Virus record (IMG/VR): IMGVR_UViG_3300036901_000025 | Location: 1-46,815 of that record | Origin: a virus | Length of the DNA: 46,815 nt | Direction: 5' to 3' (one strand) | In this document: positions 1-46,815 of the stretch, in pieces | Layout of the letters: every line of letters begins with the position of its first letter | How positions within the stretch are numbered: the first letter of the stretch is position 1 | Program-made: the position numbers and the translations under genes | Notes under the pieces: model-generated | Database searches by the model: none | Seen by the model: only the letters and a program-made list of their open reading frames with translations | Told to the model about the DNA's origin: nothing

Positions 1-173
1 AGTCGGTCCCGTTCAACCCGACACTCGGCAAGCTCAGGTGCGCCGAACAGCCACCGGGCCAGACGATCAAGGGCCTCGGCTGAGACTTCCTCGACGCTCA
101 AGCCCTCGCCGTCGAACCAGTCCTCAAGCGTTTCACGAATCGTCCTTGTTGCTTCCTTTGGGATCTCGCTCAT
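1..173 (-). CDS. partial hypothetical protein, cut by the window edge
   Basis: The first 57 or so codons of a minus-strand gene are visible; it runs off the left edge. It begins MSEIPKEATRTIRETLEDWF and continues as an acidic, leucine-rich helical stretch with no domain I recognise. Its ATG overlaps the TGA of the upstream 63-residue gene (TGATG), so the two are probably translationally coupled. Base composition is visibly GC-richer than in the neighbouring genes, which hints at a different origin. The function is unknown. Confidence 0.6.
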   Translation of the reverse strand, partial: MSEIPKEATRTIRETLEDWFDGEGLSVEEVSAEALDRLARWLFGAPELAECRVERDR

Positions 174-364
174 CAGTGCATCTCCCCATGAATGGGACAG
201 ATGTAAGAATATCCCTTCTTGAGCACCATATCCTTGCCACAGGGGTTGTATCCCTCAAGCTTTGTGTTGGCTTGGCAAGTTGGTTTCTCGTTTACAACGT
301 GATGCCCACTTATTGGCGGGGACTTGCGACTGTTGTAGTGATAACTATCTCTAGATGAGATCAT
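173..364 (-). CDS. small Cys/His-containing hypothetical protein (63 aa)
   Basis: A 63-residue protein with three cysteines (CQAN, NPCG, ICPIHG) and a C-terminal CPIHG motif that looks like half of a zinc site. I recognise no family. The start is supported by an extended -10 box six bases upstream, which would make the mRNA leaderless or nearly so; a short purine run (AAGG) also abuts the ATG. It overlaps the next gene by one base (TGATG). It is one of several small putative zinc proteins in the early regions of this phage. Function not known. Confidence 0.6.
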   Translation of the reverse strand: MISSRDSYHYNSRKSPPISGHHVVNEKPTCQANTKLEGYNPCGKDMVLKKGYSYICPIHGEMH

Positions 365-370
365 CCTTGG

Positions 371-379
371 AGTATATCA
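371..379 (-). promoter_or_regulatory. extended -10 promoter, TGATATACT, for the 63-aa gene
   Basis: Read on the minus strand, TGA-TATACT ends 6 bases before the ATG at 364. The same architecture (TGN plus TAnnnT, then 6-7 nt, then a start codon) occurs at 2488, 15670 and 37007. No convincing -35 box is visible. Transcription would begin at or next to the start codon. Confidence 0.55.
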
Positions 380-383
380 CACT

Positions 384-491
384 CTAGACATTACCACCAA
401 ACTGAACCGGATGGGATTTGGTACCATCACCGCACACCGTAGGAGAGTCGAACCAGCGGCAGCAGCTAGGACAATAATGGAAAATCTTCAT
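384..491 (-). CDS. 35-aa putative zinc-binding microprotein
   Basis: A short reading frame starting MKIFHYCPSCCRWF, with CPSC followed 11 residues later by another Cys and then a His, the pattern of a small zinc knuckle. Its ATG overlaps the TAA of the ribonucleotide reductase gene (TAATG), a coupling arrangement used at least eight more times in this genome. It stops just before the promoter of the next gene. It could be a small regulator or redox partner of the reductase, but nothing in the sequence proves that. The main doubt is its length. Confidence 0.5.
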   Translation of the reverse strand: MKIFHYCPSCCRWFDSPTVCGDGTKSHPVQFGGNV

Positions 492-2182
492 TAGACCCCG
501 CACGTTCCAGAACGACAAAAAGCATCTTCTGATTCCTCGAAGGTCACCCCAGTTCGACCTATAGCCTCTTCATAAGGAACGGCTGTCAATGGCTGCCCGG
601 AGCGTGCTCCATCGGGGTAGACGGTTACCCCTCGGAGTCTTGGAAGGTACTTCATCAGAGTTTCGCCAAATAGCCGAACGTCCTGTTCATCGATAACCGA
701 TTCGGGGAGGTTGATCGTAGAGGAAATCCCATGGTCAACGTAATCCTGAAGATCGGCTTGGAACTTCATGCGGCGCTCATAGTCGTAGGACAACATATAT
801 GCGTCCTCGATCTTCTCGGGATCGATTCCTTCCTCTTCGACCAATCGGTGAGCCGTTGGATCAATAACATACTGGAACTTCCATTCGCCATCGGTATCGA
901 GGAATCGACGCTTCATCGCCGTACAAAAGATCGGCTCGGCAGAGGTTGTCGTTTCACCAATAATGCCGATTGTTCCATTCGGAGCAATAGCCCGAGTCTT
1001 GATTGGGCGACTTAGGTTGTGCTTATCTGCCCATTCCCAAGATGCCTCTGTTGAGGTGGCGTAGATATCAAGCCACTCTCGAAACTCGTCATTGATCTCG
1101 TAACGATAGCCTCGACGGAGTAGCCACTCATGCACACCCATCAAACCCAATCCAAGACGACGGTTCTTCTCTCTGGTTAGGCGAATCTCCTCGTGGGGAA
1201 GATCTGAGTAGACTGTTCCCGCAACAAGAAAAAGCGTTCCCAAGCGAACTACTTCGGCAAGCTCTTCCTTCGATTCAATCCGAGACAGGTTAATCGAACC
1301 TAAGCAGCATACATCGGAGTCGTCTTCGCTCGTGATCTCGCAGCACGGATTACGTAGGTTCTCATTGGCGTTATCACCAATGTCAATTGAGAATCCTGGT
1401 TCTCCATGGCGAAGCATATGCTCAGTTGACTGCCAATAGACCTGCTGTGCCCAATCGTGCTTAGGATGACCTTCGTTCTGGAACGCAAAAAAGAATTCGC
1501 TATCCAAAATAACAGAGATGTTGGTCATGTCTAGGGCGGCTGGAGCGCTGAAATCCTTCTCCTTTGCCGCCTTGACTTCCTCTGACCAATCCTTAGCCAC
1601 AATCCACTTGAAGATATCGGGATGATCCCAATGAAGACCTCCCCAGATTGCAGAGCGACGTTGACCTCCTTGCATAACGTGACGTGCAACCTCGTTTACC
1701 ATGCACGCGGGCGATAATGGTCCCGTAGCAACTCCTCCGGTCTTTTTGATTAGCTTTCCGCTTTCCCGGATGTCTGAATAGACAACCCCAACTCCTCCAC
1801 CGCTAGACAACGACATAATACACTTGCGAACTAGATCAGCCCAACCCTCCCGACTATCTACACAACGATATAGAAAACAGTTGTTGATAAAGTGAAGCTC
1901 GTGTCCTGCTGAACGAAGGTAACGACCGCCTGGAATGAATTTACGCTGCGCAACTAGGGCGACTAATCTTTGAAATTCGGGATCTCGATCTGTGTATTCA
2001 AGTGCTCCTAAAACAAATCTGACTACTCGGTATGCCGTATCTGGCCAAGTCTCTGTAGGGTTTTGATTTTCGTCTTTCCAAGCGTACTTATCGGTGTATT
2101 GCTTTATTGCCCAATCCCCCATCTTGTCATTTGGATCTATCAATTCGTGTGGGTCAAAAATCAGTGATGTTGCTGCTTCCAT
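491..2182 (-). CDS. nrdJ: adenosylcobalamin-dependent (class II) ribonucleotide reductase
   Basis: Reduces ribonucleotides to deoxyribonucleotides for phage DNA synthesis, using adenosylcobalamin as radical source. Visible family marks: GGRYLRSAG near residues 85-93, the first redox Cys in NNCFLY (about 102), the thiyl-radical loop NPCCE (278-282), CCLGSINL (292-299), PNGTIGIIGETTTSAEP (401-417) and a C-terminal Cys pair (CRSGTC, 556-561) that would re-reduce the active site. At 563 residues it is shorter than the monomeric Lactobacillus RTPR (about 740). The ATG follows an AAGGAAG ribosome site. It is transcribed away from the replication genes from a promoter near 2290, with a hairpin in the leader. 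No NrdB-like small subunit is nearby, as expected for class II. Confidence 0.93.
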   Translation of the reverse strand: MEAATSLIFDPHELIDPNDKMGDWAIKQYTDKYAWKDENQNPTETWPDTAYRVVRFVLGALEYTDRDPEFQRLVALVAQRKFIPGGRYLRSAGHELHFINNCFLYRCVDSREGWADLVRKCIMSLSSGGGVGVVYSDIRESGKLIKKTGGVATGPLSPACMVNEVARHVMQGGQRRSAIWGGLHWDHPDIFKWIVAKDWSEEVKAAKEKDFSAPAALDMTNISVILDSEFFFAFQNEGHPKHDWAQQVYWQSTEHMLRHGEPGFSIDIGDNANENLRNPCCEITSEDDSDVCCLGSINLSRIESKEELAEVVRLGTLFLVAGTVYSDLPHEEIRLTREKNRRLGLGLMGVHEWLLRRGYRYEINDEFREWLDIYATSTEASWEWADKHNLSRPIKTRAIAPNGTIGIIGETTTSAEPIFCTAMKRRFLDTDGEWKFQYVIDPTAHRLVEEEGIDPEKIEDAYMLSYDYERRMKFQADLQDYVDHGISSTINLPESVIDEQDVRLFGETLMKYLPRLRGVTVYPDGARSGQPLTAVPYEEAIGRTGVTFEESEDAFCRSGTCGV

Positions 2183-2233
2183 TTATCTTCCTTGTCGTAA
2201 ATTCTTTAGGCTCGTGGATATTACAGTCTAGTG

Positions 2234-2256
2234 TTCCCTCCACTAAAAGGAGGGAA
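2234..2256 (-). promoter_or_regulatory. perfect 8-bp hairpin in the ribonucleotide reductase leader
   Basis: TTCCCTCC and GGAGGGAA are separated by 7 bases, giving a strong stem in the 5' leader of the reductase mRNA, about 50 bases before its ribosome site. There is no U-run after it, so it is not a standard terminator. It could stabilise the mRNA or bind a regulator. It is too small to be a cobalamin riboswitch. Confidence 0.5.
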
Positions 2257-2281
2257 GCTAGGTTGTTACACCCTCTCAACC

Positions 2282-2290
2282 ATCATAGCA
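2282..2290 (-). promoter_or_regulatory. extended -10 promoter, TGCTATGAT, for ribonucleotide reductase
   Basis: On the minus strand TGC-TATGAT matches the extended -10 form seen before other early genes here. It would give a leader of roughly 95 bases that contains the 2234-2256 hairpin. No good -35 box lies at the usual distance. Confidence 0.45.
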
Positions 2291-2313
2291 AACGGTTCAC
2301 CAAAATCTTTCAC

Positions 2314-2342
2314 TTGACAAACTAAAATTTATGTGATATTCG
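2314..2342 (+). promoter_or_regulatory. candidate promoter with consensus -35 TTGACA
   Basis: TTGACA (2314-2319) is followed after 17 bases by TATTCG, preceded by TGA (extended -10). The -35 is perfect but the -10 is weak. If used, transcription would start inside the CG-repeat tract and make a leader of about 150 bases before the gene at 2503. It may be the initial promoter read by host polymerase. Confidence 0.35.
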
Positions 2343-2358
2343 CGCGTGCGCGCGTATG
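2341..2358. other. 18-bp alternating pyrimidine-purine tract (CGCGCGTGCGCGCG core)
   Basis: A strictly alternating run of CG, TG and TA steps lies in otherwise very AT-rich DNA. Such tracts are known to adopt left-handed Z-DNA under negative supercoiling. It sits in the divergent control region between the reductase and replication operons, directly downstream of the TTGACA candidate. Confidence 0.6.
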
Positions 2359-2442
2359 ATTATTTTAGTATAGGTATTAAAACCTAAATATAAAACAAAA
2401 AAAATGAATAAAATAACAAAACAATACATAAATATTAGGGCT

Positions 2443-2460
2443 TAATATGTATACATATTA
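2443..2460. promoter_or_regulatory. 18-bp perfect palindrome, candidate operator
   Basis: TAATATGTATACATATTA is a perfect dyad centred at 2451/2452, about 30 bases upstream of the -10 box at 2491. The size and position suit a binding site for a dimeric repressor or activator. The MerR-like protein encoded at 3438-3716 is one candidate ligand (inference). Confidence 0.55.
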
Positions 2461-2487
2461 CGCTTTCACGCGAGTAACCATGTAGTA

Positions 2488-2496
2488 TGCTAAGAT
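2488..2496 (+). promoter_or_regulatory. extended -10 promoter, TGCTAAGAT, of the replication operon
   Basis: TGC-TAAGAT is followed by exactly six bases and then the ATG at 2503, so the first mRNA of this operon would be leaderless. The same TGN-TAAGAT box precedes the sigma-like gene at 15686 with the same geometry. No good -35 is seen. Confidence 0.6.
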
Positions 2497-2502
2497 GACA
2501 AA

Positions 2503-2808
2503 ATGGGATTGATTTCAAAACAAAAATGTTCCTCTTGGGATCTCTGGCATGGAGTTCAGGTTGATTCTCAGTCAAATCCGGGATCTAAATACACGGTACT
2601 TATTCCTTTACCTAATGACCCCGTTGAAGACTACATCTGCGAATGTGATGGTTATCTGTATCGAGGAACCTGTAGACACCTTCAGGAGGCCAAAGAATTA
2701 CTATGTAGATGGGATGGAGATCCCGTGCAGACAAAACAACAAGTGTCTGATATGATATGTCCAAAGTGTGGCAATAAAACAATTTGGAGCACCGAATGGC
2801 AAAACTAA
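2503..2808 (+). CDS. SWIM-type zinc-finger protein, first gene of the replication operon
   Basis: A 101-residue protein. Residues 46-60 read CECDGYLYRGTCRH, fitting the SWIM finger CxCx(n)CxH, and a second half-site CPKCG follows near residue 88. SWIM fingers bind DNA or protein partners and are often found in recombination and helicase contexts. There is no ribosome site; the extended -10 box six bases upstream suggests leaderless translation. It overlaps the next gene by 13 bases. The exact role is unknown; a DNA-binding or regulatory part in early replication is the likely guess. Confidence 0.7.
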   Translation: MGLISKQKCSSWDLWHGVQVDSQSNPGSKYTVLIPLPNDPVEDYICECDGYLYRGTCRHLQEAKELLCRWDGDPVQTKQQVSDMICPKCGNKTIWSTEWQN

Positions 2809-3437
2809 ACGAAGTTTGTACAGCGTTGGGTAAGGCTCATAAGGCTAAAAAGGAAGAAACAACAAAACTAGAGAAGAGGAGAAATGAATTTTTTGCGTTG
2901 GCAACGAAGAAGCTGGAAAATACGAATCTGGCAAAAGTGGTCATCCAGGTTCCTGAAGGGGTGGATCCCTTGGCCTATGCCATCAGATACCACCCCGGCT
3001 ATCGTGTAGTTGATGTTGAGTCTGTAACAGGAGTTGGAGCAATTCAACTAGAAGAAGATCCGGCCTTTAAGAAGTTTGTTTTCATCAATCCAGATGATGG
3101 TCAGGTCTATCAACGTAACACAATCCAGCCTCAACCCCAACTAAATGACGAACTAATTCAGAAAGAAGATCCTGATCTTTGGAAGAAAATAACCTACATT
3201 GAGAATTATCATTGGTTAAGTAACCTTCTTTATGAAGCCGGTATGGATGTAGATGATATCGAGGATTATCTTACTAGCGGTCCTTATCCTGCTCCCCGTG
3301 TACTCAAGTCACCCGAGGATATTGATCCTGCTGACCTAAAGGATCTAGAGAGATATCTCGTTCCCTCCCCCATTAGCTTACGTCTTGAGACTCCACGAGT
3401 GGCCACAGAAGAAGAGCTTGCCGAGGCTAATGCTTAG
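2796..3437 (+). CDS. hypothetical early protein (213 aa)
   Basis: A soluble, charged protein: a lysine-rich helical N-terminus (about residues 1-45), a mixed central part and an acidic C-terminus. No family recognised. ATG 2796 is preferred over an in-frame TTG at 2784 because GGAG lies 7 bases upstream of the ATG. It overlaps the SWIM gene by 13 bases, and its stop TAG is directly followed by the ATG of the HTH gene, so it belongs to the same operon. Confidence 0.75.
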   Translation: MAKLNEVCTALGKAHKAKKEETTKLEKRRNEFFALATKKLENTNLAKVVIQVPEGVDPLAYAIRYHPGYRVVDVESVTGVGAIQLEEDPAFKKFVFINPDDGQVYQRNTIQPQPQLNDELIQKEDPDLWKKITYIENYHWLSNLLYEAGMDVDDIEDYLTSGPYPAPRVLKSPEDIDPADLKDLERYLVPSPISLRLETPRVATEEELAEANA

Positions 3438-3716
3438 ATGCGTACAACTACTGACCCTACCCATTGGCGGTTCTATTTCACCATATCTGATCTCGGGAGG
3501 TTCCTTGGTAAGTCACCCGTCACCCTCAGAGGTTGGGAACGTTCGGGGTTCGTTAGTATACCCAGAGAAGGAAATGACCGGAAACTTGACCTTCAAGATA
3601 TACGGGATATCGCCATAATCGCTCGTAAAGCATCCCGTATCACTAATACTCGATTCAATATTGTTAATGCGGCCATCACTCTATTAGAGCTTGTCGAAAG
3701 GGAAAATTCAAAATGA
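3438..3716 (+). CDS. MerR-like helix-turn-helix protein
   Basis: A 92-residue protein whose N-terminal half reads like a MerR-type winged helix: SDLGRFLGKSPVTLRGWER, then a wing with a basic NDRKLDLQDIRDIA segment. It lacks the long dimerisation coiled coil and effector domain of full MerR regulators, so it is a bare DNA-binding module, as in excisionase-like and phage regulatory proteins. It starts directly after the preceding stop and ends in an ATGA overlap with the next gene. It may act on the palindrome at 2443-2460 (inference). Confidence 0.75.
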   Translation: MRTTTDPTHWRFYFTISDLGRFLGKSPVTLRGWERSGFVSIPREGNDRKLDLQDIRDIAIIARKASRITNTRFNIVNAAITLLELVERENSK

Positions 3717-4330
3717 AGTTTGCAATTGTAGGAGCACCAGAATCAGGAAAGACGGCAGTAGCCAAATCGGTTGCTCGTCGGTTACGTAAAGATGGCCTGA
3801 CGGTCAAGATCATCGATAACTACGTTGATGGGCTAACCAAAACAACCGACCTAGCATATGGGCACTTCGCCACCTATCAGCTTAACTTCCAGCTTCTTTT
3901 CTACCGCTGGACACTTGAACAGGAGGCTGTCAAAGATGGATACGATGTAATCCTTACTTGTGGGTCGATCTATGAGACAACAACCTATTGCCTCCTTTGT
4001 AACAACCGTACTTGGGTAAAGACGCCAGAGGACGTTCTAGCCCATGTCATTGGTAAGACCTGCATGGAGTTCATGAGCACGATTGATTTTCTGATCAGTG
4101 ACTACTATCATATCTTTCGACTTCCCTACACCGATAAGAAGCTGTCCGAGAAGGGCGACTCCTGGGATACCGTCATCGACAAGAAGTTACCAGAAGTCAT
4201 TGATGGATATTTCAAGTATGCTACAGTACTAGATGGAACCCAAAAGGAAAATACAGACCTTGCAATCAACATCATCAACAACATCAGAGAGAGTGCCGCA
4301 ATTCTTGAGAGTAAGCAATCAACAATATGA
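3713..4330 (+). CDS. P-loop ATPase/kinase-like protein
   Basis: A 205-residue protein beginning MKFAIVGAPESGKTAVAKSV, a clear Walker A loop at residues 7-14. The size and the short helical lid region resemble single-domain P-loop kinases and the AAA_28/NadR-type ATPases found in phages. A Cys pair (CLLC) lies near the middle. The substrate cannot be read from the sequence. It overlaps its upstream neighbour by ATGA and lies immediately before the helicase loader, which may mean a role in nucleotide metabolism or replication. Confidence 0.75.
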   Translation: MKFAIVGAPESGKTAVAKSVARRLRKDGLTVKIIDNYVDGLTKTTDLAYGHFATYQLNFQLLFYRWTLEQEAVKDGYDVILTCGSIYETTTYCLLCNNRTWVKTPEDVLAHVIGKTCMEFMSTIDFLISDYYHIFRLPYTDKKLSEKGDSWDTVIDKKLPEVIDGYFKYATVLDGTQKENTDLAINIINNIRESAAILESKQSTI

Positions 4331-5105
4331 TGAAGTTGATTTAATAATTGCTAACTCAAAATACTCGAACAAAGTTTGTCCAACCTGCGGGGTTCATTCA
4401 GAAGAAGTTGCTCCGGGAAAGTTCGAGTTCCCTCCAAGTACATTCCGGCTATTTGGTCAAGAGTACCCATGTAACTGTGAATTTCAGATCACCCTAATGC
4501 GGCATTATCTGTACTCACATATACCGGACGCATACTGGCGCTACAACGAGAAGGATTACTATGGCGACCTTAAGGCTTGGGAAGAAACTCAAAGGTACTT
4601 GGACTGCTGGCAAGGGATGAAGAACCAGGGAATCGGTCTTGAATTCTATTCACCTCGACAAGGAACCGGAAAGACTTTTTTGGCCACTTACATTGGCCGA
4701 GAGCTAATCCAGCGAAAGGAACGGGTCTACTTCATTGGCTTTAGAAGCATCATGGATCTATATACAAAACCTTATGAGGTTCGCAAGAAGGAGGAAGATC
4801 GACTTCATAACGACACGATCTTGATTCTTGATGAAGTAGTCCCGTCAATTAGCCTGGCTCAACAAGCTCACTTTGGCGACCAATTTGAGGAATTGATCCG
4901 TGACCGAACTAACTATGGCCGGATCACCATCCTGACCACTAACCTAACTCCAGATGAGTTAGAAGACCATTATCCTCGAACTTACTCTCTCCTTAGTGCG
5001 AGAGAGAAGAGAATCAAGATAAACGGCGAGGATGTTCGTAAAGAGGGAATTGGAACGCTTAACCTTGAACTGGCGGAGAACAACGAGATAAGGCCGATAT
5101 CATGA
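4293..5105 (+). CDS. DnaC-like replicative helicase loader (AAA+)
   Basis: It loads the DnaB-like helicase encoded next to it. An N-terminal zinc ribbon (CPTC, then CNC about 35 residues on) is followed by an AAA+ core with Walker A QGTGKT, Walker B ILILDE and a sensor-1-like ILTTN. This layout is typical of phage DnaC/DnaI-type loaders. The start is uncertain: the frame is open back to an ATG at 4233 (98-base overlap with the upstream gene), while GTG 4293 or TTG 4305 just after an AGAGAG run give more normal overlaps. I chose GTG 4293. It overlaps the helicase gene by ATGA. Confidence 0.85.
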   Translation: MPQFLRVSNQQYDEVDLIIANSKYSNKVCPTCGVHSEEVAPGKFEFPPSTFRLFGQEYPCNCEFQITLMRHYLYSHIPDAYWRYNEKDYYGDLKAWEETQRYLDCWQGMKNQGIGLEFYSPRQGTGKTFLATYIGRELIQRKERVYFIGFRSIMDLYTKPYEVRKKEEDRLHNDTILILDEVVPSISLAQQAHFGDQFEELIRDRTNYGRITILTTNLTPDELEDHYPRTYSLLSAREKRIKINGEDVRKEGIGTLNLELAENNEIRPIS

Positions 5106-6343
5106 GTAACGAGATCTATGTACTTGATCTAGACGAAGAGTTTATGGCACATTTGGTGATTCCAGAATCTTGGTTTATCATCCAAACAGAAGACGTTAGT
5201 TATGACCTTATTGAAGATGAATTCATCCGGGCCGTCTATGAATACCAAAAACAACACTTCCTCGAAGAAGGAAAGATCGCTACGGCATCAGTATTGGCCG
5301 ATGAATTTGAAATCGACCTTGTTGAGCCGGAAACAGCGATAAATGACCTGATCGGACGGTTGAGGGTTCGATATCTGAAGAACAAAGGGCGAGAGGCACT
5401 AAAATCAGCCATCGCACTTCAGAATGAAGATCCCTCAGCCGTTCCAGGATTTCTTCTCAAGAGGGGCCGCGAGTTACAGGCTATCTCCTCTAGAAGGGGA
5501 GAGGCTTTTGACCAGTCGGATTATGATAGAGCGATTTACCTTTATGACAAGAAGGTGAACGAGGGTCCGGGAGCCAGCTTAGGATACGATGAACTTAATG
5601 AGTACTTCTATGGGCAGCGAGGATTAACCTTTGTGATCGCCCCTCCCAAAGCCTATAAGTCGTGGTTTCTAATCAATAACCTAGTTTCGAACGTTCTTGG
5701 AGGCGATTTAGGTTTTCTCTACTCACTGGAGCTTCCGGCACATGAGACGGATATGCGTCTGCGTTGTTTACTAGCTAATGTCCCCTTCTGGAGGTACCTG
5801 AAGAATGCATTTTCTCCGGAACAGAAAGCTGCGATCAAAGATGCCTCAAAGCATATTGAGGAAACCGGCTACTACAAGATCATCAAGCCACCTTTGGGAC
5901 AACGCTCTATTGATCAGATAGTGGATAATGCTGGAAATGCTGGAGCAAACATGGTCCTTATCGACCAGCTTCAGTATGTCGAAGTAGATGGAAAGTCTCT
6001 AGGCGAATTAAATAACACGGGAGATTACTTTGGGGTCATCAATCGTGCCCGCGATCTCTCTGACCAAATCCCGATTATGATTGCCCACCAGTTTAACCGG
6101 CAATCTATGTATACCGACGAGATGCCCGACATTCGTTTTGCCAAAGGGTCCTCATCCATCGAGGAAGCTGCTACACTCGCTTTAGGATTGTGGGCGAGCA
6201 AGGAACATCGTCGGCTAAACAGACTTGAGTTGGGAACCCTGATCTCTCGGAACTACATGTATGCTTCCTGGGACATGCAGGTCGAACTAAGCCAAGGTTG
6301 CAGCTTCAAAATATTAGGAAGAAAACAAGATGAGTCAGAATGA
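5102..6343 (+). CDS. DnaB-like replicative helicase
   Basis: A 413-residue protein with an N-terminal helical domain (about 1-125) and a RecA-like motor. Walker A reads APPKAYKSW instead of GxxxxGKS: the catalytic lysine and serine remain but both glycines are replaced. Walker B is NMVLIDQLQY; a following AHQFNR fits the DnaB motif-3 region. It directly follows its loader with an ATGA overlap and precedes the primase, the standard helicase-primase neighbourhood. The order loader, helicase, primase, SSB, polymerase supports the call even though the P-loop is unusual. Confidence 0.88.
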   Translation: MSNEIYVLDLDEEFMAHLVIPESWFIIQTEDVSYDLIEDEFIRAVYEYQKQHFLEEGKIATASVLADEFEIDLVEPETAINDLIGRLRVRYLKNKGREALKSAIALQNEDPSAVPGFLLKRGRELQAISSRRGEAFDQSDYDRAIYLYDKKVNEGPGASLGYDELNEYFYGQRGLTFVIAPPKAYKSWFLINNLVSNVLGGDLGFLYSLELPAHETDMRLRCLLANVPFWRYLKNAFSPEQKAAIKDASKHIEETGYYKIIKPPLGQRSIDQIVDNAGNAGANMVLIDQLQYVEVDGKSLGELNNTGDYFGVINRARDLSDQIPIMIAHQFNRQSMYTDEMPDIRFAKGSSSIEEAATLALGLWASKEHRRLNRLELGTLISRNYMYASWDMQVELSQGCSFKILGRKQDESE

Positions 6344-6563
6344 CGAAACCAATTTAAATGTACCCCTGTGGCTATCTGATACTGAAGCAGTAGCTCCTTG
6401 TCCTTGTGGTGGGCCTATGATGGGTCCCATAGCAGTAGTCAAGAGTGAACGCGGATTAAAAACCGGATATCACTATCCGGCTTGTCTAGTTTTAAGGAAG
6501 GATCACGAAGAGCTTGACGAAGAGGATATAATCGATTGGCGACCAGGGATGGAAGATCTCTAA
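6330..6563 (+). CDS. small zinc-site hypothetical protein (77 aa)
   Basis: A 77-residue acidic protein with CPCGG near residue 24 and a second Cys-containing segment (HYPAC), a possible single zinc site. The ATG is preceded by AGGAAG within the end of the helicase gene (14-base overlap), and its TAA shares a base with the primase ATG (TAATG). Its place between helicase and primase suggests a replication accessory role, but no family is recognised. Confidence 0.65.
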   Translation: MSQNDETNLNVPLWLSDTEAVAPCPCGGPMMGPIAVVKSERGLKTGYHYPACLVLRKDHEELDEEDIIDWRPGMEDL

Positions 6564-7648
6564 TGGCTAAATTAAGATATAGCGAGTTTTGTGACAACAT
6601 CGATGTGGAGGCCCTAGAAGCGGCTATAGGATTTGAAGTTCTTTACCAGACTAAGGGAAACGATATGGGCTATTGTTTTGACTTTTGGGGACTTCATAAG
6701 AATGGTGACACAACTGGCAAGCTCGGCATTCATCGAGACAAGAAGGTCTGGAATTGTTGGCTATGCGGCGGGGGAAGCCTTCTCGACCTAGCTATGCATC
6801 TAAACGATATGGATGTTGATGATGCCACCTACTGGCTATACCAGTTTGCTCACGGTGATCAGAAAGATGATGCCGAGTGGACCAGCTATCTTCTCGACAT
6901 GCTCAAGGATGTCGAAGTACGAACATCGACAATGCCTTACTTCAATGAGCGTGTTCTAGAACGCTTCAATGGCCCTCGGGACTATTTCTACGAGCGAGGA
7001 ATCTCAGATGAGGTTATCGAGGCTCACCGGCTCGGAACGAACATGATGTATCAGAAGAATTCCCCTTATAAGACGGTCGGAAATGAGAAAGTAAAACTAG
7101 ACGATGACTACGTTGGTCCAGTTGCAGTTTTTCCTCATTTCTGGAACGGCAATCTCGTCGGCTGGCAACATCGATGGATCGATTGGCCGGATACACCAAA
7201 ATGGCTCGGCAAGTGGACCAACACAACGGACTTTCCAAAAAACGAAACGATCTACAATTACGAAAATGCTTTGAAGAGCGGAGGACCGGTCTTTGTGGCC
7301 GAGTCAAATGCCTCTGTGCTCTTTCTGGAGACATGTCAATTAGTTGGGGTGTCCACTTTTGGGTCAGACGTTTCGGAAAGTCAATTGAGGCTATTACGAC
7401 GCCTTCAGCAAGGTGTCATTCTCTGTCCCGACAACGACGAAGTTGGAGGGGCCGGAAGAAAATGGCAAGGAAAGATTGCCACTTATCTTCAGCGCTACAT
7501 TCCCGTTTGGTATGTCCCTCCCGTACCTCTTGGTCAGGGTGCCGATTTGGGAGATTTTGCAAAGACGGACAATCCCTATGAAAATCTTATAACACATGTA
7601 GATCGCGCCCTGCCGTATATTGAGTTCGAACTGGACCTTAATACATGA
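6563..7648 (+). CDS. DNA primase (CHC2-type zinc finger plus TOPRIM)
   Basis: Makes RNA primers for DNA synthesis. An N-terminal zinc-binding region (about residues 30-75, ending NCWLCGGG) is followed by a linker and a TOPRIM core in which the acidic residues VFVAESNAS and CPDNDE are visible. At 361 residues it is shorter than bacterial DnaG and lacks an obvious C-terminal helicase-binding domain, as in other phage primases. The ATG at 6563 (TAATG overlap) is chosen over an in-frame upstream ATG at 6536, which would overlap more and lacks a better ribosome site. Confidence 0.87.
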   Translation: MAKLRYSEFCDNIDVEALEAAIGFEVLYQTKGNDMGYCFDFWGLHKNGDTTGKLGIHRDKKVWNCWLCGGGSLLDLAMHLNDMDVDDATYWLYQFAHGDQKDDAEWTSYLLDMLKDVEVRTSTMPYFNERVLERFNGPRDYFYERGISDEVIEAHRLGTNMMYQKNSPYKTVGNEKVKLDDDYVGPVAVFPHFWNGNLVGWQHRWIDWPDTPKWLGKWTNTTDFPKNETIYNYENALKSGGPVFVAESNASVLFLETCQLVGVSTFGSDVSESQLRLLRRLQQGVILCPDNDEVGGAGRKWQGKIATYLQRYIPVWYVPPVPLGQGADLGDFAKTDNPYENLITHVDRALPYIEFELDLNT

Positions 7649-7797
7649 TGGGATTCACGAAAATTCAGAAGGTTGAAAGCTACGAAATCTTGAGCGATCA
7701 AGAAGTTTCTCGCATTAACGAAGCCATTCAGAAGGTTGGAAAAATTTCGTTGGCCGAAGTGTCTGAAAAAGATCGTCAAGAAATTCTTGACTCGTAA
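7645..7797 (+). CDS. 50-aa hypothetical protein between primase and SSB
   Basis: A short frame beginning MMGFTKIQKVESYEILSDQE, predicted mostly helical and charged. It overlaps the primase stop by ATGA, the same coupling used for clear genes here, and the frame fills the gap before the SSB promoter. It has no recognisable domain. The compact overlap and gene-like amino-acid composition are the only support. Confidence 0.55.
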   Translation: MMGFTKIQKVESYEILSDQEVSRINEAIQKVGKISLAEVSEKDRQEILDS

Positions 7798-7840
7798 AAT
7801 CCATCTGATACACTTAAATAAGCAAGGTAATCTTTGCCTT

Positions 7841-7846
7841 TATAAT
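7841..7846 (+). promoter_or_regulatory. -10 box TATAAT upstream of the SSB gene
   Basis: A perfect TATAAT lies 27 bases before the SSB ATG at 7873, which has its own AAGGAAC ribosome site. A small GCAAGG/CTTTGC hairpin (7823-7838) lies just upstream in place of a clear -35. A dedicated promoter would suit a protein needed in stoichiometric amounts. Confidence 0.45.
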
Positions 7847-7872
7847 TCAACCAACCAAATAAGGAACATATA

Positions 7873-8877
7873 ATGTCACCATTAGAGTTTAGACGTGGTA
7901 GAGAAGCAATTGAAGAGGCCGTAGAGAAGCGAAACTCGTCCGGAGGTTCTTTTACTCCGTTCTTGCCAAATATCTTCTGGAAAGAGGATAAAGAGGAAAA
8001 GTATCTACTATTCCTGAATGCCCTTGTGGACATTCCTACAGCAGATCTGATTACCTTCATTCCTGAAGGTAACCACAATGCGAACGTTATTTCACGTACC
8101 TCTTCTGCACTAGGAGGGGGAAAAGACAAGTTCGTTGAAGACTGGGATGCCACGGTTCGTGAAATGGCCGTTGCTATCGCAGTTGAACTGGAACCGGTTT
8201 TTGAATTGGTCGAAGGTCGTAAGCGTCCTCGTGGTTTCGAAGTGGCAACCCGAGAATTCGACCGAAAGGTTCGAGATGAGGATGGCGAGGCTACTGACGA
8301 GATCGAAGAGGTGACTGCTCCCGTTGTGGGTGTCATCGTTCAGTCTGCAAGTAACTTCTTCAATCACATTTCGTCCTATGACACTACTGACTACCCAATT
8401 GAAAAGGGAGCCGTTCGCATTAAGCGAATCGGCAAGGGAAGCACTACCTCATATAACATCGATGGATTCCCGGATCAAGAAGTTGATCTATCGAATCTAT
8501 TAGGTTACATCGATAGCATATCCTATCTCAAAGAAGATGAGCTTGAAGCCTTTTATAAGGAGGCTGAAAATCATACTCCAGAGGAAACTGCTCTCCTAAT
8601 CGGTAGCGTTCTCCTAGAAAAGTATCTAGAAGAGCTAGGCGATCAGGAGCGTTATGAGCGCCTCTATGATGGAGTGACCGAATCGCTTGACAAGTTCGGT
8701 ACCAAGGGAAAGAAGAAGGACAAGTCTACCCGGTCCACTCGACCCTCACAGATTCGTTCTCGACGTGAGGAACCAAAGGAAGTAACCCAGGAGTCCCCAG
8801 CAAAAGTCAAGCTTGAAGAGATTCGAGCTAAGGCAGATGCTAAGAGGAACGCTAAGGGTGCATCTTCAGAAGAGTAA
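7873..8877 (+). CDS. phage single-stranded DNA-binding protein
   Basis: A 334-residue protein opening MSPLEFRRGREAIEEAVEKR followed by a GGSFTPFLPNIFW segment. This opening matches, from memory, a family of SSBs encoded by actinobacteriophages near primase and polymerase genes; I cannot verify it by search. The middle is acidic and mixed; the C-terminal 70 residues are a lysine-rich, low-complexity tail ending in SSEE. The gene has a good ribosome site and its own -10 box. Its position between primase and polymerase supports the call. Confidence 0.65.
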   Translation: MSPLEFRRGREAIEEAVEKRNSSGGSFTPFLPNIFWKEDKEEKYLLFLNALVDIPTADLITFIPEGNHNANVISRTSSALGGGKDKFVEDWDATVREMAVAIAVELEPVFELVEGRKRPRGFEVATREFDRKVRDEDGEATDEIEEVTAPVVGVIVQSASNFFNHISSYDTTDYPIEKGAVRIKRIGKGSTTSYNIDGFPDQEVDLSNLLGYIDSISYLKEDELEAFYKEAENHTPEETALLIGSVLLEKYLEELGDQERYERLYDGVTESLDKFGTKGKKKDKSTRSTRPSQIRSRREEPKEVTQESPAKVKLEEIRAKADAKRNAKGASSEE

Positions 8878-9298
8878 CGGGCTGGCACTATTTACCGATG
8901 GGTCGGCCTACTATAAGGACGGCTCCGGTGGATGGGCCTGGGTAGCTCTGGATGCTTTCGACACAGAGGAATTTGACTTTGGTGCAGCATCGGGGACTAC
9001 CAACAATCGAATGGAGTTAACCGCATGGATCAAGGGACTGGATTGGTTATATACCTCCATTGGTCCGTGTGAGATTCTAGTGTATTCAGATAGTGAGTAT
9101 GTTGGTAAGGGTGCTATGGATCGAACCAGAAATCGTAAGAAGAACCAAGATTTATGGTATGATCTAGATGAGGCTATTGATAATCATAAATACGTCGAGT
9201 TCGTCTGGGTAAAGGGTCACAAAGATAGCAAATATAACCACTTTTGCGACAAGTTAGCGGGTAAAGCAAGAAGAAATGTCTCTAGTACCAATACATAA
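8858..9298 (+). CDS. rnhA: ribonuclease HI
   Basis: Removes RNA from RNA-DNA hybrids such as Okazaki primers. All catalytic positions can be seen: Asp in LALFTDGSA, Glu in NNRMEL, Asp in VYSDSEYV, and the C-terminal GHKDSKYNHFCDKLA with its conserved His and final Asp. The start is ambiguous. GTG 8858, after GAGGAA, gives a normal 146-residue RNase HI and a 20-base overlap with the SSB gene; in-frame ATGs at 8813 and 8837 would add residues with no counterpart in the family. It overlaps the polymerase gene by 23 bases. Confidence 0.92.
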   Translation: MHLQKSNGLALFTDGSAYYKDGSGGWAWVALDAFDTEEFDFGAASGTTNNRMELTAWIKGLDWLYTSIGPCEILVYSDSEYVGKGAMDRTRNRKKNQDLWYDLDEAIDNHKYVEFVWVKGHKDSKYNHFCDKLAGKARRNVSSTNT

Positions 9299-12200
9299 CC
9301 ATTCTGAGGCAAGTTCTCTTGATGGTTTTGCAACCCCTAGAGAGATTGCTGAACGTTGCGTTGAGATTGGAGCTACATGTTGTGGACTGACAGATCACGG
9401 AGTAGTCTCCGGTCACCTCGACTTTGCCAAGGAGCTAACGAGCCGGGGAATCAAGCCGATCTTTGGGGTCGAACTGTATCACGGACTCATTCCTGGAAAT
9501 GACGTTGGTAAGGGGCGTGACCAAGCTCATTTGATCGTCCTAGCCGAGACAGATGAGGGACTCAAGAACCTCTGGCGTTTGGTAAATGCTACTTCTGCTA
9601 GGGATCACTTTCATCAGGTAGGGCGATCCAATTGGGACGACCTAGAGAAGTACCGGGACGGTCTTATCGTAACCTCCGCGTGTCCTCTAGGGTTGGTTCC
9701 TAGAGGGGCCATTCAGGGCGATTATGAGCACCTGAACCACTATCTGGACATCTTTGGTGACAACTTCTTTATCGAGATTCACACCTATCCGATTGATCAG
9801 GTTTTCACAGATAAGGATAGCGACGAACCTTATAACATGGCTATTGTCAACGAGGCTCTGATCGCAATTGCTCAGGAACGTGGATTACCTCTGGTGTATG
9901 CAAACGATGCCCATTATGCTTTCAAGAGTCAATATCCCTATCATGATCTCTATCTGGCCCTCCAAACCGGACAGACGATCTTTACTCCCATCGATGAACG
10001 AAAGATGTGGCACCCTGAAGGAGCTTTAGCAATCATGAATGAGGAAGAGGTTCGAGCATCCCTTGAATACCTTCCCCAGAATGTAGTAGATGAGGCTATC
10101 GCAAACAGCAACTCTATAGGTGAACGAATCGATGCCCATCTGCCAGCGGTCAGTCGGCACCTCCCTATTTTTGTTCCATCTGAAAGTCCCTTTGTAAGGA
10201 ATTTGAAAATAGATCCTTCTCAAACCGCAGAGGAACTTTTCGTTAATCTCGTGGAAAGGGGTATTCACAATCGTTATGGCGATGATCCATCGCTGGAGGT
10301 TTGGGATAGAACAATTTATGAGGTAGAAACCTTGATAAGAGATAAGATTCACCATTATTTCTTAATGGGGTGGGATGAGATTCAATATGCCCATTCCGAT
10401 AACATTGAAATTGGCCCCGGACGAGGATCAAGCTCCGGATCAATTGTAGCCTATGCTCTCGGAATAACTGACGTTGACCCAATCCATTATGGACTGATTT
10501 TCGAGCGCTTCTGGAACTCTGGTCGTGCGTCCGGATTTCCGGACATTGATTCGGACTTTTCTCGATCCGGTCGGCCCAAGATTCGAGAGTACTTGATCGA
10601 GCGATGGGGAGAGAAACGAGTTTGCTCAATCGGTAACGTTTCCCGGATGAAGCCAAAAGCCGTTGTTGATCGACTTCATAAGGGGTGCGGGATTTCGTAT
10701 TCTGAGGCCGCAGAGATTAAGAAGATCATCGACGGAACAAAGGACCTTGAGATCTATGGGCCGGATCAGATTGGCTGGGACCCAGATTTGGAGCCTGGCA
10801 AAGTCGTATATGTCAAAGAGGAGGTCGGGGAGGCAATTGATCAGTGGACTAGGGCTGATCCCTCTAAAAGAGGGATTCGTGAAGAATTCATCAAGATGTG
10901 TGAACAGTGTTGTTCCCGAATTGAAAACTATGGGGTTCATGCTTCTGGAATCGTGATATCTGACATCGATCTAGACGCCTATGCTCCCGCCTATAACCGA
11001 GGCGGTAAAGAGGAGGGAATTCCGGCCACCATGTTTCCGATGGCTGATATCGACAAGCTAGGACTTGTGAAGCTTGATGTTCTGGGGCTTGCGACCCTTG
11101 ACACCCTTGATATTTGGAAACGGCAGATGGTCAAGCAGGGAGTCGAGATCAACTGGTCGGGACTTGACAAGGAAGACCATCCTGATGGATTGTGGGACCT
11201 TTTAGCCGATGGTGCCGTTGCCGGTATCTTCCAGATCGAGCAAGGTTATCCTAAGGATCTCTGTAAGCGAATGAAGCCCCGCTCAGTCGAGGATTTGGCC
11301 GTTATCGTTGCCCTCAACCGTCCTGGCCCAATTGGAGAGAAGATCCCTGAGAGTTATATCGCCCGCCGTAACGGATTGGAGGAAATTACCTACCCCCACC
11401 CGATCCTTGAGAGCATCCTGAAGCCCACTTATGGGTTGTTTGTCTACCAGGAACAGGTTATCGCTTTCTACAACGCGATTGGGTATACTCTGAGTGAGTC
11501 AGATGCCGTTCGAAGCATTCTCGGTAAGAAGAAGCCAGAAGCCCTTGCTGCACTCTACGAGGGAACCGGTGAATGGGAAGGTCGAGCTTATCCCGATATG
11601 GCCATCGCCGCAGGGATTCCTAAAAAGGTAGCCGACTCTATCTGGAAGACCCTAGAACGATTTGCCGCATACAGCTTCAACAAGCCTCATGCTGTTGCCT
11701 ATGGGATCATCTGCTTTCGTACAGCCTTCGCCAAGTACTACGGACCCGCCGAGTGGTATGCGGCCTGTATCCAGACCGTCGAGGGAAAGAAGCGAGAGAA
11801 GATGCTTCCTAAGTACGTGACCGAGGGACGAAGCTATTTCAACATCCACACTTTCCCTCCAGACATTCGTTTCTCCGAAAGTGAAGCATCGGTTATTGAT
11901 GGAGATATCTTCTTAGGCTTCTCCGATATCAAAGGGGTGGCAAACAGCGGAAACGTAATTTGTAAACTACGAGAGGGTGGATATGACATCTCTACTCCCG
12001 AATCCTTCATGAAGCAACTCGAAGAGAGCAATAAGGAGTTCCTAGTCAAGAAGAAGCAGGAAGCCGAGAAGGGAATCGTTCTAAGCGAGAAATCCCCCAA
12101 ACAACAGGTCAGACAGAATACGATTCAGGCGATTCTAGATGCGGGAGCCTGGGATGGCCTCGGAGAGCGAGATTTGCCCCTAAAGGATGTTCAGTCCTTC

Positions 12201-12620
12201 CAGTCTGAATTGCTGGGAGTCGTGCTCACCGACAACATAGACGACATCCTAGAAAAGCACGAAGATGTCATATCCCCGTGTGATGATTACTCTGATGCTC
12301 TTATTCCATTCGCAGAGAAGCAGAAGATGGATGAAGCAGAAAACGGATATGCCCAAATCAATTATGAGTATAAATTATGTGGTATAGTAACAGAAGTAAG
12401 ACAAACTACGGTAAAAAAGACAGGTGCAGCTATGGCTATCGTGACTATAGCGCTCGGAAATGATGAGCTAACTTTTGCAGTATTCTCCCATAAATGGGCA
12501 CAGAAGAAATCAATGTTTAGATATCAAAATGTTGGTATTTTCAGGATCAGACATACTGGTCCTACCGAAAAACGCGATCAAGAGGGTTACTCCTTCGAAG
12601 AGGGATGGTTATTGAAATAA
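9276..12620 (+). CDS. dnaE: DNA polymerase III alpha subunit (DnaE-like) with PHP domain
   Basis: The replicative polymerase, 1114 residues, close to bacterial DnaE in length. The N-terminal PHP domain (about 1-230) keeps its metal ligands: HNH at 7-9, LTDHG, EIHTY and NDAHYA. The palm carries PDIDSDF at 422-428, the catalytic Asp pair of family C polymerases. Helix-hairpin-helix and a C-terminal OB-fold (about 1030-1100) follow. Because the PHP ligands look intact, it may proofread by itself, as shown for mycobacterial DnaE1; no separate proofreading exonuclease is visible in the window. It overlaps the RNase H gene and shares TAATG with recA. Confidence 0.95.
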   Translation: MSLVPIHNHSEASSLDGFATPREIAERCVEIGATCCGLTDHGVVSGHLDFAKELTSRGIKPIFGVELYHGLIPGNDVGKGRDQAHLIVLAETDEGLKNLWRLVNATSARDHFHQVGRSNWDDLEKYRDGLIVTSACPLGLVPRGAIQGDYEHLNHYLDIFGDNFFIEIHTYPIDQVFTDKDSDEPYNMAIVNEALIAIAQERGLPLVYANDAHYAFKSQYPYHDLYLALQTGQTIFTPIDERKMWHPEGALAIMNEEEVRASLEYLPQNVVDEAIANSNSIGERIDAHLPAVSRHLPIFVPSESPFVRNLKIDPSQTAEELFVNLVERGIHNRYGDDPSLEVWDRTIYEVETLIRDKIHHYFLMGWDEIQYAHSDNIEIGPGRGSSSGSIVAYALGITDVDPIHYGLIFERFWNSGRASGFPDIDSDFSRSGRPKIREYLIERWGEKRVCSIGNVSRMKPKAVVDRLHKGCGISYSEAAEIKKIIDGTKDLEIYGPDQIGWDPDLEPGKVVYVKEEVGEAIDQWTRADPSKRGIREEFIKMCEQCCSRIENYGVHASGIVISDIDLDAYAPAYNRGGKEEGIPATMFPMADIDKLGLVKLDVLGLATLDTLDIWKRQMVKQGVEINWSGLDKEDHPDGLWDLLADGAVAGIFQIEQGYPKDLCKRMKPRSVEDLAVIVALNRPGPIGEKIPESYIARRNGLEEITYPHPILESILKPTYGLFVYQEQVIAFYNAIGYTLSESDAVRSILGKKKPEALAALYEGTGEWEGRAYPDMAIAAGIPKKVADSIWKTLERFAAYSFNKPHAVAYGIICFRTAFAKYYGPAEWYAACIQTVEGKKREKMLPKYVTEGRSYFNIHTFPPDIRFSESEASVIDGDIFLGFSDIKGVANSGNVICKLREGGYDISTPESFMKQLEESNKEFLVKKKQEAEKGIVLSEKSPKQQVRQNTIQAILDAGAWDGLGERDLPLKDVQSFQSELLGVVLTDNIDDILEKHEDVISPCDDYSDALIPFAEKQKMDEAENGYAQINYEYKLCGIVTEVRQTTVKKTGAAMAIVTIALGNDELTFAVFSHKWAQKKSMFRYQNVGIFRIRHTGPTEKRDQEGYSFEEGWLLK

Positions 12621-13711
12621 TGGCAGACGCAGCTACAAAACTTAAAAAGGCCGTAGCAAAGACGGTCGATAAATACGGAATAAATGCGGCATCACTGGGG
12701 AGTGACAAATACATACAGAAGGTTGTTCCAACCCCTTCGCTAATGCTTGACTACATGTTGGGAATCGGTGGCTTTCCATATGGCCACATGGTAGAGATAT
12801 TCGGCAGCAACGGACTCGGTAAAACATCAGCCCTCCTTTATGGGATCTTGGCTAATGTTCAGCGACAAGGAAAACTTCCGGCCCTCATTGCTATGGAGCC
12901 TACTTTTGATGGTGAGTGGGCACAGAAGCTTCACGGATTAGATCCGAACTTGCTTTTGATCAATCGCCCAGATAACGCCGAGGAAGCATTTGAAATGCTT
13001 TACGATTTGGTGTACGACGGCTTGGTGGATTACATCGGCATTGACTCTGTGGGAGCCATGGGCACCAAGTCAGAAGCCGAGGGTGGAGGAAAGAAGGCTT
13101 ATGGGGCCTCTGGGACGATTACGAGCGGCCTGAACGCCGTGATGCCCCGCCTATACAAGAACAAGATCGGTTTAGCTATCATTAACCAACAGCGCCAATC
13201 GGGAGCCTTCAAGGGCAACATTCTCTATGACTCTCCTGGTGGAGAGGCCCTAAAACACCATGCAATGATCCGTATTCAGCTAAAGCCCGGAAAGAATCGC
13301 TATTTGGCTAAGGTCGATGGGGAGAACCTTCTTGTAGGACGTGAGCTAAGCTGTGTCTTTCTCAAGAACAAACTAGCTCAAGCTGCTAACAAGAAGGCCG
13401 GATTTGACTTCTTTCATATCGAGACTTTGGAACATGGACTCGGAGTTGATGTTGCTGGCGACATTATCAACGTAGGTAAACTAACCGGTGTCATCACAGG
13501 AAGTGGCTGGTACAACCATCCGTCATTCCCCGGAGGGAAGATCCAGGGGAAGCCTGCTATCAAGGATTTCTTGAAGGAAAATCCTAAGGCTTACGAGACG
13601 ATCCGACAGGAGGTTATGGATAAGATGATTACCCGAGAACTTCAGGCAGCAGAAGACAACGCCAGCAAGGTGGCAGAAACTACAGAAACGACGGAGGAAG
13701 AAGATGCCTAA
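12620..13711 (+). CDS. recA: RecA recombinase
   Basis: A 363-residue strand-exchange ATPase. Walker A is GSNGLGKTS at 62-70; Walker B is YIGIDS; the NQQRQSGAF and DSPGGEALKHHA segments correspond to the DNA-binding loops and the conserved PGG motif of RecA. The C-terminus is short and acidic (TTEEEDA), as in bacterial RecA. The ATG at 12620 overlaps the polymerase TAA (TAATG); an in-frame ATG at 12605 is possible but less likely. It lies between the polymerase and a resolvase/nuclease group and probably drives recombination-dependent replication and repair. Confidence 0.95.
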   Translation: MADAATKLKKAVAKTVDKYGINAASLGSDKYIQKVVPTPSLMLDYMLGIGGFPYGHMVEIFGSNGLGKTSALLYGILANVQRQGKLPALIAMEPTFDGEWAQKLHGLDPNLLLINRPDNAEEAFEMLYDLVYDGLVDYIGIDSVGAMGTKSEAEGGGKKAYGASGTITSGLNAVMPRLYKNKIGLAIINQQRQSGAFKGNILYDSPGGEALKHHAMIRIQLKPGKNRYLAKVDGENLLVGRELSCVFLKNKLAQAANKKAGFDFFHIETLEHGLGVDVAGDIINVGKLTGVITGSGWYNHPSFPGGKIQGKPAIKDFLKENPKAYETIRQEVMDKMITRELQAAEDNASKVAETTETTEEEDA

Positions 13712-14084
13712 TTGGTATTGTAAAAGATCATATTGCGCCAAGGCAATTCAATTAACCAAAAATCTAACATTGGACGAATTTTGCAATTTTCTAGGCGATC
13801 TAGAATTTGAATACGATGATTGTACCATTGATATCAAAATCCCTGGCGCAGACAATATACGTGTCCTTCTCGGCGATTGGATTGTTAAGGAAGACGAATT
13901 TTTGTATTCTGTGAAATCATACAATTTTGATAAACTGTTTGAAGTATGGCACAACGAGGGACTAGCAAATATCGATCCGTCATGCAAGAAGCTCATCTGG
14001 CCAAGCTCTTCGACGGCAAACGTTCTCCCTCATCGGGAGGAGCCAGCAATGATGCAGGAGATATCCGTTGTAAACGAATTTTAA
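13704..14084 (+). CDS. hypothetical protein with a long overlap into the resolvase gene
   Basis: A 126-residue protein beginning MPNWYCKRSYCAKAIQLTKN. The first 90 or so residues look like a folded domain (CxxxxxC near the start, alternating hydrophobic pattern). The last 45 lie in the 139 bases that also encode the start of the resolvase in another frame, and look less protein-like. GGAGG stands at ideal distance before the ATG. No family recognised. Either the two genes truly overlap or the resolvase starts later. Confidence 0.65.
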   Translation: MPNWYCKRSYCAKAIQLTKNLTLDEFCNFLGDLEFEYDDCTIDIKIPGADNIRVLLGDWIVKEDEFLYSVKSYNFDKLFEVWHNEGLANIDPSCKKLIWPSSSTANVLPHREEPAMMQEISVVNEF

Positions 14085-14311
14085 TCGAGGCAAAAGTGAC
14101 AGGAACACCATCAACACCCAAAAGACCCGCGTGGCTGAAGCAATTTGAGAAAATCGCAGAAGAAGCTTGGGCAGAAGGACGAGATCCTGTGCTAGCCTTC
14201 CGTTTCTTTGACCCGGATAGCATTCTGTCCGATCAGACCGGTACTATAGACCTCACAGTTAGATTAGCCGCCGATGACGCACTACGAGAGAAAGAATTTA
14301 ATGCCGCTTAA
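13946..14311 (+). CDS. PD-(D/E)XK Holliday-junction resolvase-like nuclease
   Basis: A 121-residue protein with the archaeal Hjc/phage resolvase pattern: an N-terminal Glu-bearing helix (MQEAHLAKLF), RSPSSGGA, then GDIRCKRILIEAK, which supplies the Asp and the ExK of the PD-(D/E)XK active site. It would cleave four-way junctions or branched DNA before packaging. The ATG at 13946 gives the full N-terminal helix but overlaps the upstream gene by 139 bases; ATG 13982 would shorten this. It overlaps the next gene by 11 bases. It sits two genes after recA, beside a Cas4-like nuclease and a RuvC-like resolvase. Confidence 0.75.
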   Translation: MAQRGTSKYRSVMQEAHLAKLFDGKRSPSSGGASNDAGDIRCKRILIEAKVTGTPSTPKRPAWLKQFEKIAEEAWAEGRDPVLAFRFFDPDSILSDQTGTIDLTVRLAADDALREKEFNAA

Positions 14312-15137
14312 GTTTGATTCATCCAAGATCATCAAAAAGCTTGCCAATAAGGACAAGCTGGTTCCTTACATCGACAAAGTGTGGGAAACATTTGATCGAC
14401 CACTTTTGTTCTCCTATGAACCAAAGAAGTCGGATCTAGGGTGGCATCCCTCCAGTCACTGTACACCCTCTCCTTTGGAGCTTTATGATGAGGCACAGCT
14501 AAAGATGATTGATGCTGTGATTACAGAAGAGTTTTACATGCCGCTTCCGGAAGTCAACAAATTATCCGCATCCACTCGTAAGGCGTTTCTCGTGGGCCAC
14601 TTCTGGCACCAGATCCTTCAGCACATCATCTGCCAAGAACTTCATTGGTGCAAACAGGAAGATATCGAACGTCATTCGGTTTACGATTGGTCACCAGTGC
14701 AACCTTATAACGGATTAAACGGTCTTCCTCGACGCAAACCATTTCATTATGTAAGTGGGTCTGGGGATATTGCCCCATGTGTAGCACCAGACTGGACTGG
14801 CCTTGTCGATATCAAAACCATGGGCAGTCGTGCTTTCAAACTAAGCTCTCTACCAACAGATACCTACGGGGACAGCTACAGCACGGCGGAGAAGTATGAA
14901 TGTCAAATTAACATCTATATGGAGTTGTTTGACCTTGACAGTGCCATAATTCTTGCCGTTAACAAGGATAGTCCCCATGATCTTAAGGAATATATGTTCA
15001 ACCGGAACCAAGACCTTATGGACACTATTTTTGAGAAATGGAAGTTTGTCTCCAAGTGCCTGGAGATTGGAAAACCCCCAACCGAGGCGGATGATTTGCT
15101 ATTTCCGATAATAACCAAGGGTCCCCTTTTGACCTAA
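14301..15137 (+). CDS. Cas4/RecB-like PD-(D/E)XK exonuclease
   Basis: A 278-residue nuclease-like protein. The core reads GSGDIAPCVAPDWTGLVDIK, where the Asp and the DIK form the PD-(D/E)XK metal site, followed by KYECQINIYMELF, the QxxxY-type motif of RecB/Cas4 nucleases. An upstream HFWHQILQH helix supplies the usual His/Glu. I do not see the four-Cys iron-sulfur cluster of true Cas4, so RecB-like is the safer name. It probably resects DNA ends for RecA-mediated recombination. The start ATG 14301 is preferred to an upstream in-frame codon at 14274. Confidence 0.8.
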   Translation: MPLKFDSSKIIKKLANKDKLVPYIDKVWETFDRPLLFSYEPKKSDLGWHPSSHCTPSPLELYDEAQLKMIDAVITEEFYMPLPEVNKLSASTRKAFLVGHFWHQILQHIICQELHWCKQEDIERHSVYDWSPVQPYNGLNGLPRRKPFHYVSGSGDIAPCVAPDWTGLVDIKTMGSRAFKLSSLPTDTYGDSYSTAEKYECQINIYMELFDLDSAIILAVNKDSPHDLKEYMFNRNQDLMDTIFEKWKFVSKCLEIGKPPTEADDLLFPIITKGPLLT

Positions 15138-15643
15138 CCGTTTTAGCTTTCGATCCGGGAGCCGAGAGAGCAGGATGGGCCGTCTTACGATCTGGCCCCA
15201 CATACATCACATCGGGTATAGAGAGGTTTCCCCGAGGCAAAGTCGCCTTCCAGGATTATCGACTCCGATTAGTTCATCACTGGGTTGGCTTAGCTGCCAG
15301 TCTGATAACCGATTACGAGCCAGATATTGTCGTCTCCGAAACGGTCCCCTCCACGGGGGCAAATAACATGAGCCAGTTGTATCTAGCTAATGTGCAAATT
15401 AGTACTGTTCACGCAATCTCCGTGTTGCTCTGTCGGGGGGTTAATCAGGTTAGTGCTCGCTCTGTTCAATCTAAGATTGCCATCAAAGGCAAATCTGCTG
15501 GTATTACTAAGCCTCAGGTTCGTAATGGAGTCATAGATCGATTGCCGGAATTAGCCCATCGAAAGGTAGATTGGATCAAGGTTTTTGAGGAGTCAGACGC
15601 AATTGCAATAGGTTTGTACTTTATTCAAGAGAACAATTTATGA
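15101..15643 (+). CDS. RuvC-like Holliday-junction resolvase with a non-standard start
   Basis: About 180 residues of RNase-H-fold resolvase: LAFDPGAERAGWAVL holds the first catalytic Asp, IVVSETVPS the Glu, and ESDAIAIGLYF the last Asp, all in RuvC order. There is no ATG, GTG or TTG between the upstream in-frame stop (15092-15094) and the first motif. The only plausible initiation codon is ATT at 15101, which would give a natural-looking SDNNQGSPF N-terminus. An ATG-only start at 15368 would delete the whole catalytic N-terminus and must be wrong. A -1 frameshift out of the nuclease gene, which overlaps by 37 bases, is the alternative. Confidence 0.75.
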   Translation: MSDNNQGSPFDLTVLAFDPGAERAGWAVLRSGPTYITSGIERFPRGKVAFQDYRLRLVHHWVGLAASLITDYEPDIVVSETVPSTGANNMSQLYLANVQISTVHAISVLLCRGVNQVSARSVQSKIAIKGKSAGITKPQVRNGVIDRLPELAHRKVDWIKVFEESDAIAIGLYFIQENNL

Positions 15644-15669
15644 CAAGCACTTGTATATTTACCAATATA
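15643..15669. promoter_or_regulatory. two inverted repeats, candidate operators
   Basis: ACAAG-CA-CTTGT (15643-15654) and TATATT-TACC-AATATA (15654-15669) are perfect dyads lying over and between the -35 and -10 boxes of the sigma-like gene promoter. That placement would suit repression by a dimeric protein. Confidence 0.45.
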
Positions 15670-15678
15670 TGTTAAGAT
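15651..15678 (+). promoter_or_regulatory. promoter of the sigma-like gene (TTGTAT, 16 bp, TGT-TAAGAT)
   Basis: The -35 TTGTAT (15651-15656), spacer of 16, and extended -10 TGT-TAAGAT (15670-15678) are followed by 7 bases and the ATG at 15686. The mRNA would therefore start at or next to the start codon, and there is no Shine-Dalgarno sequence. It is the best-formed promoter in the window. Confidence 0.65.
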
Positions 15679-15685
15679 ATTCTTA

Positions 15686-16069
15686 ATGGAGTCAAAAAAT
15701 AAGTCACAAAAAACACAAATCCCAGCACATCGAATTCTTCGAGAGGTGCTTCGTCATTATACAGAGTATCAGGAATTTGTTAAAAACAACATGAATGATC
15801 ATGTAATTGACCACAGTTATTACGTACAAAACGAGAATGGTACACAGAAAAAGATTACTATATCAATATCATTTTGGGATCTTCAAGATTCTTTAAGAGA
15901 GTTAGCCCCCCGTAAACGGGAAGCCGTTTATTGGAACGTCATTAGGGATCAAAAGCAAAAAGACGTTGCTAAGAGGATGGGGATTACTACGGTTAGTGTC
16001 GGCCAGTATGTTGAAAATGCGGTCGAACAAATCGCTGCAAAATATTTTAGTGAACAAGAGCTTGGATAA
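15686..16069 (+). CDS. sigma-70 region 4-like transcription regulator
   Basis: A 127-residue protein. The C-terminal part (about 70-120) reads LAPRKREAVYWNVIRDQKQKD, then VAKRMGITTVSVGQYV, the region-4 helix-turn-helix that recognises -35 boxes. No region 2 is present, so it cannot be a complete sigma factor; it more likely redirects host polymerase or acts as an appropriator or late-gene activator. It has its own promoter with palindromes, separate from the replication operon, and lies at the junction with the last plus-strand genes. It overlaps the next gene by TAATG. Confidence 0.8.
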   Translation: MESKNKSQKTQIPAHRILREVLRHYTEYQEFVKNNMNDHVIDHSYYVQNENGTQKKITISISFWDLQDSLRELAPRKREAVYWNVIRDQKQKDVAKRMGITTVSVGQYVENAVEQIAAKYFSEQELG

Positions 16070-16830
16070 TGAATGATATTGAATTAGAAGATGAACTTGA
16101 AACCGATGACATAGAGGAAATCGAAGAAGAAGTAGAAGAGGTATTTAACCCCAAGGGTAAATACACTAATGCCCAGTTAGAGGAGTGGACAAATCAAATC
16201 CTTCTTGAGGACGTTAATCGGGAACTATGTCCACGTTGTAAAGAGGACAACAAGAACAATCCAAAGAAATACCCCAATGAGATCCCTTATGGAGCAGAGA
16301 CGGGAATCGTTGAGGCTGTTCCTCAGTTTGATAAAAATGGAGAGCCGTTAATTGACGAGAATGAAAATCAACTTTATATCGACTTTCCCCAGTATATGTG
16401 TGAAAGGGGTCACCGATGGTATAAGGGGGAAGGTCCCCGTCGAGACTATAAGGGGCCAAATCCCTTCTTAGCTAAAAGCCACTTAGAGAACCGAATGCGG
16501 AGAGAGATTCAAACCGCTTTAGGAACGGCAGATCCGGCTTATACCCTTAACAAGAATCAACAACCAGGAATGTACAATCGGGTTGGCGAAGGTGGTCGTA
16601 AACAAAATACAGAAGAACAACGAAAGAAAAATGGAGCTTCCTTTTTTGGTAGTTCGAGTCCCGCTGAGACGTGGGGATGGCGATTAGCTCAGCATGATAA
16701 GGCTGGAGAAGTTGCCCCAGTAACAACTAGGATCTTGACTCCAGAAGAATTAGCCGCTATTCCCAAAGGTAAAAACGCCCTACATGGCGAAGATAAACGA
16801 GATATACGACAGTTTGTGATGCCCAAATGA
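16069..16830 (+). CDS. hypothetical protein with Cys-rich site (253 aa)
   Basis: The N-terminal 30 residues are almost all acidic (EIEEEVEEVF-type). Then comes CPRCKED (about residue 54) and MCERGHRW (about residue 110), a likely four-ligand zinc ribbon interrupted by an insertion. The C-terminal half is basic and polar with no recognised fold. TAATG overlap with the sigma-like gene and ATGA overlap with the next place it in the same transcript. Function unknown; a packaging or transcription accessory role is possible from position only. Confidence 0.7.
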   Translation: MNDIELEDELETDDIEEIEEEVEEVFNPKGKYTNAQLEEWTNQILLEDVNRELCPRCKEDNKNNPKKYPNEIPYGAETGIVEAVPQFDKNGEPLIDENENQLYIDFPQYMCERGHRWYKGEGPRRDYKGPNPFLAKSHLENRMRREIQTALGTADPAYTLNKNQQPGMYNRVGEGGRKQNTEEQRKKNGASFFGSSSPAETWGWRLAQHDKAGEVAPVTTRILTPEELAAIPKGKNALHGEDKRDIRQFVMPK

Positions 16831-17630
16831 GCGATGATAATACCCCGATAGATCTAGACGACGAGCGTAGAAAACGACGCGAAATCCTTGAGAGTAAGGG
16901 TCTTGAAGGGATCAAGAAGAAATGGGAAAACGATGATCGGGAGGCCCTTGATAAGGCTATAGCTAGACATGCTCCTCCTGTTTTTGTAGAGCCACGTTGT
17001 GCAATATGTAGCGGACCTTATGCACAACATCGTGTATGGATTGAACAACAACTCATAAAGGGTCGTTCTCATAGTGCTATTGCTAGGGCTATTCCACCCA
17101 TCGATGGAAAAGCATTAGATCGTCGTACTGTCGGCACACACAAAGATAAACACATGAAGCTCGAAGAGGCTGTAATCAGAGGGGTTCTAGAAGAGGAGGC
17201 CACTCTTATTGGACAAAACTTTGAAGAAGGGGTCAAGGGTGCCGTTACCGAAAGAGGAATCGTTAAAGTCTTAATCCAAAAGGCATATGAAGATGCCCTT
17301 AACAACATTACGACAGTTGAGCCAAAAGATCTTATTCAGCTAATCAAACTTAGTACCGAATTTGAAGCTAAAAATGCCGACCTTCAGTATCAGGAAGCGG
17401 GAAATGCCGTCCGCATCTTTATGGAGGCGATCAAAAATGTTATGCTTGGTGGACAGTTTGTTGATAAGGAAATCGGAAACAAAATTTTGATAGCAATTCA
17501 GGATGAAGTTCGAGATCTTCGACAAAAGGATGAAATTGAGAGTGCATTAGAATTGCGACTCGGTTTGTCCATACCAGATGCAGAAATAATTGATGATGAC
17601 GACGAACCAACGTTACCAAATATTAGATAA
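16827..17630 (+). CDS. HTH/zinc protein, possible terminase small-subunit-like
   Basis: A 267-residue protein. A charged N-terminal helix is followed by CAICSGPYAQH (a half zinc site) and a helix-turn-helix-like stretch, KGRSHSAIARAIPP, then a long, mostly helical domain (about 110-240) and an acidic tail. HTH plus oligomerising helices recalls small terminase subunits, but no large terminase is next to it, so the call is only a suggestion; a DNA-binding regulator is equally possible. It overlaps the SNF2 helicase gene by 41 bases. Confidence 0.6.
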   Translation: MSDDNTPIDLDDERRKRREILESKGLEGIKKKWENDDREALDKAIARHAPPVFVEPRCAICSGPYAQHRVWIEQQLIKGRSHSAIARAIPPIDGKALDRRTVGTHKDKHMKLEEAVIRGVLEEEATLIGQNFEEGVKGAVTERGIVKVLIQKAYEDALNNITTVEPKDLIQLIKLSTEFEAKNADLQYQEAGNAVRIFMEAIKNVMLGGQFVDKEIGNKILIAIQDEVRDLRQKDEIESALELRLGLSIPDAEIIDDDDEPTLPNIR

Positions 17631-19542
17631 TGACTTATCTGAATACCTGGCTACCCTTGATCGCGCTAAACAGGCAAGTTGGTTAATCCTTGGAGCTAGT
17701 CCAGATTTTATTGGTCACTGGGAGGTAGATTCTCTATGGCCCGATTTCTTTTTTGACTTTGAAGACATAATTGGGTCCTACCGATCGATTGCCCCTTCAA
17801 GACTGAAGCAACTTTTGGATCGTGCTGAGGAAGGAGGTTATCACGTTGCCTTTGTAGAGGACCCGATAACCATCTTAAATGATTATGAACATCTTCAGGA
17901 TATTCCTCCGTTTTCCATAAACTCAACCCTCAAAGATACTACTAATGGTTTTTACCCGTGGCAAATTGTTGGATTTAACAAATTGGTAAAGGACGAATCT
18001 ATTGGGGCCGGTTTAGTTGTTTGGGATACTGGAAGCGGGAAGACGGTTTTCATAGCATCCGCTCTCCTATGGCATAGCGGATACAGCGAACATAGCTATG
18101 ATCTTGGCCTAGTCGTAGTCAAATCAAATAACAAGATCGACACTCAACGCAAGCTCAAGAAGTTAGCTAGAATTGAATCCGTCATCATTGATGGAACCCC
18201 GGCTAAAAGGGCAGCCATCTATGGCTCGATTACCGAGCAAATGAAGACTAAACCCGCTGTAGCAATACTCAACTATGAAAAGTTCCGCGAGGACTATGAC
18301 ATGATCAAGGGCCTGATCGATAAGAAAAAGGTGCTCTTCTTCTGGGACGAAATGCCGACTAGGTTGAGCAACCGTAAATCCATACTCTATAAGCGCGTCA
18401 AGAAGTCCCTATATGACAGTTTTCCCTCGAAGCCTAGACCGTCTTGGATGCGACATTGGGAGTTGACGGCCACACCGATTCAGAACACTCCTATAGATCA
18501 ATACTCATGTGTACGGCTCATCCAGCCGCCCCTTCTGGGAACGGTTTCCGCTTTTGAAGCCGAATACGTGTCTTACCGGCATCCCATATCGGATAAGCCC
18601 CAAACCTTCCGAAATTTGGATAAGATGGAATCAAAGTTAGGGCACATGATTCATCGAGCCTCCCGACGAGATCCAGAGATTGCCAAAATGTTTCCCAAAG
18701 TGATCTATGATCCGATCACTATTGATTGGTCCGATAAACATCGGGCAATCTACGATAGATTAACCGGGAAGGCAAAAGATCTTCTTGAATCGGAAAATTT
18801 CTCTGACGACAATATCTTAGCCGTCATCCAGGTCATGCAAATGGTTTGTGATGCCCCAACCATGGTGAGCCAGTCTGCAACCAACCGACTAGCATTTGAG
18901 GCCGCCCTATTTGGTTCTTTAGATGGGGACGAGGAAATGCCTTCAGTTGATAAAGCAAAGGGTTCTACGGTCGCCCTGAAGCTTCTAGAGGGGCTTACAA
19001 TAGGTACCCTTACTAACGACGGACATACTAAACTCGACATGTGGCGAGAAATCCTTTTGGAGAAGCACCCAGACGAGAAAGTCATTACCCATATGACCTG
19101 GGCCGGATACGGATTTCCACCCTTGACGGAAAAACTAGATGAGTGGGGCATCTCCTATGTATGCTATGACGGTACTGATAAGCAAAAGCAAGCAAAACTT
19201 GATGCTTTTCGAGATGATCCATCAATACGGGTCTTTCTAACGGGAGATGCTGGAGGAGATAGCCTCGATATTCCGCAAGCTACTGTAGGAATTAACTACA
19301 ACTATCCGTGGACATGGGTAAAGCTGGAGCAACGAGAGGGACGACGTATGCGAGTAAATTCGACTAAAGAAACCATTTGGACTTACGATCTGGTAATGGC
19401 TAATTCGACTGATGAACGGAAGAAAAAGATCATCGATCAAAAATATGAATATCATGCTGCTCTATTCGAAGGTCGAGCAGCCGACTTTGCCCAATCAGCC
19501 CGTACTAGCAAAGAAGACCTGTTGTATGTGTTATTTGGCTAA
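17590..19542 (+). CDS. SNF2-type DEAD/H helicase
   Basis: A 650-residue superfamily 2 ATPase. N-terminal extension (1-115), then motif I DTGSGKT, motif II FFWDEM (a variant of DEAH), motif III LTATPIQN, and in the C-terminal lobe motif V GDAGGDSLDIPQA and motif VI EQREGRRMR. It would translocate on DNA; phage members of this family act in replication, recombination or remodelling. Three ATGs in a row (17590, 17593, 17596) are the only starts near the domain and have no clear ribosome site, so coupling to the upstream gene is likely. It ends one base from the stop of the last tail gene on the other strand. Confidence 0.88.
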   Translation: MMMTTNQRYQILDNDLSEYLATLDRAKQASWLILGASPDFIGHWEVDSLWPDFFFDFEDIIGSYRSIAPSRLKQLLDRAEEGGYHVAFVEDPITILNDYEHLQDIPPFSINSTLKDTTNGFYPWQIVGFNKLVKDESIGAGLVVWDTGSGKTVFIASALLWHSGYSEHSYDLGLVVVKSNNKIDTQRKLKKLARIESVIIDGTPAKRAAIYGSITEQMKTKPAVAILNYEKFREDYDMIKGLIDKKKVLFFWDEMPTRLSNRKSILYKRVKKSLYDSFPSKPRPSWMRHWELTATPIQNTPIDQYSCVRLIQPPLLGTVSAFEAEYVSYRHPISDKPQTFRNLDKMESKLGHMIHRASRRDPEIAKMFPKVIYDPITIDWSDKHRAIYDRLTGKAKDLLESENFSDDNILAVIQVMQMVCDAPTMVSQSATNRLAFEAALFGSLDGDEEMPSVDKAKGSTVALKLLEGLTIGTLTNDGHTKLDMWREILLEKHPDEKVITHMTWAGYGFPPLTEKLDEWGISYVCYDGTDKQKQAKLDAFRDDPSIRVFLTGDAGGDSLDIPQATVGINYNYPWTWVKLEQREGRRMRVNSTKETIWTYDLVMANSTDERKKKIIDQKYEYHAALFEGRAADFAQSARTSKEDLLYVLFG

Positions 19543-19543
19543 A

Positions 19544-19990
19544 TTAAGATGACCGTACAATTATGTACGGCGCAACTCCAACTATTACCCCCGAGTAGAG
19601 ATTCAAAGTTTGGGAGCGCGAATATTGTTTGCCAGAGGCAGCCGTAACTTGAAGGGCGACAGAGATTCCCGGTACAACTACCGAATAGGTATGCGAGACG
19701 GTAGGCCCAAACCCTATAGTACCATCACCAAAAATCCATCGATATTGGATAATTGTTTGCCCCGTGGGGGTAATGACCGTAGGTAACCCAAGGGAGGCTG
19801 AATCTGTTGCATAAAAGGTCGTGGCAACGTTAATGGGTGTAGCAAAAGCTTCATATTGAGATCCCGATGGTGGGTACGTAACATCGTTTTCAACAAAATT
19901 ATTAAGGTAGGTTATTACACCGCCATTGGCCCATCCGAAATTAACAATGACGGCAGGCGAATTCTGTATCTTGTCGTTTACTATGCTCAT
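19544..19990 (-). CDS. PKD-domain protein, last gene of the tail operon
   Basis: A 148-residue protein whose second half (about 75-135) is a PKD-type beta-sandwich: IIQYRWIFGDGTIGFGPTVSHTY carries the typical WxFGDG and SHTY signature. PKD domains bind sugars or proteins, so this is probably a small adsorption or fibre-tip protein. Its ATG overlaps the stop of the large PKD protein upstream (ATGA). The gene ends one base from the helicase gene, and its last codons contain a 7-bp inverted repeat. Confidence 0.75.
   Translation of the reverse strand: MSIVNDKIQNSPAVIVNFGWANGGVITYLNNFVENDVTYPPSGSQYEAFATPINVATTFYATDSASLGLPTVITPTGQTIIQYRWIFGDGTIGFGPTVSHTYSVVVPGISVALQVTAASGKQYSRSQTLNLYSGVIVGVAPYIIVRSS
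19553..19570. terminator. inverted repeat at the convergent gene ends, possible two-way terminator
   Basis: CCGTACA-ATTA-TGTACGG is a perfect 7-bp stem lying where the plus-strand helicase and minus-strand tail operons meet. There is no good U-run on either side and it lies inside the last codons of the tail gene, so the terminator call rests on position and symmetry only. Confidence 0.35.
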
Positions 19991-22383
19991 GATACCGCGA
20001 CCGTTTGAGATGTCGTACTTCGTTGAGCATAGGCATCAGTTACCGTGAGGGTGATGTTATAAGTCCCGGTAGCTGCATATGTATGTGCTGGTACCGACTT
20101 ACCTACGTATAATGATCCGTCCCCCAAATTCCATTCGTAAAGAATGATATTTGCTGTGCCCGCAGTCGAGGTATTTGTTAAGGTAACCGTTAGCGATGGG
20201 TTAGCATAAGTAAAGGATGCTGTTGGTCCGGTAATTCCCGTTAGATTGTTCTCTGGCCATATCAGTCGTCCTAATTGGGCGTATTTAGGAAGAAGATTGA
20301 CCGGACCCAAAATGTATGAATCTTGTCTAAAACCCTTTGCCTTAACTTGGAATTGGGAACCCCAGACAGGGAATTGTGCCCCACTTTGATAGGAATTGAT
20401 CCCCTCCTGAAAATCCGTCCAAGGAGCATAATTAGATTCCCAAGGATCATCAACCACGGAACGACCACTCCAGAGCACAGCCCGCTGAAATACCGAGACA
20501 TTATCAATCCACCATGTTCCACTTAGGGCCTGCGGTTGATAAATGTAAAGAAAGAAGTACCCCGTGGAGGCCAATTGCGATGGGGCATTGATAGTAATAT
20601 TTTGCCATTGATTAGGGGTAATTTCAGGCAGAGACAATGAGATAACAAATCCATCCTCAGATATCAGATCGGCAACAAGGGTACCTCCGTTACTTGGATA
20701 CCATATACTAAATGAGATTCCAATTTGTGATAAATCGGTGATGTTTAAGGCATTTGAAATGAATCCTTGGTTTGTTGATGTTCCGTAGATTTGGATACGA
20801 TAACTCAAACCGGTTATGCTTCGATTAGAATCTCTTGTGATAAATGAGCCAATAGAACCACCCGATGAAGACGATCCCTCTGGATAGATATCACCCGGAT
20901 ACAGGTCTAAAGAGGGATACAGGATACTATAGCTGCTTCCCGCGACCAAGTTATTTGGTCCCGGTAGAAACTCCTCCCATAGTTCGATATTTGGGGTTGA
21001 ATTAGCGAAAATTTGGCCACCAGAAACCGGAGTATAACTATTGAGTGGGGTTGAAATATATTCTGCGAAGGTAAGTTCGCGCTGCCTTATATTTGAAACG
21101 AATGTGCTCCCATCGAGAAGATTTGCGTTCCATCCAACTCGTCCTGCACGACGGGGAAAGGTGAATTCGTCGTTAATAGCCGTCGTATTCAAAGTCGAAT
21201 TAGGATTGATCGAAAAGTCACCGTTTAGAGGATAAATGTAGGCTTGGGCGGTTGTATTCTGAAGCGAACAAATCAGAATGTAATATGTGTTGTTACTTAA
21301 CGAGAAGTCATTAAAAATATAAGGAAAGGACAACTGGTTACCAATTGATAGTTGGAAAGACGTTCCCCACTGAAAAGAGAAAATTATCCAATTATTGCTA
21401 GGGATACTTGTATTGATATTGGGTTGTGGCAGCCCATCTAGCTGATATTGTTCAAGATAGTTAAGATCATTTTGTGTATAAGGAGTTCCTTGATCATACT
21501 CGCGCATATAGAGGTTAAAGGTGTTAAGAGCATTTTGTAGGCCCGTATTGAAGACAACGCCCAATTGAACATCAATAGGTGTTGGGTCATTGAAATTTGA
21601 CGGATCATTAGAACGTAATAATATCGGCTGGGTAAAGGTTGATACACCCACGGTGTACCCCGTAGACGGAGTATCTGCCCCATTGGTCGTCGGGGTTGAA
21701 CGTAAACGACCAAACCAATTATCAAAATCAACTGGACCTTGTTGCCACTCGGCACCAATCAATCGAAATGCCTGAGCACGAAATGTACAACTACTCGTGG
21801 CCACAATAACAATTTGTACAGTTACAATATCTGCTAAGTCAATCACATCGTTATCAATTGCTGAACGCTCCACACGAAACTCACTGTTCCCGTTTGTTAG
21901 GGTCAAAATACTTTGATTGAAATAGACTTTAACGGAATTGTTGTTGAAATCAATCAATTCGATATAACTGGAGGCCGTAGTAATGTCGCTAAGGGGAAAG
22001 GAGGGAAGTCCCAACGATAAGAAATCGGTGTCTTCAAATCCCGTGAGCAAATCGACAGAACGGGCTGTTGTTGGCTCCGAGAAGGTAGGAAAGATTGGCC
22101 ACAATGGAGATGAAGTAAGAGTGATCGTACCGGTTGTACATGCGACTTCAATCCCATTCCAATAATTAATATCTGATTGTGCTCCTAGAGAGGTAATAGT
22201 ACCTGTCCCCGAGATTACCCAACTTTCTGGAGCCGTCGTTTCACTCGTTGGATTGAAGGTGCGAATATCAACGTGATTCTGATTGGCAAATTGGTCAAGT
22301 AAACCCGCATTATAGGTATAGTAATTCGCGTATGTTGTCTCTACGAAATCATCTGTTATAGGGATATTAACCGGATACGTCAT
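19987..22383 (-). CDS. large tail adsorption protein with C-terminal PKD domain
   Basis: About 798 residues, very rich in Ser, Thr, Asn and aromatic residues, with a beta-rich look throughout. The middle contains lectin-like jelly-roll patches (NITINAPSQLASTGYFFLY followed by WWIDNVSVF, a carbohydrate-binding-module ending). The last 85 residues are a PKD domain with YEWNLGDG and HTYAATGTYNITLTV. It is the probable host-receptor-binding or fibre protein. ATG 22383 is preferred to an ATG at 22401; it overlaps the upstream gene by 17 bases. Confidence 0.72.
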   Translation of the reverse strand: MTYPVNIPITDDFVETTYANYYTYNAGLLDQFANQNHVDIRTFNPTSETTAPESWVISGTGTITSLGAQSDINYWNGIEVACTTGTITLTSSPLWPIFPTFSEPTTARSVDLLTGFEDTDFLSLGLPSFPLSDITTASSYIELIDFNNNSVKVYFNQSILTLTNGNSEFRVERSAIDNDVIDLADIVTVQIVIVATSSCTFRAQAFRLIGAEWQQGPVDFDNWFGRLRSTPTTNGADTPSTGYTVGVSTFTQPILLRSNDPSNFNDPTPIDVQLGVVFNTGLQNALNTFNLYMREYDQGTPYTQNDLNYLEQYQLDGLPQPNINTSIPSNNWIIFSFQWGTSFQLSIGNQLSFPYIFNDFSLSNNTYYILICSLQNTTAQAYIYPLNGDFSINPNSTLNTTAINDEFTFPRRAGRVGWNANLLDGSTFVSNIRQRELTFAEYISTPLNSYTPVSGGQIFANSTPNIELWEEFLPGPNNLVAGSSYSILYPSLDLYPGDIYPEGSSSSGGSIGSFITRDSNRSITGLSYRIQIYGTSTNQGFISNALNITDLSQIGISFSIWYPSNGGTLVADLISEDGFVISLSLPEITPNQWQNITINAPSQLASTGYFFLYIYQPQALSGTWWIDNVSVFQRAVLWSGRSVVDDPWESNYAPWTDFQEGINSYQSGAQFPVWGSQFQVKAKGFRQDSYILGPVNLLPKYAQLGRLIWPENNLTGITGPTASFTYANPSLTVTLTNTSTAGTANIILYEWNLGDGSLYVGKSVPAHTYAATGTYNITLTVTDAYAQRSTTSQTVAVS

Positions 22384-24667
22384 AAGTCCACAAGTTTCCA
22401 TAAGGGTCTAGGACCCAATCATTTAGAGCGGCATTAACAAAATCCCCACCAGTCTCAATGTATTGGGTGCCGTCTTTCATTGTTGAATAGTTATTACGCA
22501 TAAATGCAAGGGCCTTTATTCCTGCAAAATAGGCTCGATTGTTATCAAAGGTAGCCGTCTGTTCTCGATAGTGGTGACGACTTACAAGGTAGAAATACAT
22601 GATAGGCATCGATTGTTCATAGACCACCTGTTGTCGGTTGAGCGATGATACAAATGAATAATCTACATTAGGACTAGCAGGATTTCCCTCAACGGGGTAG
22701 TTAATCGCGTTGGTCGAATTTGATTGTTGTACGACGTTTCCTAATAGGGTGTTTGAATTAGCTAAGGCCCCCGGAGGGTTGGTAAACGTATTCATAACCA
22801 AGTTAATTTGAGCTAGTGTTGTAGGGTCAACCTGATCAGAGGCATCGTTTAACGAGGAGAAAAAGCTATTGATAGTTGAAATGTCATCTGGGGTGGCCAA
22901 TCCAGGGGAAGCCGGAGCCTCATTAATATCATCAAGGTAGTAGTTGTAAGCAAAGTCCAAAGCGTCATAAGAGACGTTTACTTGGCTTGCGATAAAGGTT
23001 GGAAGTTGCATTTGGTTGATAAAGAAATCGGCTACCCACTTGGGGTATTTCTTGTATTTAACGGGCAACGAGAAGTTTCCCGGATTGTAAGATCGAGCTT
23101 GAAGTGCTGAAAATTCGATCATGACGTATTTGGCCACAATGGGAAATGGCAAGTAATACTGTTGGGCGACCGAGGTAGTATAGGTTTTAGGAACGTGGGT
23201 CCAAAGTTTACGTTCCCATCCAGTTTCACTGGTAGGAGCCAATCCTCCAGGTGTGTTATTACTGTCGTCATTAGAAAAGTAAACATTAAATCCCACGCTC
23301 GGAGTAAGCGGATCAAGATAAATTGCATCAATAACGACCGGTTCGTTTGCTACTTGAGCGTTAAGTACTTGCACCGAAGGAGAATTTCCCTTCTGTTCTA
23401 TCCATTCATAACCAATTGAATCGCCATCAAAATATGGTATAAATTCGGGGGCATTAATGAGCATGAATCCGTCAACATACATATCAAATGCTTCGGATGA
23501 GGAGTTGTTGTTCACAATGCTAAATTGAACGGTTGCATTAGTAGTCCCAACGGGAGGAGTAAAAATAGTATCGGGAAAGGTATATATTCCGCTTCCTGTA
23601 AAGGTGGACTGGGAGGTACTTATCAAGGTCGCACCGTTGTACCAACTAATAATCAAAGATATCTCGTGTGTAGTTGGCGCTTCTAACACGTTTACCGAGC
23701 TAATAAAGTAACAGTTTTCATTTGGGTTTATTATAATATCCGAATACTCAATACCATAGCTTGTGTTTGCAGGTATAGTCGTTGTTAGTCTTAAAGATTG
23801 TGCCCCAGAAGCGGACCACCCATTTTGTACACCTGCCGTTGAAAACGTCCCGCTGATGGTCCACCAAGCTGGAGATGCCCCAATAGCATCATATTCAAAA
23901 CTAGGATTTCCAATTAGATTCATCGCCCCAAAAATGGGGATCTCCGCAACCGGACGAACATCAAAATAAATGCTTTTTACGCCAAATTGCGAGGGACATG
24001 GATCGCTCAGCCAGTATCCGGCTCCATCATCAAAAATCCCCGTAGTGTCTGTGTTAGTAGGACTATTTTGAAGGGCAATTGACCTATAGCTATTGCCTAG
24101 AAAATCTACTCCGGTATCGGCAACTAATCCAAGGATTCTAAAACAAAAGGAGAAGGTGTTACCGCTGGCGGTCAGGGCGCTCATTGAGCTATTGTAAGCC
24201 CCATATAGATTTAGTGGATTGGGTTGCGAATACCAAGCTGCTGTTACTCCAGCCTCGCTTATAAAACCAAAACGTAGCGTACTATTTGGTCCTGTGATCA
24301 TTGACCCATTAACAGGAATCGTTTTCGAGAAAAGAACGTCGTACCAAACCTGTTCCCCATCGGCATGACTCCCTACAGTGGTTCCTGTTGCAAGATTACT
24401 CCAACCCGAATTACCTATATATTGATCAATGGTCCATTGTAGCGACGCTATTGAAGCATCTCCCGGAGTGATTGAAACGAAAAGTTGAAACCCGGATAAA
24501 TCGGGGTAATATAGCTCTCCCTCGTTGGTTCCCCGCTCATAATTGAGGGGTAATTGAAAGGTCTGGTAAAACCATGAGTTAGAGAGTGTTTGATAAGCCA
24601 CATCAGACTGTGGCGGCTGATTTTGATCGATAACTACACCAGAGTAATTTAATGCTAAAGATCTCAT
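22367..24667 (-). CDS. tail/baseplate protein with carbohydrate-binding-like domain
   Basis: A 766-residue protein. Around residues 250-410 a jelly-roll of CBM4/9 appearance can be read: NLIGNPSFEYDAIGASPAWW at its start and FDMYVDGFML at its end. The N-terminal 240 residues are another beta-rich region; the C-terminal 250 are more helical (FAYNYYLDDIN, YFYLVSRHHYREQ) and may dock to the baseplate. It lies between the wedge-like protein and the PKD fibre, so it is probably a baseplate-to-fibre connector or receptor-binding protein. Confidence 0.68.
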   Translation of the reverse strand: MRSLALNYSGVVIDQNQPPQSDVAYQTLSNSWFYQTFQLPLNYERGTNEGELYYPDLSGFQLFVSITPGDASIASLQWTIDQYIGNSGWSNLATGTTVGSHADGEQVWYDVLFSKTIPVNGSMITGPNSTLRFGFISEAGVTAAWYSQPNPLNLYGAYNSSMSALTASGNTFSFCFRILGLVADTGVDFLGNSYRSIALQNSPTNTDTTGIFDDGAGYWLSDPCPSQFGVKSIYFDVRPVAEIPIFGAMNLIGNPSFEYDAIGASPAWWTISGTFSTAGVQNGWSASGAQSLRLTTTIPANTSYGIEYSDIIINPNENCYFISSVNVLEAPTTHEISLIISWYNGATLISTSQSTFTGSGIYTFPDTIFTPPVGTTNATVQFSIVNNNSSSEAFDMYVDGFMLINAPEFIPYFDGDSIGYEWIEQKGNSPSVQVLNAQVANEPVVIDAIYLDPLTPSVGFNVYFSNDDSNNTPGGLAPTSETGWERKLWTHVPKTYTTSVAQQYYLPFPIVAKYVMIEFSALQARSYNPGNFSLPVKYKKYPKWVADFFINQMQLPTFIASQVNVSYDALDFAYNYYLDDINEAPASPGLATPDDISTINSFFSSLNDASDQVDPTTLAQINLVMNTFTNPPGALANSNTLLGNVVQQSNSTNAINYPVEGNPASPNVDYSFVSSLNRQQVVYEQSMPIMYFYLVSRHHYREQTATFDNNRAYFAGIKALAFMRNNYSTMKDGTQYIETGGDFVNAALNDWVLDPYGNLWTYDVSG

Positions 24668-24685
24668 ACATATTACAACTAAGTT

Positions 24686-26719
24686 TTAGGCTACATTTCG
24701 ACCAATACGAAGATTTTGAACCTCAATGCTATACGGAAGAAGATTTCCGTTTACATCTATAAATGGCGAATTGCCACCCGTTACCTTTGTAAAACCGATA
24801 CGAAGATATCTGGTAAAAATCTGATTACCCAGAGCGTTAGAAAAGTAGATTTTAACTACTGTCCAAGGATTAGTGTTAGAAGCCGAGTAGGATAAGCTAA
24901 CAGTTGAAATGGCCGTAGCATTAGGAACTAGGGTAACCGGATAAAAGGTTCGCGAAGGAGATTGATCCAATAGATCATATTCAACCGAAATAGTATAGGG
25001 CTTGCTGGTAGCCTCAAAATATAAGAAGTTTACAGCCTGAACGGTCCCCAAATCAATTTCTAGATAATCGACACCTGTGGTTCTCTCTAAGGATGACCAA
25101 AATGATGACTGAGCGGGGGGCTGGGGTACCCCTGGTAGACCCTGGTAAGCTACAGGATAAATTCCATTTATCATTAGATCATTTGCCCCGGTAATAGAAG
25201 TAATTGTCAAGGGTTCGGGTTGTAAGGCTTCCGCTTGTGCGGCATAGAAAATCTGAGAAGGACTAACTAATCCTTGGGCTACTTGAGTGTTATAAACACC
25301 TATAAATGGATATAAGAGTCCCTGATAGGCGCTAAAGGGTCCGATATGAACGTCATTATCAATAGTTGGCCACTGTGATGCTCCCGTTTCCAACAAAGGC
25401 GAGATGGTATCTCCGTATAGAGGGTCAGAAAGAGCGGCCTCAGTGTAGGCTAGGATGTTGGCTATATTGTGATAGCCCTGATAATTCCCGTTAATATCCC
25501 CCATTGCACGAGGAGCCTCGTGTTCCACTCCTGGTTGAATCCAATAAGTTGGATCAATGCTTGAAGAGGGCCATGAGACAGAATTGCTTCCCGTTACATA
25601 TCGATAAACTCCGCTCAAAGTGGAATCCGAAGCAATTGTGTTTGCCGGTTGACGGAGGGTAGTTCCTTGTCCCGCATTAGTTGTAATAATTGATGTTACG
25701 GGTTGAATATCTGAGAGAGCCTGATACATATAGTAGGTATCATTAGGATTAAGAATGACAGTCTCCCCATCGGCTATCAAACCAGCATTACTTGTTTCGA
25801 CCACAAAACTTACAGGTACAAACAAACTGGTGGTTAGGGAGCTATTGATTTGAAGAGTAGGAACATCTTGATTAGCTAATAGACCCGTAAACTGAACCTG
25901 TATGGGTTGATCCGGAAGTGGTCCACCAGAGACGATAACGTTTCCCGTCCCAATCGAAGAAATGGCTGCTAAAGCCCCTTGAATAACGTCATAGGTCGTA
26001 TTGTACGGCAATGCCGATGTCGTATTGTTATTGCCGACCGGATAGGTGATTGTGAAAGTCCCTCCCTGAACACTAAAGAAGTAAATCGTCTGAACCTCAC
26101 TCTGAGAGATATCAGAGTCAGGAATGATGATAGCCTCCTCGGTAGACTGGGTGGTTCCGTATTGGTGCAAACCAAGAGGATTGTCCGAAAAGTGATCGTA
26201 TAGAGCCTTGTAATTCTCGATAACCTCAACGGGGTAGCCTAATCCAGACTTGGCTGCCAGGCTAATACCCTGAACGGTTCCCCCGGCTCTTACCGCGTGC
26301 AAGAAGTCGATCACACGATTCTTGAACGAGGCATCCTGCTGATCTATTAGTGTCTGCTCTGCCGAAGTCAGCAATCCGGATTGGTCAAGGCTGCTCTGTT
26401 CCTCGATAAGGGGAACGAAAGATAACGGATTAGCATACAATCCGCTAAGCTGACTTGAATTGAGTCCCGCCGCCTCAACTGATAGTCGGGCGATAAGGTA
26501 CTGATATTGAATTGACCCCACTCCTGCCGGTCCCAACAAAGCGTACAAAAGCGACATCAAATTTGAGTCAAGAGCCTTGTTATAGAGAGCATCCGGAAAT
26601 CGATCCAAATTGCCCAGAGGGTTCTGTGCCCCTCCCAACGGTTCAATGTAAAAGTTCTGAGGAACCGTGGCGACGAAATCGGGGGTTGTGGTAGTGGTTG
26701 TGGTATCTGGGGTAGACAT
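24686..26719 (-). CDS. baseplate wedge/tail protein following Baseplate_J
   Basis: About 677 residues. After a threonine-rich leader, a helical region (about 45-190) ends in RVIDFLHAVRAGGTVQGISL, reminiscent of P2 gpI-type wedge proteins that follow gpJ. Residues of about 220-310 form a beta repeat (GTFTITYPVGNNNTTSALPY and QVQFTGLLANQDVPTLQI) related to one in the upstream J protein. The C-terminal 180 residues look like a discoidin-type beta-sandwich (VDYLEIDLGTVQAVNFLYFE). The start ATG overlaps the J protein stop (TAATG). Confidence 0.72.
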   Translation of the reverse strand: MSTPDTTTTTTTPDFVATVPQNFYIEPLGGAQNPLGNLDRFPDALYNKALDSNLMSLLYALLGPAGVGSIQYQYLIARLSVEAAGLNSSQLSGLYANPLSFVPLIEEQSSLDQSGLLTSAEQTLIDQQDASFKNRVIDFLHAVRAGGTVQGISLAAKSGLGYPVEVIENYKALYDHFSDNPLGLHQYGTTQSTEEAIIIPDSDISQSEVQTIYFFSVQGGTFTITYPVGNNNTTSALPYNTTYDVIQGALAAISSIGTGNVIVSGGPLPDQPIQVQFTGLLANQDVPTLQINSSLTTSLFVPVSFVVETSNAGLIADGETVILNPNDTYYMYQALSDIQPVTSIITTNAGQGTTLRQPANTIASDSTLSGVYRYVTGSNSVSWPSSSIDPTYWIQPGVEHEAPRAMGDINGNYQGYHNIANILAYTEAALSDPLYGDTISPLLETGASQWPTIDNDVHIGPFSAYQGLLYPFIGVYNTQVAQGLVSPSQIFYAAQAEALQPEPLTITSITGANDLMINGIYPVAYQGLPGVPQPPAQSSFWSSLERTTGVDYLEIDLGTVQAVNFLYFEATSKPYTISVEYDLLDQSPSRTFYPVTLVPNATAISTVSLSYSASNTNPWTVVKIYFSNALGNQIFTRYLRIGFTKVTGGNSPFIDVNGNLLPYSIEVQNLRIGRNVA

Positions 26720-29451
26720 TAAAGCGCAGGACCAATCCAAGTATTTTGTGCTCGTGGTCGGATAATTAGCCCTGCAAGAGTATCCCCTGTTGCCGGATTT
26801 GGAGCCAACTGAGGAAGCTCATTATCTCGAAGGAAGAAGTCATAATCGTTGAGATACTGACCCGTCGTAATCGAGGTAGGATAGGCGATTACGGGAAGCA
26901 CATAAGTCTGTCCATAAAGGCTGTGGGTCCCTGCTCCCGCTGTTGTCGTGGGAATTGCTGCTCCTCCGCTCGTTGAAGAAACCTCAAAGGTGTTGGCGGC
27001 TGCTGCTACAACATAGTACGGCATATTAGGTGCTAATGGCGCAGGCAACGTGTTGGTGGTGGCAAAGGAAACAACATCGCCATTTACAAGCCCGTGGTTA
27101 TTTAGGGTAACAACTCCTGGGGTTGCGTCCGAAATTGTACAGGTTGGCGCATTGAAAGTAACCTGATAGGTGTAAATTGGATAATTGACTCCGGTTGTAA
27201 CGGTATTGATTTGGGCCACCGTAACAGTTCCAGCACCCGGAATAAGTCCATTAATTGCTGATTGTAGGGCGGATGCCGATAGAGAGGCAATCGTAAGTGT
27301 AGATGTGGTGTGGGTGCCATAGGAAAGAGTAAATGTTCCGTTAGTTGGTTGTCCCGTGACATATATGTTTTGTACTTCAGCTTGCTGACCAATTGTAGTT
27401 ATAGCTGCTCGCCCCGTGGTAACGCGATCCGAGTGTATTCCTCCTAATTGGGCACCATTGATGTTAGTTTCGTATACCCGAGTAACTGCGGGAGGAGAAA
27501 CTACGGTATTAGGAATATCAACGGTCCATCGAACATTAGCAACACCCGGAACACTTCCAACGATTTGGAGAAGTGTAGACATTTGGATAACGGTTCCAAA
27601 ATATTGACTGTTAAAATAGGTCTGTAATGCCGTTTGAATATTAGCGTTGACGTTTGCCTGAGAAGATCCCTGTGAATATATGATCGTGATGTCGAGCTTG
27701 AAATACCGAATGATCGAATTATGAGCGAGTACGCTCGTTGTAATTTGACTCGCGGCTTCAAGAGCAGCCTGAAGGTCTACTACATTTTGATCGTAGCTAT
27801 AGTCCGTAACTGTTACCGGGACAATGGGGTCGTCTGTTGCCCAATCTGTGATGTGATTGCCGGTTGTGAGCCACGGTAGATCGGCATCAGCGGGATTACC
27901 AGTTATATTATAAGACGATATTACCGATCCGTTGTAAGTGACGGGTGGTGCGGGATCTCCCGGATTTTGTCCACAAACATCCATACTCCATTCAATTCCA
28001 TCTCGGGATTGGATCGTTCCTCCTAATTGGGAAACATCATGAACGAGCCAATAGTTGATGCCAATGTAATAGGTTTGATCACCAATTGTGATCGTATTCG
28101 GAAGTCCGGTTAGCGGAGTATAGAAAAGTGGTGTTATAACGTTTCCGGCTTGTGGTCGCTTAGCTGGTTTTCCATCTCGTCTAAAGTTCTCAAGATAAAA
28201 CATGTTGGCCGGATTATCGAAAACTCCTGCTGTATTTGCTCCGGCACTTGTAGGAGGCGTGAAAATATTCGTTGCTAAAGTAGGATTGGTTCCGTCAACA
28301 AAGACATCTACGGCGTTTGTTACGTTATGGACCAGACTGTTTCGTGACTCTGATGACATGTAGAAGTATTCCACAAGAAGAACATCGCCCGGATTTACCG
28401 CCTGGACAGTATCATTTGTTCCGTTATATACGTTAAGAAAAGTCCAGTTTGGCTGGTTAAGAACATAAGGCTCAATATTAGCCCCGAGTTGGCTATAGCG
28501 ATAGGTATCCCCGATATTGAGTGCGGGCCAATTAAAGTTAAAGTCAATTCCCGGCTGATAGAAGTAGCTTCCGATTCCTGCGCTACTATCGGTGATGAAG
28601 ACGGGATTAGTTGTATAAATCCACTGAGCATAAGGAATCGTTGAAAGGGCCGTTGTATACTGTCCCGCCGTTAATCCCCCTCCACTTTGGCCATCAATCG
28701 TGGTGGTATCGTCCCCACTAGGGACCTGGATGTATTCCACATACTGGGAGATTGGTCCAACCACGTTTGCTTTTGTGCTGTAAGCTGTCGAAACCGCTAG
28801 AGCAAGAAATTGATCTTGAGTACCAGCCAGGTTGCGAAAAACTGTGTTCTGAAATCGTACCTTGAGGGAGTTATCGTCCTCATCGTCAGTTCCTCCCGTT
28901 ATAGGAGCCGGATTGGTAACCGATGTGATTCCGGCAACAAGGTTCCCCGTGCTTGTCGAGATGATCGTTAGAGCACTTACTGCGGCATTACCATTTGATC
29001 CCGAATTTACTGCCGTTACGGGAATGTTTGGGGATGATGTTTGTCCCGCCTGTAATACTCCCGAAGCCGTTGTGGAATAGGTTGCTGAAATCCCCGAGGA
29101 ATTCTGAGTATTCGAAACGATGATTGTCCCGGCAGGGATAGTAACATTGACTGTCGGGGCAACGTTCGTAGAGAAAACGACAAACCCCGTAGCAGACGTT
29201 CCCTGAACTCTTGCAAACCCAAACAGCCCAACGAAGCTATCTAGATTGCTTCCAAACTTTGAGTTGATATCGAGTGCCCCCTGTAGCCCCGTAAGGCTAA
29301 TCTGACTCAGGGATAGAGCCGATGCTACCGTATCAATGATCTTTCGTTCTGGCGTTCCTACTTCTGCGCTTGCCGAGTTGTCCAACAACCTAAGCTGGGC
29401 AACCATCTGTAGCGAATAGTCATTAGCTGTTAGAACGGGAGTGGACGACAT
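26719..29451 (-). CDS. Baseplate_J-like baseplate wedge protein
   Basis: A 910-residue baseplate protein. The Baseplate_J core is recognised at about 50-250: AGTIIVSNTQ, SGSNGNAAV and TGGTDDEDDNSLKVRFQNTV. At 910 residues it is far longer than P2 gpJ (about 300): a large insertion occupies the middle, and a beta repeat (GTFTLSYGTHTTSTLTIASL) plus a further Ig-like block lie near 695-860. It lies next to the gp25-like gene, the canonical neighbour, and starts one base after that gene's far side. Confidence 0.88.
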   Translation of the reverse strand: MSSTPVLTANDYSLQMVAQLRLLDNSASAEVGTPERKIIDTVASALSLSQISLTGLQGALDINSKFGSNLDSFVGLFGFARVQGTSATGFVVFSTNVAPTVNVTIPAGTIIVSNTQNSSGISATYSTTASGVLQAGQTSSPNIPVTAVNSGSNGNAAVSALTIISTSTGNLVAGITSVTNPAPITGGTDDEDDNSLKVRFQNTVFRNLAGTQDQFLALAVSTAYSTKANVVGPISQYVEYIQVPSGDDTTTIDGQSGGGLTAGQYTTALSTIPYAQWIYTTNPVFITDSSAGIGSYFYQPGIDFNFNWPALNIGDTYRYSQLGANIEPYVLNQPNWTFLNVYNGTNDTVQAVNPGDVLLVEYFYMSSESRNSLVHNVTNAVDVFVDGTNPTLATNIFTPPTSAGANTAGVFDNPANMFYLENFRRDGKPAKRPQAGNVITPLFYTPLTGLPNTITIGDQTYYIGINYWLVHDVSQLGGTIQSRDGIEWSMDVCGQNPGDPAPPVTYNGSVISSYNITGNPADADLPWLTTGNHITDWATDDPIVPVTVTDYSYDQNVVDLQAALEAASQITTSVLAHNSIIRYFKLDITIIYSQGSSQANVNANIQTALQTYFNSQYFGTVIQMSTLLQIVGSVPGVANVRWTVDIPNTVVSPPAVTRVYETNINGAQLGGIHSDRVTTGRAAITTIGQQAEVQNIYVTGQPTNGTFTLSYGTHTTSTLTIASLSASALQSAINGLIPGAGTVTVAQINTVTTGVNYPIYTYQVTFNAPTCTISDATPGVVTLNNHGLVNGDVVSFATTNTLPAPLAPNMPYYVVAAAANTFEVSSTSGGAAIPTTTAGAGTHSLYGQTYVLPVIAYPTSITTGQYLNDYDFFLRDNELPQLAPNPATGDTLAGLIIRPRAQNTWIGPAL

Positions 29452-29910
29452 TTAGCTTCCTACCGCAATGTTGTTGGAGATGGTTCCGGTTCCCGTCTTA
29501 AGTGTCACTCCAACCAAAATTTGCTCTTCGGCTTGCTGGAGAGTGATGTTCTCAACAGATATCAATGTCTCTCCGGGGGTTAGAGTTGGCTTACCATAGG
29601 TCGTTGCATCGGCGGCATTCCTAGCGATCTGACTCTTCTGATAATCTGAGCAAACCCGAGATATCTCTGAGGAGACAAAGGTAGCCGCTATCGACGTATT
29701 TGGTTGCCCGATAACACCTTCCTGATACGTTCCGTTTTGAATACCGCCATCGATGAGCGAACCATAGTTGGGATGGGCATCGTCGGTCCCCATTGGTTCG
29801 AGGATGCTACAGGTTAGGTCTTGGACCAGTTTGGCCGAGTCAGTAACGGTGGCAAATTGTCCCCCACTTAGGGCGAGATCACCATTTTGTAGTTGAAGAC
29901 TCCAAGACAT
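29452..29910 (-). CDS. gp25/gpW-like baseplate wedge protein
   Basis: About 152 residues. The opening MSWSLQLQNGDLALSGGQFA followed by KLVQDLTCSILEPMGTDDAH and NPNYGS-like HPNYGSLI matches the gp25/lysozyme-like wedge family that joins the hub to the sheath. The family is small, as here. ATG 29910 is chosen because the extra 15 residues of the longer frame (29955) do not look homologous. There is no clear Shine-Dalgarno site. It directly precedes Baseplate_J in transcription order. Confidence 0.82.
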   Translation of the reverse strand: MSWSLQLQNGDLALSGGQFATVTDSAKLVQDLTCSILEPMGTDDAHPNYGSLIDGGIQNGTYQEGVIGQPNTSIAATFVSSEISRVCSDYQKSQIARNAADATTYGKPTLTPGETLISVENITLQQAEEQILVGVTLKTGTGTISNNIAVGS

Positions 29911-29939
29911 ATCATTAATTATTGGTCGTTTAAAGGTGT

Positions 29940-30587
29940 TTACGCCACAAGCCAACAGGACCAGACCGTAGGTGTAATCGCACGAACACGAAATGCAATC
30001 GTAAGAACGTCATTAGAAACCGTTGTTGTGGGAAGTGCTGGACCAGCGTTTGTGGCGGCAAATTTTGCTCCCCATGTAATTCCCTGTGCCGTTCCATTAT
30101 CCACTATTTCGATCCAAAGAATGTCTCCAGGATTTGGGGTTCCGGTGAGATTAGCGGTCATCGATGTAATCGGTTGTGCAAGCTCGCTGATTGCAATGAT
30201 ATCGGCGTTATCCGTGTCGATTACGGGGGTAGCAGACTGTGGAACTTCGATAACACGCCATGCCATTCGCCCAAATTGGGTGACAAATTGATTGCCCGCC
30301 GAATCGATTACAGTAGAGGCGTTAATCTGGGCTTCTCCAGGTTGCATTTCGGCAATAGGAGCATCTGAGTTGGTGTCTTGGAGAAGATCACCCAAAATCC
30401 ATGTACCGTTCTCCTGGTACACCGTCCATATTTCAGCGACCTGTGGCCAGCGAAATAGCGCCGGAACAAATTGCACAGAAACATGAACGACCCCTCCTGC
30501 CGTAGTGACCTGAATAATCCCCGTTGCCGGATCGGAAGCCGAAATCGTTCCACTGTATTTCTTGGTGGATGTCGTTGTTTGACCCAT
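29940..30587 (-). CDS. baseplate spike/OB-fold-like protein
   Basis: A 215-residue protein. Residues of about 8-70 read as an OB-like barrel: KYSGTISASDPATGIIQVTT followed by WPQVAEIWTVYQENGTWILG, similar to the spike-hub OB domains of gpV-type proteins. The rest is beta-rich (FRVRAITPTVWSCWLV at the end). Its position between the hub protein and gp25 is where central-spike proteins are found. The start shares TAATG with the hub stop. The spike assignment is by fold look and position only. Confidence 0.6.
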   Translation of the reverse strand: MGQTTTSTKKYSGTISASDPATGIIQVTTAGGVVHVSVQFVPALFRWPQVAEIWTVYQENGTWILGDLLQDTNSDAPIAEMQPGEAQINASTVIDSAGNQFVTQFGRMAWRVIEVPQSATPVIDTDNADIIAISELAQPITSMTANLTGTPNPGDILWIEIVDNGTAQGITWGAKFAATNAGPALPTTTVSNDVLTIAFRVRAITPTVWSCWLVA

Positions 30588-33304
30588 TAGTTGTTCGCCA
30601 CCATTTCTTCATTTTGACTATTTGTTGCGGTTGTGTTAGATGCTCGAATCGGCTCAACGAGAGCGGCTACCATATTAGGAGGAAGATCGTCGTTAGAATA
30701 TCCGTCCATAATGGCGGGAGCAGTTAGAACGGCGGTTGTAGTAAAGCCTGACGTGTAACTCCAATTATGGGTAACCTGCTCAACGAACATTTGGATTCCA
30801 TGGGAAGGAAATCCAATCTTTCCTCCGGGGAATATTTCAGGCATAAAGGTGAACTCAAATGGCGAAACAAATTGACGACTCCAAGCAAGGCAAAATAGCT
30901 GGTAGGCCATAAGCATCTCAAAGATAGGGCTTCGTATCATTGGGTAATCCTGCACAAGCGGTCTTGCCCCATACCGTTTATAGAAGTCTACTACTTCGTT
31001 CTTCTCCAATAGGTTGAGAAAGTTGTTAACGGTAGATGGCCCTCCCCCAGCGTTTGTATTAACCGTTACGTCTCCCGTAGTTCCGCTAATGAAGGCATTA
31101 TCAAGTGTTATGGTGCCAGCCGAGAAGATCTCGTTAACCATCTGATTGTTAGCTGGCCAGGTTGTATCGCCAATAGCAAAGACATCTGTGGCCAGATAAG
31201 CATCGGTAAGCCCAATATCTCCATCTAGCAATTCGATGTCATCGATTAACCAATATGGATTATGATGACCCATTTCTCCAAAATAATCTGGGTAAAAGGC
31301 ATAGAAGTCACCATCGGGTAATGACATGAAGCTGCGGAGAGAGGCTTGACACATTTGTTGAACAAACGGAAGAAGATTTTGATCCTGAAGAAGTCCCCGC
31401 CCCTGTTGACCAAGCATGATAGCCTCAACGGTATCTTCGAGTGTAGGAACCTCTAATTGTGAGACAAATGATGTTGCTAGGGATGTGCTCATGATATTGT
31501 TTGAGCTATCTGTGTTTAGACCACCCGCTGCGGTTGTACTTCCTGTCAGGCTATACGTGTATGGATAATTTTGGGCTAACGTAGCGGGCTTAATATGTGC
31601 TGCTTGAAAGCCCGCAAGGTATGTCGAAGTAGCTTGATCGGGGTCCCATCCTGCTCCACCACCGGGAGCCGGTGATCCACCGTCAGTGGTTCCCCAATAC
31701 TGGGTCCCAATCTTCATAAAAGTGTGGGTAGGACAAGCAAAAATCGTTACTCCGTCGTTTCCAGGGGCCACACCAGGATCGGTGTATTTAGAGATAGCAT
31801 TTAACATATCACCGGCAACTTGAGGGGATGTTAAAAGTCCGGCCGCGTATAGAACAGCAGATACAGATCCGGAGCAATCAAATCCTACAACTTGAGGTCC
31901 ACCCCCACCATCCTGGGAGCCTCCTAGACTGGGAGAAAAGGTAGAGTTGTGTCCTCCACCCCAAGAATAGGGATATCGTTTTGCAGCTATAGCATTGGCG
32001 GCTTCCGTTATATCCTGAAGAACCGTCTGGTTGTTTTTTGGCGTTGTTGTCCAGGGCGCGTTTCTATTTGTTATTTGACCTAAACTGTTAACGTTTACTA
32101 TCGGTTTGTTACTCTTATCTGTAGCTCCTCGTTGTGAAGTGGTTACACCACTGAATCCTAAAGCCTGAACGTTCTTAGAGATGGTCGGAACCTGGGTATT
32201 AGCTATGGTGTTAATAACCGCCGATCCTGTTCCCCACTGACTTGAGGCGATTGCTTCGCCAACGGCAGATGAGCTATTACCCGCTTTTAGAGCCGATAAT
32301 ATTCCGCTATAAAGACCGTTGGTGAGCGTTGTAACCGTTGCTTGAAGGCCCGACCCCCACGACGTATAAGCCTGAATGTTCCCCTGGGTTCCTCCGCCAA
32401 CGGAGCCGGTTTCTGACTGGGTTGTGTTAAGCGGGTTGTATGTTGCGGAGTTATTCCAGTTTCCACCCTCTTGAGCTTCCCATCCCATGATGGCCTGAAC
32501 GTTACTCGGGGTAAGCGGCATGTTAAGTGCCTGTAGGAGTGCTTCTGCCCATGACTGCTGGTTATAGCTATTTGCGGCGTTAATCGTGGTGCCGCTTGAC
32601 CCATATGAGCTATCCCCAATAACGTTAGACATGAATGCGGTGAATTCTTGTTGGGTGGAATTTTCCTCCTGCTGATAGCTTCTCATTAGCTTGGCCATCA
32701 AGGAGGCCACCCCGTTGGACCCCTGGGGAATTGGCTCGATAAAGACATTATCAGAATTCCATTCGCCTATTTCTTCTAGAACGGCAAAAAGCAACTTACT
32801 GATAGAGGCGTCGTTCAATATGGTTTTACTCAAAGGTGTCTTATTGGTGCTTCCGCTTCCCGCTTGGTAAGGACTTAGGATGCTACCGTTTCCGGTATTT
32901 ATCCATCCATATTTCTCAAAAAATTTAATGACATATGGCAAAGATGGATCAAAGAACGTGTATAGTAGCTTTTTAAGAGTACAAGAAGCCTGAAGGGTAA
33001 TCGTGCCGGGATACATCTGATAGTAAACAGTTTCATCTAAATACCCCGTAAAGACACGGACGGGCTGATTGGCCAATCGTTGGAGAAAGATCGTAATCGG
33101 GTCCATAGGATGAAATACTTGGCCCTTTCCCGGTTTAGTAAAGATCTTGTTTGGGTTTCGTATCGTGACTTCGGCAGTTGATACCTGATTAATTAGTCGG
33201 TTACAAGTCCCCGATGTAACATAATTAGAGACATCGATAATCTGATTGTTCTGATTCTTGATGAAACACCAGCATTTAGGGCTGTAGACTAATCGTGCTG
33301 GCAT
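30587..33304 (-). CDS. tail hub protein with lysozyme-like and NlpC/P60 domains
   Basis: A 905-residue multidomain hub. Residues 1-230 resemble the gp27/gpD hub (MPARLVYSPKCWCFIKNQNN, then VSTAEVTIRNPNK). Residues 247-360 look like a phage lysozyme-type domain (MGWEAQEGGNW, YNPLNTT, AYTSWGSGLQATVTTLTNGL). Residues 440-575 are an NlpC/P60-like peptidase with the catalytic Cys477 in GFDCSGS and His527 in PTHTFMKIG. From 600 on, the hub fold resumes (FMSLPDGDFYAFYPDYFGEM). So two wall-cutting modules are inserted in a hub, presumably to open peptidoglycan during injection. TAATG overlaps on both sides. Confidence 0.85.
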   Translation of the reverse strand: MPARLVYSPKCWCFIKNQNNQIIDVSNYVTSGTCNRLINQVSTAEVTIRNPNKIFTKPGKGQVFHPMDPITIFLQRLANQPVRVFTGYLDETVYYQMYPGTITLQASCTLKKLLYTFFDPSLPYVIKFFEKYGWINTGNGSILSPYQAGSGSTNKTPLSKTILNDASISKLLFAVLEEIGEWNSDNVFIEPIPQGSNGVASLMAKLMRSYQQEENSTQQEFTAFMSNVIGDSSYGSSGTTINAANSYNQQSWAEALLQALNMPLTPSNVQAIMGWEAQEGGNWNNSATYNPLNTTQSETGSVGGGTQGNIQAYTSWGSGLQATVTTLTNGLYSGILSALKAGNSSSAVGEAIASSQWGTGSAVINTIANTQVPTISKNVQALGFSGVTTSQRGATDKSNKPIVNVNSLGQITNRNAPWTTTPKNNQTVLQDITEAANAIAAKRYPYSWGGGHNSTFSPSLGGSQDGGGGPQVVGFDCSGSVSAVLYAAGLLTSPQVAGDMLNAISKYTDPGVAPGNDGVTIFACPTHTFMKIGTQYWGTTDGGSPAPGGGAGWDPDQATSTYLAGFQAAHIKPATLAQNYPYTYSLTGSTTAAGGLNTDSSNNIMSTSLATSFVSQLEVPTLEDTVEAIMLGQQGRGLLQDQNLLPFVQQMCQASLRSFMSLPDGDFYAFYPDYFGEMGHHNPYWLIDDIELLDGDIGLTDAYLATDVFAIGDTTWPANNQMVNEIFSAGTITLDNAFISGTTGDVTVNTNAGGGPSTVNNFLNLLEKNEVVDFYKRYGARPLVQDYPMIRSPIFEMLMAYQLFCLAWSRQFVSPFEFTFMPEIFPGGKIGFPSHGIQMFVEQVTHNWSYTSGFTTTAVLTAPAIMDGYSNDDLPPNMVAALVEPIRASNTTATNSQNEEMVANN

Positions 33305-34128
33305 TATATAATTCTTCGTCCACCCAGGCCGGGTACTGTGTCACCCGGTTGGAGATTTAATGATGATCCTTGTACTGCTTGTGAGGTGTCAGTAGGCGAT
33401 TTATCTGCTCCTAATTGGCTTCCCATTATCTGCGACCAACTTTGCTGTGACCACGGTATAGAAACGTCTTCTGTGTAGATTCCTGCAATCATCTGATCTA
33501 CAACAAAGCTGAACGAAAAGGTCGGAGCATAGACAAACTTCTCGTGGATACGAGGTATTGAGGCAATGTGACCCTTAGCTATAGTCGGCATATGAGGACC
33601 CTTAGTGGTCTGTTGCCCATTTTTATTAACATGAATTGGCTGCCACCTTTTGTTATGGTCATTGGGATTTGATTTACCAGTAGGCCACACATCCCCCTTA
33701 ACAAGTAGTTGGGTTAGGTATGATTCGCTCGCATAGCTTTGGTCAAAAAGAGATTTGTGTTGAGCCTGATGGATGAACTCGGCTAAAACTCCATAATCTT
33801 CCTGATCGAGACAAACCCCCGTTATAACGAACGACGGTTGCACAAAGTTCTTCGCATAGAAATCCATCTTATATTGTGACTGTGCGGTTGTTCCAGCTAA
33901 TGCAATGTCCTCTTCGACATCTGTGACAAAGAAATTAACGAAATATGTTCCATCGTGAAGCTGACCATTCGTATGTTTCTTAGCAGCCTCTTTACGTTTA
34001 GGGGAAATCGTATATTCAACGTCATATCCCTTATTCGTGGTGACCTTGGTTTTACCGTTGGTTCCGGCCCACGTAACGGTATTGGAGGTATAAGGGGTGC
34101 CGCCGATATACATTGAAGGAGTAGACAT
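33304..34128 (-). CDS. baseplate/tail structural protein
   Basis: About 274 residues, beginning MSTPSMYIGGTPYTSNTVTW. Basic and polar in the middle, with aromatic beta-strands (FSFSFVVDQMIAGIYTED) near the C-terminus and a Gly/Pro-rich tail. No family recognised. ATG 34128 follows a GAGGGG run by 11 bases; the TTG one codon earlier is less likely. Its place between tape measure and hub fits a hub-associated initiator or LysM-type baseplate protein. TAATG overlap with the hub gene. Confidence 0.65.
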   Translation of the reverse strand: MSTPSMYIGGTPYTSNTVTWAGTNGKTKVTTNKGYDVEYTISPKRKEAAKKHTNGQLHDGTYFVNFFVTDVEEDIALAGTTAQSQYKMDFYAKNFVQPSFVITGVCLDQEDYGVLAEFIHQAQHKSLFDQSYASESYLTQLLVKGDVWPTGKSNPNDHNKRWQPIHVNKNGQQTTKGPHMPTIAKGHIASIPRIHEKFVYAPTFSFSFVVDQMIAGIYTEDVSIPWSQQSWSQIMGSQLGADKSPTDTSQAVQGSSLNLQPGDTVPGLGGRRII

Positions 34129-34154
34129 CAATTATTACCCCTCGAATGCCGCTA

Positions 34155-34931
34155 TCACTTCTTGGGAACGGGAACTTGTTTAGTTCCCGATGTCTTCCCA
34201 CCATAATCCCCAAACGATGGTGAAGATCCGATCCCGTCCCAAATTGATGAAAAGTTCCCTTGCATATAGGAGGGGATTAGGCTATTGAAGTACTCTTCTG
34301 AAGTAGCAATCTGCTGAATTGCAGTCGAAGTCTTATTGTTGACATATGTTTCAAATGGGTTGGTATTTGGATTACCGGAGTTAGGACTAATAAGGCCATT
34401 CATGGAGAAGATTCCAGAACCGATCTCTGACGGATCATCCTGGTTAAGTGTTCCAGTAGCAGACACCTGAGCCGCAATGAGATCCTTGATCTTCTGGGCG
34501 TCTCCAGCATCGTCAACAATGTGTGCTGAGATTCCCCATTGAGGAACAACAACCTCTAGCCCGTAAGCAAATCCTGGTGCCGTCAATGGCTGAATTTGAA
34601 AGCTCCAGTTTCGAGGATGGTAATCCATCGTCATAGGAAGCTGGTTATAGGCGTTCGTTCCCGCATTTGTGGCCGTTCCCGTCCCTTGACTAGCAAGCGT
34701 AAAGTAGTTAGCAAAATAGGTATAGATGTTTTCCATCTCCTGATAGCTACTAAGCTCGCCTACAACGGTCAAATTATCAATAAAGACGCTAAGGATTTGG
34801 ACTACCTCACCCGAATATGTGGGAAAGGTTACTGTATTAAGTCCATAAGCCCATTGAACGGTATCCGGATTAACACTAACATCGAGGTTTCCGACCGATG
34901 CATTAGGAAAGGAAAATGTCAGATTTGACAT
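34155..34931 (-). CDS. tail protein after the tape measure
   Basis: A 258-residue protein. The N-terminal 190 residues are beta-rich: SFPNASVGNLDVSVNPDTVQ, then QILSVFIDNLTVVGELSS and WSFQIQPLTAPGFAYGLEVV. It resembles baseplate/tail-tip adaptors that cap the tube, but I cannot name the family. The C-terminal 60 residues are low-complexity. The start shares TAATG with the tape measure stop. A perfect 8-bp hairpin overlies its last codons. Confidence 0.65.
   Translation of the reverse strand: MSNLTFSFPNASVGNLDVSVNPDTVQWAYGLNTVTFPTYSGEVVQILSVFIDNLTVVGELSSYQEMENIYTYFANYFTLASQGTGTATNAGTNAYNQLPMTMDYHPRNWSFQIQPLTAPGFAYGLEVVVPQWGISAHIVDDAGDAQKIKDLIAAQVSATGTLNQDDPSEIGSGIFSMNGLISPNSGNPNTNPFETYVNNKTSTAIQQIATSEEYFNSLIPSYMQGNFSSIWDGIGSSPSFGDYGGKTSGTKQVPVPKK
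34169..34189. repeat. perfect 8-bp inverted repeat near a gene end in the tail operon
   Basis: CGGGAACT-TGTTT-AGTTCCCG would form a stable RNA hairpin near the 3' end of the 34155-34931 gene, just before one of the few intergenic gaps of the tail operon. No U-run follows, so it may set mRNA stability or processing between tail genes rather than stop transcription. Confidence 0.5.
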
Positions 34932-36991
34932 TAGCTCTTCCCGACTAATGCCATTAGTGCCGGATCACCAGCAAAGTTTGAAGTTAGAGGACCCATTCCA
35001 GAATTTGCTGCTCCAGAGGCCGAAGCTTGCTGGAAAAATCGTTCAGCCATTCCAGTAAACTTAACCGTAACGCTGCTACCCGTATCCTTTACTTGTTGTT
35101 GCCCGGCCTTTCTCAATGCAGTATTAAGGTCCTTGGCTCTTACATTAAGCGGGTCCTTAGCAATAGCGTTCAGTGTTTTCTGGCTCACTCCCGCCTTTGC
35201 TGCTTCTTTAGCGATGCGATCCCAGCTAACCCAACTATCGCCGCTTTCCGAATCGGGTGCCCCGCTTTGAAGAAGTTTTCTCTCGTTTTCGGTCGGGAGG
35301 AAATGTGAACCGTGACCAAATCTCATCTTATTCATCTCGGCCTCCCATCCCCCTGGGGAGTTTAGAAGGGACGAGACAGCGGATTGGGCGGTTATTTTCC
35401 CTTGGTTTCTGAGAAGTCGTTCAGCAATTGCAGGACTCACTCCAGCAAGTTGTGCGGCCTGGGCTATTTGGCGCTCATAACCGGTTTGGACTTCAACTCG
35501 AACACCATCCACCATTCTGTATACAGGTGAATCAAGTCCTCCTGTGGCACCCATGGCCATCTTGAGGGTCGAAAGTAACCCTTGGGTTTGTGTTCCGGTA
35601 TCCGCCGTAGCTAATCCAGAAGGAAGAAGTCCATACTGTGACATCATGACACCCTGATAAAGCGGGTTTGAATAGGCTTGACCGAGAATTTGAGGGTCAA
35701 GTCCTGTGATCGTGGAAAATTGGGTTCCTGTAGCTGCGGCTTGTCCCTGGGTGGAACCGTATTCTTCAGCCGTCTGCATAAAAGAAAGAAGAGACTCCCC
35801 ATATTGATCTATGCTTTCTCTCGTTTCGATAGCAAGTTGGCCCATATTCTTGAGTGAATTAGCCAATTGTTGAATGGAGGTATCGCCGTTACGAGTTGCG
35901 TTAGCAAACTGGGAAGCCACCTCAGGACTCATTCCTTGCTGAACGAGAGGAACGGCAAGTCTCTGGGCTAGTTGATCCATAGCTCCTCCGCTGAAACCTT
36001 GTCCAGCAAGACTCTCAATTATTTGTTTAGATGCGGGACCGCTAATTCCCGCATTTGTTCTGAGTGCTAATTCCTGCATTTGGGCATTAAATCCTTGGGT
36101 GGCCGCAGAAGTACCTATTCCGGGGATAAGGGCTAAGGGATTATGAAATCCAAGAATTGTGCTCGGTCCCAGACCGCCGCTAACGGGATTGTAACCAAGA
36201 TTCGCACCAAAGGATTGGTTTGCTTCCCCGAAACTAGCAATCTTATCAAGACCCGTTCCAAGGAAATGTAGGGTGGCCGCATTGTTATAACCAAATTGTG
36301 CCGCTTGTGCCACTTTTGCTGCTGTACTCCCCAATGTGCTAGGGGTTACTCCCGAAGCAGCCTGTTGTTCAGGGGTTTGATAGTAGCCATTTGCATTAGC
36401 AACTCTTGTTGCCTGATCGCGTACATACTGTAACTTGTCGTCTATCTGCCAATCACCAAACTGAGGGATCTTAATTCGCTCTTTGATGGCGGTACCATAA
36501 TCGTCTTGAGATACTCCGGGAATGGTACTCATCGGTGATGCATTCCCCCCGGCTCCAGGAGTAGAAGCATCAGGGCTGATTATTCCCGCCTTAACCAATG
36601 TTTTTCTAAAAAAGCCCGGAGAGGGTTCCTCTTGTTGGGGCGAGAAAAAACTCGCCAATTGCTCTCGCGCATATGTCGATGAACCAGGGATATAAATTCC
36701 GGACCCGGTGCCGTACAGTCCGTCTTCAAAAGAACTTCCTCCTGCACGATTGCCCCCAACATCTCTTAAAGCCGCCATCGTATCAACGGGACGCATATTC
36801 GCTTGTAGCCTATTAACACCCTCAAGCTGGGACTGTAAACGGCTAGTAGTGTCGGGCTGGGCTTGATTCGCATAATAGCTATTGAGTTGCTTTAACTGAG
36901 CCACCAGTTGTTCGGTAGCATTGTAAAGCCCCTTCTGAGTTTCCTGCGGACTCATGAAGGTTGTTGTGGGGGTCGGGGGGTTCGTCGCCAT
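34931..36991 (-). CDS. tail tape measure protein
   Basis: A 686-residue protein, the first large one after the tail-assembly chaperone. It is rich in Ala, Gln, Gly and Ser with long helical stretches (NATEQLVAQLKQLNSYYANQ, QMQELALRTNAGIS) and no enzymatic motif. It sets tail length by acting as a ruler; by the known ratio of about 1.5 angstrom per residue this would give a tail near 100 nm. ATG 36991 is chosen over the preceding TTG. A plus-strand promoter and gene lie immediately upstream on the other strand. Confidence 0.78.
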   Translation of the reverse strand: MATNPPTPTTTFMSPQETQKGLYNATEQLVAQLKQLNSYYANQAQPDTTSRLQSQLEGVNRLQANMRPVDTMAALRDVGGNRAGGSSFEDGLYGTGSGIYIPGSSTYAREQLASFFSPQQEEPSPGFFRKTLVKAGIISPDASTPGAGGNASPMSTIPGVSQDDYGTAIKERIKIPQFGDWQIDDKLQYVRDQATRVANANGYYQTPEQQAASGVTPSTLGSTAAKVAQAAQFGYNNAATLHFLGTGLDKIASFGEANQSFGANLGYNPVSGGLGPSTILGFHNPLALIPGIGTSAATQGFNAQMQELALRTNAGISGPASKQIIESLAGQGFSGGAMDQLAQRLAVPLVQQGMSPEVASQFANATRNGDTSIQQLANSLKNMGQLAIETRESIDQYGESLLSFMQTAEEYGSTQGQAAATGTQFSTITGLDPQILGQAYSNPLYQGVMMSQYGLLPSGLATADTGTQTQGLLSTLKMAMGATGGLDSPVYRMVDGVRVEVQTGYERQIAQAAQLAGVSPAIAERLLRNQGKITAQSAVSSLLNSPGGWEAEMNKMRFGHGSHFLPTENERKLLQSGAPDSESGDSWVSWDRIAKEAAKAGVSQKTLNAIAKDPLNVRAKDLNTALRKAGQQQVKDTGSSVTVKFTGMAERFFQQASASGAANSGMGPLTSNFAGDPALMALVGKS

Positions 36992-37006
36992 CAATCATTA
37001 TGAACG

Positions 37007-37015
37007 TGATATACT
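37007..37015 (+). promoter_or_regulatory. extended -10 promoter, TGATATACT, of the embedded membrane gene
   Basis: TGA-TATACT is followed by exactly 7 bases and the ATG at 37023, giving a leaderless mRNA. It is identical in core to the minus-strand box at 371-379 and closely like that at 42706. There is no -35 match in the coding DNA upstream. Confidence 0.6.
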
Positions 37016-37022
37016 ATAAGTT

Positions 37023-37292
37023 ATGAACCAAACGCTGAATCCCCCGTTTACGAGTCCTGGTGACTCAGGAACAATCCCACAAGCGCTGAAATTTGCCTTC
37101 TGGTGGATGATTCTAGTTCATATTCTCCCGGTCACGTTTTTAGTGCTGTGCTACTACTCCGCCCTTGGGCACCCGCTCGCTATTATCGGGCTAATTCTCT
37201 TTCTCATTCTTTTTGCTACTTCGGCCCGCCATTGGTGGAAGAAAACTACGAAGCAACACGAGGAGCATCTGCGGAGGTTGAACCGACGTTAG
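37023..37292 (+). CDS. small two-helix membrane protein (holin-like), antisense in the tail operon
   Basis: An 89-residue protein with two membrane helices (about 24-45 and 51-66) joined by a short turn, and a basic tail (HWWKKTTKQHEEHLRRLNRR). This is the usual build of a class II holin, though early expression from its own leaderless promoter would be odd for a lysis gene; a superinfection-exclusion or immunity protein fits as well. It lies on the opposite strand to every gene around it and overlaps the chaperone extension by 47 bases tail to tail. No lysis cassette is beside it. Confidence 0.7.
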   Translation: MNQTLNPPFTSPGDSGTIPQALKFAFWWMILVHILPVTFLVLCYYSALGHPLAIIGLILFLILFATSARHWWKKTTKQHEEHLRRLNRR

Positions 37293-38081
37293 ACCAAGCA
37301 TTCTCTTCCTCTAACTGTTTAAGGAAGAGATCCAGATCCTCTGGGTTTTCAAGGAAACGAATCACTTCCTGTTCTTGTTCCTGTTCCGGATTGAGCATTT
37401 TGTCCCAAATCTCAGGATTGGTGTGCCCTTTTTGAACCAACACAGTCGCCATATATTCTGCGTTATTTTGGGCGATCTTTGCTTCTTGTTCCTTAAATAT
37501 AAGGAACTCTAACAGTTCCGTTTGAGCCGAATTTAGATCGGGGTAACCCCATCGGTCTGTTCGTTGGAAGAATCCTTGTCGATCAAGTCGCTTGCAGAGG
37601 AAGTGGATGGGGTCCGACCCCTCTCGTAAAAATCCCGCAACACATCAATGGTTGTCGCCGCCTTAATCTCTAATTCGAGATACTTAGAATAGAGGTAATC
37701 TAAAGTCGGTTGATGCCACCCGTGAAGTCCCCCATCAGCGGTATTTTGGTCGCCCGTGACATAGTTGAGTCGCATCAAAGCAAAATCCGTAAGACTTGGA
37801 CCGGCTGCTGGCAAGAATGCCGAATCGCCGTCAATCGAAACAAGCGCCATCCCTACGTGAGCATTGTTGTAAACCTTAGCAATTGCTAACGTGTCATTCC
37901 AGGGAGTTATCGCTATTGCAATAGCGGCTAGTTCCTGGGGCTTCAAGGTTCGAAGTACAAACGTGTGGCCACAAAACTTGATCTCCTCCTTGAGGAATCC
38001 GAGCCATATAAGTCCATCTACTTCCTTCTTGTACTCATCAGGGAAAACACTAAACGGGTCTACACTTACATCATCTGCCAT
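37246..38081 (-). CDS. tail assembly chaperone, long form by predicted -1 frameshift
   Basis: The frame -1 to the short chaperone is open across the chaperone stop and continues as WGYPDLNSAQTELLEFLIFK and onward to 37246, reading as a coherent acidic helical protein. Between the chaperone stop (37533) and the internal ATG (37452) it has no start codon, so the 27 codons there can only be expressed by slippage. This is the gpG-gpGT arrangement of tailed phages, in the right place just before the tape measure. I see no textbook heptamer; the best site is the CCCCG just before the stop (37542-37538), within GGGGTTACCCC. The long form would be about 278 residues. Confidence 0.6.
37533..38081 (-). 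CDS. tail assembly chaperone, short form
   Basis: A 182-residue acidic protein of the kind found between tail tube and tape measure in nearly all long-tailed phages: FGFLKEEIKF-type N-terminus, a TLKPQELAAIAIAI helix and a disordered C-terminus ending TDGVTPI. It is thought to coat the tape measure during tail assembly. ATG 38081 follows an AAAGG ribosome site. Its stop lies in a region that is also open in the -1 frame. Confidence 0.8.
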   Translation of the reverse strand: MADDVSVDPFSVFPDEYKKEVDGLIWLGFLKEEIKFCGHTFVLRTLKPQELAAIAIAITPWNDTLAIAKVYNNAHVGMALVSIDGDSAFLPAAGPSLTDFALMRLNYVTGDQNTADGGLHGWHQPTLDYLYSKYLELEIKAATTIDVLRDFYERGRTPSTSSASDLIDKDSSNEQTDGVTPI

Positions 38082-38096
38082 TTTGGCCTTTCTTAC

Positions 38097-38723
38097 TTAT
38101 GCTGTTGCAATATTGTCACGAAGATTGAACGCGATATTTGGGGCACCATTACGAGTCATGTAGCGATAAGCTATGGTGACCTGCTTAATGACTTCTAGTG
38201 TGGCAACCTGAATCTGTTCGCCGTCGATTACGTTGGTGATAACGCATCCGTTATATTCTTCTGTATATGGTGAGGTCTGGGCAGCCGTGTTGCCACCAAC
38301 TTGAAGCGGTCGAATGATCTTAACAATCTGAAGCTTATCGGGAGTCATCTGGGCCTGACGAATAAAGATCTCTACGATATCGGTAGCGCCATAGAAGGGA
38401 CCATTTGCCCCGAGTGATATATTTCCGGGATCTGTTGTTCCGGTAACACTTGCTCCAAGCGCATCCCAAATCTTGGATGCTGTTCCGCCGCTACCAAACA
38501 ACTCAAAAATGTTTAGAGTGATCTGGCCCATTCCTGCCGCAACAGGGGTAATGATCTCAAGCGGGTATGGTTCATCCATCGGCTGAATTGCCGATGCTCC
38601 CTGGCCGACAGCCTGAGGAGACTGATGAGCTACCTGCTGACAGTAAGCGATAGGTTGACCGCCAAATGTGAAGGTGGTTAATATACCACCTACTCTTACT
38701 CTTGATTGTTGGGCTGTTGCCAT
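38097..38723 (-). CDS. tail tube protein
   Basis: A 208-residue beta-rich protein directly downstream of the sheath gene, the standard place of the tube subunit. MATAQQSRVRVGGILTTFTF is followed by ITPVAAGMGQITLNIFELFG and DIVEIFIRQAQMTPDKLQIV, consistent with the tube fold that stacks hexameric rings inside the sheath. There is a short gap without strong ribosome site before its ATG (CATAATAAACG), resembling the leader of the tape measure gene. Confidence 0.85.
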   Translation of the reverse strand: MATAQQSRVRVGGILTTFTFGGQPIAYCQQVAHQSPQAVGQGASAIQPMDEPYPLEIITPVAAGMGQITLNIFELFGSGGTASKIWDALGASVTGTTDPGNISLGANGPFYGATDIVEIFIRQAQMTPDKLQIVKIIRPLQVGGNTAAQTSPYTEEYNGCVITNVIDGEQIQVATLEVIKQVTIAYRYMTRNGAPNIAFNLRDNIATA

Positions 38724-38746
38724 CGTTTATTATGATCCGTATTTGT

Positions 38747-40243
38747 TTATGAACTTGAGGAAGTTATGATGTTATTTGTCAAGTCAAGCGAGAAGGTGAC
38801 AGGAACATACTTAACCGTGAATGAAGGCTGATATGAGAAGGTTGCTGAAATTGTGGTTGGGGTTAAGGAAGTTAGAGCACATACCGGGGTCGTGTAGGAG
38901 ACGATAGAGCCAGCTTGCTGAAGCGCAGACAAGGCTCCAGAGATCGCTGAGCGCACTGTGAATGGCGAATTACTATCGGCAATAATCTGACCAATGATCG
39001 TATTCTCAAGGGTATCTTTAACGGACTCAATAAGTTGGAACTTAGCTAAAACAACCGAAAGACTAGATCGCGCCGTGCTACTCGAATCCATCGTAAGATC
39101 GTCTCGACATCGAATGATGTTGGAATTTGTAATCTGCTCGATAACCATCATTCCGTCGCCAGCATCGATGTTCTTGTCGCTCAACTGGCGATAGTCAAGA
39201 ACCCCGGTGAATCCGGCGATAGTCTGTCGGCATAGGGAGGCGGATACTGGACGAGATGCCAACGCTCCTGCTACAGCGGCAGCTACATACTGGCCCCCTA
39301 CAGCAAATGTCCCCTGTCCGGAATTGTTCTGAGGAGCAGAAAAGTTTGATGTATTGATGAAGACGTTTTGTTGGTTAACCGCACCGGCATATCGGGTTTC
39401 TAGAGTAGCTGCGTGAGATCGAAGGGTTGCCATTTGCGCTACCGAGTTCGAGGCACTACTATCTTCTCCAAAAATTCCTAAGAGGAATTGTTCTTGCGTA
39501 TCCATGTAGGTCTGGTGATCTTGAATGGTTTGGAAAACATCTAGCTGAACCGTATCGGTAACATCGAGAAACGACTGGCCAATAATCGGGACGATTATGT
39601 CGATATTGTCGTAGTTTCGGAGAACGTAAAGGGTATCCGACCAAGTACTTGACGTTGCGATTTGGGAGGCGTTAGGAAGTACCTGAGCCGTAGCCGGATT
39701 ACCTGGAGTAGCACGAGCAAACAACGGCTGACAAATGACTGCCCCTGCTCCGTTGTTAAAAGCCTGTAAAGCGGCGTAGCTAAGAGGGGAGTTAATGGCT
39801 GTTCCAGCAGCATTAAAGGCCGGTCCATATATAGATTGAACTGTCCCAATGCTGTTTAAGGAAACGGCCCCGAAGTAATTCGCCGGGACATAGTTATAAG
39901 TAACATATACGAGGGCATCGTTTGGAATGTCAACCGAAGTGAAAGTCCCGTTAGAAAGGTTAACGGTATAGTCGGTTGTAATCTGGTAACCAGATGGGGC
40001 CGCAGCAGGATTAAGAGCGTTTATAACGGAGACGACACCCGTTAAAGTTGCTCCTGGATTAGCAACTAAGGTTGGAAGATTGTTTGGACTTGTACCGTTG
40101 ATGATGACTTGATCTGTGGCTGTTTGATAACCCTGGACCGGACCCACTAGACATACATTCGAACTTGGAGCAATTGTGGGCAAAGTCCCAGAATAGATGA
40201 TCTGTTCGGTTACTGATGCGTTTGGGGGAATATATGTAGACAT
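38747..40243 (-). CDS. contractile tail sheath protein
   Basis: A 498-residue sheath subunit. The N-terminal PPNASVTEQIIYSGTLP start, a variable protruding domain, and the conserved C-terminal part (GFTGVLDYRQLSDKNIDAGD, then GMMVIEQITNSNIIRCRDDL and FQLIESVKDTLENTI) match phage sheath proteins. It defines this as a contractile-tailed phage. The ATG has a TTAGGAAAT ribosome site, and a perfect 8-bp hairpin lies in the 65-base gap before it, perhaps to raise expression. Confidence 0.92.
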   Translation of the reverse strand: MSTYIPPNASVTEQIIYSGTLPTIAPSSNVCLVGPVQGYQTATDQVIINGTSPNNLPTLVANPGATLTGVVSVINALNPAAAPSGYQITTDYTVNLSNGTFTSVDIPNDALVYVTYNYVPANYFGAVSLNSIGTVQSIYGPAFNAAGTAINSPLSYAALQAFNNGAGAVICQPLFARATPGNPATAQVLPNASQIATSSTWSDTLYVLRNYDNIDIIVPIIGQSFLDVTDTVQLDVFQTIQDHQTYMDTQEQFLLGIFGEDSSASNSVAQMATLRSHAATLETRYAGAVNQQNVFINTSNFSAPQNNSGQGTFAVGGQYVAAAVAGALASRPVSASLCRQTIAGFTGVLDYRQLSDKNIDAGDGMMVIEQITNSNIIRCRDDLTMDSSSTARSSLSVVLAKFQLIESVKDTLENTIIGQIIADSNSPFTVRSAISGALSALQQAGSIVSYTTPVCALTSLTPTTISATFSYQPSFTVKYVPVTFSLDLTNNIITSSSS

Positions 40244-40269
40244 TCAATTTCCTAAAGTAAGGTCTTCGT

Positions 40270-40298
40270 TCTTTATCTCATTGTTTTGGCGATAAAGA
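40270..40298. repeat. 8-bp inverted repeat in the leader of the sheath gene
   Basis: TCTTTATC and GATAAAGA are perfect arms with a 13-base loop; flanking GGTC and GACC can extend the pairing. It fills the largest intergenic gap inside the tail operon, just before the gene needed in the greatest amount. Stabilising or processing the sheath mRNA is a reasonable guess. Confidence 0.5.
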
Positions 40299-40308
40299 TA
40301 GGACCAGA

Positions 40309-41055
40309 TTACTGTGTTGCGGTAATCACCATGTAGTCATCTTCGGGTACAATTCCACCAGGAAAATCGGCGGGAGGAGTGTCTTCTGGGTCGTCTGAAT
40401 CCCAAGGATAGATATCGACCTGCTCGACCAAACCGGGAGTATTTGGAGAACTTGGAGTGAGGCTATAGAATTCACCCATTACCGGAATACGATAGCTAGT
40501 TTGATAAACAAGAACGTCTTCTGGCATCCACGGGGCAATTTGTTGCATTTCCCCATAGCCTGATGGGACGTTTTGATTGAGCACACAGTAATGCCACTCG
40601 CCATAGTAGGCATCCGTGTTTGAGGCATACATTCGATTCCAAAAGGCTTCTCCTCCGGGGGTCAATTCATACATTCCGATTACTTCAATAAAGGCATCGG
40701 CTATTGTGTCTCGGTCCAGACTTGTTAGGCCAAAGACTTCAAATTCAACATCACCCTTGTACCAGCGCTTATAATACTGGGTGACAGACGTAACCTGGCC
40801 ATCAACAATATTTCCAATGTATTCAACGTGGCCAACCCCGATGTTTGAGATGTCTCGCTCATAGAATTTAATAATGACAACGGGGAATTCCAAGAGATCA
40901 TGGGGATAGTCAACGCTAACCGTTGTTTTAGCCACTGTGGGATCGGGGTGACCATTGAAAGCGTCTCTAAGGGCCTGGGTCACAATACGCTTAACAAACG
41001 TCTTGTAACTCAGTGTCGCCATTCCTCGAATTGGAACGATAGGAGTAGTTGACAT
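40309..41055 (-). CDS. tail terminator/completion-like protein
   Basis: A 248-residue protein between the neck genes and the sheath. The N-terminal half reads like a tail-terminator fold: YKTFVKRIVTQALRDAF, VSVDYPHDLLEFPVVIIKFY, then VEFEVFGLTSLDRDTIADAF. Such proteins cap the tube and sheath at the head end. The C-terminus is an acidic Pro/Asp-rich tail of about 60 residues. Assignment is from position and this pattern; no catalytic motif is expected. Confidence 0.6.
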   Translation of the reverse strand: MSTTPIVPIRGMATLSYKTFVKRIVTQALRDAFNGHPDPTVAKTTVSVDYPHDLLEFPVVIIKFYERDISNIGVGHVEYIGNIVDGQVTSVTQYYKRWYKGDVEFEVFGLTSLDRDTIADAFIEVIGMYELTPGGEAFWNRMYASNTDAYYGEWHYCVLNQNVPSGYGEMQQIAPWMPEDVLVYQTSYRIPVMGEFYSLTPSSPNTPGLVEQVDIYPWDSDDPEDTPPADFPGGIVPEDDYMVITATQ

Positions 41056-41068
41056 TAGCGATCCGTAT

Positions 41069-41827
41069 CTACCTATCGGTAGGAACTCCCATTATAGTGG
41101 CGTCTGTTTCTGGAACACGAGACGCTTCACAATATTGTCCCACCCAAAGGCGATCTCCTCCCGCTGGGGGGAGAGAAAACTCTCGTCTACCTAAACGATC
41201 TGCCCCATGCATGGAAATTGGGTTAACCTGCTTGAGTTGATAACGTTCATGAGTTGCTATGACTCTTTCCCATGGATCGATTTCACAAATAATCATGAGA
41301 TCATTATCTCCTGATAGTGGATACCACGGCAACTGAACTCGTGCTTGCTGAGTGCGAAATAGGTTCCCCTGTACAGTAAGCTTCCAAACATCTTCTGGTA
41401 CATCGGGAAGAATTGCGTAACAGAGATATCCGGGACCATAACCTCGATATTTGGGAGCCTGTGTATAGCCTGCTCCGGGGCTAGTATCTTGGACTACAAG
41501 ATCTCCAGTGGGGCTAATCCATTCGTCCCATTTCGTCTCTAGAGAAGCAAATCCCGTTCCCGATGTAATCGCATCGTTATAAAAGGTCTGTCCATAAACG
41601 GGATCTTGGTTACCCCCCGTGATTGCAAAACCGTTATTAACATCCTCGGCGTTATACAGGTGCTTCAGGATTACGGGTGTCCCCATTCGGCGTAAAGTTT
41701 CCATTGTAGAACGTCTTCGAGAACGAACGTCGTAAGGGATTACAGGATCACCATAATAGCGGATTACATTAACTGGCCCATACTCTGGGATAATAGGGGC
41801 TGCATCACGAGAAATTAGATTACTCAT
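41069..41827 (-). CDS. neck/head-closure-like protein
   Basis: About 252 residues, beginning MSNLISRDAAPIIPEYGPVN. RRRSTMETLRRMGTPVILKH and DVNNGFAITGGNQDPVYGQT lead into a beta-rich body; I recall similar proteins in the neck region of actinophages but cannot confirm it. No catalytic motif. ATG 41827 shares a base with the stop of the upstream gene (TAATG); the longer frame to 41998 would run inside that gene and is rejected. Likely a head-completion or stopper protein. Confidence 0.6.
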   Translation of the reverse strand: MSNLISRDAAPIIPEYGPVNVIRYYGDPVIPYDVRSRRRSTMETLRRMGTPVILKHLYNAEDVNNGFAITGGNQDPVYGQTFYNDAITSGTGFASLETKWDEWISPTGDLVVQDTSPGAGYTQAPKYRGYGPGYLCYAILPDVPEDVWKLTVQGNLFRTQQARVQLPWYPLSGDNDLMIICEIDPWERVIATHERYQLKQVNPISMHGADRLGRREFSLPPAGGDRLWVGQYCEASRVPETDATIMGVPTDR

Positions 41828-42678
41828 TAGTATCCAAATCGTCCGACATTTTGAGTACGATAGGCTGCACCCGGCCATACTCTTCCTGCCTTGGACGAAA
41901 CAAGTAGCTTTGAATGACCAAGATGAAGAAATTGACGCTTCCAGAGACGAACCATTGAGATATATTCCTGATATTCGAGGGCGTAGTATTGTCGCCAACT
42001 GTTTGAATACTGGGTTCGATTCTCATATACGACTTGAGCACCGGCAGGGATTGGCTGCTCGATGTAAGAACGAATTAGGTGCATTGTGGTTCTTAGGAGA
42101 ACACCTTTTGTAAGAATTGGAAGATCGGGATTCAAACTGCCGTCGCTCATCAATTGGGTGAAGTCGGTAATAATTGCGTTCGTCATTGGCATCTGAACAT
42201 TGATATCCAAAAGAGCTTCTGGAACAAAGTCGGCAATCTTGGTCTGATCAAAGTTGTTAACCGTCTTGTCCTTCAACCATGGTCCACCTAATACGCTGTC
42301 AAAAGCATCCTCGATTCTGAGCCATACTTGATCAACCACCATTTGAACCGGATTTGAGTTAATGACAAAGGGATCTTCAACAAAGAAATTGAGAACAACC
42401 GAACGAACCTCTCCGGTTACCAAAGAGAAAGTGGCTACTGCTCGATATTCACCTAATTCTTGGGTATTGGTAAAGCGTAGAAATCCCTGTCCCCAATCAT
42501 CGATTTCGCCATATTGGGGAGTCATTATGCTACCATTGGGTAATTGAATCGTATAGCTAACGGATGCAATCTCTTCCGGATTAACGGGGATTTCGTTAAG
42601 TTGACGAAGCCCGGCATAAAGTTCCGCTGTATCTCCCTGATTTACGCGGCCAATATTTGTAGTAACACCAATAGACAT
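41827..42678 (-). CDS. head-tail adaptor-like protein with N-terminal Ig-like domain
   Basis: About 283 residues. Residues 1-105 are a beta-sandwich of Ig type (VNQGDTAELYAGLRQLNEIP, then GEYRAVATFSLVTGEVRSVV). The C-terminal part is helical (VVDQVWLRIEDAF, VLLRTTMHLIRSYIEQ, EYQEYISMVRLWKRQF), like the helical adaptor rings beneath portals. ATG 42678 is preferred to an in-frame GTG at 42684. It is the first gene after the plus-strand cassette and continues the minus-strand virion order. Confidence 0.6.
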   Translation of the reverse strand: MSIGVTTNIGRVNQGDTAELYAGLRQLNEIPVNPEEIASVSYTIQLPNGSIMTPQYGEIDDWGQGFLRFTNTQELGEYRAVATFSLVTGEVRSVVLNFFVEDPFVINSNPVQMVVDQVWLRIEDAFDSVLGGPWLKDKTVNNFDQTKIADFVPEALLDINVQMPMTNAIITDFTQLMSDGSLNPDLPILTKGVLLRTTMHLIRSYIEQPIPAGAQVVYENRTQYSNSWRQYYALEYQEYISMVRLWKRQFLHLGHSKLLVSSKAGRVWPGAAYRTQNVGRFGY

Positions 42679-42705
42679 ATTCACTTATTACGAGGCGTTT
42701 TGATG

Positions 42706-42714
42706 TGCTATACT
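42706..42714 (+). promoter_or_regulatory. extended -10 promoter, TGCTATACT, of the 42.7-44.5 kb cassette
   Basis: TGC-TATACT lies 27 bases upstream of ATG 42742, which has its own AAAGGAAAG ribosome site. Unlike the other boxes of this family, it therefore gives an mRNA with a normal leader. It lies between two divergent genes. Confidence 0.6.
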
Positions 42715-42741
42715 AAACTCTTAATCGATTAAAGGAAAGAC

Positions 42742-43218
42742 ATGTTTGAACGAGTATTGATTTATACCGAAGATGGAACCTTTCTGGGTTCTTCAATAAG
42801 GCGACAAGGAGCAATCAAACTTTACACCCAGAATTACTGGACGGAACAGGAAGAGCCGCTGTTTCAGCAACAGCTAAACGATCTCAATCGAAATCAAGCT
42901 ATTAGGGGGGTTTGGCCCGACGCTAGAGATCCAGAAGTTCAACAACTTTTAAACGACCCGAATTTCTACCCTGTCGAGCTTCATGAGATCGAAGTAATCG
43001 ATGAGGACAATAGCTATCTCGTATGGGAACAGGTACCCGCTGTAGATGACTCTGGAGCGGCTCTGGTGCCCCTCCAATTGGTTAACGGGGAGAACCTTGA
43101 TGAGAAGGCTTCTGTGATCGTTCACAAAAATATACTGGCTCCTGTGCGGCCATCAGAGGTCTTGGAGCGGACCCAAAAAGCATGTGCGGCAATTGCTGAG
43201 AAACGATCTGGAGCCTAA
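42742..43218 (+). CDS. hypothetical protein, first gene of the plus-strand cassette (158 aa)
   Basis: A soluble, acidic protein with a beta-strand start (MFERVLIYTEDGTFLGSSIR), a Gln/Asn-rich helical middle and a beta-rich second half (PVELHEIEVIDEDNSYLVWE). The C-terminus is a short helix (SEVLERTQKACAAIAEKRSG). No family is recognised. It has a strong ribosome site and lies behind its own promoter, antisense to the surrounding virion genes. Confidence 0.72.
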   Translation: MFERVLIYTEDGTFLGSSIRRQGAIKLYTQNYWTEQEEPLFQQQLNDLNRNQAIRGVWPDARDPEVQQLLNDPNFYPVELHEIEVIDEDNSYLVWEQVPAVDDSGAALVPLQLVNGENLDEKASVIVHKNILAPVRPSEVLERTQKACAAIAEKRSGA

Positions 43219-43219
43219 A

Positions 43220-43423
43220 ATGGTAATACCTGATCGTCTTCATGGATTGCGTTATCGTGCCTGGTCACGACTATTGCACCGATACTCCTTTCATCATACT
43301 CGTCGGATCGGCCCACTACCGGGTGGCGACTATATTCATCGCTGCGATTGGTGCGGAGTATCGCGTACCGAGTATCGGGGCACACCGCCATATAAGCCGC
43401 TGTCTGGTACAATAGACTTGTGA
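43220..43423 (+). CDS. small zinc-motif protein (67 aa)
   Basis: An Arg/His-rich protein beginning MVIPDRLHGLRYRAWSRLLH, with CDWCG near residue 45 and several flanking His residues, which could make a small zinc site. GGAG stands at good distance before ATG 43220, one base after the upstream stop. The last codons contain the -10 box of the downstream gene. It is short, so some doubt remains that it is expressed. Confidence 0.5.
   Translation: MVIPDRLHGLRYRAWSRLLHRYSFHHTRRIGPLPGGDYIHRCDWCGVSRTEYRGTPPYKPLSGTIDL
43405..43413 (+). promoter_or_regulatory. internal extended -10 promoter, TGGTACAAT
   Basis: TGG-TACAAT lies in the end of the small zinc-motif gene. Six bases later a GTG opens a 13-codon frame that leads into the phosphoesterase gene, the same spacing as the leaderless promoters of this phage. 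No -35 is visible. Confidence 0.45.
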
Positions 43424-43461
43424 AAATCGTAGCCACGGGTAAATTTTTAGAGGGTGGGTGA
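43420..43461 (+). CDS. 13-codon leader peptide frame before the phosphoesterase
   Basis: GTG 43420 opens MKIVATGKFLEGG and stops in GTGA at the phosphoesterase start, a four-base overlap of stop and start. A -10 box lies 6 bases upstream, so the frame would be translated from the very end of a leaderless mRNA and could hand ribosomes to the next gene. The peptide may also be chance. Confidence 0.35.
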   Translation: MKIVATGKFLEGG

Positions 43462-44174
43462 TTTACATCCGTATAATTGCCACGTCAGATACGCATGGAA
43501 AGCTGCCCTACATGGGTAGTAAGGAAGACAACATCGATCTCGCAATTTTCGTAGGTGATGTTTGTCCCATGACTGATCATAATCCAATCGCCCAGTTCAA
43601 GTGGCTTCGAGATACGTGGCTTCCATACCTACGTGAACTACCGGTTAAAAATGTGGTCTGGATCTTTGGCAACCACGACTTTGTTGGGGATATCCGAACA
43701 CCAATCCGCAATTATGTCGATGGCTTCAAACCGGAAGAGCTATATGACCTACTTTACGGAGATCCGCGAATTCACTATCTGGAAAATGAATCGACAGTCA
43801 TCGATGGAATTAAAATTTACGGATATCCCTATGTTGGCAATCTAATCGGATGGGCATTCAACCGGGAACCCAGCGTACTAGAGGATTATGCCTCTAGAAT
43901 TCCTCCCTGTGATATCCTGGTCACCCATGCCCCTCCATATGGATTCGGGGACAAAACTACCGGAGGATACTATGTGGGCGATACCTACTTATCAGAGAAT
44001 TTGAAACGCATCAATCCGAAGCTCGTTCTCTGCGGCCATATTCATGAGGGTCGGGGGGAATATCGCCACCCAAACATTGAGTTGGGCATTAATAACGTCG
44101 CCTATCTTAATGAGCGATACGAGCATAAGCTACATCTTATTCCGGTAAGGTTTGAAATCGATGCAACTGATTAA
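43458..44174 (+). CDS. calcineurin-like metallophosphoesterase, MPPED-type
   Basis: A 238-residue two-metal phosphoesterase. All five blocks are present: SDTH (D11, H13), GD (D34), GNHD (N72, H73), THAPPYG (H157) and CGHIHEGRG (H194, H196). The THxPP and GHIHEG wording resembles the MPPED1/MPPED2 and class III cyclic-nucleotide phosphodiesterase branch rather than the PP2A-like phage phosphatases. Substrate unproven. It uses a GTG start after AGAGGGTGG. It is co-directional with three other small genes in an early-type cassette within the virion operon and overlaps the membrane-protein gene by 14 bases. Confidence 0.9.
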   Translation: MIYIRIIATSDTHGKLPYMGSKEDNIDLAIFVGDVCPMTDHNPIAQFKWLRDTWLPYLRELPVKNVVWIFGNHDFVGDIRTPIRNYVDGFKPEELYDLLYGDPRIHYLENESTVIDGIKIYGYPYVGNLIGWAFNREPSVLEDYASRIPPCDILVTHAPPYGFGDKTTGGYYVGDTYLSENLKRINPKLVLCGHIHEGRGEYRHPNIELGINNVAYLNERYEHKLHLIPVRFEIDATD

Positions 44175-44487
44175 GACTACATTATCACCAGAGATTCTTC
44201 ATGGCGATCTGAAGATTGGAAAGCGGAGAATTCCTCGAAGGGTGATCTTTCCCACGATTATAGCTCTTCTGGTCGTTGTGGGATTACTATCGCCGCTGTT
44301 TGATCTTCATCACATCCACGGATTCCCCGGACCAAAGCTCTACACCCAACATCTATTTTTTGACGGGATCGCAGATGCGGGAGGATTTTATGCTAGCTCG
44401 TTCTGCAAACACTGGTACCATAAGGTCCCAATTGCTGTGGGATTTGCCCTAATCTCAACTTTTGCTCTTGTTACTCTAGTCGGTTAG
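44161..44487 (+). CDS. small membrane protein at the end of the cassette (108 aa)
   Basis: Two hydrophobic segments can serve as membrane helices: RVIFPTIIALLVVVGLLSPL near residues 28-47 and VPIAVGFALISTFALVTLVG at the C-terminal end. The loop between them holds His and a single Cys. It overlaps the phosphoesterase gene and ends 4 bases inside the stop region of the GH16 gene on the other strand. It could be a membrane anchor or partner for the phosphoesterase, a holin or an exclusion protein; the sequence does not decide. Confidence 0.65.
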   Translation: MQLIKTTLSPEILHGDLKIGKRRIPRRVIFPTIIALLVVVGLLSPLFDLHHIHGFPGPKLYTQHLFFDGIADAGGFYASSFCKHWYHKVPIAVGFALISTFALVTLVG

Positions 44488-45671
44488 GCCAGCGCCCACA
44501 ACGTCACACGAGAAATCGTTGTCGGGCTATCGCTCGCCTGGAACGCCCCGGCTGTGCCGCTGGAGAACAGCAGGTACATGTCGGATCCACTGTCGTTGGT
44601 TGGGTAAGTAAGAACGTTCACCCCGTTCCAGATGATGTAGTTCGTGCCGTTAGTGCGGAGAACGCCGTACTTGACCCACTGGCCCGGATACTGGGGGCCT
44701 GGCGTGTGGTTCGCGCTGTCGCCCGCCGATTCGTGGTAGTTCGAGGTCCAGGCGTTCGGACCGTCGAACTCGATGATGTCGATCTCCCCACCGTTTGGGT
44801 CGCCCTGCGCGGCGGTCCAGAACGTGAACCAGTTCGCGTCCGCCGGACAGTTGAGCAGAGCTTCGGCATAGGCGTACTGGAACTGGAATCCCTTACTGTT
44901 CTGGCGAAGGTCCGTGGTCGCTATCGCGCCGATCGAGCCGTTGTCATACGACGAGAACACCATGCCTTCGTCGGTGAACGAGATGTTGGCCTTGTCGAAG
45001 TTCGCTTTCCCGTTGAACTCTTGGCCACCGAACCAACTGTTGTTCCAAACCTCACCCCACGTCGGCTCGCCTAGAGTAGCGAAGTCGTAGTCGTAGAGGA
45101 GTGAGTCTGCGTTGACAAGTGATGCGAGATCGGCTGGCAGCGACGGCTGGTAGGTGCCCGGTGTGGGAGTTGGTACAGGAGTAGGTGTTGGAGTAGGTGT
45201 TGGAGTAGGTGTTGGCGCTGCTGTAACTACGAGATCAAGGGGTGCTTTTGCTGTAACGCCTTTAGAGTCCGTTACTTGGATTTGGGCGACATAGGTGTTG
45301 ACGCCCGACGTAATGGTACCGGTAATAACACCCGTACTATCACCAATGGTTAGGCTCCAAGGAAGGCCACCTACATTTTCCCAAGTATATGGGGGAGTAC
45401 CACCGGTTGCTTCTACAGTTGCCAAATATTCGGACCCTTCAACACCAGCGGGTATCGAAGTTGTTTCAATAACAAGTGCTGGAGGAGTTGGTACGGGAGT
45501 AGGAGCAGGCTGAACGGCTCCTGGAGTCAACGTAATTGTTAAGTCCTTACCAAGCGTAATGGTTTGGGCCTTCTCGGCAACAGTAGGAGCCTTTGCCGGT
45601 GCATGTACCTTTACAGCTACTTCAAGCTCTTCACCAGAAGAGAATTTTATACCAATTGGGGGATTACTCAT
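44484..45671 (-). CDS. head-side fibre with Ig-like domain, PT linker and GH16 glucanase domain
   Basis: A 395-residue modular protein. N-terminal ~60 residues of unknown type, probably the virion anchor; an Ig-like (He_PIG-type) domain about 70-150 (TGGTPPYTWENVGGLPWSLT); a Pro-Thr repeat linker; and a C-terminal GH16/concanavalin-like domain with EIDIIEFDG near 296-304, which holds both catalytic Glu residues intact. GH16 enzymes cut beta-1,3/1,4-glucans or galactans. The GH16 part is visibly GC-richer than the rest of the gene, suggesting recent acquisition. ATG 45671 overlaps the upstream gene by 8 bases; the longer frame to 45701 is less likely. Confidence 0.8.
   Translation of the reverse strand: MSNPPIGIKFSSGEELEVAVKVHAPAKAPTVAEKAQTITLGKDLTITLTPGAVQPAPTPVPTPPALVIETTSIPAGVEGSEYLATVEATGGTPPYTWENVGGLPWSLTIGDSTGVITGTITSGVNTYVAQIQVTDSKGVTAKAPLDLVVTAAPTPTPTPTPTPTPVPTPTPGTYQPSLPADLASLVNADSLLYDYDFATLGEPTWGEVWNNSWFGGQEFNGKANFDKANISFTDEGMVFSSYDNGSIGAIATTDLRQNSKGFQFQYAYAEALLNCPADANWFTFWTAAQGDPNGGEIDIIEFDGPNAWTSNYHESAGDSANHTPGPQYPGQWVKYGVLRTNGTNYIIWNGVNVLTYPTNDSGSDMYLLFSSGTAGAFQASDSPTTISRVTLWALA
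45178..45213 (-). repeat. three perfect 12-bp tandem repeats coding for the PT linker
   Basis: GGAGTAGGTGTT occurs three times without a mismatch, coding on the minus strand for Thr-Pro repeats between the Ig-like and GH16 domains. Such arrays change length by slippage, so linker length probably varies between relatives. The junction of foreign and native DNA lies just beyond. Confidence 0.75.
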
Positions 45672-45993
45672 CGGTCGGAGTTTCTTCCTCGGAAGAATCA
45701 TCCTTGATTTCTACTTCTGGCTCAACCTTCTTTGGTCGGCCCTTAGGCTTCGCTTCCCCTGGCTTAACCGGCTTGTCGCCAATTACGGCTGGCTCGGGAT
45801 CTCGTGCAATATCCTGCTGATCAGGATGAACAACCGGGGTCCCTACTGGACGAGCCTTGACGGCGGAGAGGTTAGCCTTGTCGGTCAAGTCTTGATAAAA
45901 CTTAACGATGTCAGCAACGGCTTCCTCTTCAAGAGCCTTAGCATCTGCAAACGCCTTTTCTGCTTCCTTCAAAAAATCTTCCCATTCAGACAT
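45664..45993 (-). CDS. small helical protein with AT-hook-like motif (109 aa)
   Basis: The N-terminal 45 residues are one long charged helix (MSEWEDFLKEAEKAFADAKA). The rest is Pro/Lys/Glu-rich, with KPKGRPKK near residue 84, which looks like an AT-hook, and an acidic end. It could be a head-associated or DNA-contacting protein. A good AAGGAAA ribosome site precedes the ATG. It overlaps the fibre gene by 8 bases. No family recognised. Confidence 0.65.
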   Translation of the reverse strand: MSEWEDFLKEAEKAFADAKALEEEAVADIVKFYQDLTDKANLSAVKARPVGTPVVHPDQQDIARDPEPAVIGDKPVKPGEAKPKGRPKKVEPEVEIKDDSSEEETPTDE

Positions 45994-46038
45994 GTGTTTT
46001 CCTTATTTAGAAATTCTACTCATTCTTTATCGGTCAGG

Positions 46039-46755
46039 TTACAAGCGATAATAAGGGCTTTGACCCTCTACGGGAGTACCAAGTCCTGGTCGGCCCTTTA
46101 GAAGCTCTTCAATACGCTCTTGAAGATGGCGTCTATCCTGTGGAGATAGCTCGATTCCCCGTGGAACTCTGAAAACGATCTCCTTTAGGGGTGCCCGCAA
46201 CTTCTCTAGCTTTTCGAAAAGTTCTGGATTAAAAGTTGTTCGTGGCTCTCGAAGCAACTTGACTGCCGGATCGGTCGCCAAGAATTCCTTTATTGGGAGA
46301 TTCACTCGGCGTCGATATTCCTCGGAATCGCGCGCTATTTTCTCCTTTTGCTCTTTGGTTAATGGTGGACGGCCCTCAGCTATCCCACTCTTATCAATGA
46401 GTTTTACATATTCATCGAGAGTTTCTTTTGGAAGCTCTTTTGGCTTCGGCGTCTCCAGAACCCAATTAATATCTTCTGGAGCCGCTGTTTTGCCATACTT
46501 CTTTTCAGCTTTTAGAACCTCATCCTTTGGTCCCGTTCGAATGATCTTCAGCTTTCCCTTTTTGCGAGCAATGATCTCATATCGATCTTCTCCCAAAGTG
46601 AAAGAAACAGAGTCCTTAACCTTTGTGACGACAGTTTCAATTTCCTCCCGAGAACGTCCATATACCTCCTCTTGTCGGTCATCTTTGATATAAAGGTCTT
46701 CCGAATCTACCGGATCTATAGTAGCTACTGTTACCCCTCCTATGTCGTCGCTCAT
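46039..46755 (-). CDS. hypothetical protein near the head genes (238 aa)
   Basis: A highly charged protein: an acidic start, a small beta region (SVSFTLGEDRYEIIARKKGK) and long basic helical stretches (LTKEQKEKIARDSEEYRRRV). No family recognised. AGAGG lies before the ATG. It follows a gene whose last 17 codons are visible at the right edge, probably a head structural gene, so it may be an assembly or head-associated protein. Confidence 0.7.
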   Translation of the reverse strand: MSDDIGGVTVATIDPVDSEDLYIKDDRQEEVYGRSREEIETVVTKVKDSVSFTLGEDRYEIIARKKGKLKIIRTGPKDEVLKAEKKYGKTAAPEDINWVLETPKPKELPKETLDEYVKLIDKSGIAEGRPPLTKEQKEKIARDSEEYRRRVNLPIKEFLATDPAVKLLREPRTTFNPELFEKLEKLRAPLKEIVFRVPRGIELSPQDRRHLQERIEELLKGRPGLGTPVEGQSPYYRL

Positions 46756-46760
46756 AACTC

Positions 46761-46815
46761 TTAACCTCTCTGGGTAGGATTGACTACGACTTGAAGACCA
46801 CCGATTCCAGCTTCG
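46761..46815 (-). CDS. partial C-terminus of an upstream gene
   Basis: The last 17 codons of a minus-strand gene, EAGIGGLQVVVNPTQRG, followed by TAA, enter at the right edge and end 5 bases before the start of the next gene. The small hydrophobic beta-like end suits a structural protein such as capsid, but too little is visible to say. Confidence 0.55.
   Translation of the reverse strand, partial: EAGIGGLQVVVNPTQRG

Follow-up and report, generated by a model that had tools for sequence, protein, structure and literature searches.

A conserved cassette with an MPPED-type metallophosphoesterase gene amid the virion genes of an uncultured phage with a contractile tail

Introduction

The MPPED protein of the fly is a Mn2+ phosphodiesterase with undetectable phosphomonoesterase activity which cleaves 2',3'-cAMP better than 3',5'-cAMP or cGMP (PMC10547211). 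In phages, a counter-defence phenotype has been published for the metallophosphoesterase gp48 of mycobacteriophage A10ZJ24, a protein with phosphodiesterase activity and early expression (PMC12287305). The MPPED family itself is already known and its members are common in phages, where they are uncharacterised. PADLOC includes this family among its candidate defence genes of bacteria (PDC-S10), and a literature search found no paper naming PDC-S10.

Here we describe a conserved, separately promoted set of genes which is located between virion genes and includes a member of this family. It was detected in the IMG/VR record IMGVR_UViG_3300036901_000025, a 46.8-kb virus fragment that was analysed at its full length of 46,815 nucleotides (hereafter the window).

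Genomic context

The first 20 kb of the window encode RNR, helicase, primase, DNA polymerase, a recombinase and a sigma-like factor and are followed by a long minus-strand stretch encoding baseplate, tail and head proteins. These virion proteins are distant kin of those of the Bxz1- and Myrna-type myoviruses of Actinobacteria, with approximately 26-32% identity. The window originates from an uncultured contractile-tailed phage; neither Rfam families nor tRNA genes were detected in it. As the initial annotation had pointed out, with coordinates that proved correct, plus-strand open reading frames (ORFs) interrupt the minus-strand virion region at positions 42742-44487. This cassette lies between the minus-strand phrog_2791 gene and the minus-strand genes from position 44484 on (Table 1).

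The flanking gene at 44484-45701 has a GC content of 55% (local maximum 60%) compared with approximately 45% in its surroundings. Its Ig-like domain was assigned to He_PIG, while weak laminarinase-type matches were obtained for its C-terminal part. The gene was not found at the cassette site in the relatives compared and is probably a recent acquisition.

Table 1. Features of the cassette and of its flanks in the window
Feature	Position	Strand	Remarks
phrog_2791 virion gene	41827..42684	-	flanking, divergent from cassette; homologue of Myrna gp118 and LinStu gp120
Extended -10 element TGCTATACT	42706..42714	+	36 nt before ORF158; conserved
ORF158, cassette anchor protein	42742..43218	+	motif WPDARDP; homologues in 12 viral loci, 34-60% identity
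ORF67, doubtful gene	43220..43423	+	67 codons; sits where relatives have PPP-type phosphatase
Second extended -10-like element TGGTACAAT	43405..43413	+	15 nt before GTG 43420, 53 nt before MPPED start
MPPED-type binuclear metallophosphodiesterase	43458..44174	+	238 aa; GTG start
TM111, two-helix membrane protein	44161..44487	+	conserved H..H-FDG.ADAGG-FC.H loop; alignment, hydropathy
Flanking gene	44484..45701	-	Ig-like domain, Pro-Thr linker, GC-rich C-terminal part

Gene content of the cassette

Three of the four plus-strand genes proposed initially were confirmed as genuine. Homologues of ORF158, the MPPED-type enzyme and TM111 are encoded at the same junction in a related locus, L002, with identities of 55-60%. 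The in-frame codon scores of ORF158 (0.18) and of the phosphoesterase (0.12) were positive and that of TM111 was approximately neutral (0.03). The fourth ORF, ORF67, is doubtful: its codon score was negative, each of the five other frames scored better, and none of the relatives examined yielded a homologue. The assumption that this region is a remnant of a PPP-type phosphatase, of the macro-domain (using the L002 sequences) or of an MPPED enzyme was not supported either, the lowest p value among 18 protein frame tests being 0.035.

For TM111 the start codon ATG 44161 was favoured over TTG 44152. Its homologues were detected in nine loci, none of them in phage isolates or, according to pattern scans as a limited method, in bacterial genomes; it was also absent from the records of all ten other MPPED phages inspected. 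Pattern scans of the same limited kind revealed no MPPED gene in bacterial genomes. The AlphaFold2 (AF2) model of ORF158 was of low confidence and its structural comparison gave no match.

The MPPED-type enzyme

The protein encoded at 43458-44174 matched the Pfam family Metallophos (PF00149, 3e-15) and phrog_1649 (9e-16). The initial annotation had described a complete metal site and the THxPP/GHIHEG wording, and both hold: the ligands D11, H13, D34, N72, H73, H157, H194 and H196, which lie in the motifs DTHG, GDV, GNHD, THAPP and GHIHEG, are invariant in all 18 family members aligned. The calcineurin-like fold is accompanied by all binuclear ligands (DxH, GD, GNH, H, GHxH). Keppetipola and Shuman (2008) reportedly found the histidine of the GNH motif to be a determinant of the activity on 2',3'-cyclic nucleotides.

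The proposed membership in the MPPED family was borne out by sequence, profile and predicted fold. Rat MPPED2 provided the only PDB chains matched by sequence (1e-14), the match becoming stronger with a profile of 18 relatives (2e-28); the best match was to the G252H mutant, with wild-type rat MPPED2 slightly weaker. The AF2 model of the enzyme had a mean pLDDT of 91, and the three MPPED2 entries 3rl3, 3rl4 and 3rl5 were its top Foldseek matches (E approximately 1e-15, TM 0.76, 28% identity). The next fold match was Dbr1 (2e-7), and Mre11 was also weaker. The NCBIfam models of CpdA and YfcE remained far under their cut-offs. According to the PDB sequence and fold matches, the enzyme is nearer to MPPED than to Rv0805, CpdA, YfcE or the PPP phosphatases, and its closest solved relative by both sequence and predicted fold is rat MPPED2.

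Conservation of the locus

Relatives were identified by IMG/VR scans with ORF158, the MPPED enzyme and TM111 and represent an uncultured clade, several contigs of which are 160-170 kb long. The junction is identical across these relatives, with the cassette divergent from the phrog_2791 gene. The order ORF158, PPP-type metallophosphatase, TM111 was found in L002, L004, L005, L006, L011, L012 and L013, so that a cassette of ORF158, a metallophosphatase and TM111 recurs elsewhere with the same genes, order and junction. L007-L010 encode ORF158 and the PPP enzyme and lack TM111. In the isolated Bxz1- and Myrna-type phages no opposite-strand cassette was present at the homologous site.

An MPPED gene occupies the cassette site in the window and in L002 only, L002 encoding both PPP and MPPED; no PPP gene was found elsewhere in the window, which is a 46.8-kb fragment. 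L014 encodes its MPPED elsewhere in the genome, adjoining a dNMP kinase, and has at the cassette site an AAA and M41 (FtsH-like) protease (L014:5191-6720) which follows a shortened relative of ORF158 in which the WPDARDP motif is retained. Stability thus resides in the locus, with the MPPED gene as a variable member; most relatives have a PPP enzyme at the site. A recurrence of the phosphoesterase and membrane protein pair in other phages, suggested initially as a check, was accordingly detected, mostly with the PPP enzyme and with MPPED only in L002. As the membrane protein accompanies PPP and no MPPED in most relatives, the pairing is a property of the locus and is not specific to MPPED.

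The PPP enzyme carries the motifs GDCHGH, GDLGH, GNHD, THAGLH and FGH. Its family profile had a single PDB match, the metallophosphoesterase 4j6o (7.6e-7), which we take to be the bacterial Pnkp phosphatase domain. Among the NCBIfam models, Pnkp was matched at 2e-5, with both the ApaH and the Pnkp models far under their cut-offs. Given that two metallophosphatase families are swapped in one slot, overlapping substrates would be expected if the slot has one function.

Several further features were observed in the relatives. In L002 a 43-residue ORF between the PPP and MPPED genes (L002:4873-5004) resembles the N-terminus of a macro-domain (OARD1, 1e-3; RNase III inhibitor, 2e-3), and its end coincides with the start codon of MPPED; it may be a truncated ADP-ribose-binding gene or a remnant. 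The minus-strand virion gene homologues of 40309-41055 match in two pieces with extra sequence between them in L005, L007, L011, L012 and L013, and those of 41827-42684 likewise in L007, L011, L012 and L013, but not in L005. The split points are constant, at about residues 80-90 and 52-59, and may reflect insertions, introns or large loops. ORFs resembling HNH or LAGLIDADG homing endonucleases were recognised by eye beside the junction in L004 (4724-5005), L005 (4300-4713) and L012 (4571-5008). Within the cassette of L005 an FmdB-type zinc-ribbon protein is encoded (6495-6767), a similar sequence being visible by eye in L013.

Putative promoters

The initial annotation had assigned extended -10 promoters of their own to the plus-strand genes. 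This applies to TGCTATACT, which is conserved and was detected in L002 35 nt ahead of the ORF158 homologue, whereas TGGTACAAT is present in the window and has no counterpart in L002. In L007, L009, L011, L013 (TGTTATACT) and L004 (TGCTAGACT) the element TGCTATACT, or a sequence differing from it by one base, is located 15-16 nt ahead of ORF158; with this spacing transcription would begin at about the ATG and produce a leaderless transcript. A generic sigma-70 scan of the region remained at or below chance, and the first promoter is supported by its conservation instead.

Copies of TGYTATAMT were more frequent than those of the reversed control in the 160-kb contig of L002 (15 vs 5) and in the contig of L011 (19 vs 5). 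Seven of the 15 copies in the L002 contig lie 15-17 nt ahead of an ATG, with no recognisable virion gene among them; inspection of the products by eye pointed, among others, to a UvrD-type helicase, a polynucleotide kinase and an RtcB-like protein. Extended -10 sites matching at 5 or more of 6 positions were found in the window upstream of five genes, none of which is a recognised virion gene. Based on these patterns a separate, early-type expression of the cassette seems plausible, with indirect support for an early promoter of the host-polymerase type. The occurrence of TGCTATAMT 15-17 nt before ATG at many sites of the L002 contig (G001) is suggestive of a leaderless promoter class, which could be used for mapping early genes in this clade.

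Homologues in other phages and on plasmids

The combination had initially been regarded as unlike housekeeping phage genes, a view which is contradicted by the homologues in crAss-like, Flavobacterium, Tunturiibacter and Stenotrophomonas phages. These adjoin nucleotide and replication genes, namely those for thymidylate synthase, dNMP kinase, primase, a Cas4-like exonuclease or MazG-type pyrophosphohydrolases, or genes of NAD salvage. The MPPED gene is neighboured by genes for DNA polymerase I, thioredoxin, thymidylate synthase, dUTPase and RNR in cr108_1, by RNR and ThyA in immuto, by primase, Holliday junction resolvase and Cas4-like exonuclease in the crAss-like cr1_1 and cr60_1, by a primase/helicase in elemo, and by dNMP kinase and nucleoside deoxyribosyltransferase in Tunturi_5. 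In Stenotrophomonas phage DLP6 it adjoins ADP-ribose pyrophosphatase and nicotinamide phosphoribosyltransferase, and in AhSzq-1 a second phosphoesterase. Among the 72 neighbours in IMG/VR loci of further homologues, nucleotide pyrophosphohydrolases (4) and thymidylate synthase (3) were the named families seen most often, and DNA ligase also occurred. Phage MPPED genes thus tend to be surrounded by genes of replication and nucleotide metabolism, as judged from raw counts without a control set.

The window enzyme matched the PADLOC model PDC-S10 at 2.2e-41, covering profile positions 10-213 of 223, and all 18 family members also matched it; at E 0.001 the model gave matches in 11 of the 14 genomes used as controls as well. 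Three plasmid homologues adjoin a 3'-5' exonuclease, a HipA-type toxin gene or DUF262/WYL genes, a neighbourhood that points to conflict rather than metabolism.

Predicted role of the cassette

We favour the reading that the enzyme is an early nucleotide phosphodiesterase with an accessory function, encoded in a cassette kept between virion genes, and assign it a probability of about 0.5. The cassette would represent an accessory early-type transcription unit which this myovirus clade retains between its virion genes. The enzyme is predicted to be an active Mn2+-type phosphodiesterase of the MPPED family that is presumably made early, from the extended -10 promoter, and cleaves small nucleotide phosphodiesters, its preferred substrates being 2',3'-cyclic nucleotides as the best guess and 3',5'-cyclic nucleotides as the second. 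The presumed benefit to the phage would be that nucleotides or the products of RNA breakdown are processed while the host is taken over, with MPPED filling the slot that most relatives give to the PPP-type metallophosphoesterase. On balance, the gene contexts speak for nucleotide processing in phages, the case for host conflict being the smaller but a genuine one, and the nucleotide-gene context of the distant homologues may not be transferable to this locus.

The degradation of a defence messenger, proposed in the initial annotation, is a real rival reading and a possible one, although the odds seem to be against it. The phosphodiesterase, or PPP in the relatives, would destroy an immune nucleotide messenger or product, with TM111 acting at the membrane. 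A role in the conflict between phage and host is possible because the enzyme family is the PADLOC candidate PDC-S10, matched by all family members; PDC-S10 is however a candidate family only, and its model is also found in most control genomes. The plasmid homologues beside exonuclease, toxin, DUF262 and WYL genes, the DLP6 homologue with its neighbours ADP-ribose pyrophosphatase and nicotinamide phosphoribosyltransferase, and the macro-domain-like fragment of 43 residues directly ahead of the L002 enzyme are consistent with counter-defence, but the phage contexts of the family are mainly metabolic. A phage metallophosphoesterase with such a phenotype has been published (PMC12287305), yet Bxb1 gp47, a published member of the gp48 family, could not be aligned with the window enzyme. 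The variable enzyme slot beside unchanging anchor genes, a pattern shared with other accessory loci, is likewise consistent with counter-defence. A more far-reaching version, which we regard as unlikely, would see a clade-specific counter-defence locus in the virion operon, in which one or the other metallophosphoesterase (Pnkp-phosphatase-like PPP, MPPED/PDC-S10) would be joined to a constant anchor of ORF158 and TM111, the exchangeable enzymes attacking different targets among immune nucleotides or nucleic-acid ends and the locus being expressed early from leaderless extended -10 promoters.

It seems similarly unlikely that the enzyme processes RNA or DNA ends, acting on 2',3'-cyclic phosphate ends or as an Mre11/SbcD-like nuclease alongside phage repair genes. 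Such a role would agree with the Cas4-like exonuclease and Holliday junction resolvase genes beside the crAss-like homologues, with Dbr1 and Mre11 as weaker matches in fold, with the resemblance of the slot's PPP enzyme to the Pnkp phosphatase and with the polynucleotide kinase-like and RtcB-like proteins seen by eye in the L002 contig. However, the compact enzyme of 238 aa has no capping or DNA-binding domain, and neither Dbr1 nor Mre11 comes near the fit obtained with MPPED2.

A cargo (moron) gene of the window and L002 lineage, inserted at a tolerant site and without a strong selected role in infection, is improbable: MPPED occurs at the site in two clade members only and the site also takes the AAA-M41 protease (L014) and the Ig-like gene (window), but all catalytic residues are kept between window and L002 at 57-60% identity, which suggests selection on the enzyme.

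The locus provides a defined and conserved setting for asking whether phage enzymes of the MPPED family serve nucleotide recycling or the destruction of immune signals.

Comparison with described systems

Among the known phage anti-immune nucleases, the Acb1 (2H) and Apyc1 (MBL) types were ruled out, since the fold of the window enzyme is calcineurin-like. A10ZJ24 gp48 and Bxb1 gp47 are phage metallophosphoesterases too, but belong to a different subfamily. Membership in their family was rejected in a homology test that used Bxb1 gp47, and not A10ZJ24 gp48, as the family member: beyond pieces common to the superfamily gp47 was unalignable (best BLASTP piece 20 bits, E 0.04). PDC-S10 is a candidate single-gene defence of bacteria, whereas the window gene is located in a phage and its neighbours carry no defence annotation.

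The bacterial Pnkp differs from the PPP enzyme of the relatives, which is a stand-alone protein without kinase or ligase domain and was not found in the window. The phrog_1649 metallo-phosphoesterases of crAss-like and Flavobacterium phages represent the same family as the window enzyme, with 28-34% identity and complete motifs. Unlike these proteins, which are encoded within replication or nucleotide clusters, the window enzyme is encoded within a virion operon and has its own promoter.

The phage enzyme shares the GHIHEG and THxPP wording with MPPED2, is shorter and lacks the N-terminal extension. At the GHIH position it has a histidine where the wild-type rat protein has a glycine. As the histidines of both GNHD and GHIH are present, the phage enzyme is predicted to be a fully competent relative of MPPED2.
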